Source: Pleurotus ostreatus/Saccharomyces cerevisiae fusant
Lineage: Eukaryota > Opisthokonta
Length of the DNA stretch: 54,202 nt
Direction of reading: 5' to 3'
Assembly (NCBI GenBank): GCA_024196135.1
Contig: JAMQCK010000135.1
Coordinates: forward strand, 1-54,202
Shown: one piece after another, positions 1-54,202 of the stretch
Layout of the letters: each line of letters opens with the position of its first letter
Numbering within the stretch: the stretch's first letter is position 1
Program-made: the position numbers and the translations under genes
Notes under the pieces: generated by a model
The model's database searches: none
What the model was told of the DNA's origin: nothing
The model's input: only the letters and a program-made list of their open reading frames with translations

Positions 1-1964
1 AGCTGGGGAGTTTGAAGAGGATGAAGAGGAAGATGCAGGGGATGATCTCCGCGAAGTCGAGGATGATGGCGGCCGTGGTGCGGCCCCTGAAGCGGACCGA
101 CCAGTCGCGGCGCGCGAGGACTACGGCGGGCGTTAGCGACGGGACTGGGACGGGAGCGGGGGAGAGCATACCATGCGAGTCCAACCAGGAGGCGATGCTG
201 GCGCGATAGGACGCGGCGCAGAAGAGGGTGGTCGTGACATTCGGGACGACGCGCTCGGCGTTGTCGATGGAGAGCGCCGGGACCAGCGAGCTCAGCAGCT
301 GGGCTAGCGGCGTCGAGAGGCACAGCACGATCGTGTGCGCGGTCTCGAGGTCGTACACGGCGTCCTTGTCGGGGAGGACGTACTTGACTACGTCGATGGC
401 GGTATCGAAGGCGAAGCAGAGGACGCGCTTGGCCACGTCGACGACGAGCTTGAAGACGCGGCAGGAGACGAGCGTGATCGCGCCGACAGTGATCTCGAGG
501 GCGTAGCGGAGGACGAGCAGGATGTGGGTGACCCCGCAGATGACTTGGGTGACTGCGCGCTGGACCTTGGCGATGGTCTTGTTGATGACTTGGACGGTTG
601 CGCGTGGAAGCTCAGCAATGATCAGGAGGATGAAGTGGGCGGCTTGGGAGGCTGTGCGCTGGAGCTGGGCGGCAGTCAGGTACGTGACTACATAGTGCGT
701 TGCGAGACTACTTACGGATGCAACAGACGAGAGAGGCCATCGAAGGGTACGTGCGGAGGATGATGGGGAAAATTCTGGGAGCTGCAGGATCGTGTCAGCA
801 CAGGTCGCCGACGAAGACGCAGTCCGCATACGCACCCTGCCACTATAGAGCCCGCGCGCTGCCATGTAGACATGCAGCTTGAAGTTATCCGAGTCGGTGG
901 ACATGGGGATGGTATGCGAACGCCCGTCCCAGTTGAAGCGCATCGCCCTCATGACGGGCGGGCGGACGCGGACATCGAGCTGCTTGTCGGGTCAGAAGGC
1001 TGGTACGGTAGGAAGCACATCCAACGCACTGCAATGGGAACGTCGTGGGTGACGCGAGGGGGAGGGGTGCGAAGGTAGACGAGGATGGGCGAGACCGATT
1101 TGGTGGGCGCGTTCTCAGGGGTGACGGTGAATGGGGTCTGAGGGATAATCAGCACGGACGTGCGCAGGGAGAGGGGCTCGGCGCTCACCGTGTCAACGAC
1201 GTAGCCGACGAGGAGCATGAGGGAGAGGATCTGGAGGTAGACGAGGTAGGCAGTGAAGATGTGGTCGTACTGGGTCCAGTCGGGTTGCTGGTCAACGACG
1301 ACGGCGATGTGGGGGAGGTCGGCGTTGTGCTCCTTTGTGGCGATCTCACGGGGCTCGGGGATGGCCATGGCGGGGATCTCTAGGAACGGCAGCGAGGCCG
1401 CCGAAGGCTTTCCCAGCTCGTCTGCGGACTCGAGGGTCTCCATGAGCTGCGCCAGAAATGATGCCCAGGAATTGTCGATGTCGTGGAAGCATCCGACGGG
1501 GGTAACGTCGGACGAGATGAGCGGGCACTGGTCCCGGTGCGCGATTTGGTCGATGATGAAGTTGTGCTCGACGATGTTTTGGCGGCGCTCGAGCAGCGAC
1601 AAGCTATTGCCGCTGCTGTCCCCGACTGGGGAGGCCTGCATCAGGCCGATGATGACTGGAGAGACGAGCATACTGGTGTGCTCGTCCTGGAGGATGCTGA
1701 GTGCTTGCTCTGAGTCGAGGTGGAAGTTCAGGACAAGAGCAATGTCGTGGGTTTCTGGCGCAGGGGAGGGCGTCTAAATGCAGGGGGTTGTTGATAGCTG
1801 TTGTGGCGCCTAAGTGATTTGTTATCAGTGCAGATTCTTTATTGTGATTTTTCCTGATGGCGGCGCGGAGTACGATTTGCCGACTGAATTGCGCGTCGTG
1901 GTTCCCAGCCGCGTGATGCTGGGAGGCTGAGCGGCGTGAAGAGGCTGGAGGACTGACCTGCCAT
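1..1964 (-). CDS. Multi-exon membrane protein of unknown function, 3' end outside the window
   Basis: I do not recognise this protein. Reading right to left, the phase-consistent exons are 1754-1030, 979-836, 781-716 and 664 to the left edge, with introns of 50, 54 and 51 nt that have GTGCGT or GTAAGT donors and, in two cases, a CTGAC branch site. A first exon 1964-1887 starting at ATG 1964 is the best guess but its intron (about 130 nt) is weak. A hydrophobic segment near 1210-1270 (FTAYLVYLQILSLMLLVGYV) and a long hydrophobic, helix-rich stretch in the last exon indicate an integral membrane protein. A conserved-looking block with RFNWDGRSH lies around 900-950. The reading frame is still open at base 1, so the C-terminus is missing. 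The plus-strand ORFs over this region are acidic antisense shadows. Confidence 0.55.
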
Positions 1965-2756
1965 TCCTGCTTTCAAGAGATCAGCATGTACACCTGCAGC
2001 TAGCCTAGGCGGTGCAGCGTACCGCCATCTACCAAAGGGGGGTCAGACTCGACCAAAGCTGAACAGCTGCGTCAGCAGGAAAAATGGGGTCTGAGGTATA
2101 TCCGCTGCTTTTCCAGAACTCTACACGGGGTGCGCCCACTATCGCGTGCGGACACGCCGGTTCGAACATACCTTTCCTGGTCGAGTGAGCCATCCTTCTT
2201 TTGGACGAAATTACGATACCCAGTACTCCCGTGCCCCTCGAACGGACAGCGCGTGGATACCGCGTATCACAGCTGAGCAGCTTCTCGCGATGCATCAAAT
2301 CGGCCATACTGGCAGGAAAGGTAAGCGGCGTGTCCATAAGGGGAAAAGTACAAAGGGGCTCACCTTCTCTACTGCGAGGGCGAGATGGATGTACGGTCTA
2401 GAGTTGAACCGCCTGCGGCCGTTGCAAGCTAGGAAGATGTGAGTAGTGTGCGCACGAAGAGAAAACGTGCTCCGTCTGCGGCCTGAGATATTGATGGACG
2501 GGGACCTGGTCAGCGGACAGGGACGATAACGGAGACGCGCCGCTGCGTTTCCAGCATATATTACGTAGATTCGACAGAGAGGTACACATCGAAGAGGCCG
2601 TGGGCCAAATAAAGGCACCGCCGTAGCGTACATAACCACGGGGAATACTGAGGGCGGGCCTTGCAGTTCTGAGTGCTCACAAGCGATGATTCTGTCTCTG
2701 ACCGGTTTAGCATCAAGCAAAAGAACGAAAAGCAAGAAGTAGCTCACGCAGGAAAA
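1965..2756. other. Intergenic, no supported gene
   Basis: Short ORFs occur on both strands but none shows splice-consistent extension, recognisable domains or coding-like composition. Probably the promoter of the leftward gene plus the 3' flank of the helix-turn-helix gene. Confidence 0.4.
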
Positions 2757-3906
2757 TCAATTCCTCGGGGTCGCTTCCTCAACCAGAAGCTCGCAGAATG
2801 GGATGCGCTTGCGCTCTGGCATGTCCGGGATCATGACTTGCAAAACGCGGGAGAGAAGCTCGGGCTTCAGCTTGCAGTCGAGCGCAAGCTCGACGCATTC
2901 GGCCCGACCCATAAGGTCTTTCTCGCGGAACTTGTTGGCGTAGTTCTGCACCCGAAATTCTCGAAAGAAGTCCTGTTGGATGTCAAACCACATCCATCGC
3001 GGTCAAAAATCGTAATTACCATGCGTTGGCCAGTTAGGCTTGTCGAACGGGCCTCAGAGGGGTCGCAGGTCAGCATAAGCATGCATACTGCCCGGAAGTG
3101 ACGCGTACAGGTGTTCTCGCTGTTCGATCTTGCCCGATATTCGAGAGCTGAGCCGTAGCCTGAGGCTGCCGCCCGGACTCTTCACTCTCGAGGGCCCTTC
3201 CGACGGTGGGCTGTGGAGAGAACAGGGATCAGCAATTGCCGCTATATCGGACATAATTATAAGACTTTACCTGTCTCCGAAATGTGTCCGTGGAAGGATG
3301 GCGAGGGTGCATGGGATACGGGCTATATCCACGTCGAACTCTGCGAGTGGGTCCGCCGTTGGCGGGAGGCAATACCGCGGCCTTGTCGAGCCGCGCGCTA
3401 GCCACAGACGTCTGCGGCTACCTGAGAAAGAGACGATACTGAGGAGAGGCGATCACGTACCAGCCAAATCTGACGTTCCTCCGTGTTCTCTTTTTGACCT
3501 TGTTCGTCCTGTGTACTGTTCGGCTTCACCACAATCACTGTGGCAAATCGTCTACCCTGCGCGTCACGGCGGCGATTCTTGACCTCCTGAACACAGTCAG
3601 CCCCCAGTGCCTCTCGTTTGCGTGCAGAGGACGCACCAGAATCTGGGGATACCTCCCTGCGAATTCCCTACTGACATACTTGTAGTCTTCCTTGACGTTG
3701 TCCTTCTCCTTGTAGTTGTTGATTACACAGCGCCGGACGGACGCCCCTGTTCCATGGCCTAGCTCCGTAGCGATCTGAGCGCGCGAACGACCCCACTTGT
3801 CCATGATGCGTGCCATGGCGCGCTCCTTCCGGTTGTAAATCCTCCCATCCACTGCATGTGTCGTTGACGTTGGACCTGCCGATGGTGTCGGTGGAGGAGT
3901 GGGCAT
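2757..3906 (-). CDS. Helix-turn-helix-like, putative DNA-binding protein
   Basis: ATG 3906 opens a 77-codon exon (3906-3676). After a Pro/Thr-rich leader, the segment RIYNRKERAMARIMDKWGRS followed by RAQIATELGHG and SVRRCVINNY reads like a helix-turn-helix or homeodomain-like fold: two helices, a turn, then a basic recognition helix. Later exons are inferred at 3586-3461, 3417-3271, 3210-3089, a 19-nt microexon 3038-3020, and 2972-2757 (ending in LLVEEATPRN). All junctions are phase-consistent, but the microexon and its AAG acceptor are doubtful. The middle is basic and low-complexity; the last exon is helical with charged residues. A nuclear DNA-binding role is inference. Partner and target are unknown. 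Confidence 0.5.
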
Positions 3907-4426
3907 GCTCTCGCTTCGTGACTAGATACATTGTTGAGCGAGGCCGTCGCCGCAAACTCAAGGGGTACTCACCATCGTGGTTCCCTGCAGTGTCGAACGA
4001 AAGAGGCACGGCGCTAGAAACGGAGCGGATGGCGGTAGGTAACAGAAATTTGAGATACGGGCCTGGTCGGAAGCAGCGCCGAGGGCGCGCAGCTTAAAGT
4101 GTATGTGATTGGAGCCATAAGGCTGCGCGATGCATGCAGGATGATCAGCGATTCCGAGCGAACCTTGCACGCAACACTACTGGATTCCCTAAACATCTTG
4201 AGGCCATCAATAACCATGTCCGTCATGCACAAGCGCCCCCCTCCCCCCCTTGCATCTCAACGACCGTCCTTCGAAAACCTCATAGAAGGCGCTCTGCGCA
4301 CAAGTGCCGAGATAGGCGCTCACGTCCCCTGAGACGGCGCACCTTCTTCCCATTCAGCGGCGATACAAGGGCTCACCGATGCTCAGATAAACTGCGCGCG
4401 AGGTAGCCCCTCCTTCGTTCGTCGCA
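3907..4426. other. Divergent promoter region between HTH gene and RBR ligase
   Basis: The flanking genes start outward from this 520-bp interval, so it should hold both promoters. I see no clear TATA box and no additional supported ORF. Confidence 0.4.
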
Positions 4427-5885
4427 ATGGCTGCCAACCCCGACCTCGATCGCGTTACCGCGCGCCTCGTCGCCGAGCTTGCCCTCGAGGATCTTGCCGC
4501 GATCAATGGCCGTCGCAAGGGTAAAGCGCGTGAAGATGTTCCACCGACGGACGAGGACGTGGCGATGGCGGAGCAGTTGCTGATCTACGAGGCGATGTTG
4601 CAAGCGATGGACGACTTCCGTTTCGCGGAGAGCTTGGACGACGCGCTGGAGGCCGATGCGAGAGTGCTGGCAGCGGAGCAGGCGGCGATGGATGACCGGC
4701 GATTTGCTGAAGCTCTGGCGAATGGGCACGATCTGCCGCACAGATCAAGAGCGCAGGAGCTAGCGGAACAAGGCTGTGTCGAAGTAGAGCCCGGGTGAGT
4801 GTACAGCGCAAGCGGCAGAGACCAAGGACTCACTGGCGTGCGATCGATTCCAGCACAGACGCCAGATCGACAGGCGCGACCAACCCCGCAACCCCCTCGA
4901 CAAGCAATCTGGGAGGAACGACAGAGTTAGTCAAGGTTCAGCTACTGCAAACGATAAGCCCGCTGACCACCATCTAGTCGCATCATCATCGAATGCATCG
5001 TCTGCATGGACGATATCGCGACCCAACAGCGTGTCCAAGGCCCCTGCGGCCACTTCTACTGCCGCGGCTGCACCCGCCAACTCGTTACTGCGGCTCTCCA
5101 GGACGAGTCCCTCTGGCCTCTCCGCTGCGACAATCGCCCCCTCCCCATCCCCGCCATCCGCGCCCTCCTTGACAGCGCCACCCAACGCACCTTCGACGCC
5201 AAGTCCGCCGAACTCGGCACGCCCGCCACGCGCCGCCTCTACTGCCCTAACGCTACCTGCTCCCACTTCCTCGGCGCGACTGACCCAGACGGCCCACGCG
5301 CCGACGTCCGCTGTCCGCGCTGCAGCGCCCTCGCATGTTCGTGCTGCAAGGAAAGCGCACACCCGGGGGCGGCGTGCGGCGAGAACCAGGCCGCGGAAGC
5401 TGTCCGCGCGCTCGCGCGCGCGTCCGGCTGGCAAACGTGCCCCGAGTGCAAGAACATCGTCGAGCTCAGCCAGGGCTGCTTCCACATGACGTGCCGCTGC
5501 CGCGCGCAGTTCTGCTACCTCTGCGCGGCGCGGTGGAAGAATTGCAGATGTCGGCAGTGGGACGAGGGCCGGCTCTTGGACACTGCACATCTGCGGGTGG
5601 AGAACGAGCTAGGGGCGAGAGCGCGCCAGGCGGCGCCGGATGTCTTCAGGGAAAGGGTCGCGCAGCGGGTGGAGAGGCTGAGATACAACCACGATTGCGG
5701 GGCGGATGGGCATAGGTGGCGCAAGCAGTACGGTGGCGGTCGTTGTGAGAGCTGTCACGATCGTCTAGCGCTGTTTCTCTTGGTGAGTACCACGGAACTA
5801 CGGACGCACCGTGCTAAGCGATCCTCAGTTCTGCAGAGACTGCGCGATGGCGGCTTGCGTACGGTGTGCGCGCAATAGGCTGTGA
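4427..5885 (+). CDS. RBR (RING1-IBR-RING2) E3 ubiquitin ligase
   Basis: Predicted E3 ligase that receives ubiquitin from an E2 onto a catalytic cysteine before transfer to substrate. Four exons, 4427-4794, 4854-4925, 4978-5782 and 5829-5885, give 433 residues. After an acidic helical N-terminus come RING1 (CIVCMDD then CGHFYCRGC), an IBR domain (CPNATC, CPRCSALACSCC, then HPGAAC) and RING2 (CPECKNIVELSQGCFHMTC then CRAQFCYLC). The expected catalytic cysteine, in the GC of GCFHMTC, is about residue 314. The last exon adds a cysteine-rich tail (FCRDCAMAACVRCARNRL). The final RING1 ligand position reads LRCDN, where relatives, including the second RBR gene here, have LRCC; the missing cysteine may weaken one zinc site. 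Substrate is unknown. Confidence 0.88.
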
Positions 5886-6027
5886 GCCATTCAAACTGAC
5901 CGATATTCCATCTTGACGGAGGGTCTGGCTTTCTTCTTGAGTAACACCAAAGGGTGTATGACGGTAGCCGAACGCGAATCCACATTGAAGAAGATGGTAT
6001 GTATACAACGCGCAACCGAGCCCATCT

Positions 6028-7662
6028 TCACATAAAATACTGCGTTTGATTCTGTAACGATCGCGTTAGCGTACGACAAGCATATCATGGACCGTTATTT
6101 GAAGCCAAGAGGACTTGTGAGCACTCACCACTCCCCTTCCCCCCACTCCCCCGTCCCTTTCATTCTCGGCTGCGGCACCATACACCGTAAACACCCGTTC
6201 CCCGTCTTCCCGTATGGTCAATATCGACGCGAGATTCCCACACCGGTAGCAGTAGTTCGGCGCGGACCACACGGTGACGAGGGAGGAGTCGAACATGTAT
6301 TTGTAGCCTTCTTGGATGAGCTGGTGCGCGCGGGCGATGAGGCGGAGGGCGTTGGTGTGGTTGAACTGGGGGAGGGTGGGATTGGCGACGTCAGCCTGCT
6401 GATCGTAGCTACGCGGGAAGGGAACCTAGCGTACCTCTCTTGTGACGGACTCGCCAAACAACCACCCCGCACCGCGAGGACTGACGGCCCAGTTGTCGAC
6501 CTCGTCGGGGTCGGACCACATGAGGTCTGGGAGGTGTGTGTGTATGAGCTTATGGCCAACAGAGGTGGAGGTACGTTCAAGAAGGCCGTGAGGTGTAGCG
6601 AGGGAGGATAGAGGAGGACCGTAGCTTATTGGGGGCGAAGTTTATGTTGGGAGTCGGACAGAAGCTGGACAGCCGCCGAAGATGGTCTCCGCAGACGACG
6701 GGAAACCCAAGGATCCTTGGGAAGTAGGTCGGTGGTAAATGTCGGACAAGAAGTTGGCAGGTTCGGGGGGTCTTGACATGAACATCCCCGGTGATAAGCC
6801 GGAGTCCCGGTGGAAGATGCGGGGGTACAGGGAGCGAGAGAGAGAGCATATCGGAGAGGGTGTTGAGGTGAGACGTACCACACAGCGCGCCTTCATGAGG
6901 GATCTCCTGCGCGCGCGACAGCACGCGGATCTGATCTAGTGTTCGTATGTCGGGGGAGAGGCCGCCGTGCACGCATAGGGTCTCGCCATCGATGATCTGC
7001 GATGCGAATGAGAGGAGGGGAGGGGGAATGCACCTGCGCACGCACGGCAGCGAGGTTGAGGTAGTCGAAGACGTTGCAGCAGGCCTTCCACACGGTCGCG
7101 CTCCCGTACTTCTGTTGGCATTCGTCTGGGCGCGCGTCAGAACTGTCCAGGAGATGAGGTACTGCCACGCACCATAGAACCCGTACACCTGCGTGATCTG
7201 CCTGCTCTCGTGGTTCCCGCGCAGGAGCGAGACCTTGTCGGGGTATCTTCGATCGCGTCATGAGCGTGCGTTCCCCCTCCCCGCATCCATAGCGCAAGAC
7301 GAAGTACCTTGCCTTCAGCGCAAGAAGCAGGGACACCGTCTCCAAGCTATAGTGTCCGCGATCGACAAAGTCACCCTGGTAAGCGCTCAGCGCGTCGGCC
7401 CGCGCAACGAGCAACACGTACGTGCCATGAAGATGTAGCTAGTGTCGGGTATGTCGCCCCCCTTCCTCAGGAGCTCCAGCAGGTCCCAGAACTGCCCGTG
7501 GATGTCGCCGCAGATCGTGACCGGGCTGGAGACGGGCTGAATGTTGGATTCCTCGAGCAGGATGGCGCGGACGCGCTCGCAAAGTATCTTCATTTCGGGC
7601 TCGGACAGGTGTTTGCAGCTCATGAGCTGGTCTATCCAGCGGTCTGGGTTGTATAGCGACAT
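6028..7662 (-). CDS. PP2A-superfamily Ser/Thr phosphatase catalytic subunit (PP6/Sit4/Ppg1-like)
   Basis: Metal-dependent protein phosphatase of the PPP family. Eight exons, 7662-7426, 7375-7308, 7246-7173, 7125-7046, 6996-6879, 6526-6435, 6365-6129 and 6051-6028, sum exactly to 309 residues, the usual length. The PPP signatures are [13 protein letters not shown] and [11 protein letters not shown]; other conserved motifs include [30 protein letters not shown] and [13 protein letters not shown]. The [13 protein letters not shown] stretch is closest to PP6-type enzymes. Three oddities: intron 1 begins with GC rather than GT, the fifth intron is 352 nt against about 50 nt for most of the others, and the tail reads TQYFM instead of the usual YFL whose leucine is carboxymethylated. 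It probably acts with regulatory subunits in nutrient or cell-cycle signalling (family knowledge). Confidence 0.9.
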
Positions 7663-9148
7663 GGTGTGGATGGGCGATGGGAAAGTGCAATGAACGTTCA
7701 AGACAAGCGCGCCACTCGAATCATCAATCCATCCTGCACTTTATTTGTGTGTCACGCAGCGAAATTCGGCAAAATCCCTCTAAGTTGCTAGCTCGTTGAA
7801 GGCAGAGGTTGGCAGCTTGAGCTGAGCGAAGAGAGTAGCTTAGCTTGGATGTTAGATCTTTTTTGAGTGGTACTACGAGACTGCTCAGATCAGGGGAATT
7901 GCTATTATTCTTACTTGATGGCAGCCAGCAAGGCATGCAACTGCACACAGCAGTATGACTGACGTAGAAGTAGACAAGGTATCGTTTGTCATTGATATGG
8001 TACAAGAGATACTACGCGACTATAATTTGGGGCCCGCCGCCCTGGGCAAGGTCTCGAGAAGGGAAGGTGGTTACCCTACCTCAGTGTTGGATTATCATGC
8101 CTAGGGACCATGTCTGTGCGTCCAGTGCACCTAGAGCGGCACGCAATGATGCATACGCGCATCCGACGCGGACAAAGGTTCGAGAGAGGTGCAATGATGA
8201 GCGTAAAACGAAAGGACGAGCGTTACAATTGTCACGCAGCAGAAACGTGGGGTCACGCGTACAGGGCGCAGCAGCAGGACCTTCCTCCCTTCTCCTGCTA
8301 CCATATAGCTTGCTGGTGTCCATGCGTGCAAGTCTGCCACGACGCGTACCCCCTTCTTGAAACGCAAAACCTGATTGATACGAAGCTTACGCCACCCATT
8401 ACCAAAGGAAGGAACCGCGTGGCAGAACAATAGGCGACAAACAAGATCACACAACTGTATTGTCTGCGGCAGCACCGGGTATTCGGACACACCTGAAAGT
8501 CACTTGACGATGGCAAGAAGTTGTGCAGATGACGAGCCATGATATTCTGGTGATACGCCTCGTGTTGGGGCGCAAGGAATCGTGTGGCAGCGACGGGGCC
8601 GCTTGCCGTGCCATGACCTGGCCGTCCTCCATTACGATCTTCTGATTGCTGTGCCATGATCTTTCCCAGCCTATACAGCTGCTCTTCTGCAGGCCGTGAT
8701 CCCTACCCGCGTGAGTCATTCAATTCGAAGTCCGCGCTGTTCCCTTTGACGAACGTTATCAGTTAGGCGCCGCGAGAGCTGCCTCTGCCCGGGAGGTGGG
8801 GAGCCTGTGGGGGCTCATTTCTTGCTCTCAAGAGAGCATGAGAACTCATCGGAACCCTTTCCGCGCGCCCAGTGGCGGAGGGAGCACCTACCCATCGCGG
8901 AAACATGGGGGCACCCAAAAGGGGGTATCTTCGCCGCAGTGGACCCTTATTGTTATTCGAACCGCGCGCCCACAGACCACCCGCCCTTGTTCCCAGGCTG
9001 GTCCGCGCACGATAAAACCCGGCGCCCTTTCTTCGCCCCCCTTCCACACCTTTCCTGCGACGCCCACATTTGCGCGCATAACCATCTCGCTCGTCCCGGC
9101 CCAAGCCCTTTGACTCTCAAGCTTAGGGCGCTCTCAACGCCATATACG
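7663..9148. other. 1.5-kb intergenic region, no supported gene
   Basis: This lies between two divergently transcribed genes. ORFs of 80-120 codons exist on both strands but lack domains or splice-consistent neighbours. A TATA-like GATAAAA sits near 9010, about 140 nt upstream of the next gene. The region could hide a non-coding RNA or a decayed gene; I cannot show either. Confidence 0.4.
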
Positions 9149-12100
9149 ATGGACCCCCCATCGCTCGACGCCGTCTTGGCGTCTATCCAGATGGTCGGCA
9201 CCACCATCCAGACCATCTTCCGCGTCCTCTACCACATCCAGTACTCCTTCGCCGAGGCCCTCGGCTTCGTCTTTCCCCCCGAGCCCACCGAATTCGATCA
9301 GGTTTCTGACTATGTCGTCCCTTTCCTTCAATATGCTCGCACGTTGTACGATGCGCTCCCCGGCGACACGACCGCGATCGACTTCAATACCATCCCGGAA
9401 CTTCTCACCATCCTCTGGCCCGTGGTCGCGGCGATGCTCGTCGCGGTACGTCTATCCTCCGTTGCACAATGACTAGGATTGCTAACTCGTCCTTTGCCAC
9501 AGGCCTCCTTGACGCTCTTCGGCCCCAACCGCTTAACCCTCCACATCTCCACGGTGTACTTCCTGGTCATCGCCTCTGTCAGTCCCGTGTTTCCGGCCTT
9601 GCCACACCTCTTCCTCGGCCGAACCTATCCTAACCACCCTCCCCCAGATCCCCCTCGTCCGCAACTACAACATGCCCGGGCTCTACCGCATCATGATCGA
9701 AGACGCGATATCTCCTCCGTTCGAGCACAGAATGTCGCCTTATGCGCTCGCGGTGCCGGACTGGACCGTGCTGGCGTCCCCGGTGCAGCTATGGAACATC
9801 CTGACGAATATCGCCCACAACTACGAACTCATCCTCTTCTACATCCGGGAGATAGCGTTTCTGGGGTACACCTGGGAGAAGGACCTGGCCCACTTTGCCG
9901 TGCGGTTCCTCCTGCTGGCTGCGGGGGCGCAGCTTGGACTGGCTTCGGTGAGTGCCTTTTACTTTTCTGGGCGCGCACGGGCCTACTTTCTCGGGCACAT
10001 GACTACCGCTCGATTTCTGACCATTGAACGCCTTGCTGACCCACCCTCCCCAACCCTCCCCAGCACACCATCTTCGTCTGGGTGTACTGGACTCTCCGGA
10101 CCATCCTCGCCGCTATTTGCCTACCCTTCAAGATCGCCGCCATCCTGCTGAACCATGTTAAGCCGGACTTGCGCGAGCAGGTCGAGCGCTCCCTCAAGGA
10201 TCTTGTTATCTCGCGCCAGGACATCAAGGCCTACCTGGTCGAGAAACTGGGGATCACCCCGGCCGATGACGATGCCGGGTTCAACGAGCGCGCGCACGCT
10301 CTCACGCTCGCGACGCGGGAGGAGATCCTGGCTAGGAAGGTGCGTGTGTGCTGCCTCGGTGTTACGGTTCACCTTCGTGCGGTGGACGTCGCTGCCTTTT
10401 ACGTGGGGCCTGCCACACCTGCTATGGCGGCGGCGGGCGCGTTGTGTGCGGGGAGCTGGCTTAATGGCCCTTTTACGTTATGGTTCATTATCGCTGCCTC
10501 GTGTTTTCTCACGTTGCATGTTGACTTTCCTCCATCCCCTCGTTCACCTCGGACATCCCATCCCCGTGCTTGCCCTCAGTCCTCCCGAGCTTGATCTCGG
10601 ACTCCCCATGCTGACTTTCGTCTCCAGCGCATCCTGCCCGACGCGCCCGCCTCCAACACGGAACTGGACAACGATGCCGATCAACTCTCTTCTTCCTCCG
10701 ACGAAGACGAACATGCCGTCGAAGATGAACCCGTCAGCGTCAACGCAGATGAGGCCGTCGGCGTCAACGAAGATGTACCCGCCATCGTCAACGAGGACGA
10801 ACCCGCTATCGTCAACGAGGACGAACCCGCAATCGTCAACGACATCGAACCCGCCATCGTCAACGAGATCGAACCCGTCAGCGTAAACGAGGACGTACCA
10901 GTTAGCGTCGAACACGAACCCGTCAGCGTCAACGAAGCCGAAGCCGCCAGCGTCAACGAGGACGAATCCGTCAGCGTCGACGTCGAGCATCAAGTTGCCA
11001 GCGTCCACGAGGATGCACCCGTCGGCGCCAACGTCGAGACGGACGTCAACCCCTCTCCTCCTCCCCCTACATCGCCTCCTACCACCCTTCCGTCGCCCCA
11101 TGCCTCCGAGGCTTCAGGTGCGTTGCCCTCCTTCTGTACTCAGGACCATAGTTGGCTAACCAACGAGCCTTAGATACCGACTCTGACGCCGAGGGCGAGC
11201 ATTCCGAGCAACCCGAAGAATCCGAACACTCTGTCTCCGAGGACGAGCAATCCGACCAGTCTGAGGACTCGTCGACGACCCTGAACCAGCCCGCTTCCGC
11301 GATCGAGGACAAGGAGGAAGAGTCCGATGAGGACATGGACGAAGAGCCCGTCGAGCACGAGGAGGCGGTCGAGCAAGTCAATGCCCCTAATGCCGAGCCT
11401 ACCGACGTCCAGGCTGAGCCCGTCAGCACCGTCGACATCACTCCCGACGATGCGCTCTACGCCGAATACGTCAACGACTTCGATGTCTCCACCGAGACAC
11501 CCGACATTGAGGACAACGTCCCGTTCGTCGAGTACGCCGTTCCGTCCACCGAGTACATCACTCCTTCCGCCCAGGACATCGACTCCAACGCCGACTACGA
11601 CAACGCCGCCTTCGACATGGCAGAGTTCTCTGAGCCAATCGCCCAGGACTTCTCCGAGCGGGCTGTCCAAGAGGACGACCAAGCCGCCGAGGAGCAAACC
11701 GTTCCGGATGCGCTATCGGACGTGCCCTCGATTTTCGACCTACTATCCATCCCCTCCCCCGATGAGGCCTCGACGCCATCGGCGTCTGGTGCGTGGCTAG
11801 TGCCCGTCCATGACCAGTGACTGACCCGTTCGTGCAGAGCTTGGCACCGATGCCCCCACCGAGACGTACACCACGTTCGACGACGCAGGCTACGAAGCCT
11901 TCACCCCGAACACCGTCCCCGAACCATCCCAAGAAGTCCTCTACTCGGCCCAACCTGATTTCCCAGACATGTTTGACGAGGACAAGTTCAGGCTTATGCG
12001 TGCGTTACCCGTCGTGCTAGACTCCTTTCAGCCACTGATCTGATATCCGCTTAGAACTCGCACAGCAGAACGCGATGTACTTCAATACCTTGTACCAGAG

Positions 12101-15100
12101 CTCCATTCCAGCCCCCGCCTATGTCGAAGCCTTTGACGCGCAAGGAGCCTTCGACGCGTCAACTGCCCCGTTGCTTGAGGCGACGGGTACGTTCTCTCTT
12201 TGAGCGGTGCTAGCCTTTTTTGCTGATTTGCTTGCAGACGACGATACACCTCCCAACGCCTACTCACTTCCCGACGACTACACTATTCCAACCACACCCT
12301 ACCCTGACTTTGCCTCGGAGGTCGTATCACAGGGTGCGTAGCCCATCTCGCGATGTCTCGATCGATGCTCAAGCTTTGCAGAATCCACGGACGGCGCCAT
12401 CATCTACTCTACCCAGGTCGGAGAAGCACCAGTAGCTGCGGCTCACGCCTCCGACGCGCCATCCGAGGCCCCGTTGCCCGAGGCGACGGGTATGTGTACC
12501 GCCATCAATTTTGGACATTTTGGCTAACCCTTTCCCTAACAGAGGAAAACTCGTTTGCAAACACTTCTTCTCAATCCTTCACTGATGTGGCCGGCGTAGC
12601 GAGTGCGTCCTATCTCTCAGCATCGATGACAAGATACTCACGCAGTCCAGACATGTCGATCGCCTTCACCTACGAGGACGCGAACGTCGGTCGCCGCTGG
12701 GCCGACGTCGAGAACGAGATCCTCAACGCACTGGATAAGGATGTTCAACAGGACCTGCGAGGCTTCTTGGAGGAGATTACGCTCGAACACTTCCGCCAGG
12801 GCTTCTTGCACGCAGTCGCACGCCAGATCGCCAAAGGTTTTGTTCGTCGTATGGACCTCCTTCAACCGTCGCAATGGTCCGGCATGCCGATCTTGGAGTG
12901 GACCGCAGGAGAGATGCTCGGCCGCAAGTACGCGCAAGCGTATGTGTGCGCGCGGGACCAGTCCATGATCTGCAAGCTGAAGGCGAAGGACGTGGTACAA
13001 GCGCTCGCGTATAGGATCATCTTCGGCATATTCAACTTGGCGTACCCCGACGGATACAAGATCGCACAGACATGGGGCGAATACCTGTCGGCTGTAGCGG
13101 AGGCACCTAACGCACCGCAATCCGCTTTCCTAGCGGCCGTTGCTGACGCACCGTTCACACAAGACGACCTCGAGCGCTGCCAGAAGATCCATCGCAAGGA
13201 AACCGTCGACTGCACGGCATTCGAACGCGCTGTCGTCTACTCGGTAGCGCACCACCTTGTTAGCCCCGCCGAATTCCTGCTCGATGAGTGCCCTCCGTCC
13301 TTGGATCCTCACTTATGGAAGATGGTGCACGCCTACGTCTACTCGTTGGTCGCCGACGACATTCTTTCCGCGAACTTCTCCGAGGTGCCGAGCGATGTGG
13401 TGGAGATCTTGGAAGGACGTGGTGTGACCCTGTACTTGACCAATGACGCGGTTCCCTTGGACTTCGATACCTCCTCGAACGATAGCCTGCGCTCCATTCC
13501 GGCGTCCGACGTGCCCGTGGACGAACCCCAGAACGACATTGGTGAGTCGGGCAATTTCTGCGTGTCATGACCTTCACTCATCACCTCTACGCAGCCTTCC
13601 TCGAACCCATTTCCCAATGCATCCCTTTAGACCCCAGGCATGCCCCGTTGCTTAAGCGATTTGCCGAGTTCCTGCACGAGACCTCGGACAACTACAAGGC
13701 GGGTTTCTGCGCAGGCTTCGCGGATCGCATGGCTATGCAGAACGATACGACCAACGTGTTCGCCGCTCTTCGCGCCTTCGTACCCGACGCCGTCACTCAC
13801 CCAACGGACTACATCTTCGGCTACCAGCTCGGCAACCCCATCGCCATCGTCGTCCGTGACAGCCTCACAATCCCATATGACGCCGACCTCTCCTTCGCCG
13901 TCGAGGATTGGATTTACAACGTCCTATTCTGGATCATCTTGGAGCTTCGCCAGCGGCCTGGTGGAGACGCGATGGACCTCTTGTCAAATGACGTTCTGAA
14001 GCTGGAGGTTGGCGCCGAACCACACCGAATGCCGTGTAGTCTTCCGGCGTTTTTACGCATCGCGTACAGCGCGAGAGATCATTTGCCCGGGAGGCGCACT
14101 ATCCATCGGACGGCTCTCGTCGGCTCGACTGCTCAAGACGTTGCAGCGGACCTCTCTGCCATAGAGCTCGCGATGGTCAACACCCTCCGCGAGTTCGGCG
14201 GCGATATCGAGCCTCTGGATCATTCGTCGATCGACCCGCTCATCTATGGCACCACGCGCACGCTCCTAGCGCAGTGGATCATACACTCGGAGGCTCAGCT
14301 TTTGATGGAGAACCTTGAAGAGGAGGGTAAGTACTTTGTTTGACCTTCAAGCAATGCGTTTGCTGACATGGTTCCAGAGGAGCTTGTTCAACAGCGCGCT
14401 GCGCAGGCTGCTGCCAAACGCGCCCAGTCGACACAGCCCGTGACGCAGCAACTCGCATCGATGCCCGCGGACCCGACTGTTGCGCCTGTCACTCGGCGTA
14501 CTACCTCAGGCCTGACTCTCCCGTCCTCGTCGCAGGCCACGGCGCCACCACCGCCCGCGAGTCCGTCGTCTTCTCGTTCATTGAGCCCGTCATCGTCGCG
14601 TTCGCCGAGCCCCGCGCCATCGGACCCGTCACCTTCGACGCCTACTCCGCAGACGCCGCCGCCTCTGCCGTCAAGCGTTCCGTCGTCTCCGGTCGTTACT
14701 CCATCGTCCTCGGCCATCCCTACGCCGCCCCTTATCGAGCCCTTCACCCTCGGGCCGACTGCGCCTGCGCCGATCGCGCCGACCGACGACGAACCGTCCG
14801 CGCCGTATGAGGAAGAGCCGTTCACACCCATAGCAGAGTCGTCTACGCCAGCTGTCGACTCTTCCATGTCGCCTGCGCCTGAGCCATCCACATCGGCTTC
14901 GCCTGAACCATCTGCACCGACCGTACCCGACGCGCTACCCACGCCAGTCGTGTTGCGCCCCTCAATCCGAGACTACGCGAGCGATCACGATGGAGTCGCG
15001 CAGATGCTCGCCGCCGCTCGCAACAACACCGACTACTTGGACGAGCTTGTCAAGCACGACCCCGTCGGCGTCCTTGGTCTCGCAGACGGGATCCATGCGT

Positions 15101-15747
15101 CGAACAATCTCGGACTCAAGGACCAGTCCGGCAAGCCTTCGGCCTACCCCGCGGTACCTGCTGGCATCGCTGACCGCAACCTGTACCTCGACGCCTGGGA
15201 TGTCGGTTTTCGCATGGCGTACTGGCGCCTCTTCGACGAGGCCGCCGGCTTCTCGAAGCCGTGGCTCTGCTCTACCTTCATGGACGTGCTCGTGGCCGGC
15301 ATCGGTCACCGTTTGCGGATGGACGAGAGCGACCTGCCTATCATCGACTACAACCCTCAGGCGCCCTCGCCGGACATGAAGGATAGGCCCTTCCGGACAT
15401 CCAAGGACCAGAACGAGCTGTGGTACTTCTACGAGGAGCTCATTAACTCGTCGGGCGACGTTGCACCCAAGGGGGACGACGCGGTGTACTCCGGCCAGCC
15501 GAACCTCCACGCTGTGCGTTGGGCTGTGCAGGACGGCCTGGTGCTTCACCGCGGCAACGCCTTCAGGCAGGTGGCTGAATACGACCGCGTACCCTCGAGG
15601 TTATACGAGCAGGTGCACGAGCAGGTCACAGCCCGGGAACAGTGGTTCCCTTACAGGAGGCAGACCTCCGGAGGCGGGAGAGGAAGGGGAGGTTCTGCCA
15701 ACCGTGGTAATGGGGGTCATGGACGTGGACAGCGTAAAAAACACTAA
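9149..15747 (+). CDS. Giant 1867-residue protein: membrane N-terminus, acidic repeats, three related-looking regions, RGG tail
   Basis: I do not recognise it. Fourteen exons (9149-9445, 9503-9577, 9648-9947, 10064-10339, 10628-11117, 11174-11788, 11838-11999, 12055-12186, 12238-12333, 12382-12489, 12543-12602, 12651-13541, 13595-14326, 14378-15747) join without a frame break to 1867 residues. Residues 1-316 contain several membrane segments (for example TVYFLVIAS and HTIFVWVYWTLRTILAAICL). Residues about 340-480 are an acidic repeat of eight-residue units such as EPAIVNED. Residues 480-870 are Asp/Glu/Ser-rich and spread over small phase-1 exons. Regions 871-1167, 1168-1411 and about 1600-1835 are globular and may be diverged copies of one domain; a Pro/Ser linker precedes the third. 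The C-terminus is RGG-like (GGGRGRGG then GNGGHGRGQRKKH). The 288-nt intron at 10340-10627 is long, so two adjacent genes remain possible. Confidence 0.65.
10723..10990 (+). repeat. Coding minisatellite, 24-bp units encoding acidic octapeptides
   Basis: Inside exon 5 of the giant gene, near-identical 24-bp units encode EPAIVNED-like octapeptides about ten times with drift (VNEDVPAI, VNEDEPAI, VNDIEPAI, VNEIEPVS, VNEDVPVS). The central copies are the most similar, suggesting expansion by slippage or unequal exchange. Copy number may be polymorphic. Confidence 0.8.
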
Positions 15748-16163
15748 TTGGATACCCTCCTCCGCATGTTAGCACGCCGTTGGGCGCTTCGGTGTGCTGA
15801 TTTGGCGGGGTGCAGCGTCGGTGGGCGGCCACCTACCGATGCTGCTGGGTGAGGTCGGCGGGTCGCGCCGCTGGCCTTGCCCGCTAAACGACGAGGCTCG
15901 AGGGTGCCTCAGCTGACAGTCCAAGGATCGACAGTCCTCACTTACACCACTTGTAATTGTACTCACCACATACCCACTTCTGTAGCATAGCACTTACATA
16001 CGTATTTCTCTCGATTTTCTTCGCAATGGCTTAAAGCAAGTGTCCGAACTCGAACTTGTGGGTCCACACACGCGCAGTCACGTGCGCGTACCGGCCGAGT
16101 GAGCCGCGCGCGCTTGTCCGAGTCGCGCGCCGCCAATCGAACTTGCGCTCACCGTCGTCTGCG
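15748..16163. other. Intergenic between giant gene and EMC1
   Basis: It contains the 3' flank of the giant gene and the EMC1 promoter. No supported ORF. Confidence 0.45.
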
Positions 16164-19100
16164 ATGAGGATGCGGCTCTGGACGCCGCTTATCGTCCTCG
16201 TAACTTCAACTCTATCATGGGCCCTACATGAGTCCGACGTCGGGGTGATCGACTGGCACAAGAGCCTTGTCGGCGTCCCCCAGGTGTATACGCCAGGGAC
16301 GGCGCCGCTCATGCACAGAGTCAAGGGGAAGACGTCCAAGAGTGTCATTTTGTCGGTCACGGATAAGAATGTGCTGGCAGCGTTGGACCCAGTCAGTGGG
16401 GGCGTTAGTACGTGGCAGTATTGAGCTCGTGGCGCGTCATACTAATGGCCCGCAGCCTGGAGGCATGTCTTCGACGACTCAGACCCTGTAGTCTCCTACC
16501 ACAAGTACGAAGATGGTGCGTAGCTCCTTCTGATACTTCCCCCACCGCTTGCTGACAAAAAGGATAGCGGTGGTCGCATTATCGGGCCCTGGCTCTTCGA
16601 CTGTACGAATGTTCGAGTCCTTGACTGGATTCATACTTTTCGAGAGGAAGCTATACGATGACTTGCAAGGCCCCACATCGTCCTTTGGCACCCATGTCGC
16701 CTTCGCGCCGGAAATGGCTGAACTGAACGTCTTGACCGGAGGTCACACCGTCACCCGACTGAACGGCAAGAACGGGGGGAAGACACAGTGGACGTGGAGA
16801 TCGGAGGACCAAGGGTGCGTGCGCATCTTCCAGTCAATACTACGAAACCTGAAGCGGGCCCTAGCTCTCTCGTCACGTACTTCCAGCTCGTGAACACCGC
16901 AGAGGCCGTATACGCGATTGGAGTTGCCAAAGAGTTCGCCTCGTACACCGTCCACTTGACCGCCATCGACCCTATCACCGGCGCCGAGCTTGCCTCGCGC
17001 CGCGTCCCCTCCGATGTCACCGACCCCTCCCAAATTATGACTCTCACAAACGGCGACCAACGAGCTGTCGTGTGGCTTGAGAAGGGCAAGCTCAAGTCGA
17101 TCCCCCTCGAGCCCAAGCTGCTCGCCCGACCTCTGCAAGCCAATGACGCGGACGTTGAGGAGCTTCTGGACATTACTCTGGCCAACCAAGGCATGCTCGT
17201 GGTGAAGAAGACCAATGGCGCGGGCCGTATTGTCAAGCTCAGCGAAAAAGAGCCAGGCGTCACCGATACGGTGTGGGACTTCGAGGTGCGCATGGTTCTC
17301 CTGCACTGTACGCAGGATGCTGAGCTTTCCGCAGGTGCCGTCCGCGCCCGCGCTGTACTCCGGCGGGCTCGACAAAGACGGCAAGCCGTACATTGCGCGC
17401 CTTTACTGGTCGATCACCTTCAAGGTGCGTTCCTCTCCCTACACTTGTTCTGCTTAATTGACGGTGCTATAGAAAGTCACCGTCGATGTCTTTACCCCGC
17501 ATTTCACCCTCGTCACCGGCTTCACCATCCCCTTCGACACCGACCGCTACGGCAAAATCGAGCACGTACGTCCCTTAACCGCTACTCCCTATCCTCCCCT
17601 TCACCACTAACCTCGCCTGCAGTTCCACATGGACGCCGCTGTCCCCGGCGGCTGGACCGTCCTCACCCGCCTCGTGCTCACCACCTCCACCGGCGCCGTC
17701 CAGTTCTGGCAGCAAGAAGACCTCAAATGGACCCGCGACGAAGCCCTCGCGCACATCGCCGCCGCCGAGTTCGTCGAGCTTCCCGAGCGCGTTGCCGCTT
17801 CCTCCTCCTCCACCTCGCCTTCCACCTCCCGCTTGCAGCGTCAGCTCCGCGACGCGCGACAGCTGCCGCAGTACGTGTATCGCTTCGCCAAGCGCTTTGC
17901 GACGGGCGCGTACGCCTCGGCGACGTCGCCCGCGTCCGAGGTCGGCGTGTTTCGGGACGCGTTTGGCTTTAGGCAGGTCATTGTTGCGGCGACGGCGCGG
18001 GGCGTGGTGTACGGGCTGGACTCGAGCAATGGGGCGGTGCTGTGGAGTCGGTTGTATGAAGATAAGGATGGGGTGGTAACGCCGGTGAAGGTGTCCACGC
18101 TGAGGACCGTGAGCGATGGAGAGACGCCGCAGGTGGTGGTGGTCGCGCAGAGGAAGACTCCGCAGGTGCGTTTCGAGCAGAGAGTGGAAGATATCGGCTG
18201 ACGATAAGCAGGGCCAGACGCACACGGTGTTGTATCATCTTGATGCCCTGACTGGCAAGGATATGCGCCGCAAGTTCGACAAGGGCGAACCGTTGCTCGG
18301 CTTCGTCGCGGCGAAGAAGCCTTTGGCGGATGCCTTCCTCCTTGACGCTGAGTCCAGGGTAGTCGTTCTAGTTGATGAGTCCCTTGATGTATGTCCTTTT
18401 TCGCCTGACTCGTCAACTTCACCTACTCAATGGCCATGCAGTACACCATCTTCCCCGAGACCAAGGCCTCCGAAGTCACCTTCGCCACCTACGCCTCCTC
18501 CCTCTACTTCCCTCTCCTCGAGCACGGCCGCCTCTCCGGCTATACCCTTGGCTCCGACAGCGCCTACCCCGCCTGGACCATCCCCGCCACCCACGGCGAC
18601 AGCATCGACGCGCTCATCCCCCTGTCCCGCGGCCCCATCGCGAGCCTCGGCAAGGTCGTCGCGGACCGCAAGACGCTCTATAAGTACCTCAACCCGCGCC
18701 TCGTCGGCGTGCTCACATCCGGTACCTCTGGCTGCGGCGTCTCAGTCGTCGACGCCGCGAAGGGCACGGTGCTGTATCATGCGCGCGTTCCCGCGGTGCG
18801 CGGAGTGTGCGATGTGCACGCGTCGTTGACGGAGCATTGGCTGGTGTACTCGTACTACGAGGGCGAGGCTGCTGGGAGCGGTGTCACGGGCTACCGGGTG
18901 GTTACGGTCGAATTCTACGAGGGCCATGCGCCGGATGAGAAGACCGGAAGGTGTGTTTATCGATTGCTGGCCGCTTTGTATGTGCTGACCGTGCGCAGTG
19001 CTGAGCTATCCGCCTTCGATACGGGTCTCCTCAACTACACGACGTACGAGCAAACCTACGCGTATCCCCAACCCATCACCGCGCTCGCAACGACGCGGAC

Positions 19101-19637
19101 GAAGCACGGGATAACCATGAAAGACCTTATTGGTACGTATGCGATCTTTGTCGGCGGACGTGTGCTGACTCAACTTTCGCAGTCGCCCGCGCTGATGGCA
19201 AGATCCACTCGCTGCAGCGTCGACTACTCGACCCGCGGCGACCCAAGCATAAGCCTACCGCACAAGACGCAGAAGAATTGCTCATCCAGTATGAGCCCGT
19301 CCTGCCCGACGATCCGAAGAGGATACTGTCGCACAAATATGAGGTGAGTGCAGCCTCGGTCGATGCGCTTTGAGTGATACTAATGCTAGCCCCACAGATC
19401 ACGAACACTGCGAAGATCATCACCAGTCCCGCGCTGCTCGAGTCGACATCGCTCGTGTACGCGTACGGACTCGACATGTTCCTGACGCGGGTGTCGCCAT
19501 CGGGGACGTTCGATGTTTTGAGCGAGGGGTTCAACAAGATCCAACTGGTGTTGACGATCTCGGCGTTGGCGATCGGATTGGTCGTGACCCGGCCGATGGT
19601 GAGGAGAAAGAAGTTGCGGGAGAGGTGGTACTCGTAG
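16164..19637 (+). CDS. EMC1: ER membrane protein complex subunit 1
   Basis: EMC1 is the large lumenal beta-propeller subunit of the EMC, an insertase for tail-anchored and multipass membrane proteins. Twelve exons (16164-16407, 16456-16515, 16568-16814, 16865-17285, 17335-17424, 17473-17565, 17623-18165, 18212-18388, 18442-18950, 18999-19132, 19183-19343, 19398-19637) join to 972 residues, the usual family size. Start ATG 16164 gives a signal peptide (LWTPLIVLVTSTLSWA) directly before the typical HESDVGVIDW. Recognisable stretches are WRHVFDDSDPVVSYHKYED, ALSGPGSSTVRMFESLTG, the PQQ-like propeller repeats, and in the last exon SATS-region sequence ending in one membrane segment (LTISALAIGLVVT) and a basic tail RRKKLRERWYS. 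Constitutive expression is expected. Confidence 0.95.
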
Positions 19638-20188
19638 GGATATGCCTGATTGTCGGACCCTAGACCACTCAGAATGAGGAAACGTTGCAAAACATGTATC
19701 CCTCTGTCACCCGGTGCACATCTCGCTGCCAACATAGGTAAATTCTTGTGCATACTCGGACGCAGACGGGCTGCCGTGACCCTGAAACAGAGAGTATGAC
19801 CTTTGGGTGTAAGGGAGCCTTGGAGTCTTCCTTTATAACTTTTCCTTCGACTGCAGCCATCGATAGCACGGTAAGATATACTCTTGGGCTCTCATAGTAC
19901 GCTCATGCCTGATGTTGCCTGATAGATGCATCAACTGCCTCGCCATCGCGATATGTATTCCGGTATGCGACGCAATTCATTGCTCGTTGATTACGACAAA
20001 CCTATTCCGAACCGTGACCTGCCGATCCTGGCACCTCCACACCGCAGAGGCACTTGGGCGGAAATACTCTATTAAGCCTCGCAGGACTGCTAGACTCCGT
20101 CATGAGATGGATTTTCATATGCTCATGCAATGGCCTTGGTCTATTCTCTTGAACGCATAAAGCAAAGAAACACAATTATTCTACTGCT
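19638..20188. other. Convergent 3' flanks of EMC1 and second RBR gene
   Basis: No supported gene. The two neighbours converge here, so this should be terminator and 3' UTR sequence. Confidence 0.45.
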
Positions 20189-21881
20189 CTAATACCTAGG
20201 CAGGTGGACCAACTGGACCTCAGGGCTCTCTGTCGGCTCGCATACATGGGCCGTGGTATACGATCCGCCACAAAGATAGCAGAACTCCGCGCTGCACCGA
20301 CATACCATGTGTGGGCAGCCATCCGTGCGATCGACAGTCGCGCCGCACGAGGGACAGCGCTGCCACTGCTTCTCCTTCACGAGCGCGTCAAATTGGGCGG
20401 TGGACTCCTGTACGCAGTCACGCCCCGCATGACCAGGCTGTCTGCACTGCGCGCTGGTCGCCGTGCGGCACGCCGTACAGGAGAAGACGACGGGTCGCGG
20501 AGACCTCATGCTCGAGCCGAGGAATGCAGAGCACCGGGCATTGACGCAGTATACACGGTCGGCGGGCGCGACGACGTATTCGGCGCGTTTAGTCCGATAC
20601 TGCGCCAGAAGGGTGGCTGGAATTTGTACGTCCACCGCTGCGTCGGCCAGAGGCTGCCCGCAACAGCGCAGAGGGAAGAGACTTTCGTCTGTGAGCGTGG
20701 AACGGACGAGTCTCTCGACGCATTCTGCGCAGAAATGGTGTCCACAAGGCGCGTCGACGCACTCGGTTGACCACGTATGATCGTAGCAGCCTTCACACGT
20801 GTACAGCGCGCGGTGGCTTGTAGTTCGTCTGCACGCCGCACGTCAAATCTCCATCTTATACTGGTCATCCAATAACACCACATACCGTATGTATGAAGGC
20901 GACTCCACAGCTTCCCACCGAATTGGCAGGGCCTCGGCTTCGTTAGCAGACCGTCTTTCCTTCTCGAACTCATCTGGACCTTCTGAAGGAGCTGCTTCGT
21001 CGGGCCACTCATCATCATACTCGGCGACGGGCGCTTCCGACTGGTCGTCCAGGAGTTCTCCATATGCGACGTCGAAGGCGTTGTCGGATTCACCGTCAGG
21101 GGACGGAAGCCGCTCTTCGACTTGCGGCGACATCGGATACTCGTCCTCGTACGTTTCTTCCTCATTTTCCTGGTAATCGAGGTCGCTGATGATGTCAGCA
21201 AAATCTGGTTGCTCAAAATCCAATCCTAGGATAGCCTCAGGGCGGACGTGCGCGACGAGACGGCCGGTTGTACTAGACCTCGATTGATAAGTGGATCAGA
21301 CTCGCTACGCACTCGAAAACGCACTTATAACGATACACAGGTACGACGTCGTTGTATCCCTATACGACATCAACCATCGTTAGGCTTTCACCTGAAGGAA
21401 GCGGGGAGTACGAGAATTCGACCCGAGGGGGTGAAGACGTAGGCATGCGCTGCTCTGTGGGAGGGGCTCTAGACGTCGATGCGCGGCTTGCAGTGGCTTC
21501 GGGTTGGTGCGCAGATGAAGTAGCAGGTTCCGAAGGCTCTCCAGGAGCAGCATTCATCGCCGGTGATGGTGCGCTCGTCGTCGCCGGTGGACCTCTGCTC
21601 CGTCAGCTCAGCACCGAGTATAGGGAGTTTGATACACACCGAGTTTCTTCCAGGCGCTGTGTAAGTTGCTTTCTTGCCTGCCGCGCCGCTCTGACCGGGT
21701 CGATGCCGGGGTTCCGCAACATCGTCTCTAACGCTTCTGCCTGCAGCTCGAATGCAAATTGCTGATCGGAAAAGTCCCCGGCCATATCGTCGAGGTCCGT
21801 AAGTGCGAGCGGCGCTATAAGGGATGCGGTCTCTTCATCGAGCTGCGTGGGAGTCGCGGGGAGCGCCAGGTGCATCGACAT
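20189..21881 (-). CDS. Second RBR (RING1-IBR-RING2) E3 ubiquitin ligase
   Basis: Exons 21881-21640, 21594-21412, 21272-20862 and 20816-20189 are phase-consistent and give about 487 residues; the 139-nt intron at 21411-21273 is the least certain. The N-terminal LPATPTQLDEETA and DFSDQQFAFELQAEALETML are helical, followed by a Ser/Pro/Glu-rich acidic stretch. RING1 is CEGCYDHTW then CGHHFCAEC and LRCC, IBR has CVNARC and CTACR then CRQPGHAGRDC, and RING2 is CPSCGATVDRTDGCPHMVC then CSAEFCYLC, with the catalytic cysteine expected in DGCPHM. Compared with the RBR at 4427 it keeps the complete RING1 cysteine pair. Same architecture, different strand, 15 kb apart: likely ancient paralogues. Substrate is unknown. 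Confidence 0.82.
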
Positions 21882-22978
21882 GACAAAGAGCTGTTGGGCG
21901 CTTATCAGATGAGAGGAAGATTCGTGAGGTTTGCGTACATACACTGGTATTTAGGATCACTGTTAGGCGCAGTATGTGGGCTCTGAGGTGTATATGAGGG
22001 GCGATGAAGCAGACGGTAGAATGAGGAGGCACGGGCGAGATGAAGGAAGGAACGAGGATGCCCACCACGCACCTTCTGCTATTCAGACCATAGGTCCAGT
22101 ATAGCACGTACTAGTGTCTCGTCATAGGCATATTCAAGTCGTCAGCTGCCGATGAGGGAACGGTAATAGCAAGGGCGAGTTCGCGTGCATCTATCAGGGT
22201 TGGGCTTACACGTGTCACACATCTTGATCCTAAAGACATAGAAACAAGTATAGAGATTGAGAGCCTGCAAGCTCAAGCGTCCTGTCATCACGCGCTGCGA
22301 GGCCGTCGAGATGCGTTGGAATTAATCATGGTGGTTTGTTCGGAGTCGGGAAATGCCGGCTGAAGTTTGGTAGTCACATGATCCTTCGGCACCCACCGAA
22401 ATGTGGGCCACGACCGGCGCTGGTGTTGTTCTCTCGCCACGAACCACCAGACCGGAGCTCAGCAAAAGTCGACAGTCACCAACTTCGAATCGCTTCGAAT
22501 GCGCATTCGGCAAATACGGAAAATTGCAATGGGCTAAAGGTAGACAGCGCACGCAAGAGCAAGAAGTACGGCTTGGAAGTGCTCGGCTCAGGGCGAGCAT
22601 CCAACTCATTGCTTTAGAAAACGCCCTGACTCGACTTCCTGCAGAATTATCTCCCGTCAGGCTCTCCTCCGACTGAGAGGCGCTCTCCGCCTAATATCGC
22701 CGTCGTATCGCGCCACGCATTTCTCTTACTCCTCCCACGGTCTCAGCTCTCTCAATCGCATGCTCTTCTTTCCGACATTTCTCTAGTCATCATCGGCTGC
22801 CCAGCTAGGGCTGTTTCGACTTCCCCGGACATACTCACTGTGTCTGCCAGGGATTCCCTGTTCCTCCACCTTGCCGCTGCCTTATAGCTCCCCCAGGTAG
22901 AGATATTACCAGACGCGGGAAGGATGAACGAACTCGCCTGATCCTTCCTTGGGTATTGACAGACGAACACTCTACTAC
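21882..22978. other. 1.1-kb intergenic region, no supported gene
   Basis: It lies upstream of the second RBR gene and ends at a tRNA gene. Short ORFs overlap antisense to each other near 22320-22680 without recognisable content. Confidence 0.4.
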
Positions 22979-23074
22979 GGTCCTATAGTGTAGCGGTTAT
23001 CACAGTGGATTCTGATGCATAGTATCTGTTATCTTCGAATTCCACTAACGCAGGTTCGATTCCTGCTAGGACCT
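22979..23074 (+). tRNA. tRNA-Gln(CUG) with 24-nt intron
   Basis: The acceptor stem GGTCCTA pairs with TAGGACC. D arm, anticodon stem GTGGA/TCCAC and T arm GCAGG-TTCGATT-CCTGC fold normally. The anticodon loop is TT-CTG-A-T, giving anticodon CUG for Gln codon CAG. The intron 23016-23039 follows position 37, the canonical place. A TTTT Pol III terminator follows directly. It differs from the other two copies in the anticodon stem, D loop and T loop. Confidence 0.93.
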
Positions 23075-23474
23075 TTTGCGAGGAGAGGGTTCGATCATTT
23101 TTTGGACAAATGTTTGATGCGTCAATGGTGGCGCAGGAACAATCAAACGTTATGCCTATCACAGGGAGTAGCGAGACTCGCAAAGGAATCAAGGGAGATG
23201 TCGAATGTACAAACGAGCATGCAGAGCATTAGAGCAGCGCATGAATCCAAGTTTTATCGTCTGCAGACGCTTTTCAGCTTCGACAGGGCCTCTGATGGTC
23301 CAGAGTCCGTCACAGAAAAACTTGATCATCACAGAGCATTGAATATGTGTACTCATTTCCTTGTCGATGAATTATGCATCGCCGAGGAGCCCAACATGAA
23401 CACGCGCGGTGTTTCGAGCGACAAGCGAAGACAGAGGTACTGTGCCTGGAGCTGTCAGTGAGCTCAATCTGAGC

Positions 23475-23482
23475 TATATAAT
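23475..23482 (+). promoter_or_regulatory. TATA box of CFEM-like gene 1
   Basis: TATATAAT lies 72 nt before the ATG at 23547, a plausible core-promoter position in this array. Confidence 0.5.
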
Positions 23483-23546
23483 GCGGATAACGGACGAAGC
23501 TTCTGCAAACCTTCACGAGCTCGCCGCACAAGAACGTAATCAAAAA

Positions 23547-24001
23547 ATGCGCTTTGGACGTCTCATCCTGCTCGCCGTCGTCTCGGGAGTCGCGCTTGCA
23601 GCGCAGACGGATTTGGACACACTTACGCGTGAGTAAAGGATACTTCCTTGTTCACCCACGCGCTTACCTTCAAACCAACGCCATCCTCCCTCTGTCTCCA
23701 CCAACGCCCCACACGCCCGTCTCTTCACTCGCGCTCGACTCGCTCGTCCGTCGCCCGCGTCCTTCGCGCCCTTCCGTCACCCGCGCCCATCCCGCCATTC
23801 CCTTGCTCGTGCACATCTCTTTCGTTCTCTCCTCCGCCCCCAGCCTGCGCTCGCAAGTGCGCCGCGGAGAACTGCCAGTCGAAGCGCGACTGCATCTGCG
23901 GCACGCACTGGATGGCGCCGTGCATCGGCGTCGAGTGCCCGGATGATGCGTCGCGGCTGGCGGCTTCAACGTCGGTGACGAAGTACTGCAATGGGGGGTG
24001 A
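23547..24001 (+). CDS. CFEM-like small secreted cysteine-rich protein 1
   Basis: 79 residues from exons 23547-23628 and 23844-24001 (215-nt phase-1 intron). Exon 1 encodes a signal peptide (GRLILLAVVSGVALA) and a short spacer TDLDTLT; exon 2 starts in the Pro codon before the first cysteine and encodes the whole module. Eight cysteines follow C-x3-C-x4-C-x5-C-x-C-x7-C-x4-C-x16-C. The order, the CxC and the last spacings match CFEM domains (fungal extracellular proteins, some binding haem or iron), but C2-C3 is 4 residues rather than the usual 8-12, so I call it CFEM-like. There is no GPI signal or membrane anchor, so a soluble secreted protein is expected. First gene of the array. Confidence 0.8.
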
Positions 24002-24829
24002 GAAAGCAGGAGGAGACGCGTGCGGAATGACGAAGAAAAAGAGGAGAAGAGAAAAGGGAAATCGCTGAGGAATTCACGTAGGACGGGGAAGAAGGGCGCG
24101 TTTGAGTTGTACTATAGTCATGCCTATGGACCCCGTCGTCTCAGGCCCCATCAAAGCAGTCACAGCACCAACGTGATGCGCGCTCGTTAGACGACTGAAC
24201 TCGCAAGTAAAGCGGGGACGCCAGGAAGGTCCGCCAAAGCCGCGTCAAGGCTCGAGTGGACAATGAGGCGCCCTAGCTCATTCCTATAGAAAGCAGCTGT
24301 CGCACAAATGACGATGAAGAGACCATTACCAGCGTCCACGGGATAGAGCGCTTGAGCAGCCGCGCTCGACGGTCGTATTTCGGGATCAATCCCCTCTGGG
24401 CAGACGTCCAGTGCCCAGTCATGCGCATCCGGCCATAGAAGGATGTCTTGTCGCGTGTCACGATGAGCAAGGCAGTCGTTCCTCGAGAACGAAAAGGATA
24501 TCCATCAACGAGATTAATCTTCCGCAGATATCAACGAGGACCTACAAGTGCAGCTGAGTCACTTTCTGCGTAATTGGATCGTACACTGGTCACTAGACGA
24601 AATCGGGCGATAGATTTGGGTGTTGCATCGCACAGTAAGCTCACCGTCAAAGTCCACGGAATATTCCAGGCAGGCCGCATGAATGGAGCGGTGCAAGCTT
24701 CGATGAGTCGGGAAATCGGTCGACCGACTGACCGAAGCCATTATGTACGGCCCCTGCAGAAATATAAGTCGCGCAGGTATCAGCTTATGAGAGTCAACCC
24801 CAGGCACACCTAGGTCGCACCCACAAGTC
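24002..24829. other. Spacer between CFEM-like genes 1 and 2
   Basis: No supported ORF. An AATATAAG TATA-like box at 24761-24768 belongs to gene 2 and lies 69 nt before its ATG. Confidence 0.45.
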
Positions 24830-25186
24830 ATGTTTGTCTCGACCATCGTCAGAGTTGCCGTCGTGGCTCTCGCAGCTATCGGAGCTGCGGCTAGCGAGGA
24901 CAGCGTCAATCTGCCGCGTCTGGCGGGTAAGTGAGCGTCGTATATACAGCATCTTCAGAGGGCTGACCGTATCACCATCGCTATAGATTGCGCTCTCTTC
25001 TGCGGGAGCGATGTCTGCACCCCGGGGGCGACGATCCAACCGTCCGACCCGTCGTGCCAATGCCTCTTTGGTCCGACGCGCGTCAACCCCTACGTCGCCT
25101 CGTGCATGGAGCTAGAGTGCCCGAGGAATCAGAGGGACGTCGCCTTCGGGACGTTGTACACGTACTGCAGTCGCCATAGCCCGTAG
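24830..25186 (+). CDS. CFEM-like small secreted cysteine-rich protein 2
   Basis: 98 residues from exons 24830-24926 and 24987-25186 (60-nt phase-1 intron, GTAAGT donor). Signal peptide STIVRVAVVALAAIGAAA, then a short spacer ending LPRLA. The module is C-x3-C-x4-C-x12-C-x-C-x11-C-x4-C-x15-C, with longer loops before C4 and C6 than in most of the array. The C-terminus is CSRHSP. Gene 4 is its close duplicate, with the same tail and 3' flank, so genes 2 and 4 form one subfamily and genes 3, 5 and 6 another. Expected to be soluble and extracellular. Function unknown. Confidence 0.82.
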
Positions 25187-25599
25187 TGGGTACCGATTTA
25201 CCGAGCGCGAAGGCCTTCGGCGTTCGCCGGAGTGGGGACGAGACGGCGGGAAATGGAGAAAGAAATGAGTTGGAGAATAATGCAAAGTTCGTTCGCTTGC
25301 TTGACGTACGATCCGGGGTCTGACTCTCGGAGGAGGCTGTTAGTGTACACATCTGGATCGTTGGAGAGACCATGACAATGTCTGAGCGCGTTGGTAGATA
25401 TACTCACCACCGTAAGCCGACAGCGCGCTCGCGAGATGCCGACTACTGCGATTGCTATACTGAAAGTTGACGCAGTCGGAGCCAGACTATCTTCTAAATT
25501 TTCTAGTGGTCAGCGTAAATCGTCAGGCCTAAAAGGAGGAGCGAAGGGTATATAAGTGAGAGACAGCTGGAAAGGAACCCACTCTTCATCGATATAACG
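25187..25599 (+). promoter_or_regulatory. Promoter region of CFEM-like gene 3
   Basis: TATATAAG at 25549-25556 lies 51 nt before the ATG. The last 200 bp are nearly the same as the region before gene 5 (TATATAAG at 27086, 52 nt before its ATG), so both copies inherited one core promoter. No gene is present. Confidence 0.55.
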
Positions 25600-25914
25600 A
25601 TGCGCTGCGCAATCATTACCATCGCTTTCTATGCCATCGCGTCCATGGCGGCAGGTGATCCCAGTGTACTCACGCGTCAGTATCATTCAATATTATCCAC
25701 TCTTCTGTCGTTCCGTACTTCCTACCGCCACTGACACGCCTTCGCAGCATGTGCTAGGAAGTGCGCTGAGGAAAACTGTCAGTTAGACTACAACTGCGTG
25801 TGTGACTATACGGGGAGATGGGTCACCGTTTGTATCGACGAAGAGTGCCATTTTACCCAGACGGAGCAGGAGGAGGCATTTATGTCCATCGGACAGTATT
25901 GCTGGGGGAGCTAG
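25600..25914 (+). CDS. CFEM-like small secreted cysteine-rich protein 3
   Basis: 80 residues from exons 25600-25675 and 25748-25914 (72-nt phase-1 intron). Signal peptide RCAIITIAFYAIASMAA, then DPSVLT and the Pro split by the intron. Module C-x3-C-x4-C-x5-C-x-C-x9-C-x4-C-x17-C; the region between C7 and C8 is Glu-rich (TQTEQEEAF). Close paralogue of gene 5 in the duplicated unit and of gene 6. Soluble, no anchor. The acidic face could bind metal, but that is speculation. Confidence 0.83.
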
Positions 25915-26139
25915 AAGTCAGGGAAAGGCGGGGAGCGAAGGCCATGCACGCAAGTTCTTGTGAAGCTGCAGTAGATCGACGACTTGGTGTCACAAATGAT
26001 GATCATACGACGCGGAGCATCTTTTTCACTGCGTTATCGCTGTAGCAAACACTCGTCAGCCTATCGAGCTGCAAAGTATGTCAGGACGAACTCGTATGAC
26101 TGTTCAGATGGGCGTGCATCACGCAATGGACAGCCTCTG

Positions 26140-26245
26140 CAAATGGGGCAGGTCGCTTAGCCCCGGGACGACGTTCGAGAATCACGTCGGTCGTATGAGG
26201 TACACAACCACCCGAATTGCGACCGGCTGGTACGCATACATAGCC
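26140..26245 (+). repeat. Promoter-side repeat shared with 28318-28412
   Basis: This upstream segment of gene 4 matches the upstream segment of gene 7 across about 95 bp, for example ACGACGTTCGAGAA, CATGAGGTACAC-like and GCGACCGGCTGG. Genes 4 and 7 belong to different subfamilies, so the promoter was copied or retained independently of the coding part. Confidence 0.75.
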
Positions 26246-26345
26246 TCCCTAACTCTTCATGTGCCCGGACTGCGGGAATATAAGAATGCGGAGTCGTGGC
26301 TGTCAAGCAGAAATCTCGGACCCACCTCCATCGCGCGCACAGGCC

Positions 26346-26731
26346 ACGTTTGCATCTAACATCGTCAAAGCTGCTGTAGTAGCTCATGCGGCCAACGCTG
26401 TCACGGCCAGCCAATTCGACGCTAACCTACATCGTCTGGCGGGCGAGTGAGCGTTCTTTCCCTTGTTAGGATCGAAGGGCTTACCGTTTCGCCACTCCAC
26501 CTCGTCGTGCTGGATCTGCCGTCCCCCGTCCGTCTAGACTGCGCCTACCACTGCGGCATCGACGTCTGTATTCCTGGAACGCCGCTGTATGACCCTACTT
26601 GCGACTGTCTGTTCGCATCCAACCATGTAAACTCCTACGTTGCGTCGTGCATGGAGCAGCGATGCCCGAGGGACCAGAAGGACGTCGCCTTCGGGACGTT
26701 GTACACGTACTGTAGCCGTCATAGCCCGTAG
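26346..26731 (+). pseudogene. CFEM-like gene 4: start codon lost, splice donor changed
   Basis: Duplicate of gene 2. At the aligned start, 69 nt after the TATA box as in gene 2, ATG has become ACG (26346-26348). Exon 1 keeps its exact length (97 nt, 26346-26442) but the donor GTAAGT is now GCGAGT, and the leader has a His in its hydrophobic core (AAVVAHAANA). Exon 2 (26538-26731) is fully intact: eight cysteines, the same CSRHSP end and no stop. Upstream in-frame ATGs at 26259 and 26286 lie before or on top of the TATA box and would not give a secretion signal. Most likely a recently inactivated gene; GC-AG splicing and ACG initiation, though rare, are possible. Confidence 0.7.
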
Positions 26732-27137
26732 GGGTACGCCTTCAAGTAGCGCGGCGGCCTTTGATGTCAGCGGAGCGCAGCTGGGATGGAGGGGAGGTTG
26801 AGATAGAAAGACGATAGGAGAAGGGATATGTAGTTCTTCCGCTTGATGTACGCTTCGGGGTCTAAAGTTCGGAGGAGACAGCGTCAGCGTACAATTTTGG
26901 ATGGCTTCGGAGACCATGACTGAGCGCGTTGGTGGGTATGCTTCACCGTAGGCTGACAGCGGGCTCGCGGAGATGCCAACCACCGCGATTTCTATACTGA
27001 GAGTCGACGCAATTAGGGTCCAACCGTCTTCTAAAATTTCTAGCGGTCAGCGTAAATATCTAAGACTGGAATAGAGAGCGAAGGGTATATAAGTGAGAGA
27101 GACCGCTGGAAAGAGCCCACCTTTCACAACGACAGCA
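26732..27137 (+). promoter_or_regulatory. Promoter region of CFEM-like gene 5
   Basis: TATATAAG at 27086-27093 lies 52 nt before the ATG. The region is collinear with 25187-25599. No gene is present. Confidence 0.55.
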
Positions 27138-27450
27138 ATGCGCTGCGCAATCATCACTATCGCTCTCTTCGCCGTTGCGTCCATGGCGGCACGCGATCCC
27201 AGGGTACTCACGCGTGAGCATCTACTCAACATGGCCATTTATACCGTCGTCCCATACTTCCCACCACCTCTGACGCGCTTTCGCAGCATGTGCTAGGAAG
27301 TGCGCTCGAGAGGCCTGCCGGCTAGATCCGGACTGTGTATGCGGCTACGCAGGGAGATATGTCACCGTTTGCATCGACGAGGAGTGTCACGACACCGAAA
27401 AGGAGGAACAGGAGGCCCACGAGTCCGTCACAGCGTATTGCGAGGGGTGA
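27138..27450 (+). CDS. CFEM-like small secreted cysteine-rich protein 5
   Basis: 79 residues from exons 27138-27213 and 27287-27450 (73-nt phase-1 intron). Leader RCAIITIALFAVASMAA, spacer DPRVLT, then PCARKC. Module C-x3-C-x4-C-x5-C-x-C-x9-C-x4-C-x17-C with an acidic C7-C8 loop (DTEKEEQEAHE). Duplicate of gene 3; the signal peptide and the first cysteines are almost unchanged while the loops differ, which suggests either relaxed or diversifying change in the loops. Confidence 0.83.
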
Positions 27451-27845
27451 TGAGCATTGGGAAGGCTCGCGGGGGAGGATGAGACGCGTTCGTCCTGTCT
27501 TGTAAAACCGTTCATTTGGGTAACATGGATGACTTTGCGCTGGAAAATATGCCGGTATGAAGACGTGTGAGCCAAGTCGCTGATACGCACCGTCTACGTA
27601 AGAGCCTCTGATAGAGTCGGGGTAACTGCTGAAAATCGGTGCCGACTGCACGAAGTGCATAGCTGCGAGATGCCGCCCACTGTAAGTGCCATACGAGAAG
27701 TTGACGCGACTGGAACCGGATTGAAGATTCGGTTATAGGTAAATGCGACCGTCACGGGCACTCCTAACAAAATGGCTGACTGGAGTATATAAGCCTGAAG
27801 AAGGACGCAGAGGAGAGCTCACCTACCATAGCGCTTACTGCAACA

Positions 27846-28157
27846 ATGCGCCACACGATCCTCACTGTCGCCCTCTTTTCCGTCGCAGCCCTCGCTGCAC
27901 ATGGTCCTAATGTACTCACGCGTGAGTTAACCCATCATCTGAGCCAGCGCGCCGTTCTTCGGAATTACCGCCTCTGACATACTATTGCAGCCTGCGCTTT
28001 GGACTGCGCTGAGAGAAATTGTCAGCTGAACCCCGAGTGCATGTGCGAGTATGTGGATGGTCGTTTCACAACTTGCATTGCCGTGGAGTGTCATAGCTCT
28101 GCGAACGAGGAAGAGGACGCGTTCGAATCCGTTGGAAGGTATTGCGGCTGGCGTTGA
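27846..28157 (+). CDS. CFEM-like small secreted cysteine-rich protein 6
   Basis: 80 residues from exons 27846-27921 and 27991-28157 (69-nt phase-1 intron). Leader HTILTVALFSVAALAA, spacer GPNVLT, then PCALDC. Module C-x3-C-x4-C-x5-C-x-C-x9-C-x4-C-x17-C with acidic loop ANEEEDAFES. TATATAAG at 27786-27793 is 60 nt before the ATG. Same subfamily as genes 3 and 5. Its 3' flank (about 28220-28280) resembles the 3' flank of gene 3 (about 26060-26110). Confidence 0.83.
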
Positions 28158-28317
28158 GGGGGCGGAAGAGCGCGGGTTAGAAGGAGAATGCGAGTGTTGC
28201 TCGTGTTGTTACTGTGCCACGTATCTGTTGGTCTACAGAGCTGCAGAGCATGTCAGGGAGAAAACATATGAATCGTGAGATGTACACCCACCATCCACGA
28301 GAAAGCCTCCGAACATG

Positions 28318-28412
28318 AGGCAGGTCGCCTAGCTCCAAGACGACGTTCGAGAACCACGCCGGTCGCATGAGGTACACCATCAGCCGAGCTGCGACCGGCT
28401 GGCGAGCATACA
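28318..28412 (+). repeat. Promoter-side repeat shared with 26140-26245
   Basis: Upstream segment of gene 7 that matches the segment upstream of gene 4. It ends at a CATACATAAC TATA-like stretch near 28407. Confidence 0.75.
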
Positions 28413-28496
28413 TAACTCTCGCGCCTAAGTCACGAGCAAAAGCTAGCTTGCCTTCGACCCTCGCCTCGAGCCTCGACACCTACCATACCATCCTAA

Positions 28497-28903
28497 ATGC
28501 GCTTCGCCGCCATCATTTTTGCTGGACTTCTCGCCAGCTATGCGCAAACGCGGTCGCGTAAGTGATCTTTCCATACTTAGCTGGGAGTCATACTTACCTA
28601 CTGTTTACGCATTCCTTTGCGCCTCCCGCCCGTCTTGCCGGTCTTTCGACGCCTCGTTTCTCCTTAGCCTGCGCCAACAAGTGCGTGAGGCAGGTGTGCG
28701 GCCCTACCGTCGGCGCCATGCGCCCTTGCGTCTGCGACTCTGCCGTCAGTAAGGTCAACACGTGTATCCATACCGAATGCGCGGCGAAGGAGCGGAAGGC
28801 AGCGTACCGGGCGGTGCACAAGGATTACTGCGGGTGGGCGGACTCGGATGTTTCAAATGCGTGCTGGAGTTGGGATAGGACATTTGGGCGTCCGATGCAA
28901 TGA
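28497..28903 (+). CDS. CFEM-like small secreted cysteine-rich protein 7, extended C-terminus
   Basis: 98 residues from exons 28497-28557 and 28668-28903 (110-nt phase-1 intron). Short leader FAAIIFAGLLASYAQ, then the Pro-Cys junction. Module C-x3-C-x4-C-x10-C-x-C-x9-C-x4-C-x16-C; the C7-C8 loop is Lys/Arg-rich (AAKERKAAYRAVHKDY), opposite in charge to genes 3, 5 and 6. After C8 comes a 23-residue tail with a ninth cysteine and two Trp (ACWSWDRTFGRPMQ). An unpaired ninth cysteine could allow dimerisation; that is inference. Confidence 0.8.
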
Positions 28904-29768
28904 ATAGTGGTTGAGGTTGATTTTGTAAACCTGTATGGTTCCATGCTGCTTGACTTACCTTATGCGCGGCGTTGAATCTTTGTATTTCGAGTGGTGCTTT
29001 GCTCAGCTTCGACTTGGAGGGTCCCGGTCGAGCTGCTCTTATAGCGTGGGAAGACGGGACGTAACAACAAAACGCGCCATTGCGCGCAATGTCGACAAGC
29101 TCTTGCGCCTGTGCTAAGCTGGCCGCATACCTGCGCTGGGGCGGGGCTTCCGCGGCTCGCACTCGTAGTGGGCAGTTCCGATGCTCACAAAAAGGCAAAT
29201 GAGTACGTCTCATGAGCCTTGAGGGTAGCGTAGCATCCAGCGCAATGTCGAAATTATTCATAGGTAGATGGAAGTCAAGAGCACGTCGAATTTGCCAGTG
29301 ATTCGACGCCACAAACTCGGGGATGCAACATTCGGCAAGTTCCGATGTGGACCCACAACTCACGCGAACATCAAACCAGGACCAGCTTTGCTCGGCGTTT
29401 GTCCATTGGTCGACGCAGAAGATTCTGAGTACGTAGTCCGATATTTTCCCTCGAAGGACCGTGCTCAAGTCAGAGCGCTCTACCGTCATCGCGGCTCTGA
29501 GCATTAGGTATCTACACGTTTACGCTACACGTACTTAGCCGCCGAGAGTTGCGTTTGAGAACGCATGCGTTACATTCGATTTGCATCTAAGAGGTAGTAC
29601 TGCTCGCTGCCGTCGTAACTGTGCAGAGATAAGGGCAACGTGGATGATGTGCTGAGCCGAACAGACTTTGAAGGGTATAAAGCTCAAGAAAAAAGAGCAC
29701 TTTCACAACGCCTCTTCGACGCCCCATAAAGCCATCAGCCGATTCAACAAACCACTCAACCGACCACC
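28904..29768. other. 865-bp spacer between CFEM-like genes 7 and 8
   Basis: A TATAAAG at 29676-29682 is 93 nt before the next ATG. ORFs antisense to gene 7 extend into this spacer but look like shadows. Confidence 0.45.
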
Positions 29769-30121
29769 ATGCGCTTCAACGCCCTCACCTTCGTCGTCGT
29801 CGCTGCCCTCAGCGGCCTCGTCAGCGCGCAGTTCGAGCTCACCCGTCAGTACAACCCAACCACCGCCGCCACCCGTCACTGTGACTCATCTCTCATATAG
29901 CCTGCGCGCGAGACTGCGCGTTCGACAAGTGCGGTGGTCCCGTTCGCGCCTGCGTGTGCGGCTACCGGCGCAGCGACATCGACTCGTGCGTCGAGTCTAC
30001 CTGCCGGGAGGGCACCGAGCGGAGCCAGGCGCAACGGTCTGTGCGCAACCTGTGTGGCGGGCGGTTCGACGCGAAGGAAGGCAGTGAGCAGGCGCCGATC
30101 GTGGAGCAGCAGGAGGCGTAG
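29769..30121 (+). CDS. CFEM-like small secreted cysteine-rich protein 8
   Basis: 98 residues from exons 29769-29844 and 29901-30121 (56-nt phase-1 intron). Leader FNALTFVVVAALSGLVSA then QFELT and PCARDC. Module C-x3-C-x4-C-x6-C-x-C-x9-C-x4-C-x16-C, followed by a 23-residue acidic, cysteine-free tail (KEGSEQAPIVEQQEA). Shares the CGY/CGH and DSC sequence around C5-C6 with gene 9, forming a third subfamily. Confidence 0.83.
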
Positions 30122-30643
30122 ACAGCTGGACTAGATCTGTAGCGAGCTTGCCGATGTAGAAGGGGGCAACTTGAAGGATTGCGTTCGTTGGAAAGATACA
30201 CAGTCCTCGTCAATGATCTCAGAGGACCTCGTGTGACAACCGTATTCAGTCTCCATGCGTTGGCGTAGTCAAACGTTCTGAAGAAGAGGGAACCTATCTG
30301 AGAGCATTCCGCATCTACCAGATGATTTCCACAGGGTGATCAGCCACAGCACTGGCTGCCTCGAGCGCCAGACTCATTTTTTGGAAAACTTGTCGTACGG
30401 GTGTTCAAGGCCAATCCTTCCGATGGAACCTGTGAAGCGATAAGCGCAGCAAAGAGCAAGCGGCAATGACGAGCGTACGTTAGTGTGCAGTGAACATCAG
30501 AGTAATGAGGACGTACTAGACGTCGCTCGCCCGAGCAACGTCGGTGGCGCATGGCTTGGTACATGGCGCTAGGGTATCGGCCTTGGTGTTGTTCGCCACC
30601 AGCACACATCTTACCCTTCACTATCGACTGCAAGCAGACGCCA
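30122..30643. other. Spacer between CFEM-like genes 8 and 9
   Basis: No supported ORF and no clear TATA box before gene 9. Confidence 0.4.
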
Positions 30644-31039
30644 ATGCGCTGGATTTCCCTCGTCCTCCTCGCGTTCGCCGGTTTCGCGAGTGCGCAGTAC
30701 TATCTGACTCGTGAGTATCCACTGTAGCCGACATGGATGCGCATACTCACCGCGTTCCCTTCACGCTCGCTTCGACCTTGGCCCGCTCACGTCCCTGGCC
30801 TTCTTTCCCATCCTCACCCACGCCTCTCATCTGGCACCACCCATAAATCACTGTCATCACGCCCACGCCTCGCAGCCTGCGCCTACGAATGCGCCATTAC
30901 CAGCTGCAAGGGCGAGAAGGCCGACTGCGTGTGCGGGCATGAGAGCACCAACATCGATTCGTGCATATCCGCGATCTGCCCGGCGGGTCTGCCGCAGGCT
31001 GAGGCGCGGGAGTCGGTGAAGAAGTTCTGCAGGAGGTGA
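30644..31039 (+). CDS. CFEM-like small secreted cysteine-rich protein 9
   Basis: 76 residues from exons 30644-30710 and 30876-31039 (165-nt phase-1 intron). Leader WISLVLLAFAGFASA then QYYLT and PCAYEC. Module C-x3-C-x4-C-x6-C-x-C-x9-C-x4-C-x16-C and a two-residue end (RR). Last plus-strand member of the array. Confidence 0.83.
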
Positions 31040-31790
31040 TTGGACGTGAATCGGCAGCGGAGAGAAGAGACGGGAGGATGAGATGTAGGATTCGTCAGGT
31101 GTGCGATCACGGAGGAGAAGAGCCGCTGACAGTGCGCGAGTAGAAAATCATGCAGAGAATGAGAGAAAACCCCAATCTAAACGTACCTCTTCGTCGTCGG
31201 TGGTCTCGGGTCTCAAGCAGGCGAATCGTAGCGCCTGTCGTTGGTAATCGTCAGAGGACCACGCGCATAACCTTCCTGATAGAAGCAAAACAAGCGGAAG
31301 AGAGAATCAGGGATTCACGTATATCAGTGCTGAGAGAGCGGACGCGCTCTTGTGCGCTCAGACGGTACCGCGAAGGTCTCAGAGCTATGGTCAAGTGATC
31401 CTTCTTGAACGGGGCGATTCTACAGCTGTGGCCGTTCGTGCACTGAAAAAGCGTTTTCTATGTCACTTGGGTATATTTTAAACCTCTAGGAGCCGTCGTG
31501 TTGGGTTATGGGACATAGCAGCGAAGGCACAAGAGTGCGAGAGCCAAAGAGAAGAGGAGCACATACAAGGACAAGCGCCACGCGCGTGCACGTGGGCTGT
31601 GAATGTTCCCACGCTAAAGACCAGTGCTGCCGCGCCCCCGCCGACAGACTCGTCCCGAACCTTCATCATCGACTGCGGCTCGCCGCTCCCGACGTCGTCC
31701 TCAACGACAAGACAAGACAAGACCTTTCAAGCTCAACGGTCTCTTCAACGCTACCGAACAGTATCAACGAACTCGACAGTCGCTACCGAC
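31040..31790. other. Intergenic, end of secreted-protein array and promoter of HAPSTR1-like gene
   Basis: GTATATTTTAAA near 31470 is TATA-like. Short ORFs on both strands lack support. Confidence 0.4.
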
Positions 31791-32967
31791 ATGGAGTCCC
31801 TCAACACCCTCGCCAGCTCCCTGCCCTCCGCTAACCAGGGCGCGGACCAGGCGCTTATGAACGACTTCAAGGGTGAGTATACGTCCTGTTATTAGCTTTC
31901 TCCTTCAGCTTGCGAAAGCACACTCGAGACATCCCTTATCGTTGTTCTATGACTCCTTGCGCGCCACATTCATTGACGAAGGATACTTACCTATCGCATA
32001 CCCGCAATCCCCCTCATTCTCTTTCATCTGCCCGCCCGTGTCGTCTCATACGAACACCGACTCATCATCCTTGCACAGCTGCCGCACTCAGCATCACGAA
32101 CTTCTACCGATCCTCCCGAGCTGCCTCCGCACGCGCATATGACTCAGGCTACGCCGCCGCCTGCCACGACATCCTCCGCATGATCGAGCGCGGCGTCTCC
32201 GCAGACGGCGGCCCCGCCGCAATGGCGAGCAACCGTGCCAGTGCGAGCGAGAACCCCATGAACGTTGGCCGCGTGATGGACTGGATCGAGGCACGCCTCG
32301 AGGCCCTGAAGGCGCGCGAAGAGGAGGAGGCTGAGGACGAAGCACGGAAGGATGCGAAGGATGAGGGCCGGAGGGTACGTTCTGACGTTGTGCTCGTCGT
32401 TTATACCGATCGCGATGCTGATCACCCGCTTTGCCCATCCAGCCGATCGTGCAGGCAAATGCGCCATCGACGCCATCGTCCCCGCAGGCGCCTGCGCGCA
32501 CCCTCGCCGTAAAGCCTGCACCTCCGCAACCTCAGCAGGACCTGCGCTTCAAGCCCGACCCGCAATCCTCGATGTCCGAGAACCGCCAACCGCTTGTTGA
32601 ACATCAACCCCAGCAACCACCAGCGCCGGCCTCCTTCCCCTTCATCTCGTTTCCTGCACCTGAGCCGCTCGCCCCTCAGCCGCTTCCGTCTCCTTCGATC
32701 GGCGCAAAGCGTCGGCATGCTGTCATGATGATGCTCGACAACCAGCCCGGCGAAGACGTCTCTGGACGCGGCGTGTCTCCTACGGCGGCTACCGTGAGCC
32801 GGGGGATGGCCAGCGCAGTACGAGGCGTGAGGCAGAGCGGTGGTGCGGCAGGTCCTGGTCGTCGGAGGCCGCGTCGTGATCGAGATGCGAGGGATCGCGA
32901 TGTCATGATGGAGGTCTCCGATCCGGAAGATGGTGGGCGGGAGCGGAAGCGTGTTGCGAGGAGGTGA
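31791..32967 (+). CDS. HAPSTR1-like (TAPR1/DUF4588-type) nuclear stress-response protein
   Basis: 300 residues from exons 31791-31872, 32079-32374 and 32443-32967. Exon 2 carries the helical core: DFKAAALSITNFYRSSRAAS then AYDSGYAAACHDIL and MDWIEARLEALKARE, which follows the order of the conserved domain of animal HAPSTR1/C16orf72 (residues resembling NAATAVTNLYKES, then a GYQ helix). Exon 3 is Pro/Gln-rich, then has GAKRRHAVMMMLD and a basic tail (GGRERKRVARR) likely acting as a nuclear localisation signal. In animals the family works with the HUWE1 ubiquitin ligase in stress signalling; transfer of that role to this fungus is inference. The assignment rests on remembered motif order. Confidence 0.6.
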
Positions 32968-34257
32968 AGGAGCGTTGATGAGGGCGGTGAAGCCAGCGAT
33001 CGATCTTGTGGAGAGTGATCGAAGTCGGGGTCGGATGGCTGGGATGGTTGGAGATGAAGGACGGCCTCGGATAAGGACGAGTGGAGGACGACGACGCGAG
33101 TCGATTGACGTGGACAGAAGGTGCGTCGTCGTGTTGCCGGATATCGGGACAGCTCTCATTCTGCTTCTAGCTTCCCAGGCTCCCTAACGTCCGCCGTCAA
33201 CGCGCTCATTGATCGACGTCTTTGTACCCATTAGTGCTCAAGCACTTCTCCGTACCCATATATGCCCTGTCCCTGTTTCGGCCGTACCATATACGCCCAT
33301 GCCCCTTCCTCCATCCATCACCAACGTCCAATCCCTACCTTACGCTCTTCCTAGTCCATCGTTCCCTCTTGACTTCGTCGTCTTCCCGTGGCTACGTCCT
33401 CCTCGTTCAGTAGTTACTTCGCCCTCTCCCTCCTTCCTTCCTTCCATCGTCCTACGCACCCGCACACACTTACTTACCCCTTGACACGTCTATACCTACG
33501 CTCCTTCCCGTAGTTACAGTTTGGTTCACGAGGCCGTTAGGCCGTACGGTCTGCTACTTCTTCATCATCCACGTCGTCGGCGCTGGGGGCTATACGCCCT
33601 CTGCGACGATGGTTCAGCTTCCTCTGCGTCGATGGTTCAACGCTCCCGACATCGTTAGGCCTTACGCCCTCTTCACCGTAGGTACCACATCGTCGAACCC
33701 AACATATGTTACACCGTCCATCCACCCCAGTAGTTACACACCCTCCCATTGTCCCGATCGATATGATACTGCATCAGCATATGTATAAGTAGAGACCGAA
33801 TGATCGAATGCGTTGTGATTGGACGTTGGTGGGGAGCTGCTCAATGCATGCGAGGAGGCGAGTTGTGGGCAGCGATTGCGACGTGTAGACTCGGTGAGTC
33901 TACCGGATGCTCTTCATTGGTGCGTGCTCGCCGGTGCTCGCTCTCTTGACGCGCCGTCGAGCCGTCGCGCTCAGGTCAGTCGCAAATCGACTACGTTTCA
34001 AGTGAGTTGTACCTGAACGTTGTCGCTGTCTTCCTAGCTCATCGCTCGCACTATAGGTCTCGCAAGTTGATCGCATTTGCATACCGTTCACCTTGGCTTC
34101 ACCCACTCCCCCACTAACCTCTACACGCTTCAACCTCTTCACCACCCCAGGTTTTCCGAACACCGTCCTATTCAAGGCGTCAGCAGATGAGTCGAACGCT
34201 ACTGAAGAACTCAGCGTACTCCTTACTCTCTTACTCCCCTCCGTCAAAGACCCTCCT
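32968..34257. other. 1.3-kb intergenic, pyrimidine-rich 3' flank
   Basis: 33200-33500 is strongly C/T-rich on the plus strand, followed by short imperfect repeats around TTAGGCCTTACGCCCTCT-like words (33535-33680). No supported gene. Confidence 0.4.
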
Positions 34258-34577
34258 TCAAGCCTCGCGGGGGCAGAAATTCACCAGCGCCGCCTTCATC
34301 TCGTCCTCGTCGGCGCAAGCCTTCGCGGCCTTGTCGTAGCACTCCGGGAACGTAAAGCCGTCCTCGAGGGTGCAGCAGAAAGTGGGCCCCATCCTGTTGC
34401 AGACGTTCGAGACGCACGCGGCGCAACTCGGGGCTGTGAGGATAGTAGGTCAGTGGGTGCTAAGTACGTTGTCGAGGATGGCGATGTAGGGAACGACTTA
34501 CAGGTCGGGTCCTGCGCGCCAACGAGGCAGGCGAGGGCAGCGAGGAGGCAGATCGCGGCGAGAGAGGCGAAGCTCAT
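34258..34577 (-). CDS. Diverged CFEM-like small secreted protein 10
   Basis: 83 residues from exons 34577-34502 and 34433-34258 (68-nt phase-1 intron at the same leader/module junction as the array). Signal peptide SFASLAAICLLAALACLVGA, spacer QDPT. Eight cysteines in the mature part with altered spacing: C-x2-C-x4-C-x7-C-C-x10-C-x7-C-x13-C, so the usual CxC is a CC pair. Opposite strand and 3.2 kb beyond gene 9, with one unrelated gene between. The conserved intron phase and position argue for common descent with the array, but convergence is possible. Confidence 0.75.
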
Positions 34578-35238
34578 TGCTGTCGATGTGGTTTGGAAGG
34601 CGGTCAGATAGGATCTGGTGAGGATGTTTCTTCGAGCTTTACGCCTTATATACGAGGTCCTGTACTCTCATTGACCAAAGGGGGCGCTCTACAGTTAAGT
34701 TACCTGGTGTAGGCATCTGGAGGGACAGGTTGGTAACTAGAAGGACGATCGACGGAGAAGGCCTGACCTGCAATGACTCGTAGATCAATGCTTGTGCCAG
34801 CTACGTTCGACGATGAAGGCCTTTGGACGTCGTCAATGAGAGCGAAAAGTAGAGAATACGGAAGGAGCGAATAGCTTCAGTTCATAGCGTTGTTGTGATC
34901 TCGGCCTATTTGAACAGCGGAGAGCGATAGGCTAGGTGTCGCACTCTTTCAATGGGGTCAGCGAGGAACGTCACTACGTTCAGGCTGGTGCCGACCATAT
35001 GACAGCGTAAGTCCGCGATGAACAGATACACGAACAGACTTTACTGCGGGGCGCAGCTAGCTATCAATGGTGGACAGAGTAATCAGCCTGGAGAAGAAGA
35101 GCCTTAGCTCGCTACGAAGGCAGACTATGACACGCGCACCATTCGAGGAGTTCAGATTGTCAGACGCACATATTATTGGATACTTCTATGACTTCTGGAT
35201 TCTTACGGGCTCGTTTACACAATTCAGTCTGGACATGA
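34578..35238. other. Intergenic, promoter of CFEM-like gene 10
   Basis: A TATATAAGGCG-like box (minus strand, near 34650) precedes gene 10. No other supported gene. Confidence 0.4.
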
Positions 35239-37190
35239 TTACGCAAGGAAATCGTACACAACGACACAATGCGGCTCCCTCCTGTCTATACAGACTACCC
35301 TCGCACTCGCCGGGCACACATCCCACCCATCAAAGCTCTCCACCCCGTCGAGCTTGACCTCGACAGAGCCGGCCGGCGAGCCACCGTACGCCAAAAGCCC
35401 GACGTTGAACCCCCAAGGCGCGCGGACGCACGGGCACACCGCGCCCTCGCTTTCGACGACGGAGTTGTCTGAGCCTGCAACGAAGCAGCCCGCGCCGTCG
35501 ACGGCGGAGGAGCCCTCGCATCCGACAACAGAGAAGCCGCGCACGGGCATCCACGCACAGGTGTAGTCGAAGCAGATGTTGCTGTCTTGCCATCTGTCGC
35601 GCACGGTTGGGGCGGAGCGGTCGTTGTAGCTCCTTTCGACGGTCGCGGAAGGGCCTTTCTCTACGTCTGCCGAGGGGCTGACTGCGACGTAGCGCGAGAG
35701 ACCAGATGAACCTGCGAAGCGGTCGAAGGCACGGGTGGTCGATTCCTTGCGGGTGGTTGGCAACTCGGTCGAAGAGTCCTTATTCGTCGTATGCCACGGC
35801 CGAGGGGTGAGCCATGCACAGTTCTCTGAACGAAGATTGAGGGCAACTTCGTATGGATGCGTAGACGTCGGGATCCAGCTCTCCTTCGAGTGCGCGTCGA
35901 GGAAAGGTGGGATGGACGAGACGGTGACGATGTCCCGAAAGATGCAGAAGGCGTGCTCGCGCGTAAGGTGAACCTGCAGCTGGTTGGTCAGATTACCGAC
36001 GGGAAGCAAAGACGACGATGGCGGAATAGGAATAGACTTACAGCTCGCAGAGTTCGCTCTAGCAAGGGATCGACGCGCCAGTAGGCCACAGTGTCCTCAG
36101 CGGGGTCCCAGACGATGATGTCTATGTCGGTTCGGATGGTGATCCATGCATTCGCGGTACTTCCTACGTAGGGACGGCTGTCGAGCGGTATCAGAGGACT
36201 GAGCTGCGCCACCGTCTTGACGTCGACCTCGAGGGAAGGTTGCTCGCTATGATCAGTCGTTGCCTGTTCTATGCGTCAGCAGAGGAAGACGGAGAGGATG
36301 AAAGAGGATCGCACCACTTGTTGAACGAAGTTTGCCTGTATCAACAGGAATCGCCAGTACCGTGAGCTGCAAGTCACATTCAGCGAGGCCCCAAAGGACG
36401 TAGCAGTTCAGGACTAACCTATCCCTATCGCAACACTGCGTAAAGACGACGCGCAAAGAAGTCTCCTCCGATCCTCGGTAGCAGTCCTCCATATTGATAT
36501 GCGTGAGCGCAGCTTCAGGTACATCGAGAATATCCTTCAACGACGCAGAATACAGCACGCCCGGACGACCCGCAGGCGCCTCCAAATCCCATATCTGGAA
36601 CTCCGCCTTCGTCCTCGCAAGCATGAACCGACCGCCAGGCACTAGCCGGATCTGCCTAAACGAGTCGAGGCCCGATACGGCGTTGCCATCTTGAGCTAAC
36701 GAGAGCATACCCCGGCGCACTGGATAGAGCTTGCCGCCGCCGCCGGATGCCTTGATGAGTCGGAAGAAACGCTGCGGGGCGGTGGCTGCGCGCTCGAGCG
36801 CGGCGACGGACATAGAGGGTAGGTCGAAGGTTGGTATGAAGACGTGGTTCAAGGCGCACATGTGTCGGACGCGCGCGATCCAGACGCACTTGAGCTTCGA
36901 GACGGCGTAGAGGGTGCGACATGTCTATGAGGCAAGTCCGTTAGCTTACAGCGTCAGCAGAGCCAGACGCTGCTGGCGGGCAAGGCCTCGACGTCGATGA
37001 CATATGTCACGCCATGCTCGACGCGAGTCAGCATGTGCTCTAAGAGCCTTACACTCTCTACAACACAACGATAGAATCCAAAGCTCACCTTCCGCACAGC
37101 CCACACATCCTGGACGTTGAGGTAGCCGAGTACAGGGACCAGAAGTTCAGTAGGGAGAGCGAGCAATGCGCTGCGAGGAGCTGAGGTCAT
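35239..37190 (-). CDS. F-box protein with beta-propeller-like C-terminal region
   Basis: Substrate-receptor type protein, expected to bind Skp1 in an SCF ubiquitin ligase. Exons 37190-37089, 36924-36315, 36268-36042 and 35979-35239 give 559 residues. ATG 37190 is the first true ATG. The F-box is at residues about 8-48: LPTELLVPVLGYLNVQDVWA, then after a 164-nt intron TCRTLYAVSKLKCVWI. The rest has spaced blade-like strands (IRLVPGGRFMLARTKAEFQI, WDLEAPAGRPGVLYSA, VFTQCCDRD, LTVLAIPVDT, ITIRTDIDIIVWD) resembling the degenerate propellers of many basidiomycete F-box proteins. Substrate is unknown. F-box genes are numerous in these fungi. Confidence 0.85.
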
Positions 37191-38093
37191 GGTGGTGGTG
37201 GTTCGTGAGTAGCGCGGCGCCAACGCCGTAAGGATCTGTCAACGAATCTATAAGTACTCGGCGCAAGCCGAACAGTGGACCTACAAGCCCGTGAACTCAG
37301 TTGACTTTTCGGCGCCGACGTCGCTTCGGTCTTCCGCTGTCTATGGGCGGCGTCAGCGAATACGAACACGAAAGGTAAGACCGATTGATCAAGCTCACCT
37401 AAGCCATGTCAGCGCCTAAGCATAGCATAGAGCTCGACTTGACGGAATACATGTCCAAGACAAGACTTCCAGATGATCAGTCATGTCGAGAGATTTCATG
37501 CTGTGTGCATTGCGAAGAAAGGAAGAGACTAAGTATGTATCAACGAGTGCGTAGTGTAACATATGTATGTACGTTGCATGTCGAGCGCGCGCTGCGCGCA
37601 AGTGGGTACACCCCGAACATGGCATGCCGTGCAGTGGTGGTAGGTAGTGATAGGTGGGCGCGCGAGCATCGCCGTAGTTGTAGGCGCGAGCAGCTCCAAG
37701 GCGGTAGCAGGCGCTCAGTCAAGTCCGTCCAGTCCGTAACGACGCCTGAGTCCGATGCGATAGGTGGTGGTGGTAGTGTTGGTGGTGGTGGTGGTGGTAA
37801 TAGTGGTGGTGGTGTTGGTAGTGGTGGTAGTGGAGGTGGTGTACAAGGGGTTTGCGCGAGCGATACGCATCGTTGGCGTCGGCTCGGGCGCCGTTAGCGG
37901 GTGGGGTGGTGGATTGGGTTGGGTATGAAGGCATTCGGGTATGTGGGGGTGCTTTTTCGGGCGCGTCACGACCTAAGTCCATGACAAGGCCATGAACGGA
38001 TAAGTCAAGCCGCGCCCGACGTGACAGGCGAGCACGGTGGCCGACGTGACAAGCGTGCACGGGAGCGTTATCAAAGCGGCCGGCACGTCACGC
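37191..38093. other. Intergenic, contains GGT microsatellite
   Basis: Holds the promoter of the F-box gene and the 3' flank of the methyltransferase-like gene. The ORFs here are trinucleotide-repeat artefacts (long runs of Gly, Thr or His depending on frame). Confidence 0.5.
37762..37842. repeat. Imperfect (GGT)n microsatellite
   Basis: About 80 bp of GGT/AGT/GTT trinucleotides on the plus strand. Confidence 0.9.
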
Positions 38094-39650
38094 TTAATCG
38101 CGCTCAATCCGCACACCTTCCCTCTGCCCTGCACCGTCGCCAGCGAACTCCGCACCCTTGCGCCCCGGGCGACCGCCGACGGGGCCCACCGGCGCCGGGT
38201 CGTGCGTGAAGATGTTGCTGCCGCGGACGTTGAGGAAGGAGTACTGAGATGCAGTGTCAGCGAGACCGAAGGACAGTGCGAATGATGGGCAGTGCGAATG
38301 ATGAGCAGCGCGAACGAAGGGAGAGGCGGAGACGAAGGGAGAGGTGGAGAGCGTGAAGGGTCAAGGTAAGGTCAGCGCACACACCTCAGCCAGATCCGAG
38401 TTCCCCTGCTTGTTGTAGTTCTGGTACACCAGGTTCGGCTCCGTCCAGAAGGGGCGGAGGCCCGCGGCCTCGAGCTTCTCCCACCAGCTCAGGAACTCGT
38501 CGAACTTCTTGCCCCAGACGTGCACCTCGAGCTGCAGCTGGCCGAAGGGGAGCGGGCGGCCGGAGGAGACGTAGCCCTGGAGGGAGAGGCATATCAGCAT
38601 GTTGAACGTAGGGTGAAGTGACATAAGGTGAAGTAATGTAGGGTGAAGTAACGTAGGGTGAAGGAACTTAGGGTGAAGGAACGTAGGGCGTGCAGAGAAC
38701 AACGCACATCAATCAGCGCGGTCAACGTGTCGAACTCCCAGCCCTCGATGTCGATCTTCAGGATGTCGATGTGCTTGTGGCCTAAGAACGCGATGTGGTG
38801 AGTTCAAAGTCCTTGATAATGATAGAGTTCCCGAGCTCACCATTCATGCGCATGAGGGCATCAAGCGTGTACAACTTCGGCTGGTCGTTCGGCCCGTGCT
38901 TCTCCTCGCCGCCGAGCGCATACGGGGCGAAGTGGACACGGTGGCGCTGCGAGCGCGGGATCTGCGGGCCAAAGTCGTCGACGGAGAAGTCGTAGCCCCA
39001 GACCTGGATGGAAGGAAGGCATTAGCTCTGGTGCGTGATGGATGACAGCACACGACTGCGCACCTCGCAGTAGTCGGTGTTCTCGAGCAGGTCGGCCTCG
39101 AAGGAGGACTCATAGTTGATGCCGATGGAGTAGACCACGCAGTCCGGCTTGCGCTAGCGAAGGAGTCAGTCTCGGTAGACGAGGAAGTACCAAGACGCGC
39201 ACCTGCACCCGGCTCAAGCCACACACCCACTTCCCGCCATCACCCAGCGCGCCAATACGCTGCACCTCGTGCGGGCAGTTGTACGCCGCCGGGAAGAAGT
39301 CCCACACCGTATACGCCGGCCACGGCGCCTTGTCGGGCGGGAACCTAGCGCGCTGCGGTCAGCGCCACATCACGATCAATACCAGTCCCAACGAGCACTC
39401 ACATCGCCACCTGCGACGGGTTCGGGCCAAACTTCTTGATGAGCCCCGCGCGGTCCTTGAGCACCTTGTCGTAGATCGCGTCCGCGCGCGCGATGCGCTC
39501 GCTCAGGCTCGTGTCCACGATGTGCGGCACGCGCGGGAAGGGGGGCGGCGGCGGGGGGAAGGGCGGGGGCGCGAGGAGGTAGAGCGTCGTGGCGAGGACG
39601 CCGAAGAGGAGGAGCGCGTAGCGCGGGTGGCGGGACCAGATGGCGGCCAT
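38094..39650 (-). CDS. Type II membrane-anchored methyltransferase-like protein (Methyltransf_22/METTL24-like)
   Basis: Seven exons (39650-39403, 39344-39203, 39153-39064, 39003-38841, 38781-38708, 38576-38385, 38243-38094) give 352 residues. An N-terminal anchor (YALLLFGVLATTLYLL) and a Pro-rich stem (PPPFPPPPPPFPR) suggest a Golgi or ER lumenal enzyme. The core has GALGDGGKWVCGL, VVYSIGINYESSFEADLL, CEVWGYDFS and ILKIDIEGWEFDTL, the S-adenosylmethionine-fold motifs of the FkbM/METTL24-type families, with LQLEVHVWG downstream. Substrate (glycan, lipid or protein) is not predictable. The intron 38707-38577 carries a minisatellite. Confidence 0.82.
38276..38352. repeat. Short tandem repeats in last intron of methyltransferase-like gene
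   Basis: Two to three copies of a 16-bp unit near CAGTGCGAATGATG, then copies of a unit near GAAGGGAGAGGCGGAGAC, all within the intron 38384-38244. Confidence 0.65.
38612..38692. repeat. 15-bp intronic minisatellite, about five copies
   Basis: Units close to AGGGTGAAGTAACGT are repeated about five times with few changes, inside the fifth intron of the methyltransferase-like gene. This lengthens that intron to 131 nt. Confidence 0.85.
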
Positions 39651-41076
39651 GGCGACTGGCGAGGTTGACGTTGGTGAAAGAGAAGGGGGAGGGGGACGAC
39701 GCAGTCGTTATCGGGGCGGGGTAGGGGACAGGGGGTGGCAGCCGATGAGGGCGACGGTGAGCGGTGGTTGGAAGGGGAGAGTGGGATGAACCACGGAAGG
39801 AGAGACAGGAAGACGAGCGCCTGAAGCAAGGCGAATTTGAGGCCTGCGCCCTGGGTGATTTGGGGTCGCGCCGCTGCGCAGCTGCCGGGTGATCAATTGC
39901 ATGCCGCCGCCGTGAGAGATGATCTCAAAAGACTGATCGAAGGAGGTGGGGCGCGCTCCTCCCTCCCCACGGCGCCCCTTCGGCCTTTCCCCGCGCCCCT
40001 CTCACCGTCGGGGGTGATGTGGATGACATACTTACCCTACCAGGGTGAGCTTTCCGCAATTCTCTCGAATACTGAGCGCTTTCCAGCGACTAGGACGGCG
40101 AATAGGCGCCGAGTTCCCCTTTCTCAGCGCCTAAGGATCGGCGACGTCATTGCTGCTGCGGAATCATGGTTGCCACCCCCGCCCCGCTTGTTGTCCCGTG
40201 CCGCCCTCCACAAGCATGCGTCTTCACCTCCCCCCATTCACATCGTCCGGTCCGACCTCGATGATGCTGAGGTCGCGGCTGAGACGATAGCGCGACGTGG
40301 ACGCTACGCTCCCCTCGCTGTGCTGCACTCGTCGATCGAGGTATTCCCAGACTAGTCAAAGTTTTGGATCTCTGCGCTGCAACCTCAAAGTCCTCCATAT
40401 CACTAACTAGAATGCATCCCTTGGCGAACTTGACTTATCAACGCATGAGCTCGCTTCTAAAGGACCTTCCACGTCTCACCAACACCCGTACTCCGCGCGC
40501 CGTGCGGCGTACGCCTCCCCGACGCAGTGCGTCATTGGCATGCCTCTAGTGCCTGTTTCCTTGAGCTCCCTGCGTTCCTGCGTCCGCAACGTACGCGCTC
40601 AACTTCAGCTTCGACTTCTCCGCAAACAAGCGGACAACCGCCATGACGTTACTCGACCAGGCCTTGTGCACCCAGCACGCCCATTCCCTCGTCTGGCCTT
40701 CGCTGCACCGTGCGCTTCGAGATTACACTGCGAGGCTCACAGAACGACTACCCACTCGTTCAATCGTCTCTCTGACGCCGTAACCGTCCCTCTCGAACCG
40801 AGGAGAGACTCCCTTCGCGCTCTTCGATCGCTTCTCTCAGCGCAGAAATACGAAGCAGAGTCACTCAACCATCCAGTCCGCCGGCTCTGAGCATGCACTG
40901 AACGCTAGAACCATGTCTGAGAACCAGCCATGAAAACCATGCTTGTGAACCAGCTGTGCATCTCCGTCCCTTCACTCTCCACAAGCCGATCGTAAACAAC
41001 ACAATGTACGCCTCGCGCGCGACATACTGTCATATCGTAAACCCAGTCCTCTTCAACAACATGCCTTTGCACAGAA

Positions 41077-41180
41077 CCTCCTTGTGCCCTTGACGTATAA
41101 CCTTCTTGTGCCCTTCACGAATAATCTTCTTGTGCCATTCACGAATAATCTTCTTGTGCCCTTGACGTATAACCTTCTTG
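41077..41180. repeat. 24-bp minisatellite, about four copies
   Basis: Repeats of CTTCTTGTGCCCTTGACGTA with variants (TTCACGAATAAT endings). The outer copies resemble each other and the inner two resemble each other. There are no spacers, so not CRISPR. Confidence 0.85.
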
Positions 41181-41256
41181 TAGTGCCCAGAGCGAACGAA
41201 AGAAGCTATGCGTCCTCTCCACCATGTGGTTTCGATTGCCCGCGCGCATACCAGCG

Positions 41257-41315
41257 GTCTTGGTCCCCGTGCGGCTACTAGAGACCTTGGTCCCCGTGCG
41301 GCTGCTGGAGACCAT
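41257..41315. repeat. 27-bp direct duplication
   Basis: Two copies of a unit starting TTGGTCCCCGTGCGGCT, differing at two positions, next to the tRNA gene. Confidence 0.8.
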
Positions 41316-41383
41316 GGACGTGAATGAAGCACAGGTTCGGCTGACGACCCGTGTCGACGACAAAAACTGCAAATTCCCAACAG

Positions 41384-41479
41384 AGGTCCTAGCAGGACTC
41401 GAACCTGCGTTAGCGGAACATAGGCCATATGGGATACTGGGATCAGAATCCGCTGTGATAACCACTACACTATAGGACC
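41384..41479 (-). tRNA. tRNA-Gln(CUG) with 24-nt intron
   Basis: On the minus strand: acceptor GGTCCTA with TAGGACC, anticodon stem GCGGA/TCCGC, loop TT-CTG-A-T (anticodon CUG), T arm GCAGG-TTCGAGT-CCTGC. The intron is 41419-41442, after position 37. A run of five T on the minus strand at 41366-41362 may terminate transcription. Its exons match the gene at 44974, but its intron differs. Confidence 0.93.
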
Positions 41480-41801
41480 ATGCATGATATGAGCCACTTG
41501 ACTTTGATCCAGACGCACATGTCTCTGTGGCTCGACGCCATCTGCTTCATTGCATTCAACACCGATGTTTTTGAGGTTGCTCACCTCCCAGAATTTAACC
41601 CTGGAGAAGTGTCTGTAGACGACAGCGCATACACAAGCTCACTCAACAACGGAAGCGATCCTACTCATCATCTACCATTCACTACACCTATCGCAAATGA
41701 ACATTCATCGGGCTATACTACAGTATTTCAGACGACTGCGCGAGCCCGACAACCTCCCAAGCGACCGTTCACTTCCACAGGGGTACGCGACTTCGTCCCC
41801 T

Positions 41802-44161
41802 TCACACCCACACAAACCCATCATCCCCGCTCGCAGCGCGGCGCATGCCCGGGATCTCCCTCCCCATCACGTACGCCTTCAGGATGACGCGCACCGTCTC
41901 CGCGTCGTCCATCCCGACGCGTGGAGCAGCGCAGACACCCTCACCTCCTTCAGCACCATCGTCCTCGCCACCAACCACCTCACCGTCCGACTCGTCACCC
42001 TCGCCCGAACGAACATCCACAATCCCCTCCTCGCGCCCATTCGCAGACGCTTCACGCCCATTCACAGACGCTTCACGTCCATTCGCAACCACCCCACCGC
42101 CGGCTGCACCCATCCTAACCACCCCGACCCCCACCGCCCCCACCACGACCGCCGCGCACACCATCGCGTCCACATGCGCGCCCAACACGTAGATCAGCCC
42201 AACCACCGCCGCGCCAAAGATCGCCACGTGCGGAAGCGCGTACTCCGCCCAGTGCGCCAGGCGCCGTATACCGCGCGGCGTGTAGGGGTAGAGGCCGATG
42301 TGAGTGGGAAGGTAGGCGGCGAGAGTGGAGGCAAGCGAAGTAGCGGTGGAAGAGTCGGTTTGAGCACCATCCGCCGGCGAAGTCGCGCGCGACGCCGAGC
42401 CTGCGACCGACTCCGAGCTCCAGGACGAGCCGTCCGTCTTGCTATCGTCAGCGCCATCGGGCTTCGCGTCGTCTGACTTCGCATCGTAGACTATGGAGCC
42501 CGTAGTGTCCTCCTTCTCCGGCGCCCCGAACGCCACTACCTCCAAGTACTCCGGCGCCAGCAGGATCACCGCGCCGACCGCAACGCACCACGGCAGAAAG
42601 AGCAGCACCTTGAGGAAGCCGACAGCAAGCGTTTGAACATCGAGTGCATAGATCGAGGAAACAGTGAAGCTAGCGGGCATAGGCGCGACATCGTAGTCGA
42701 GAGCGTAGTCCAGGTCATTGGCGAGTTCGTAGTCGATGTTGTTGGCGGGGGTATAGCTGCCGCGAGAATGGTCGAGAGAAGCGTTGTTGTCGCGCGTGGT
42801 ATACATGGAGGCATCCGAGTCGAAGGAGTCGTCCGAGTCCAGAGGAGCATCGTCGTCGATAGATATGTTCGTGTTCGCTTTGGCTGAGTTCGCAATGTTG
42901 TGCAGAGACGCCGCAGCCGCACCAAGAGACATTGAGGTCGTCGCGCCAGGCTTCAGTGTCGCCGACTCCGACTCCGCTACCGCAGCCAGTCCTGTCATCG
43001 ATGGCGCGGGAGGGCGGATACCGAGAGAAGAGATAAAGTCTAGCGAGTCCATGTCGGGGATGCCCACCGAGCTAGTCGAGTCCACGACGGAAGAGTTCGA
43101 GAGAATGAAGTTATCTGTGTTGGCGGAGATAGTCGCGCCAGTGGCACCAGAGCCAGGCAGGAAAGGATCGTCGTCAGCAGCGTCGTTCTTGCGGACCGGT
43201 CCTTGATCGAGGATGGAGTCGGCGAGGCCGGCGCGCGCGTTTGGCACATTGAGATTGGCATTCGCAGTAGTCGAGCCAGAGGCAGCGTCTTCGCCCATAA
43301 TCGAGTCCACGAATTCGTGCGCATCCGAAAACGGGTCGGCGAATGGGTCCACATCCTGCAAGAGAAGCATCGGTCAGCATCAATGAACTCTGTTGACGAA
43401 TTAGGATATAATGGGAGGGAATCGCTGGCAGGAAGATGCATCGCGAACGGAAGCAGATGACATCCCAACCGGAAGTTCATCATAGAGCAAGGCAGAAGCA
43501 TGGCTCACGTCATCGGCCGCATAGACGGCCCTCGTCGAGGAGACGGCGGCCATGTCGGGAGGGGCGATGTTGACAGCAGAGGCCGTCGGGCCAGCGGTGA
43601 TCTGGACGGTGTCGTCGGGGACGCTGAATGAGACCGAAGGCGCGACTCCTTCAGCTTGGGCGGGAAGTGCGGGGGAAGCGCCCTTGAGCGTAGGAGAGAT
43701 TGATGTGTTCGGCATGCTGTAGATGCTGTCGCGCGCCTCGCCAGTCTCGAGCAAGGGCGAGTCGCCGCCGACGCTGCCGCTCGACGCGTCGGATTCCACC
43801 TGAGCGCATACATCAGCATTCGCCTTGGCGGCCGTGCAGCACGACGCACCCTCTCCATTGCTAACGCCCTCAGAGCGGCCTCATTGAGCGACGGCACCCG
43901 TGCGCGAGGGGTGTCGCTGCCGCTCTGCTTCCCGCCTAGCGCCCTTCCATGCACTGTGTCCAGCGCGGGCATCTTCTGGTCGGCGGGCTCCTCCCCATCC
44001 TCACCAAACACCTTCCGGTGTGCATAGTCAAAAGGGTTCGTCTGGTTACCCACGTCCGCGGGCGTGTTCAGGCCGGAGGCGAAGGGCGAGTCAACAGTCT
44101 GCTCGGAGTCGGTGCGTTGAGCAGGAAGGTCCTGAAGCTGCGGTCCGAGAGTCGAAGCCAT
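41802..44161 (-). CDS. Acidic multi-pass membrane protein of unknown function
   Basis: I do not recognise it. Exons 44161-43850, 43799-43509 and 43355-41802 give 718 residues. The first about 430 residues are Asp/Ser/Ala-rich and disordered-looking (DVDPFADPFSDAHEFVD, SIDDDAPLDSDDSFDSDAS). Then a hydrophobic segment (GFLKVLLFLPWCVAVGAVIL), another acidic linker, and two adjacent membrane segments (HVAIFGAAVVGLIYVLGA and VCAAVVVGAVGVGVV). A short coding repeat (NGREAS, three copies, DNA near 42045-42090) precedes a Glu/Gly-rich tail. A long cytosolic acidic arm on a three-helix membrane anchor is the likely topology. Confidence 0.7.
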
Positions 44162-44973
44162 GGGGTGCTGTACGCGGTAGAGTCGGGGAAGACTGATTGG
44201 CCGTCGTGGACAAGAAGGATCCCTACAGCATCTGGCGACTGTGACAGCGTGCGCGGCAGGTAGATTTGGCTCCGCAAAGGCTATCCGAAAGTCGATCTCG
44301 ATCTCACCAGGTACTGTAGCTAGTATTCATCTGTGCACGACTTCTTGCCTCTTGCATCCAGTGTCGGTTGAGAATTACTGGGCAATATAGCAAGGACTAG
44401 CGGGTGAAAGATGGTACACACTGCACAGCAGTAAGCAGCAAGGACTTAGAGAACAGCTCGCGGATATGCTCCCGGGTCACACACGGTCACGTCAAGGTCA
44501 CGTCGTGTCGAACATCAACTGAGAGTCAGAGAAACTGTTTGCAGTGGATTCTTACTACCTCTCAAGAAGCTTGTTTGTGTGCGACGATGAGAGGAGGAAG
44601 AAAAGACGGGCGGCAGACGGGGCAGATACTTCGGACCGACTCGCCACCCTTGTCGGCAGTAGCCGAACAGCGTCGGCGGCGCTTTCTGTCCCCGTCGCTA
44701 CTTTCAAGGCCGCCAGGGTGTGCAGAACGGCGGCGAGGATGTATCCACATCTTCTCAGATGACCGGGACCCCCTTCGCACGATCACGCGACGCGGAAACG
44801 CGACGGTGATTTTCTTTTCGGCAGAATATACGCCATAATACCATACGTCTGAGGTATAAGCTCATGAAAACAACTTAGCGCCTGAATACCTTCAATGGCA
44901 CATGGGGAATAACATACGGCAACGTCTCCGTCATAGGGACGATTAGGGATGTGGAGCTTGTACTCGTGCGCAC
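44162..44973. other. Intergenic between acidic membrane protein gene and tRNA-Gln
   Basis: No supported gene. Confidence 0.4.
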
Positions 44974-45077
44974 GGTCCTATAGTGTAGTGGTTATCACAG
45001 CGGATTCTGATATGGTCTCGTAAGGCAGTTGTTATATCAGCATTCCGCTAACGCAGGTTCGAGTCCTGCTAGGACCT
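44974..45077 (+). tRNA. tRNA-Gln(CUG) with 32-nt intron
   Basis: Acceptor GGTCCTA/TAGGACC, anticodon stem GCGGA/TCCGC, anticodon CUG, T arm GCAGG-TTCGAGT-CCTGC. Intron 45011-45042, longer than the 24 nt of the other two copies and with a different sequence. Only a TTT run follows, a weak terminator. Confidence 0.93.
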
Positions 45078-45865
45078 TTGATTGACATATTAATGAGCAT
45101 TTTTCCTTTAGGTGATATCTTTACATCTATATCTCAAAGTCCTCTTCCAGCGCCAACGTCGCTGTAACGCCTATTGGCGTAGGTCGTTTTTACCCACCGG
45201 GATGCATCCTCCTTTCCCTTTTTCCTCATCATAACGTACTACCTCTTCCTGTACCGATTACATCATGTACATCTTCGACACCCGGCAGCTTCAGATCGAC
45301 AGCGTAGATTGGCTCGACCTTGGAAATTGTCGGGAACTCCGCCGCATCGGGGATGAGGAGGGCGGGCGGGTTTGCTTCGTCCACTGGATATGTTATCCAA
45401 ATGCCTGTAGGCTCGCTAGCGGCGATTGAACAATGACTGCTAAAATGAGAAGCCGCGACTGAATGAAGGGAGACGCTGGATACACGTGCGGCGACTTCCG
45501 AATTGCTACAGTAAAGCGCGCTCGCAGGAACGAGGCTGCCGGACGCAGCCTCCGAAGTCCTGTATGGAGGGGATGCATGCACGACGTCGAGAAGACTCCG
45601 GTTTCTAGTGAGAGTGGTTGTGCATCCGACACATGATGACGGCAGGAGGAAGGACGCGTGGGAAGTTCTGACACCTTGTTCGCCGAAAATGGATACTATA
45701 TTATGCGAACGGACGAAATGCCTCGACGCATGAGTTCTCTCAAGAGCGTAAGCCCAGACATCAGCGTAAATAGTCAACAAGTGCGGTTTCAATGGTGTAT
45801 GAGTGCAATATTCAGAGCAGACGACACGACCCTCCGAGTCAACTCGCATAGTAGGCCCTGCAACA
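45078..45865. other. Intergenic, 3' side of first secreted paralogue
   Basis: A minus-strand frame is open from 45906 to 45229 (first ATG 45849). I do not support it as a gene: it has no domain or leader and no splice-consistent partner, and it may be 3' UTR of the neighbouring gene. Confidence 0.35.
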
Positions 45866-46527
45866 TCACTGGAAAGCAAGTCAGAAGGGCGGGAACAACA
45901 CAGCAATGTGACGAAGATAGCGAACCTGGATGCACTCAGCGTCGTGCGCGTAGTCGATGACGATCTGGTAACCCTGGCCGTTCTGGGGCTTTTGCTCGAT
46001 CCAGCTCAGCGCTGGGAAGTCGAAGTCACCATCGTCCACGACATCGAAGAAGCCCTCCTGGTTCACGTTCTACGAGGCTCGTCAGTACCAAAGACCTCAC
46101 CAATCCGTGCGCTCAGAAATAGACTGACCTTGTTTCCAATCTTCTTCAGGTCGGGATAGTTGATACCCGGAATCGCGTCCTCCTCAAACCACCCGTCCGT
46201 GATCGCGCCCTCTGCCAGTTTCGCGTCCGCATTGACGAACTCGAACGTGTACTGCTTCGGGTCCGACCCGTCAACAGGGAGAAGCGCGGCGACAAGGCCG
46301 TCATAGGGACAGTCCATCTTGACCTGCTTGCCGTTTAGGTACGCGGAGATGTTGGAAGTGGTCGCGTCGGGCGCGTCCTCGAGGATGAAGGTGGAGGGCG
46401 CGATGGAGTGGAGTGTCCAGTTGCCCTGGGAGTTGAGCGGGTCGGTGGCGGAGGCCTTGATGTACTTGACTTGGGTGGCGGAGGCGAGGCCGACAGCGCC
46501 GAGGACGAAGAGGGCGGTGGAGAACAT
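45866..46527 (-). CDS. Secreted protein, DYAH family, paralogue 1
   Basis: 181 residues. Exons 46527-46129 and 46069-45926 encode the protein; a third exon starting at 45868 supplies a TGA. Signal peptide STALFVLGAVGLASA, then about 165 residues with the family landmarks QGNWTLHSIAP (with an NWT glycosylation sequon), CPYDGLVAALLPVDG, KQYTFEFV, ITDGWFEED, YPDLKKIGNK and FDFPALSW, ending DYAHDAECIQ. The two paralogues stop right after the final Cys; here two more residues precede a GTTCGC donor whose intron (57 nt, CTGAC branch, TTCCAG acceptor) leads straight to TGA. If not spliced, translation runs to 45881. I do not recognise the family. Confidence 0.75.
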
Positions 46528-47591
46528 CGTGATGAAGTCTGGGAGAGAAGTCGTGAAGGGAGAGACGACTGTTGTGGTCGAGTGAAGAATAGAGACAGCG
46601 CTCAAGCTCTTTATGAAGGCGAACTCGTGGAGCGCACTCTCACCGCCTCTTGATCAGGTTGTGTTTCCAGTATAGACCTCGGTGCATGGACGATGTCGCA
46701 TTTCGTTCTACGTACGTCGGAAGGCTGGGCGCTGCGTCACGAGGAGTCATTTCGTCGCCCGACTTACGTCGCCTGCAAGGTAGAGGCTGTGAGTCCAGGG
46801 TAACCACATCAGAGGTGAACATCCTCACCGTGGCTATGCTCAATTCATTCACTCACCGTCGACGAGCTTAATGGCGCATCAGCGGGCGTTACCAGAATGG
46901 GGGACAGACGCAAGCGTCCCAGTCAGGTGAGTACCCTGCGCAGATCCCGCAGGAAGCCATGCGCGGCCTTTGTTGTGCACGCTCCGACCTCAGCGGTAGG
47001 TAGTTCGGTATGTGCTTGAAGCATGGTAAAGCAATGTAAGAGAGAAGGCGCCAAGTTGACGACTTGTCCAACAATCAGGCGTAGCAGAGCGCGCAGGTGT
47101 GCAGTATGCGTCGTCCTCGTGGCCGGCGCGCCTGACAGGAATCGCAAATAGGTGCAGGATATCAAGGATATAGGAGATGCGCTCAGGTCTGAATAGTCGT
47201 GAAGCGAGTCTGCGGTCATGACGCCCACGCGTGATGAAGGCAGAGAGCAGAAAGCGCCTGGGAAATTCTTGCTTGGTGACGCTACGGGAGATGCCGAATA
47301 TTTCCCATGCCCCTGAGTGTCGAAGGCAGGTGTCCTTCAACCCGACGCAGACTTTAAGGTCACTCATGCTATTGGTCGAGCGAGAGCATATACCGGTCAC
47401 AGATGCACGGTAACGAGCGATTGTCATCAAGGTATTACGATGAAAGGAAGGTGTCTAAAGTAGGTCGGTAGAAACACGATGCCCCTCCAGACTCTCGCGG
47501 ACCTAAAGCCAAGTCAGAAAACAATGGTGAATAAAAAGGCAAGTGAAAGCGCACCTTGCCGCTGAGCGCTGAGCAGGTGAGGCAGAAGCGC
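46528..47591. other. Intergenic between secreted paralogues 1 and 2
   Basis: Contains the shared upstream element at 46662-46683. No supported gene; ORFs near 46990-47430 lack support. Confidence 0.45.
46662..46683 (-). promoter_or_regulatory. Shared upstream element of DYAH paralogue 1
   Basis: Read on the gene strand: ACCGAGGTCTATACTGGAAA. Nearly identical to the element before paralogue 2 and recognisable before paralogue 3, each about 135-170 bp upstream of the start. Likely a cis-regulatory site inherited by duplication or kept by selection. Confidence 0.55.
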
Positions 47592-48178
47592 TTAGCAAGT
47601 GAGGTCGTGGGCGTAGTCAACCAGGATCTCGAAGCCTTCGCCGGCCTCAGCGGACTTCTCGACCCAGGTGAGCGCGGGGAAGTCGAAGTTACCCTCGACA
47701 ACGTCAAAGATACCGTTCTCGCCGACTTTCTGCGGAGGTCGTCAGCATCTGTCGCCTCATCCGCGCTGAGAAGGATACTCACGGAGTTCCCGAGCTTCTG
47801 CAGGTCCGGGTGGCTGAAGTCATCCGTCGCGTCCGTCTGGAACCACCCGTCCTTGATGGCGCCCTCTGGCAGCTGCGCGTCGTCCTTCACGAACTGCAGC
47901 GTGTACTGCTTCGGGCTCGCGCCCTCGACGGGGATGAGCGCGCCAACGTGGTCGCCGTACGGGCACTGCATGCGGAACTCGTCGAGGATGAGCGATGCGG
48001 AGAGCTTGGACGGAGCGTCGGCGGCCGCGTCCTCGAGGATGAGCGCGGAGGACGCGATGCCGTGCAGCGTCCAGTTGCCCTGCTGGCGGATCGGGTCGTT
48101 GCCGGCCTTGACGGACTTGACTTGGGTGGCGTCGGCGAAAGCGACGGCGCTAAGGAGAGCAAAGGCGGCGGCGAACAT
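47592..48178 (-). CDS. Secreted protein, DYAH family, paralogue 2
   Basis: 177 residues from exons 48178-47783 and 47729-47592 (53-nt phase-0 intron at the same site as in the other two). Signal peptide AAAFALLSAVAFADA, then QGNWTLHGIASS, CPYGDHVGALIPVEG, KQYTLQFV, IKDGWFQTD, HPDLQKLGNS, FDFPALTW and an end at DYAHDLTC. The mature protein has two cysteines (in CPYG and at the very end) that could form one disulphide bridging the domain. A minus-strand TATAAAA sits near 48263. Function unknown; a compact extracellular beta-rich domain is plausible. Confidence 0.82.
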
Positions 48179-49961
48179 CTTCGAAGGGTCTGTAGGTGAG
48201 ACGGGCTGGAAGACGAGGCGACGAGTGTGGTTGGGTGCCGAACGAGATTGAGGAGTGCGACTTTTATAGAGGCAAGACCCTACGGCTTCCTGGGACCGAC
48301 TCAAGAACGGCGAGAGAACAAGTCCGTTTCCAGTGAAGACCTCGGTTCGAAGCAGCGTCGCTCAGCGCTCAGCCACGGCATGCTCATTCAAACACGGGCG
48401 CATGTCGAGGATGATGAAGTCCGGTGTACTCCGATTGCTGCCGAGGTCGTAGCAGTTTACACGGAGATCCTCAATGAAGGCCGTTCATGCTTTGAGGACA
48501 ATGGGATCTAGTAACGATCATTAGTAGAAAGCCAGCCGGGCGGATAGTATAACTGGGCATTGAGCGTCGCTGAGCCGAGCGAGAGCGGAGGTCTCCTGTG
48601 ACTTGTACGGCAGAAAAACGCGCCAGTCCATCAGTGCTGCATACTTCAAAGCTCTTCATCGCATGCAGGAGGGATGATAGCAGCTTTCATAGTGGAAGCT
48701 CTGGTGGAAGTTCGAGATCAGAATGCGTGGGAATCAGCGGACCATTCGCGGCTTCGGGAGATGCCGTCGCGTCTTGCTCCTTCCCGCCATCCTCAGCCTC
48801 CTTCTTGCAGTTACCCAGGCCAGCGACGAGATACATCTACGCCAGGTTCTGTGGCCTGCTGTATCCGAAGACGCCTCAGATCATACCACACGCTTAGCCG
48901 CCCTTGATTCTTTTTCAGCGCGAACTTCGTCCACTGCCGCCACCCAAGCTCGCTTGTCCTCAGAGTCATGCGCCACTTCATCATAGAAAAGACATTTTCA
49001 CTATATCTCAGAAGGCGTAAGAGCTCATCTTATCTGACGATCACGCAATGAAAAGGGGGACGACGGTCTCCACTCTTTTGCAAGTTATCACGCGTCAATG
49101 ACCACTCGCAGCCGTATATGAGTCTTCCACACCACACTTCATAGACGACATACCATTGTCTCCTGCCGAACGTACCACCGTGACTCCGCGGCTGCCTCCT
49201 CCTTCGCAGTTTTCGCGATTATGCGAGCAGAGTGCATACAGTTGACAGCCTGACAGGTTGGACTTGGTGCGAGTATCCCGCGCATGGTAGGACATCGCTG
49301 AATGAAATGTGTGGGAGAAGCTCGACAGCGTGGAACCGCTTCTGCGTCGTTTGCCCGATGATGCCTGCTCTGCGTGAAGAATGAGTGGTGAGTTGCGCGG
49401 ACGCCCCTTCGACGAGGTCCACGATGACTACTCAGTCGGAGTTCGCACGGGTGGTGGCTGCGACAGCACGATGCTGTCTGCGCGATGCGCTGACCGTCTT
49501 CGCGCTGAAGAATTTGGGGTGGTCGACGAGGTTCTCCCCGACGCGCATCGTGGGTAGCAGAGATACTCTCGCTGCGCTGAACGCGTTCCGTAATCTCGAG
49601 TCCGCTCTTATGTATAAACGGGGCGTTGGGTGGAGCCAAACCGACGCTGTAATGATCAATATGTGGGCGAGAGGCAACGACGCCAGGACACGCAAACCTC
49701 CCCCAGTGTACACGCTCGCGGTATACCACGATAACTTCATTACTTGACTCCGAATCACCACCTATGCTAAAGCCCTTGCAGAGTAACGTCCGGCAAGACG
49801 ATATTATCACTGTAATAATCGCAAGATCACAATAAGATAATTTACGACATGCAGATCTCCGCATCCGGCTCTACGCTATGCTAGCCCGTCGAGATGTCAG
49901 AAGACAGCCTGTACGATGACGAGAATTGCACGCACCCTAAGCGCATTCGGCGCGCTGGAGT
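48179..49961. other. 1.8-kb intergenic between secreted paralogues 2 and 3
   Basis: A 241-codon minus-strand frame (49864-49139) and a 120-codon plus-strand frame (49385-49747) overlap each other and lack domains. A plus frame at 48723-48986 begins with a hydrophobic leader-like stretch (VLLLPAILSLLLAVTQAS) but has no cysteine module or paralogue. None is supported as a gene. Confidence 0.35.
48326..48346 (-). promoter_or_regulatory. Shared upstream element of DYAH paralogue 2
   Basis: Gene-strand sequence ACCGAGGTCTTCACTGGAAA, 148 bp upstream of the ATG, matching the element of paralogue 1 at all but two or three positions. Confidence 0.55.
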
Positions 49962-50537
49962 TTAGCAAGTAGGCTCGTGCGCGTAGTCGAGGACGACCTC
50001 GTAGCCCTTGCCCTTCGCCGGCTTCCAGGTAAGCGACGGGAAGTCGAAGTTGGCGGAGGTCATGTCGAAGACACCCTCGCCGGCTTTCTTCTCTCGACGT
50101 CAGCATCTTCTGACGTACAACCATCTAGCTAAGTTACTCACCGAGTTAGCCACCTTCTGCAAGTCCGGGAACTGGTAGTCGTCCGTCAAATCCGACTGCG
50201 TCCACCCGTCCGTGATGCTCCCCTCCGCCAGCTCCGCGTCCGCCTTCGCGAACTCGAACGTGTACTGCGTCGGATCCGTGCCCTCGACGGGGACGAGCAC
50301 GGCGCGGTAGTCCGGGTACGGGCAGTACATCTTGAGCTCGCCCGAGACAATGGAGGCAGAGATGGACGAGAGCGTCGGGACGGGCGAGTCGTCGAGGATG
50401 ACCTTGGTGGGCGCGATAGCGTGGAGCGTCCAGTTGCCCTGGCCGTGGATGGGGTCGGCGTCGGGCTTGAGGGACTTGACGGCGGCGCCGTTGACGAAGG
50501 CGACGGTGGCGAGAAGGGCGAGGGTGGAGGCGAACAT
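49962..50537 (-). CDS. Secreted protein, DYAH family, paralogue 3
   Basis: About 174 residues from exons 50537-50142 and 50090 or 50087 to 49962; the acceptor is ambiguous by one codon. Signal peptide ASTLALLATVAFVNGA, then QGNWTLHAIAP, CPYPDYRAVLVPVEG, TQYTFEFA, ITDGWTQSD, FPDLQKVANS, FDFPSLTW and an end at DYAHEPTC. Same phase-0 intron position as paralogues 1 and 2. A minus-strand TATATAAG lies near 50613. The NWT sequon and both cysteines are kept. Oldest or newest copy cannot be decided by eye. Confidence 0.82.
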
Positions 50538-51381
50538 CTTCGGGGGTCTGAGACTAGGTGGAAGACGAGGCTGAGGATGTGAATGGTGGAAGACGGGGCG
50601 AATGGGCACGTCTTATATACCGCTTGGGTGAAGACAGACTATTCAGCTCGTACTCATCACATCTCCGGCTTCAGCAACACAGTGCGCGTTTCCGAAAGAG
50701 ACCTCGCTTTCACGGGAGTTACAGACTCGTACATCAACAACTCGCACTGGGGCGGTGTTCGCATCAAAAATGGACATAAGTACAAACGTTTGGACTTACC
50801 ACCGAGGGATCGAGAGCGTACATGTTGACCGTCGAGCACGTGGCAAGTTGCGCCAGGAAAGCAGCAAGGGCCTTACTGACAGCCCGACCACACGCAATGC
50901 GGTATAACATGAGCGCAGTTGTCAAAGATGAGAGTCGCACTCAACTAAACTCCACCATGGCCAAAGATGAACAGCCTCACCATCGTCGTGATTGGCCGTC
51001 GCCGCGCTTGGCGATGGCGAGGTCGTTTGGCATTAGCGGGCGTCGATGGGCCCGGCGGCGGAAGTAGCGGGCAAGCGACGGTAGAAGCCGGTCAAACAGA
51101 ACCCTCCTTCTGTGTACTCGCCGCGGCATGACCATCGGTCAACGTTGCCCTTGGGCGTTGGGTTGCCGGTCCGGTCAGCGGGTGCAGATTACGGGTCAAC
51201 AACAAGATTCTTGGATACAGCTAACCGTACAGTTTATTTTCGATACACACATACGATTCTGGTCTTTGCAAGTCTGCTTGATAGTCAGCATCAACCAACG
51301 TCCGATTGAACTCCTTGAACTCACCGATACCGCTTCTCCAGTTCTTCGCCTTTGGTCGTTCATCGCCTTCAAGAATCACCT
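50538..51381. other. Intergenic between DYAH paralogue 3 and glutamyl-tRNA synthetase
   Basis: Contains the upstream element at 50688-50707. No supported gene. Confidence 0.45.
50688..50707 (-). promoter_or_regulatory. Shared upstream element of DYAH paralogue 3
   Basis: Gene-strand GCGAGGTCTCTTTCGGAAAC, 151 bp upstream of the ATG. More diverged in the centre; the flanks GAGGTCT and GGAAAC are kept. Confidence 0.45.
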
Positions 51382-54016
51382 CTAATAAACCGGCTCCACC
51401 TTGTACATCTTCGTCGCCTCCGTCGGGTCCAGCGGCAGCTCATCACCATAGATCTTGTCCACCTTGTACATGGACGTGACGTTGTCGGGGTTGACAGCTG
51501 CAGCCTGCGCAGCGGCGACAGCCTTACCCTCGGCCGTGGGGCGCGGCGTCGAGTGCGGGGCACCGCCCTTCTTGGAGGCGTCGTCTTTCTTGCCGGCATC
51601 CTTCGAGCCCTTGGAGTCTTTACCGCCCTTGCCAGCATCGCCGCCCTTGCCACCCTTCTTGGATGCATCACCGCCCTTACCGCCCTTGCCAGCCTTCTTG
51701 GGCTCTTCGACGGCGGCCTTGCTCGCGATGCCCGCCGCGCGCCCGTCGGGGATGTGCACGAACTCGCGACGGCCGTCTTCGGCGTCGCCGTCGAGGATGT
51801 AGTAGCTGGGCGGGAAGGGAGGTTAGCGTCTGTGCGTGGACAACATCCAGAGCAATCAAGCAGAGGGAAAGGAAGTCAGAGGATAGACGATAAGAGCGAT
51901 TGACCCGAACGTTAAAACAAAACAGCCCAAACTCACCCCTTGCGCTCGAACTGAATGATATCGCCCTTCTTGAGCGTGCGCACGTTGCCGTCCGCGATCG
52001 CCACGGTGCGGAACTCGGTCTGGGGGGTGACCTGTGGGAAGGGTCAGCGATCAGCTCATCCACCCGCTGGGCGTTCCTCGACGCTGCCTCCGAGCGCTAT
52101 TTCACTGCTGGCCATGCGCAGGGCAGCAACCCAGCGACCGCGGCGCGATAAACCGCAAAGGCACGGTGCCACTTGACGCTACCCAGCGCGCGCGCGGACC
52201 GTGCAGCCGATACGAAGCTTAGACTACCCAAACCGAACCCCACTCACAAAATCCTTTACATCATCACCCTCCTCCAGCTTCTTCTTCGTGATCAGGTAGT
52301 CGTAGTCGAGGAGCGTGACGGGGACGGGCGCAAGCGAGGCGTCCGCACCCGGTGCAGCAGTGAGCGGGTTGGCGGGGTCGGCGGCGAGCCAGGTGGTCTG
52401 AGAAGGAAGTTAGCGGACGTGTCCGGATGTGCGTGCGCGTTCGCTGAGGAGCGCGTTGCGGTAGTGCGCAAGCCGCAACTTGTGAGAGCCGCGACAGGAA
52501 TGCGCGGAGGGACAGAAGATGGCTTCCGAAAGGAGAAAAACCAAAGCGAACCACCCACCTTCAGCTTCGTCTTCTTCACATCGCCGTCCAGGTGCAGTTC
52601 GAGCTCGAGGGAGGTGACCTTATCGCCCTCGACCACCTTCTTGCGCACGATCGCGTTGCCCCAGTCCATGAGGGTGAGCTCTTCGCCCTCACTAACACTC
52701 CGCGCGTCCGCCTGCTCAAGGAGGATGTGCTTGTAGTAGACGGTCTGCTTCTCCCCCACCTCCGCGTTCTTCTTGTGCCGCGGCAACGTCTTCACCTCGG
52801 CGGTCTCGCCGGGAGGGTTCGTGATGGTGGCGGGGACGCTGGGGGCGGGGGTGATTAGTTTCTCCCTTTTCTTCATTCATGACAGCGCCTCGCTTCGCGA
52901 CAGAGGCGAATTGATGGGCAGCGAAAACATGAGAAGATGGAAAAAGAAACGTACAGATCACTCTCCTCCAGCGCCCAGAAGCGCGGCGCGATGGGGTCGA
53001 TGACCTGAGTTGACGCTGAGTACCACTCTTTGACAATTGAACCTCGTCGCTCACCTTCTTGTTCATCGCCCAGATCGTGTCCCACTCGAGCGAGACGATC
53101 GCCTGCGAGGGGCCCTGCGCGAGCATGAATCTAGTAGAGAGTCAGCGCCGTCCTCCTTGGCCTCATTGCCATCGTCCCGTAAACTGCGGCAGAGGGCGCG
53201 CTGGACCTCCGCCCTACGCGCCGTCGCCGTCCACGGTCGTTATCGAGGCAGCGCGAAGTGAAACCCCCACCCGCCCAATCCGACCCTTCCTCTCCTTTCC
53301 CCACCACACCGACCCCTACCCCCCGACCCGAACCCAAACAATCTAAACACTCACTGCTTCAACGCCTCCACGGTCAGCCCGCGCCTGCGAATCCCGCGCA
53401 CGGTCGGGAAGCGCGGGTCGTCCCAGCCGCGGACGAGGCCCTGGTCGACGAACCTGAGGAAGGGAGGGTTTAGCGATGCGAGTGGGGGGAGATTAAGTGG
53501 TTATTTTGGCGAGTAGGGAAGGGGAGGTCAGTCGTCGGGCTCTCAGTATAGATTTTTCGAAAAGTTGATAATGCGAAGGGGGACGGAGAGGGCGGAGGGA
53601 CGGAAGTGAAAGAGATGGAGCATAGGAGGAGGGGAGGAGGGAGCGTGCGGGTGGGGAGAAAAGGGGCGGATAGACGAGGTGCGAGGTAGGGGAAGCGGGG
53701 GAAAGGGGAAAAGGTGAGGGAGGAAGAGTGAAAGAGAGGCGAAACGGGGAACCAACCACTCACCAATGCAACTTGCGCTTCGAGAGGAGCGTGTAGATGA
53801 AGTTAAGGCGGCTAGAAGAGGGCGAGTCAGCCTTCGTCCCAAATCCTTCACCTCCTGGAAATCCCCCTAGCGCTCTGCCTCATCCACTGACCACTCCAAA
53901 AAAACTCACCTAAAATCCCAGATCCTCACTTCCCGTAGGCCCGCCGCCTTAATCATCCAGTAGTACTGCGCGTTCCGGTCGCGGTACTCGTTCGTGCGGA
54001 GCGCGTGGGTGACGCC
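51382..54016 (-). CDS. GUS1: Cytosolic glutamyl-tRNA synthetase, C-terminal part (5' end outside window)
   Basis: Charges tRNA-Glu with glutamate. Nine exons are visible: 54016-53910, 53811-53764, 53453-53355, 53130-53055, 53004-52955, 52838-52559, 52397-52248, 52031-51937 and 51805-51382, all phase-consistent. Catalytic-domain end: [20 protein letters not shown], the class I KMSKS-type loop LLSKRKLHW, then [20 protein letters not shown]. The anticodon-binding beta barrels follow ([56 protein letters not shown]). A lineage-specific Lys/Gly/Asp-rich stretch follows, then a tail with two MYKV motifs ending YKVEPVY. The intron 53763-53454 (310 nt) and the leftmost visible one are long and purine-rich. 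Confidence 0.93.
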
Positions 54017-54202
54017 CTGTGGGGGTGAGGTGAGCAAACGTTTCCCCCGGACTTCTCAGGGAAACGGAGCGGGGCAGAAAGAAAGCAAAGGGGTGTAGGA
54101 GGAAAGGAAAGGGGGGTAGGAGGATAGGAGGGGGGGGGGGGGGTAGAAGGAGAGGAAAGGGGGGTAGAAGGAAAGGAAAGGGGGTGTTTTGGGGTAGGGG
54201 GG
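54017..54202. repeat. G-rich, purine-rich low-complexity sequence inside a GluRS intron
   Basis: Plus strand is dominated by G and A with repeated AGGAAAGG and GGGGGTAG words and a run of 14 G at 54130-54143. On the coding strand this is a polypyrimidine intron continuing past the window edge. Confidence 0.8.

What the first reader, a model, noticed from the sequence alone, without database searches (positions are those of the whole stretch)
23547..34577. Array of ten CFEM-like secreted eight-cysteine genes with one shared intron architecture
Seen: nine plus-strand genes in 7.5 kb and one outlier encode 76-98-residue proteins with a leader and eight cysteines, C-x3-C-x4-C-x(5-12)-C-x-C-x(7-11)-C-x4-C-x(15-17)-C. 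Every gene has exactly one phase-1 intron placed just before the first cysteine, so leader and module are separate exons. Established: the pattern resembles CFEM, but canonical CFEM has 8-12 residues between C2 and C3, and here it is always 4. Inference: a compact, lineage-specific CFEM-like class expanding by tandem duplication, with candidate roles in haem or iron capture, wall interaction or signalling.
Basis: partly seen in the sequence, partly recalled or inferred. Interest (0 to 1): 0.85.

Follow-up and report, generated by a model that had tools for sequence, protein, structure and literature searches.

The report
Tandem array of compact CFEM genes
A split-gill mushroom genome carries nine neighbouring genes for small secreted proteins that look like a shortened form of a known fungal surface-protein module called CFEM; it is a variant of a known family, and about half of the copies lack the residue that relatives use to hold haem.

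Summary
The array is real. Eight intact plus-strand genes and one probably degraded copy (g4) lie in 23547-31039. Each encodes an eight-cysteine module with C-x3-C-x4-C...C-x-C...C-x4-C, behind a phase-1 intron whose acceptor lies 2 nt before the first cysteine. The tenth gene (minus, 34577-34258) has other spacing and shows no sequence link.

The source is Schizophyllum commune or a close relative. The modules are most likely derived CFEM domains: two of nine pass Pfam's CFEM cut-off, no other family does. Pooled with six similar single genes elsewhere in the genome they match its canonical CFEM genes better than 200 of 200 cysteine-preserving permutations (the nine alone: 7 of 200 nulls reach their score). 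Seven of seven canonical genes examined have the same intron to the nucleotide. So this is a compact CFEM subclass (C2-C3 gap 4, not 8-12), dispersed and locally amplified by tandem duplication.

Haem capture is doubtful for many: the haem-ligand position is Asp in 4 of 9 modules, Asn in one, other residues in four. Structure predictions were weak and did not decide the fold. New variant of a known kind; moderate interest.

The parts
23547..24001 (+). g1: exons 23547-23628, 23844-24001; 79 aa; intron 215 nt, phase 1
   Evidence: CFEM 10.4 bits, below cut-off 22
24830..25186 (+). g2: exons 24830-24926, 24987-25186; 98 aa; Asp at -3 of C4
   Evidence: CFEM 22.5 bits, over cut-off; closely similar public protein P0012
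25600..25914 (+). g3: exons 25600-25675, 25748-25914; 80 aa; Asp at -3 of C4
   Evidence: no Pfam match; similar to g5
26286..26731 (+). g4: probably degraded copy of g2; module 26540-26728 intact; no start codon at the homologous place, GC donor
   Evidence: module CFEM 22.5 bits, long model 24.8 bits; dN 0.19, dS 1.21 versus g2
27138..27450 (+). g5: exons 27138-27213, 27287-27450; 79 aa; Asp at -3 of C4
   Evidence: no Pfam match
27846..28157 (+). g6: exons 27846-27921, 27991-28157; 80 aa; Asn at -3 of C4
   Evidence: CFEM 13.5 bits
28497..28903 (+). g7: exons 28497-28557, 28668-28903; 98 aa
   Evidence: CFEM 16.9 bits; relative P0009 in strain H4-8
29769..30121 (+). g8: exons 29769-29844, 29901-30121; 98 aa
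   Evidence: CFEM 16.8 bits; 96% identical public protein P0001
30644..31039 (+). g9: exons 30644-30710, 30876-31039; 76 aa
   Evidence: no Pfam match; relatives P0005, P0011
25082..25877 (+). segment (end of g2 through most of g3) repeated at 26627-27416 (end of g4 through most of g5), 74% identical; with 24807-24938 matching 26323-26454 (68%) in the same order
26066..26242 (+). 177-nt stretch upstream of g4, repeated upstream of g7 at 28238-28414 (76%)
34258..34577 (-). g10: outlier small Cys-rich gene with a leader, exons 34577-34502, 34433-34258, 83 aa; not shown to be related

Best explanation
The array is a local, tandemly duplicated branch of a compact CFEM subclass in Schizophyllum. 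An ancestral CFEM gene (leader exon, phase-1 intron, CFEM exon) lost about four residues between C2 and C3; the compact form sits at six or more other places in the genome and was amplified here, partly as a two-gene block (g2-g3 and g4-g5). Each copy would make a short soluble secreted protein: leader removed, a helical module held by four disulfides, no anchor-like tail. Six of eight intact copies have their own TATA-like box, so they look like separate transcription units. Likely action: an extracellular ligand-binding module around the hypha. Copies with Asp before C4 (g2, g3, g5) may still bind ferric haem or iron; the others have probably moved to other ligands, to wall or surface work, or to antagonism. 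Shown: gene structure, spacing, similarity to CFEM beyond the cysteines for the pooled class, shared intron position, block repeat, low dN/dS in several pairs. Inferred: secretion, disulfides, fold, direction of the loop change, ligand and role.
For: Pfam: CFEM found in 6 of 9 array modules at E <= 10, over the cut-off in 2 of 9; the only other family listed is one sub-threshold hit on g7. 4 of 6 dispersed genes match CFEM, 1 over the cut-off; of 10 public relatives 7 match, 2 over the cut-off, best P0013 of S. fasciatum with 26.4 bits and the same x4 spacing. Modules only: 15 compact modules versus seven canonical modules of this genome plus the Csa2 stretch score 23.4, reached by 0 of 200 cysteine-preserving column permutations; array versus dispersed 42.5, 0 of 200. 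Intron: acceptor 2 nt before C1, phase 1, in 9 of 9 array genes (g4 by eye) and in the best-scored model of 7 of 7 canonical genes, L001-L007. Pro then C or x-C-[A/G] at the start in 7 of 9 array and 5 of 6 dispersed genes. Block repeat. Module dN/dS: g3/g5 0.27/1.47, g2/g4 0.19/1.21, g3/g6 0.41/1.93, g5/g6 0.45/1.88. TATA-like boxes 50-93 nt before the ATG in 6 of 8 intact genes; 17 such matches on the whole plus strand.
Against: The nine array modules alone are only weakly above the cysteine framework: 7 of 200 permutations reach their score, and only 3 of 9 are reached by 5 or fewer of 500 shuffles. Three of nine have no Pfam match, and the unspliced genome search with PF05730 listed 11 matches, none in this window. 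The first profile comparison of the array gave probability 16% and aligned C3-C8 only. The dispersed genes were kept partly because they show the pattern. Two AlphaFold models (mean pLDDT 67 and 63) matched no CFEM structure. g8/g9 show module dN/dS 0.63/0.86, little constraint. Phase-1 introns between leader and module are common in secreted-protein genes (recalled). No expression or protein data.
Confidence: 0.8

Rival explanations
1. An independent eight-cysteine secreted family that converged on CFEM-like spacing.
For: C2-C3 gap 4 in 15 of 15 compact modules against 8-9 in 7 of 7 canonical ones; array-only profile score reached by 7 of 200 nulls; no CFEM structure matched, with weak models.
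Against: Two array modules and P0013 pass Pfam's CFEM cut-off; pooled class reached by 0 of 200 nulls; intron position identical to the nucleotide in 7 of 7 canonical CFEM genes examined.
Confidence: 0.15
2. Classical CFEM haemophores: secreted proteins that capture ferric haem for iron uptake.
For: Asp at -3 of C4, as in the Csa2 stretch, in g2, g3, g4, g5 and L036; CFEM haem binding in Candida uses an Asp (PMC9635878, passages).
Against: Asp missing in 5 of 9 array modules (Asn in g6) and in 5 of 6 dispersed ones. Of 78 listed reading frames of 150 aa or more, 20 were scanned with Pfam and none showed an iron or haem gene.
Confidence: 0.2
3. Surface or defence proteins of the vegetative hypha: wall-associated, surface-active or antagonistic CFEM-type proteins without haem binding.
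For: In Coprinopsis cinerea three CFEM proteins are strongly mycelium-specific and were listed as defence proteins (PMC4082614, passages); a small Fusarium CFEM protein stabilises emulsions as aggregates (PMC11147851, passages); Asp is absent in 5 of 9 copies here.
Against: No direct evidence in S. commune; no expression data here.
Confidence: 0.4

Closest known systems
CFEM domain (Pfam PF05730), e.g. Csa2 of Candida albicans, PDB 4Y7S
   Same: Eight cysteines in the same order with C1-x3-C2, C4-x-C5, C6-x4-C7 and C7-x15-17-C8 in the array; leader before the module; same intron position as 7 of 7 canonical CFEM genes of this genome
   Different: C2-C3 gap is 4 instead of 8-12; the haem-ligating Asp is absent in 5 of 9; 7 of 9 score below Pfam's cut-off or not at all
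Small CFEM proteins of other Dikarya (e.g. the mycelium-specific CFEM proteins of Coprinopsis cinerea, PMC4082614)
   Same: Predicted signal peptide, several copies per genome
   Different: Their spacing, gene structure and gene order were not compared here
Hydrophobins (eight-cysteine surface proteins)
   Same: Small, secreted, eight cysteines, multigene families in basidiomycetes (recalled; listing)
   Different: Hydrophobins have adjacent CC pairs (recalled), absent from the nine modules; no hydrophobin match in Pfam

Membership tests
CFEM (PF05730) | Eight cysteines in the CFEM order with C-x3-C, C-x-C, C-x3/4-C | tested here: met
   9 of 9 array modules
CFEM (PF05730) | C2-C3 gap of 8-12 residues (motif in PMC4530338) | tested here: not met
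   4 in 9 of 9; yet g2, g4, P0012 and P0013, also x4, pass Pfam's curated cut-off, so the published motif is narrower than the Pfam family. For this reason I call it a derived CFEM variant, not a canonical CFEM
CFEM (PF05730) | Pfam score over the curated cut-off | tested here: inconclusive
   2 of 9 array modules over, 4 below, 3 without match
CFEM (PF05730) | Asp before C4 that ligates haem iron | tested here: not met
   Asp at -3 in 4 of 9, Asn in 1, other in 4; also absent in 2 of 7 canonical modules. Not every accepted CFEM protein has it (Asn-type in PMC8867779, passages)
CFEM (PF05730) | Csa2-like helical-basket fold | tested here: inconclusive
   Helical models, 4 and 3 helices, mean pLDDT 67 and 63; no PDB match with E <= 0.001
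CFEM (PF05730) | Gene structure of this genome's own CFEM genes (phase-1 intron, acceptor 2 nt before C1) | tested here: met
   9 of 9 array genes (g4 by eye), 7 of 7 canonical genes examined
CFEM haemophore | Ferric haem binding | not testable with these tools
   needs recombinant protein

The most novel reading that the evidence does not exclude
A distinct compact CFEM subclass arose in the Schizophyllum lineage by a deletion in the C2-C3 loop, spread through the genome and split, inside one array, into Asp-type haem or iron binders and Asp-less copies with a new extracellular role, so that one locus shows the step from haem scavenging to another function.
Probability: 0.35. Interest if true: 0.55.

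Novelty: new variant of a known kind. Interest (0 to 1): 0.38.

Why it matters
It shows that the published CFEM spacing rule misses a branch in a model mushroom. It also offers one locus where Asp-bearing and Asp-less copies sit side by side and could be compared for haem binding, in a species with a standard laboratory strain: H4-8 has relatives of g7 and g8 on contigs of the same length (1,833,194 bases, so probably one scaffold).

Tried and rejected

Rows dropped: of the 11 PF05730 matches in the genome, eight came as loci; seven (L001-L007) form the canonical set; L008 was left out because its gene model was unclear, and the three matches without loci were not examined. Of the weak matches outside the window, L041 and L047 gave no eight-Cys pattern (L041 was in the script; L047 too) and were dropped; L022, L023, L032, L033, L035, L036 were kept, so the dispersed set was chosen partly by the pattern. 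Of 18 public relatives, P0017 and P0018 (short or partial) were not examined; P0002 and P0011 read through the intron. For L023 the intron was read by eye (one search printed no row for it). In one search the coding ends were typed 2 nt too long; stop codons and translations were unaffected and the ends were corrected.

Literature: the listings (titles and abstract starts) showed no paper on this array or on a compact x4 CFEM class; subscription papers and preprints are mostly not in that library. Passages of PMC4161775, PMC2996950 and PMC9684206 gave nothing on Schizophyllum CFEM genes.
Full report
What the window is. The window is contig 320 of a 40.05 Mb, 1277-contig genome. The nearest public proteins are named Schizophyllum commune, one 96% identical to g8, so the source is S. 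commune or a close relative.

The observation. A six-frame scan found nine plus-strand modules with the eight-cysteine order; a pattern covering all nine occurs 9 times in the window and 0 times in 60 order-2 and 60 order-5 Markov sequences. Eight genes (g1-g3, g5-g9) have clean models: ATG, hydrophobic leader, one GT-AG intron of 56-215 nt in phase 1, acceptor 2 nt before the first Cys codon, 76-98 aa. The letters of public proteins P0001, P0003, P0007, P0009 and P0012 fit the same splicing; two unnamed ones, P0002 and P0011, read through the intron. g4 has an intact module but no start codon at the place homologous to g2 and a GC donor; an upstream in-frame ATG is possible but would leave no N-terminal leader. 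In another strain the matching module, inside a fused model, has one cysteine replaced and ends before C8 (P0004). Against decay, g2/g4 modules show dN 0.19 and dS 1.21, so g4 was under constraint for much of its life; its decay, if real, is recent. The tenth gene, g10, differs in spacing, has no Pfam match, and its score is reached by 101 of 500 shuffles for the compact profile and 392 of 500 for the canonical one.

What it is related to. For the nine array modules Pfam offers CFEM and, once, a sub-threshold hit on g7: CFEM is over the cut-off for g2 and g4, below it for g1, g6, g7, g8, absent for g3, g5, g9. Among ten public relatives CFEM appears in 7, over the cut-off in 2, best 26.4 bits in S. 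fasciatum. One relative in strain H4-8 (P0007) has a UniRef name that begins 'Extracellular m' and is cut off in the listing, so part of the class may already bear a CFEM-type name. Own-genome searches with array members found weak matches elsewhere. Six of these are genes with a leader, a phase-1 intron and the same C-x3-C-x4-C...C-x-C...C-x4-C frame (L022, L023, L032, L033, L035, L036). Array and dispersed modules are clearly one class: profile score 42.5 against a maximum of 20.9 in 200 permutations that keep the cysteine columns.

Link to canonical CFEM. The genome has 11 PF05730 matches, none of them in this window, where the search reads exons unspliced. Seven canonical modules (L001-L007) have C2-C3 gaps of 8-9, against 4 in all 15 compact modules. 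Modules only, the 15 compact against canonical plus the Csa2 stretch score 23.4, above all 200 nulls (maximum 21.5); the six dispersed alone are reached by 1 of 200 and the nine array modules alone by 7 of 200. Single modules against a canonical profile: all 15 lie above their shuffle mean; 6 of 15 are reached by 5 or fewer of 500 shuffles (g4, g7, g8, L023, L032, L035). Independent of sequence, the best-scored model of 7 of 7 canonical genes has a phase-1 intron whose acceptor is 2 nt before C1, as in 9 of 9 array genes (g4 by eye); two of the seven donors are unusual (L005, L006). In the dispersed compact genes the distance is 2 nt (L023, by eye), 5 nt (L022, L033, L035, L036) or 29 nt (L032). 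Introns after leaders are common in secreted genes (recalled), but the same nucleotide position relative to C1 is harder to explain by chance.

How it grew. The stretch 25082-25877 (end of g2 to g3) recurs at 26627-27416 (end of g4 to g5) at 74%, and 24807-24938 recurs in the same order at 26323-26454 at 68%; upstream stretches of g4 and g7 share 177 nt at 76%. So at least one event copied a two-gene block. Module dN and dS: g3/g5 0.27 and 1.47, g3/g6 0.41 and 1.93, g5/g6 0.45 and 1.88, g1/g5 0.52 and 1.52, but g8/g9 0.63 and 0.86. This speaks for purifying rather than diversifying selection in most pairs compared (five of six with g2/g4), with dS values above 1 near saturation. TATA-like boxes lie 50-93 nt before the ATG in 6 of 8 intact genes, none found for g7 and g9.

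What it may do. The proteins end in short tails after C8 with no anchor-like hydrophobic segment (sequence). CFEM haem binding in Candida uses an Asp (PMC9635878, passages); in the Csa2 stretch an Asp lies three residues before C4 (that this is the ligand is recalled). That position is Asp in g2, g3, g4, g5, Asn in g6, and Lys, Met, Val, Lys in g1, g7, g8, g9; Asp in 1 of 6 dispersed; Asp in 5 of 7 canonical. Loop lengths differ, so the position is approximate. Asn-type CFEM proteins of Verticillium dahliae were inferred to have lost iron binding and act in another role (PMC8867779, passages). In Coprinopsis cinerea three CFEM proteins are strongly mycelium-specific (PMC4082614, passages). The most likely reading is a set of soluble extracellular binding modules, some possibly still able to hold haem or iron; this step is inference.

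Structure. AlphaFold2 on P0001 with 16 sequences: mean pLDDT 67, blocks of 76-92 over residues 21-80, four helices; on P0013 with 28 sequences: mean 63, three helices. No PDB match with E <= 0.001. This neither supports nor refutes a CFEM fold.

Reach. Three protein searches gave 18 relatives with E <= 1 in all: 14 named S. commune, 1 S. fasciatum, 3 without a name. The search needs shared five-residue words, so absence elsewhere is not shown. The S. fasciatum protein groups with g2 and g4 (99/99), so that branch is probably older than the split of the two species.

Verdict. A real tandem array of eight intact compact-CFEM genes plus one probably degraded copy; a new variant of a known family. 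The published motif (C2-C3 gap 8-12; PMC4530338, text parts 1 and 2 of 3) is not met, while Pfam's own family does take in some members. That it descends from CFEM I put at about 0.8; what it binds is open.

Noticed in passing
34258-34577 minus: g10, a lone small Cys-rich gene with a leader, a CC pair and a phase-1 intron; an own-genome search found only this locus; family unknown.
   Followed up: partly
26286-26731: g4 keeps a constrained module but lacks a homologous start codon and has a GC donor: recent decay or an altered gene.
   Followed up: partly
L003 and L004 (contig C1261): Two canonical CFEM genes lie on opposite strands about 1.4 kb apart.
   Followed up: no
L001 (C650) and L002 (C655): Near-identical canonical CFEM genes on two contigs; may be alleles or recent copies.
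   Followed up: no
L032 and L033 (contig C958): Two compact CFEM-like genes about 5 kb apart on opposite strands of one contig.
   Followed up: no
18409-19344 plus; 4967-5875 plus: Reading frames with Pfam matches to EMC1 C-terminal and to IBR/RING domains.
   Followed up: no
23470-29680: TATA-like matches sit just upstream of six array genes although the whole plus strand of the window has only 17.
   Followed up: partly
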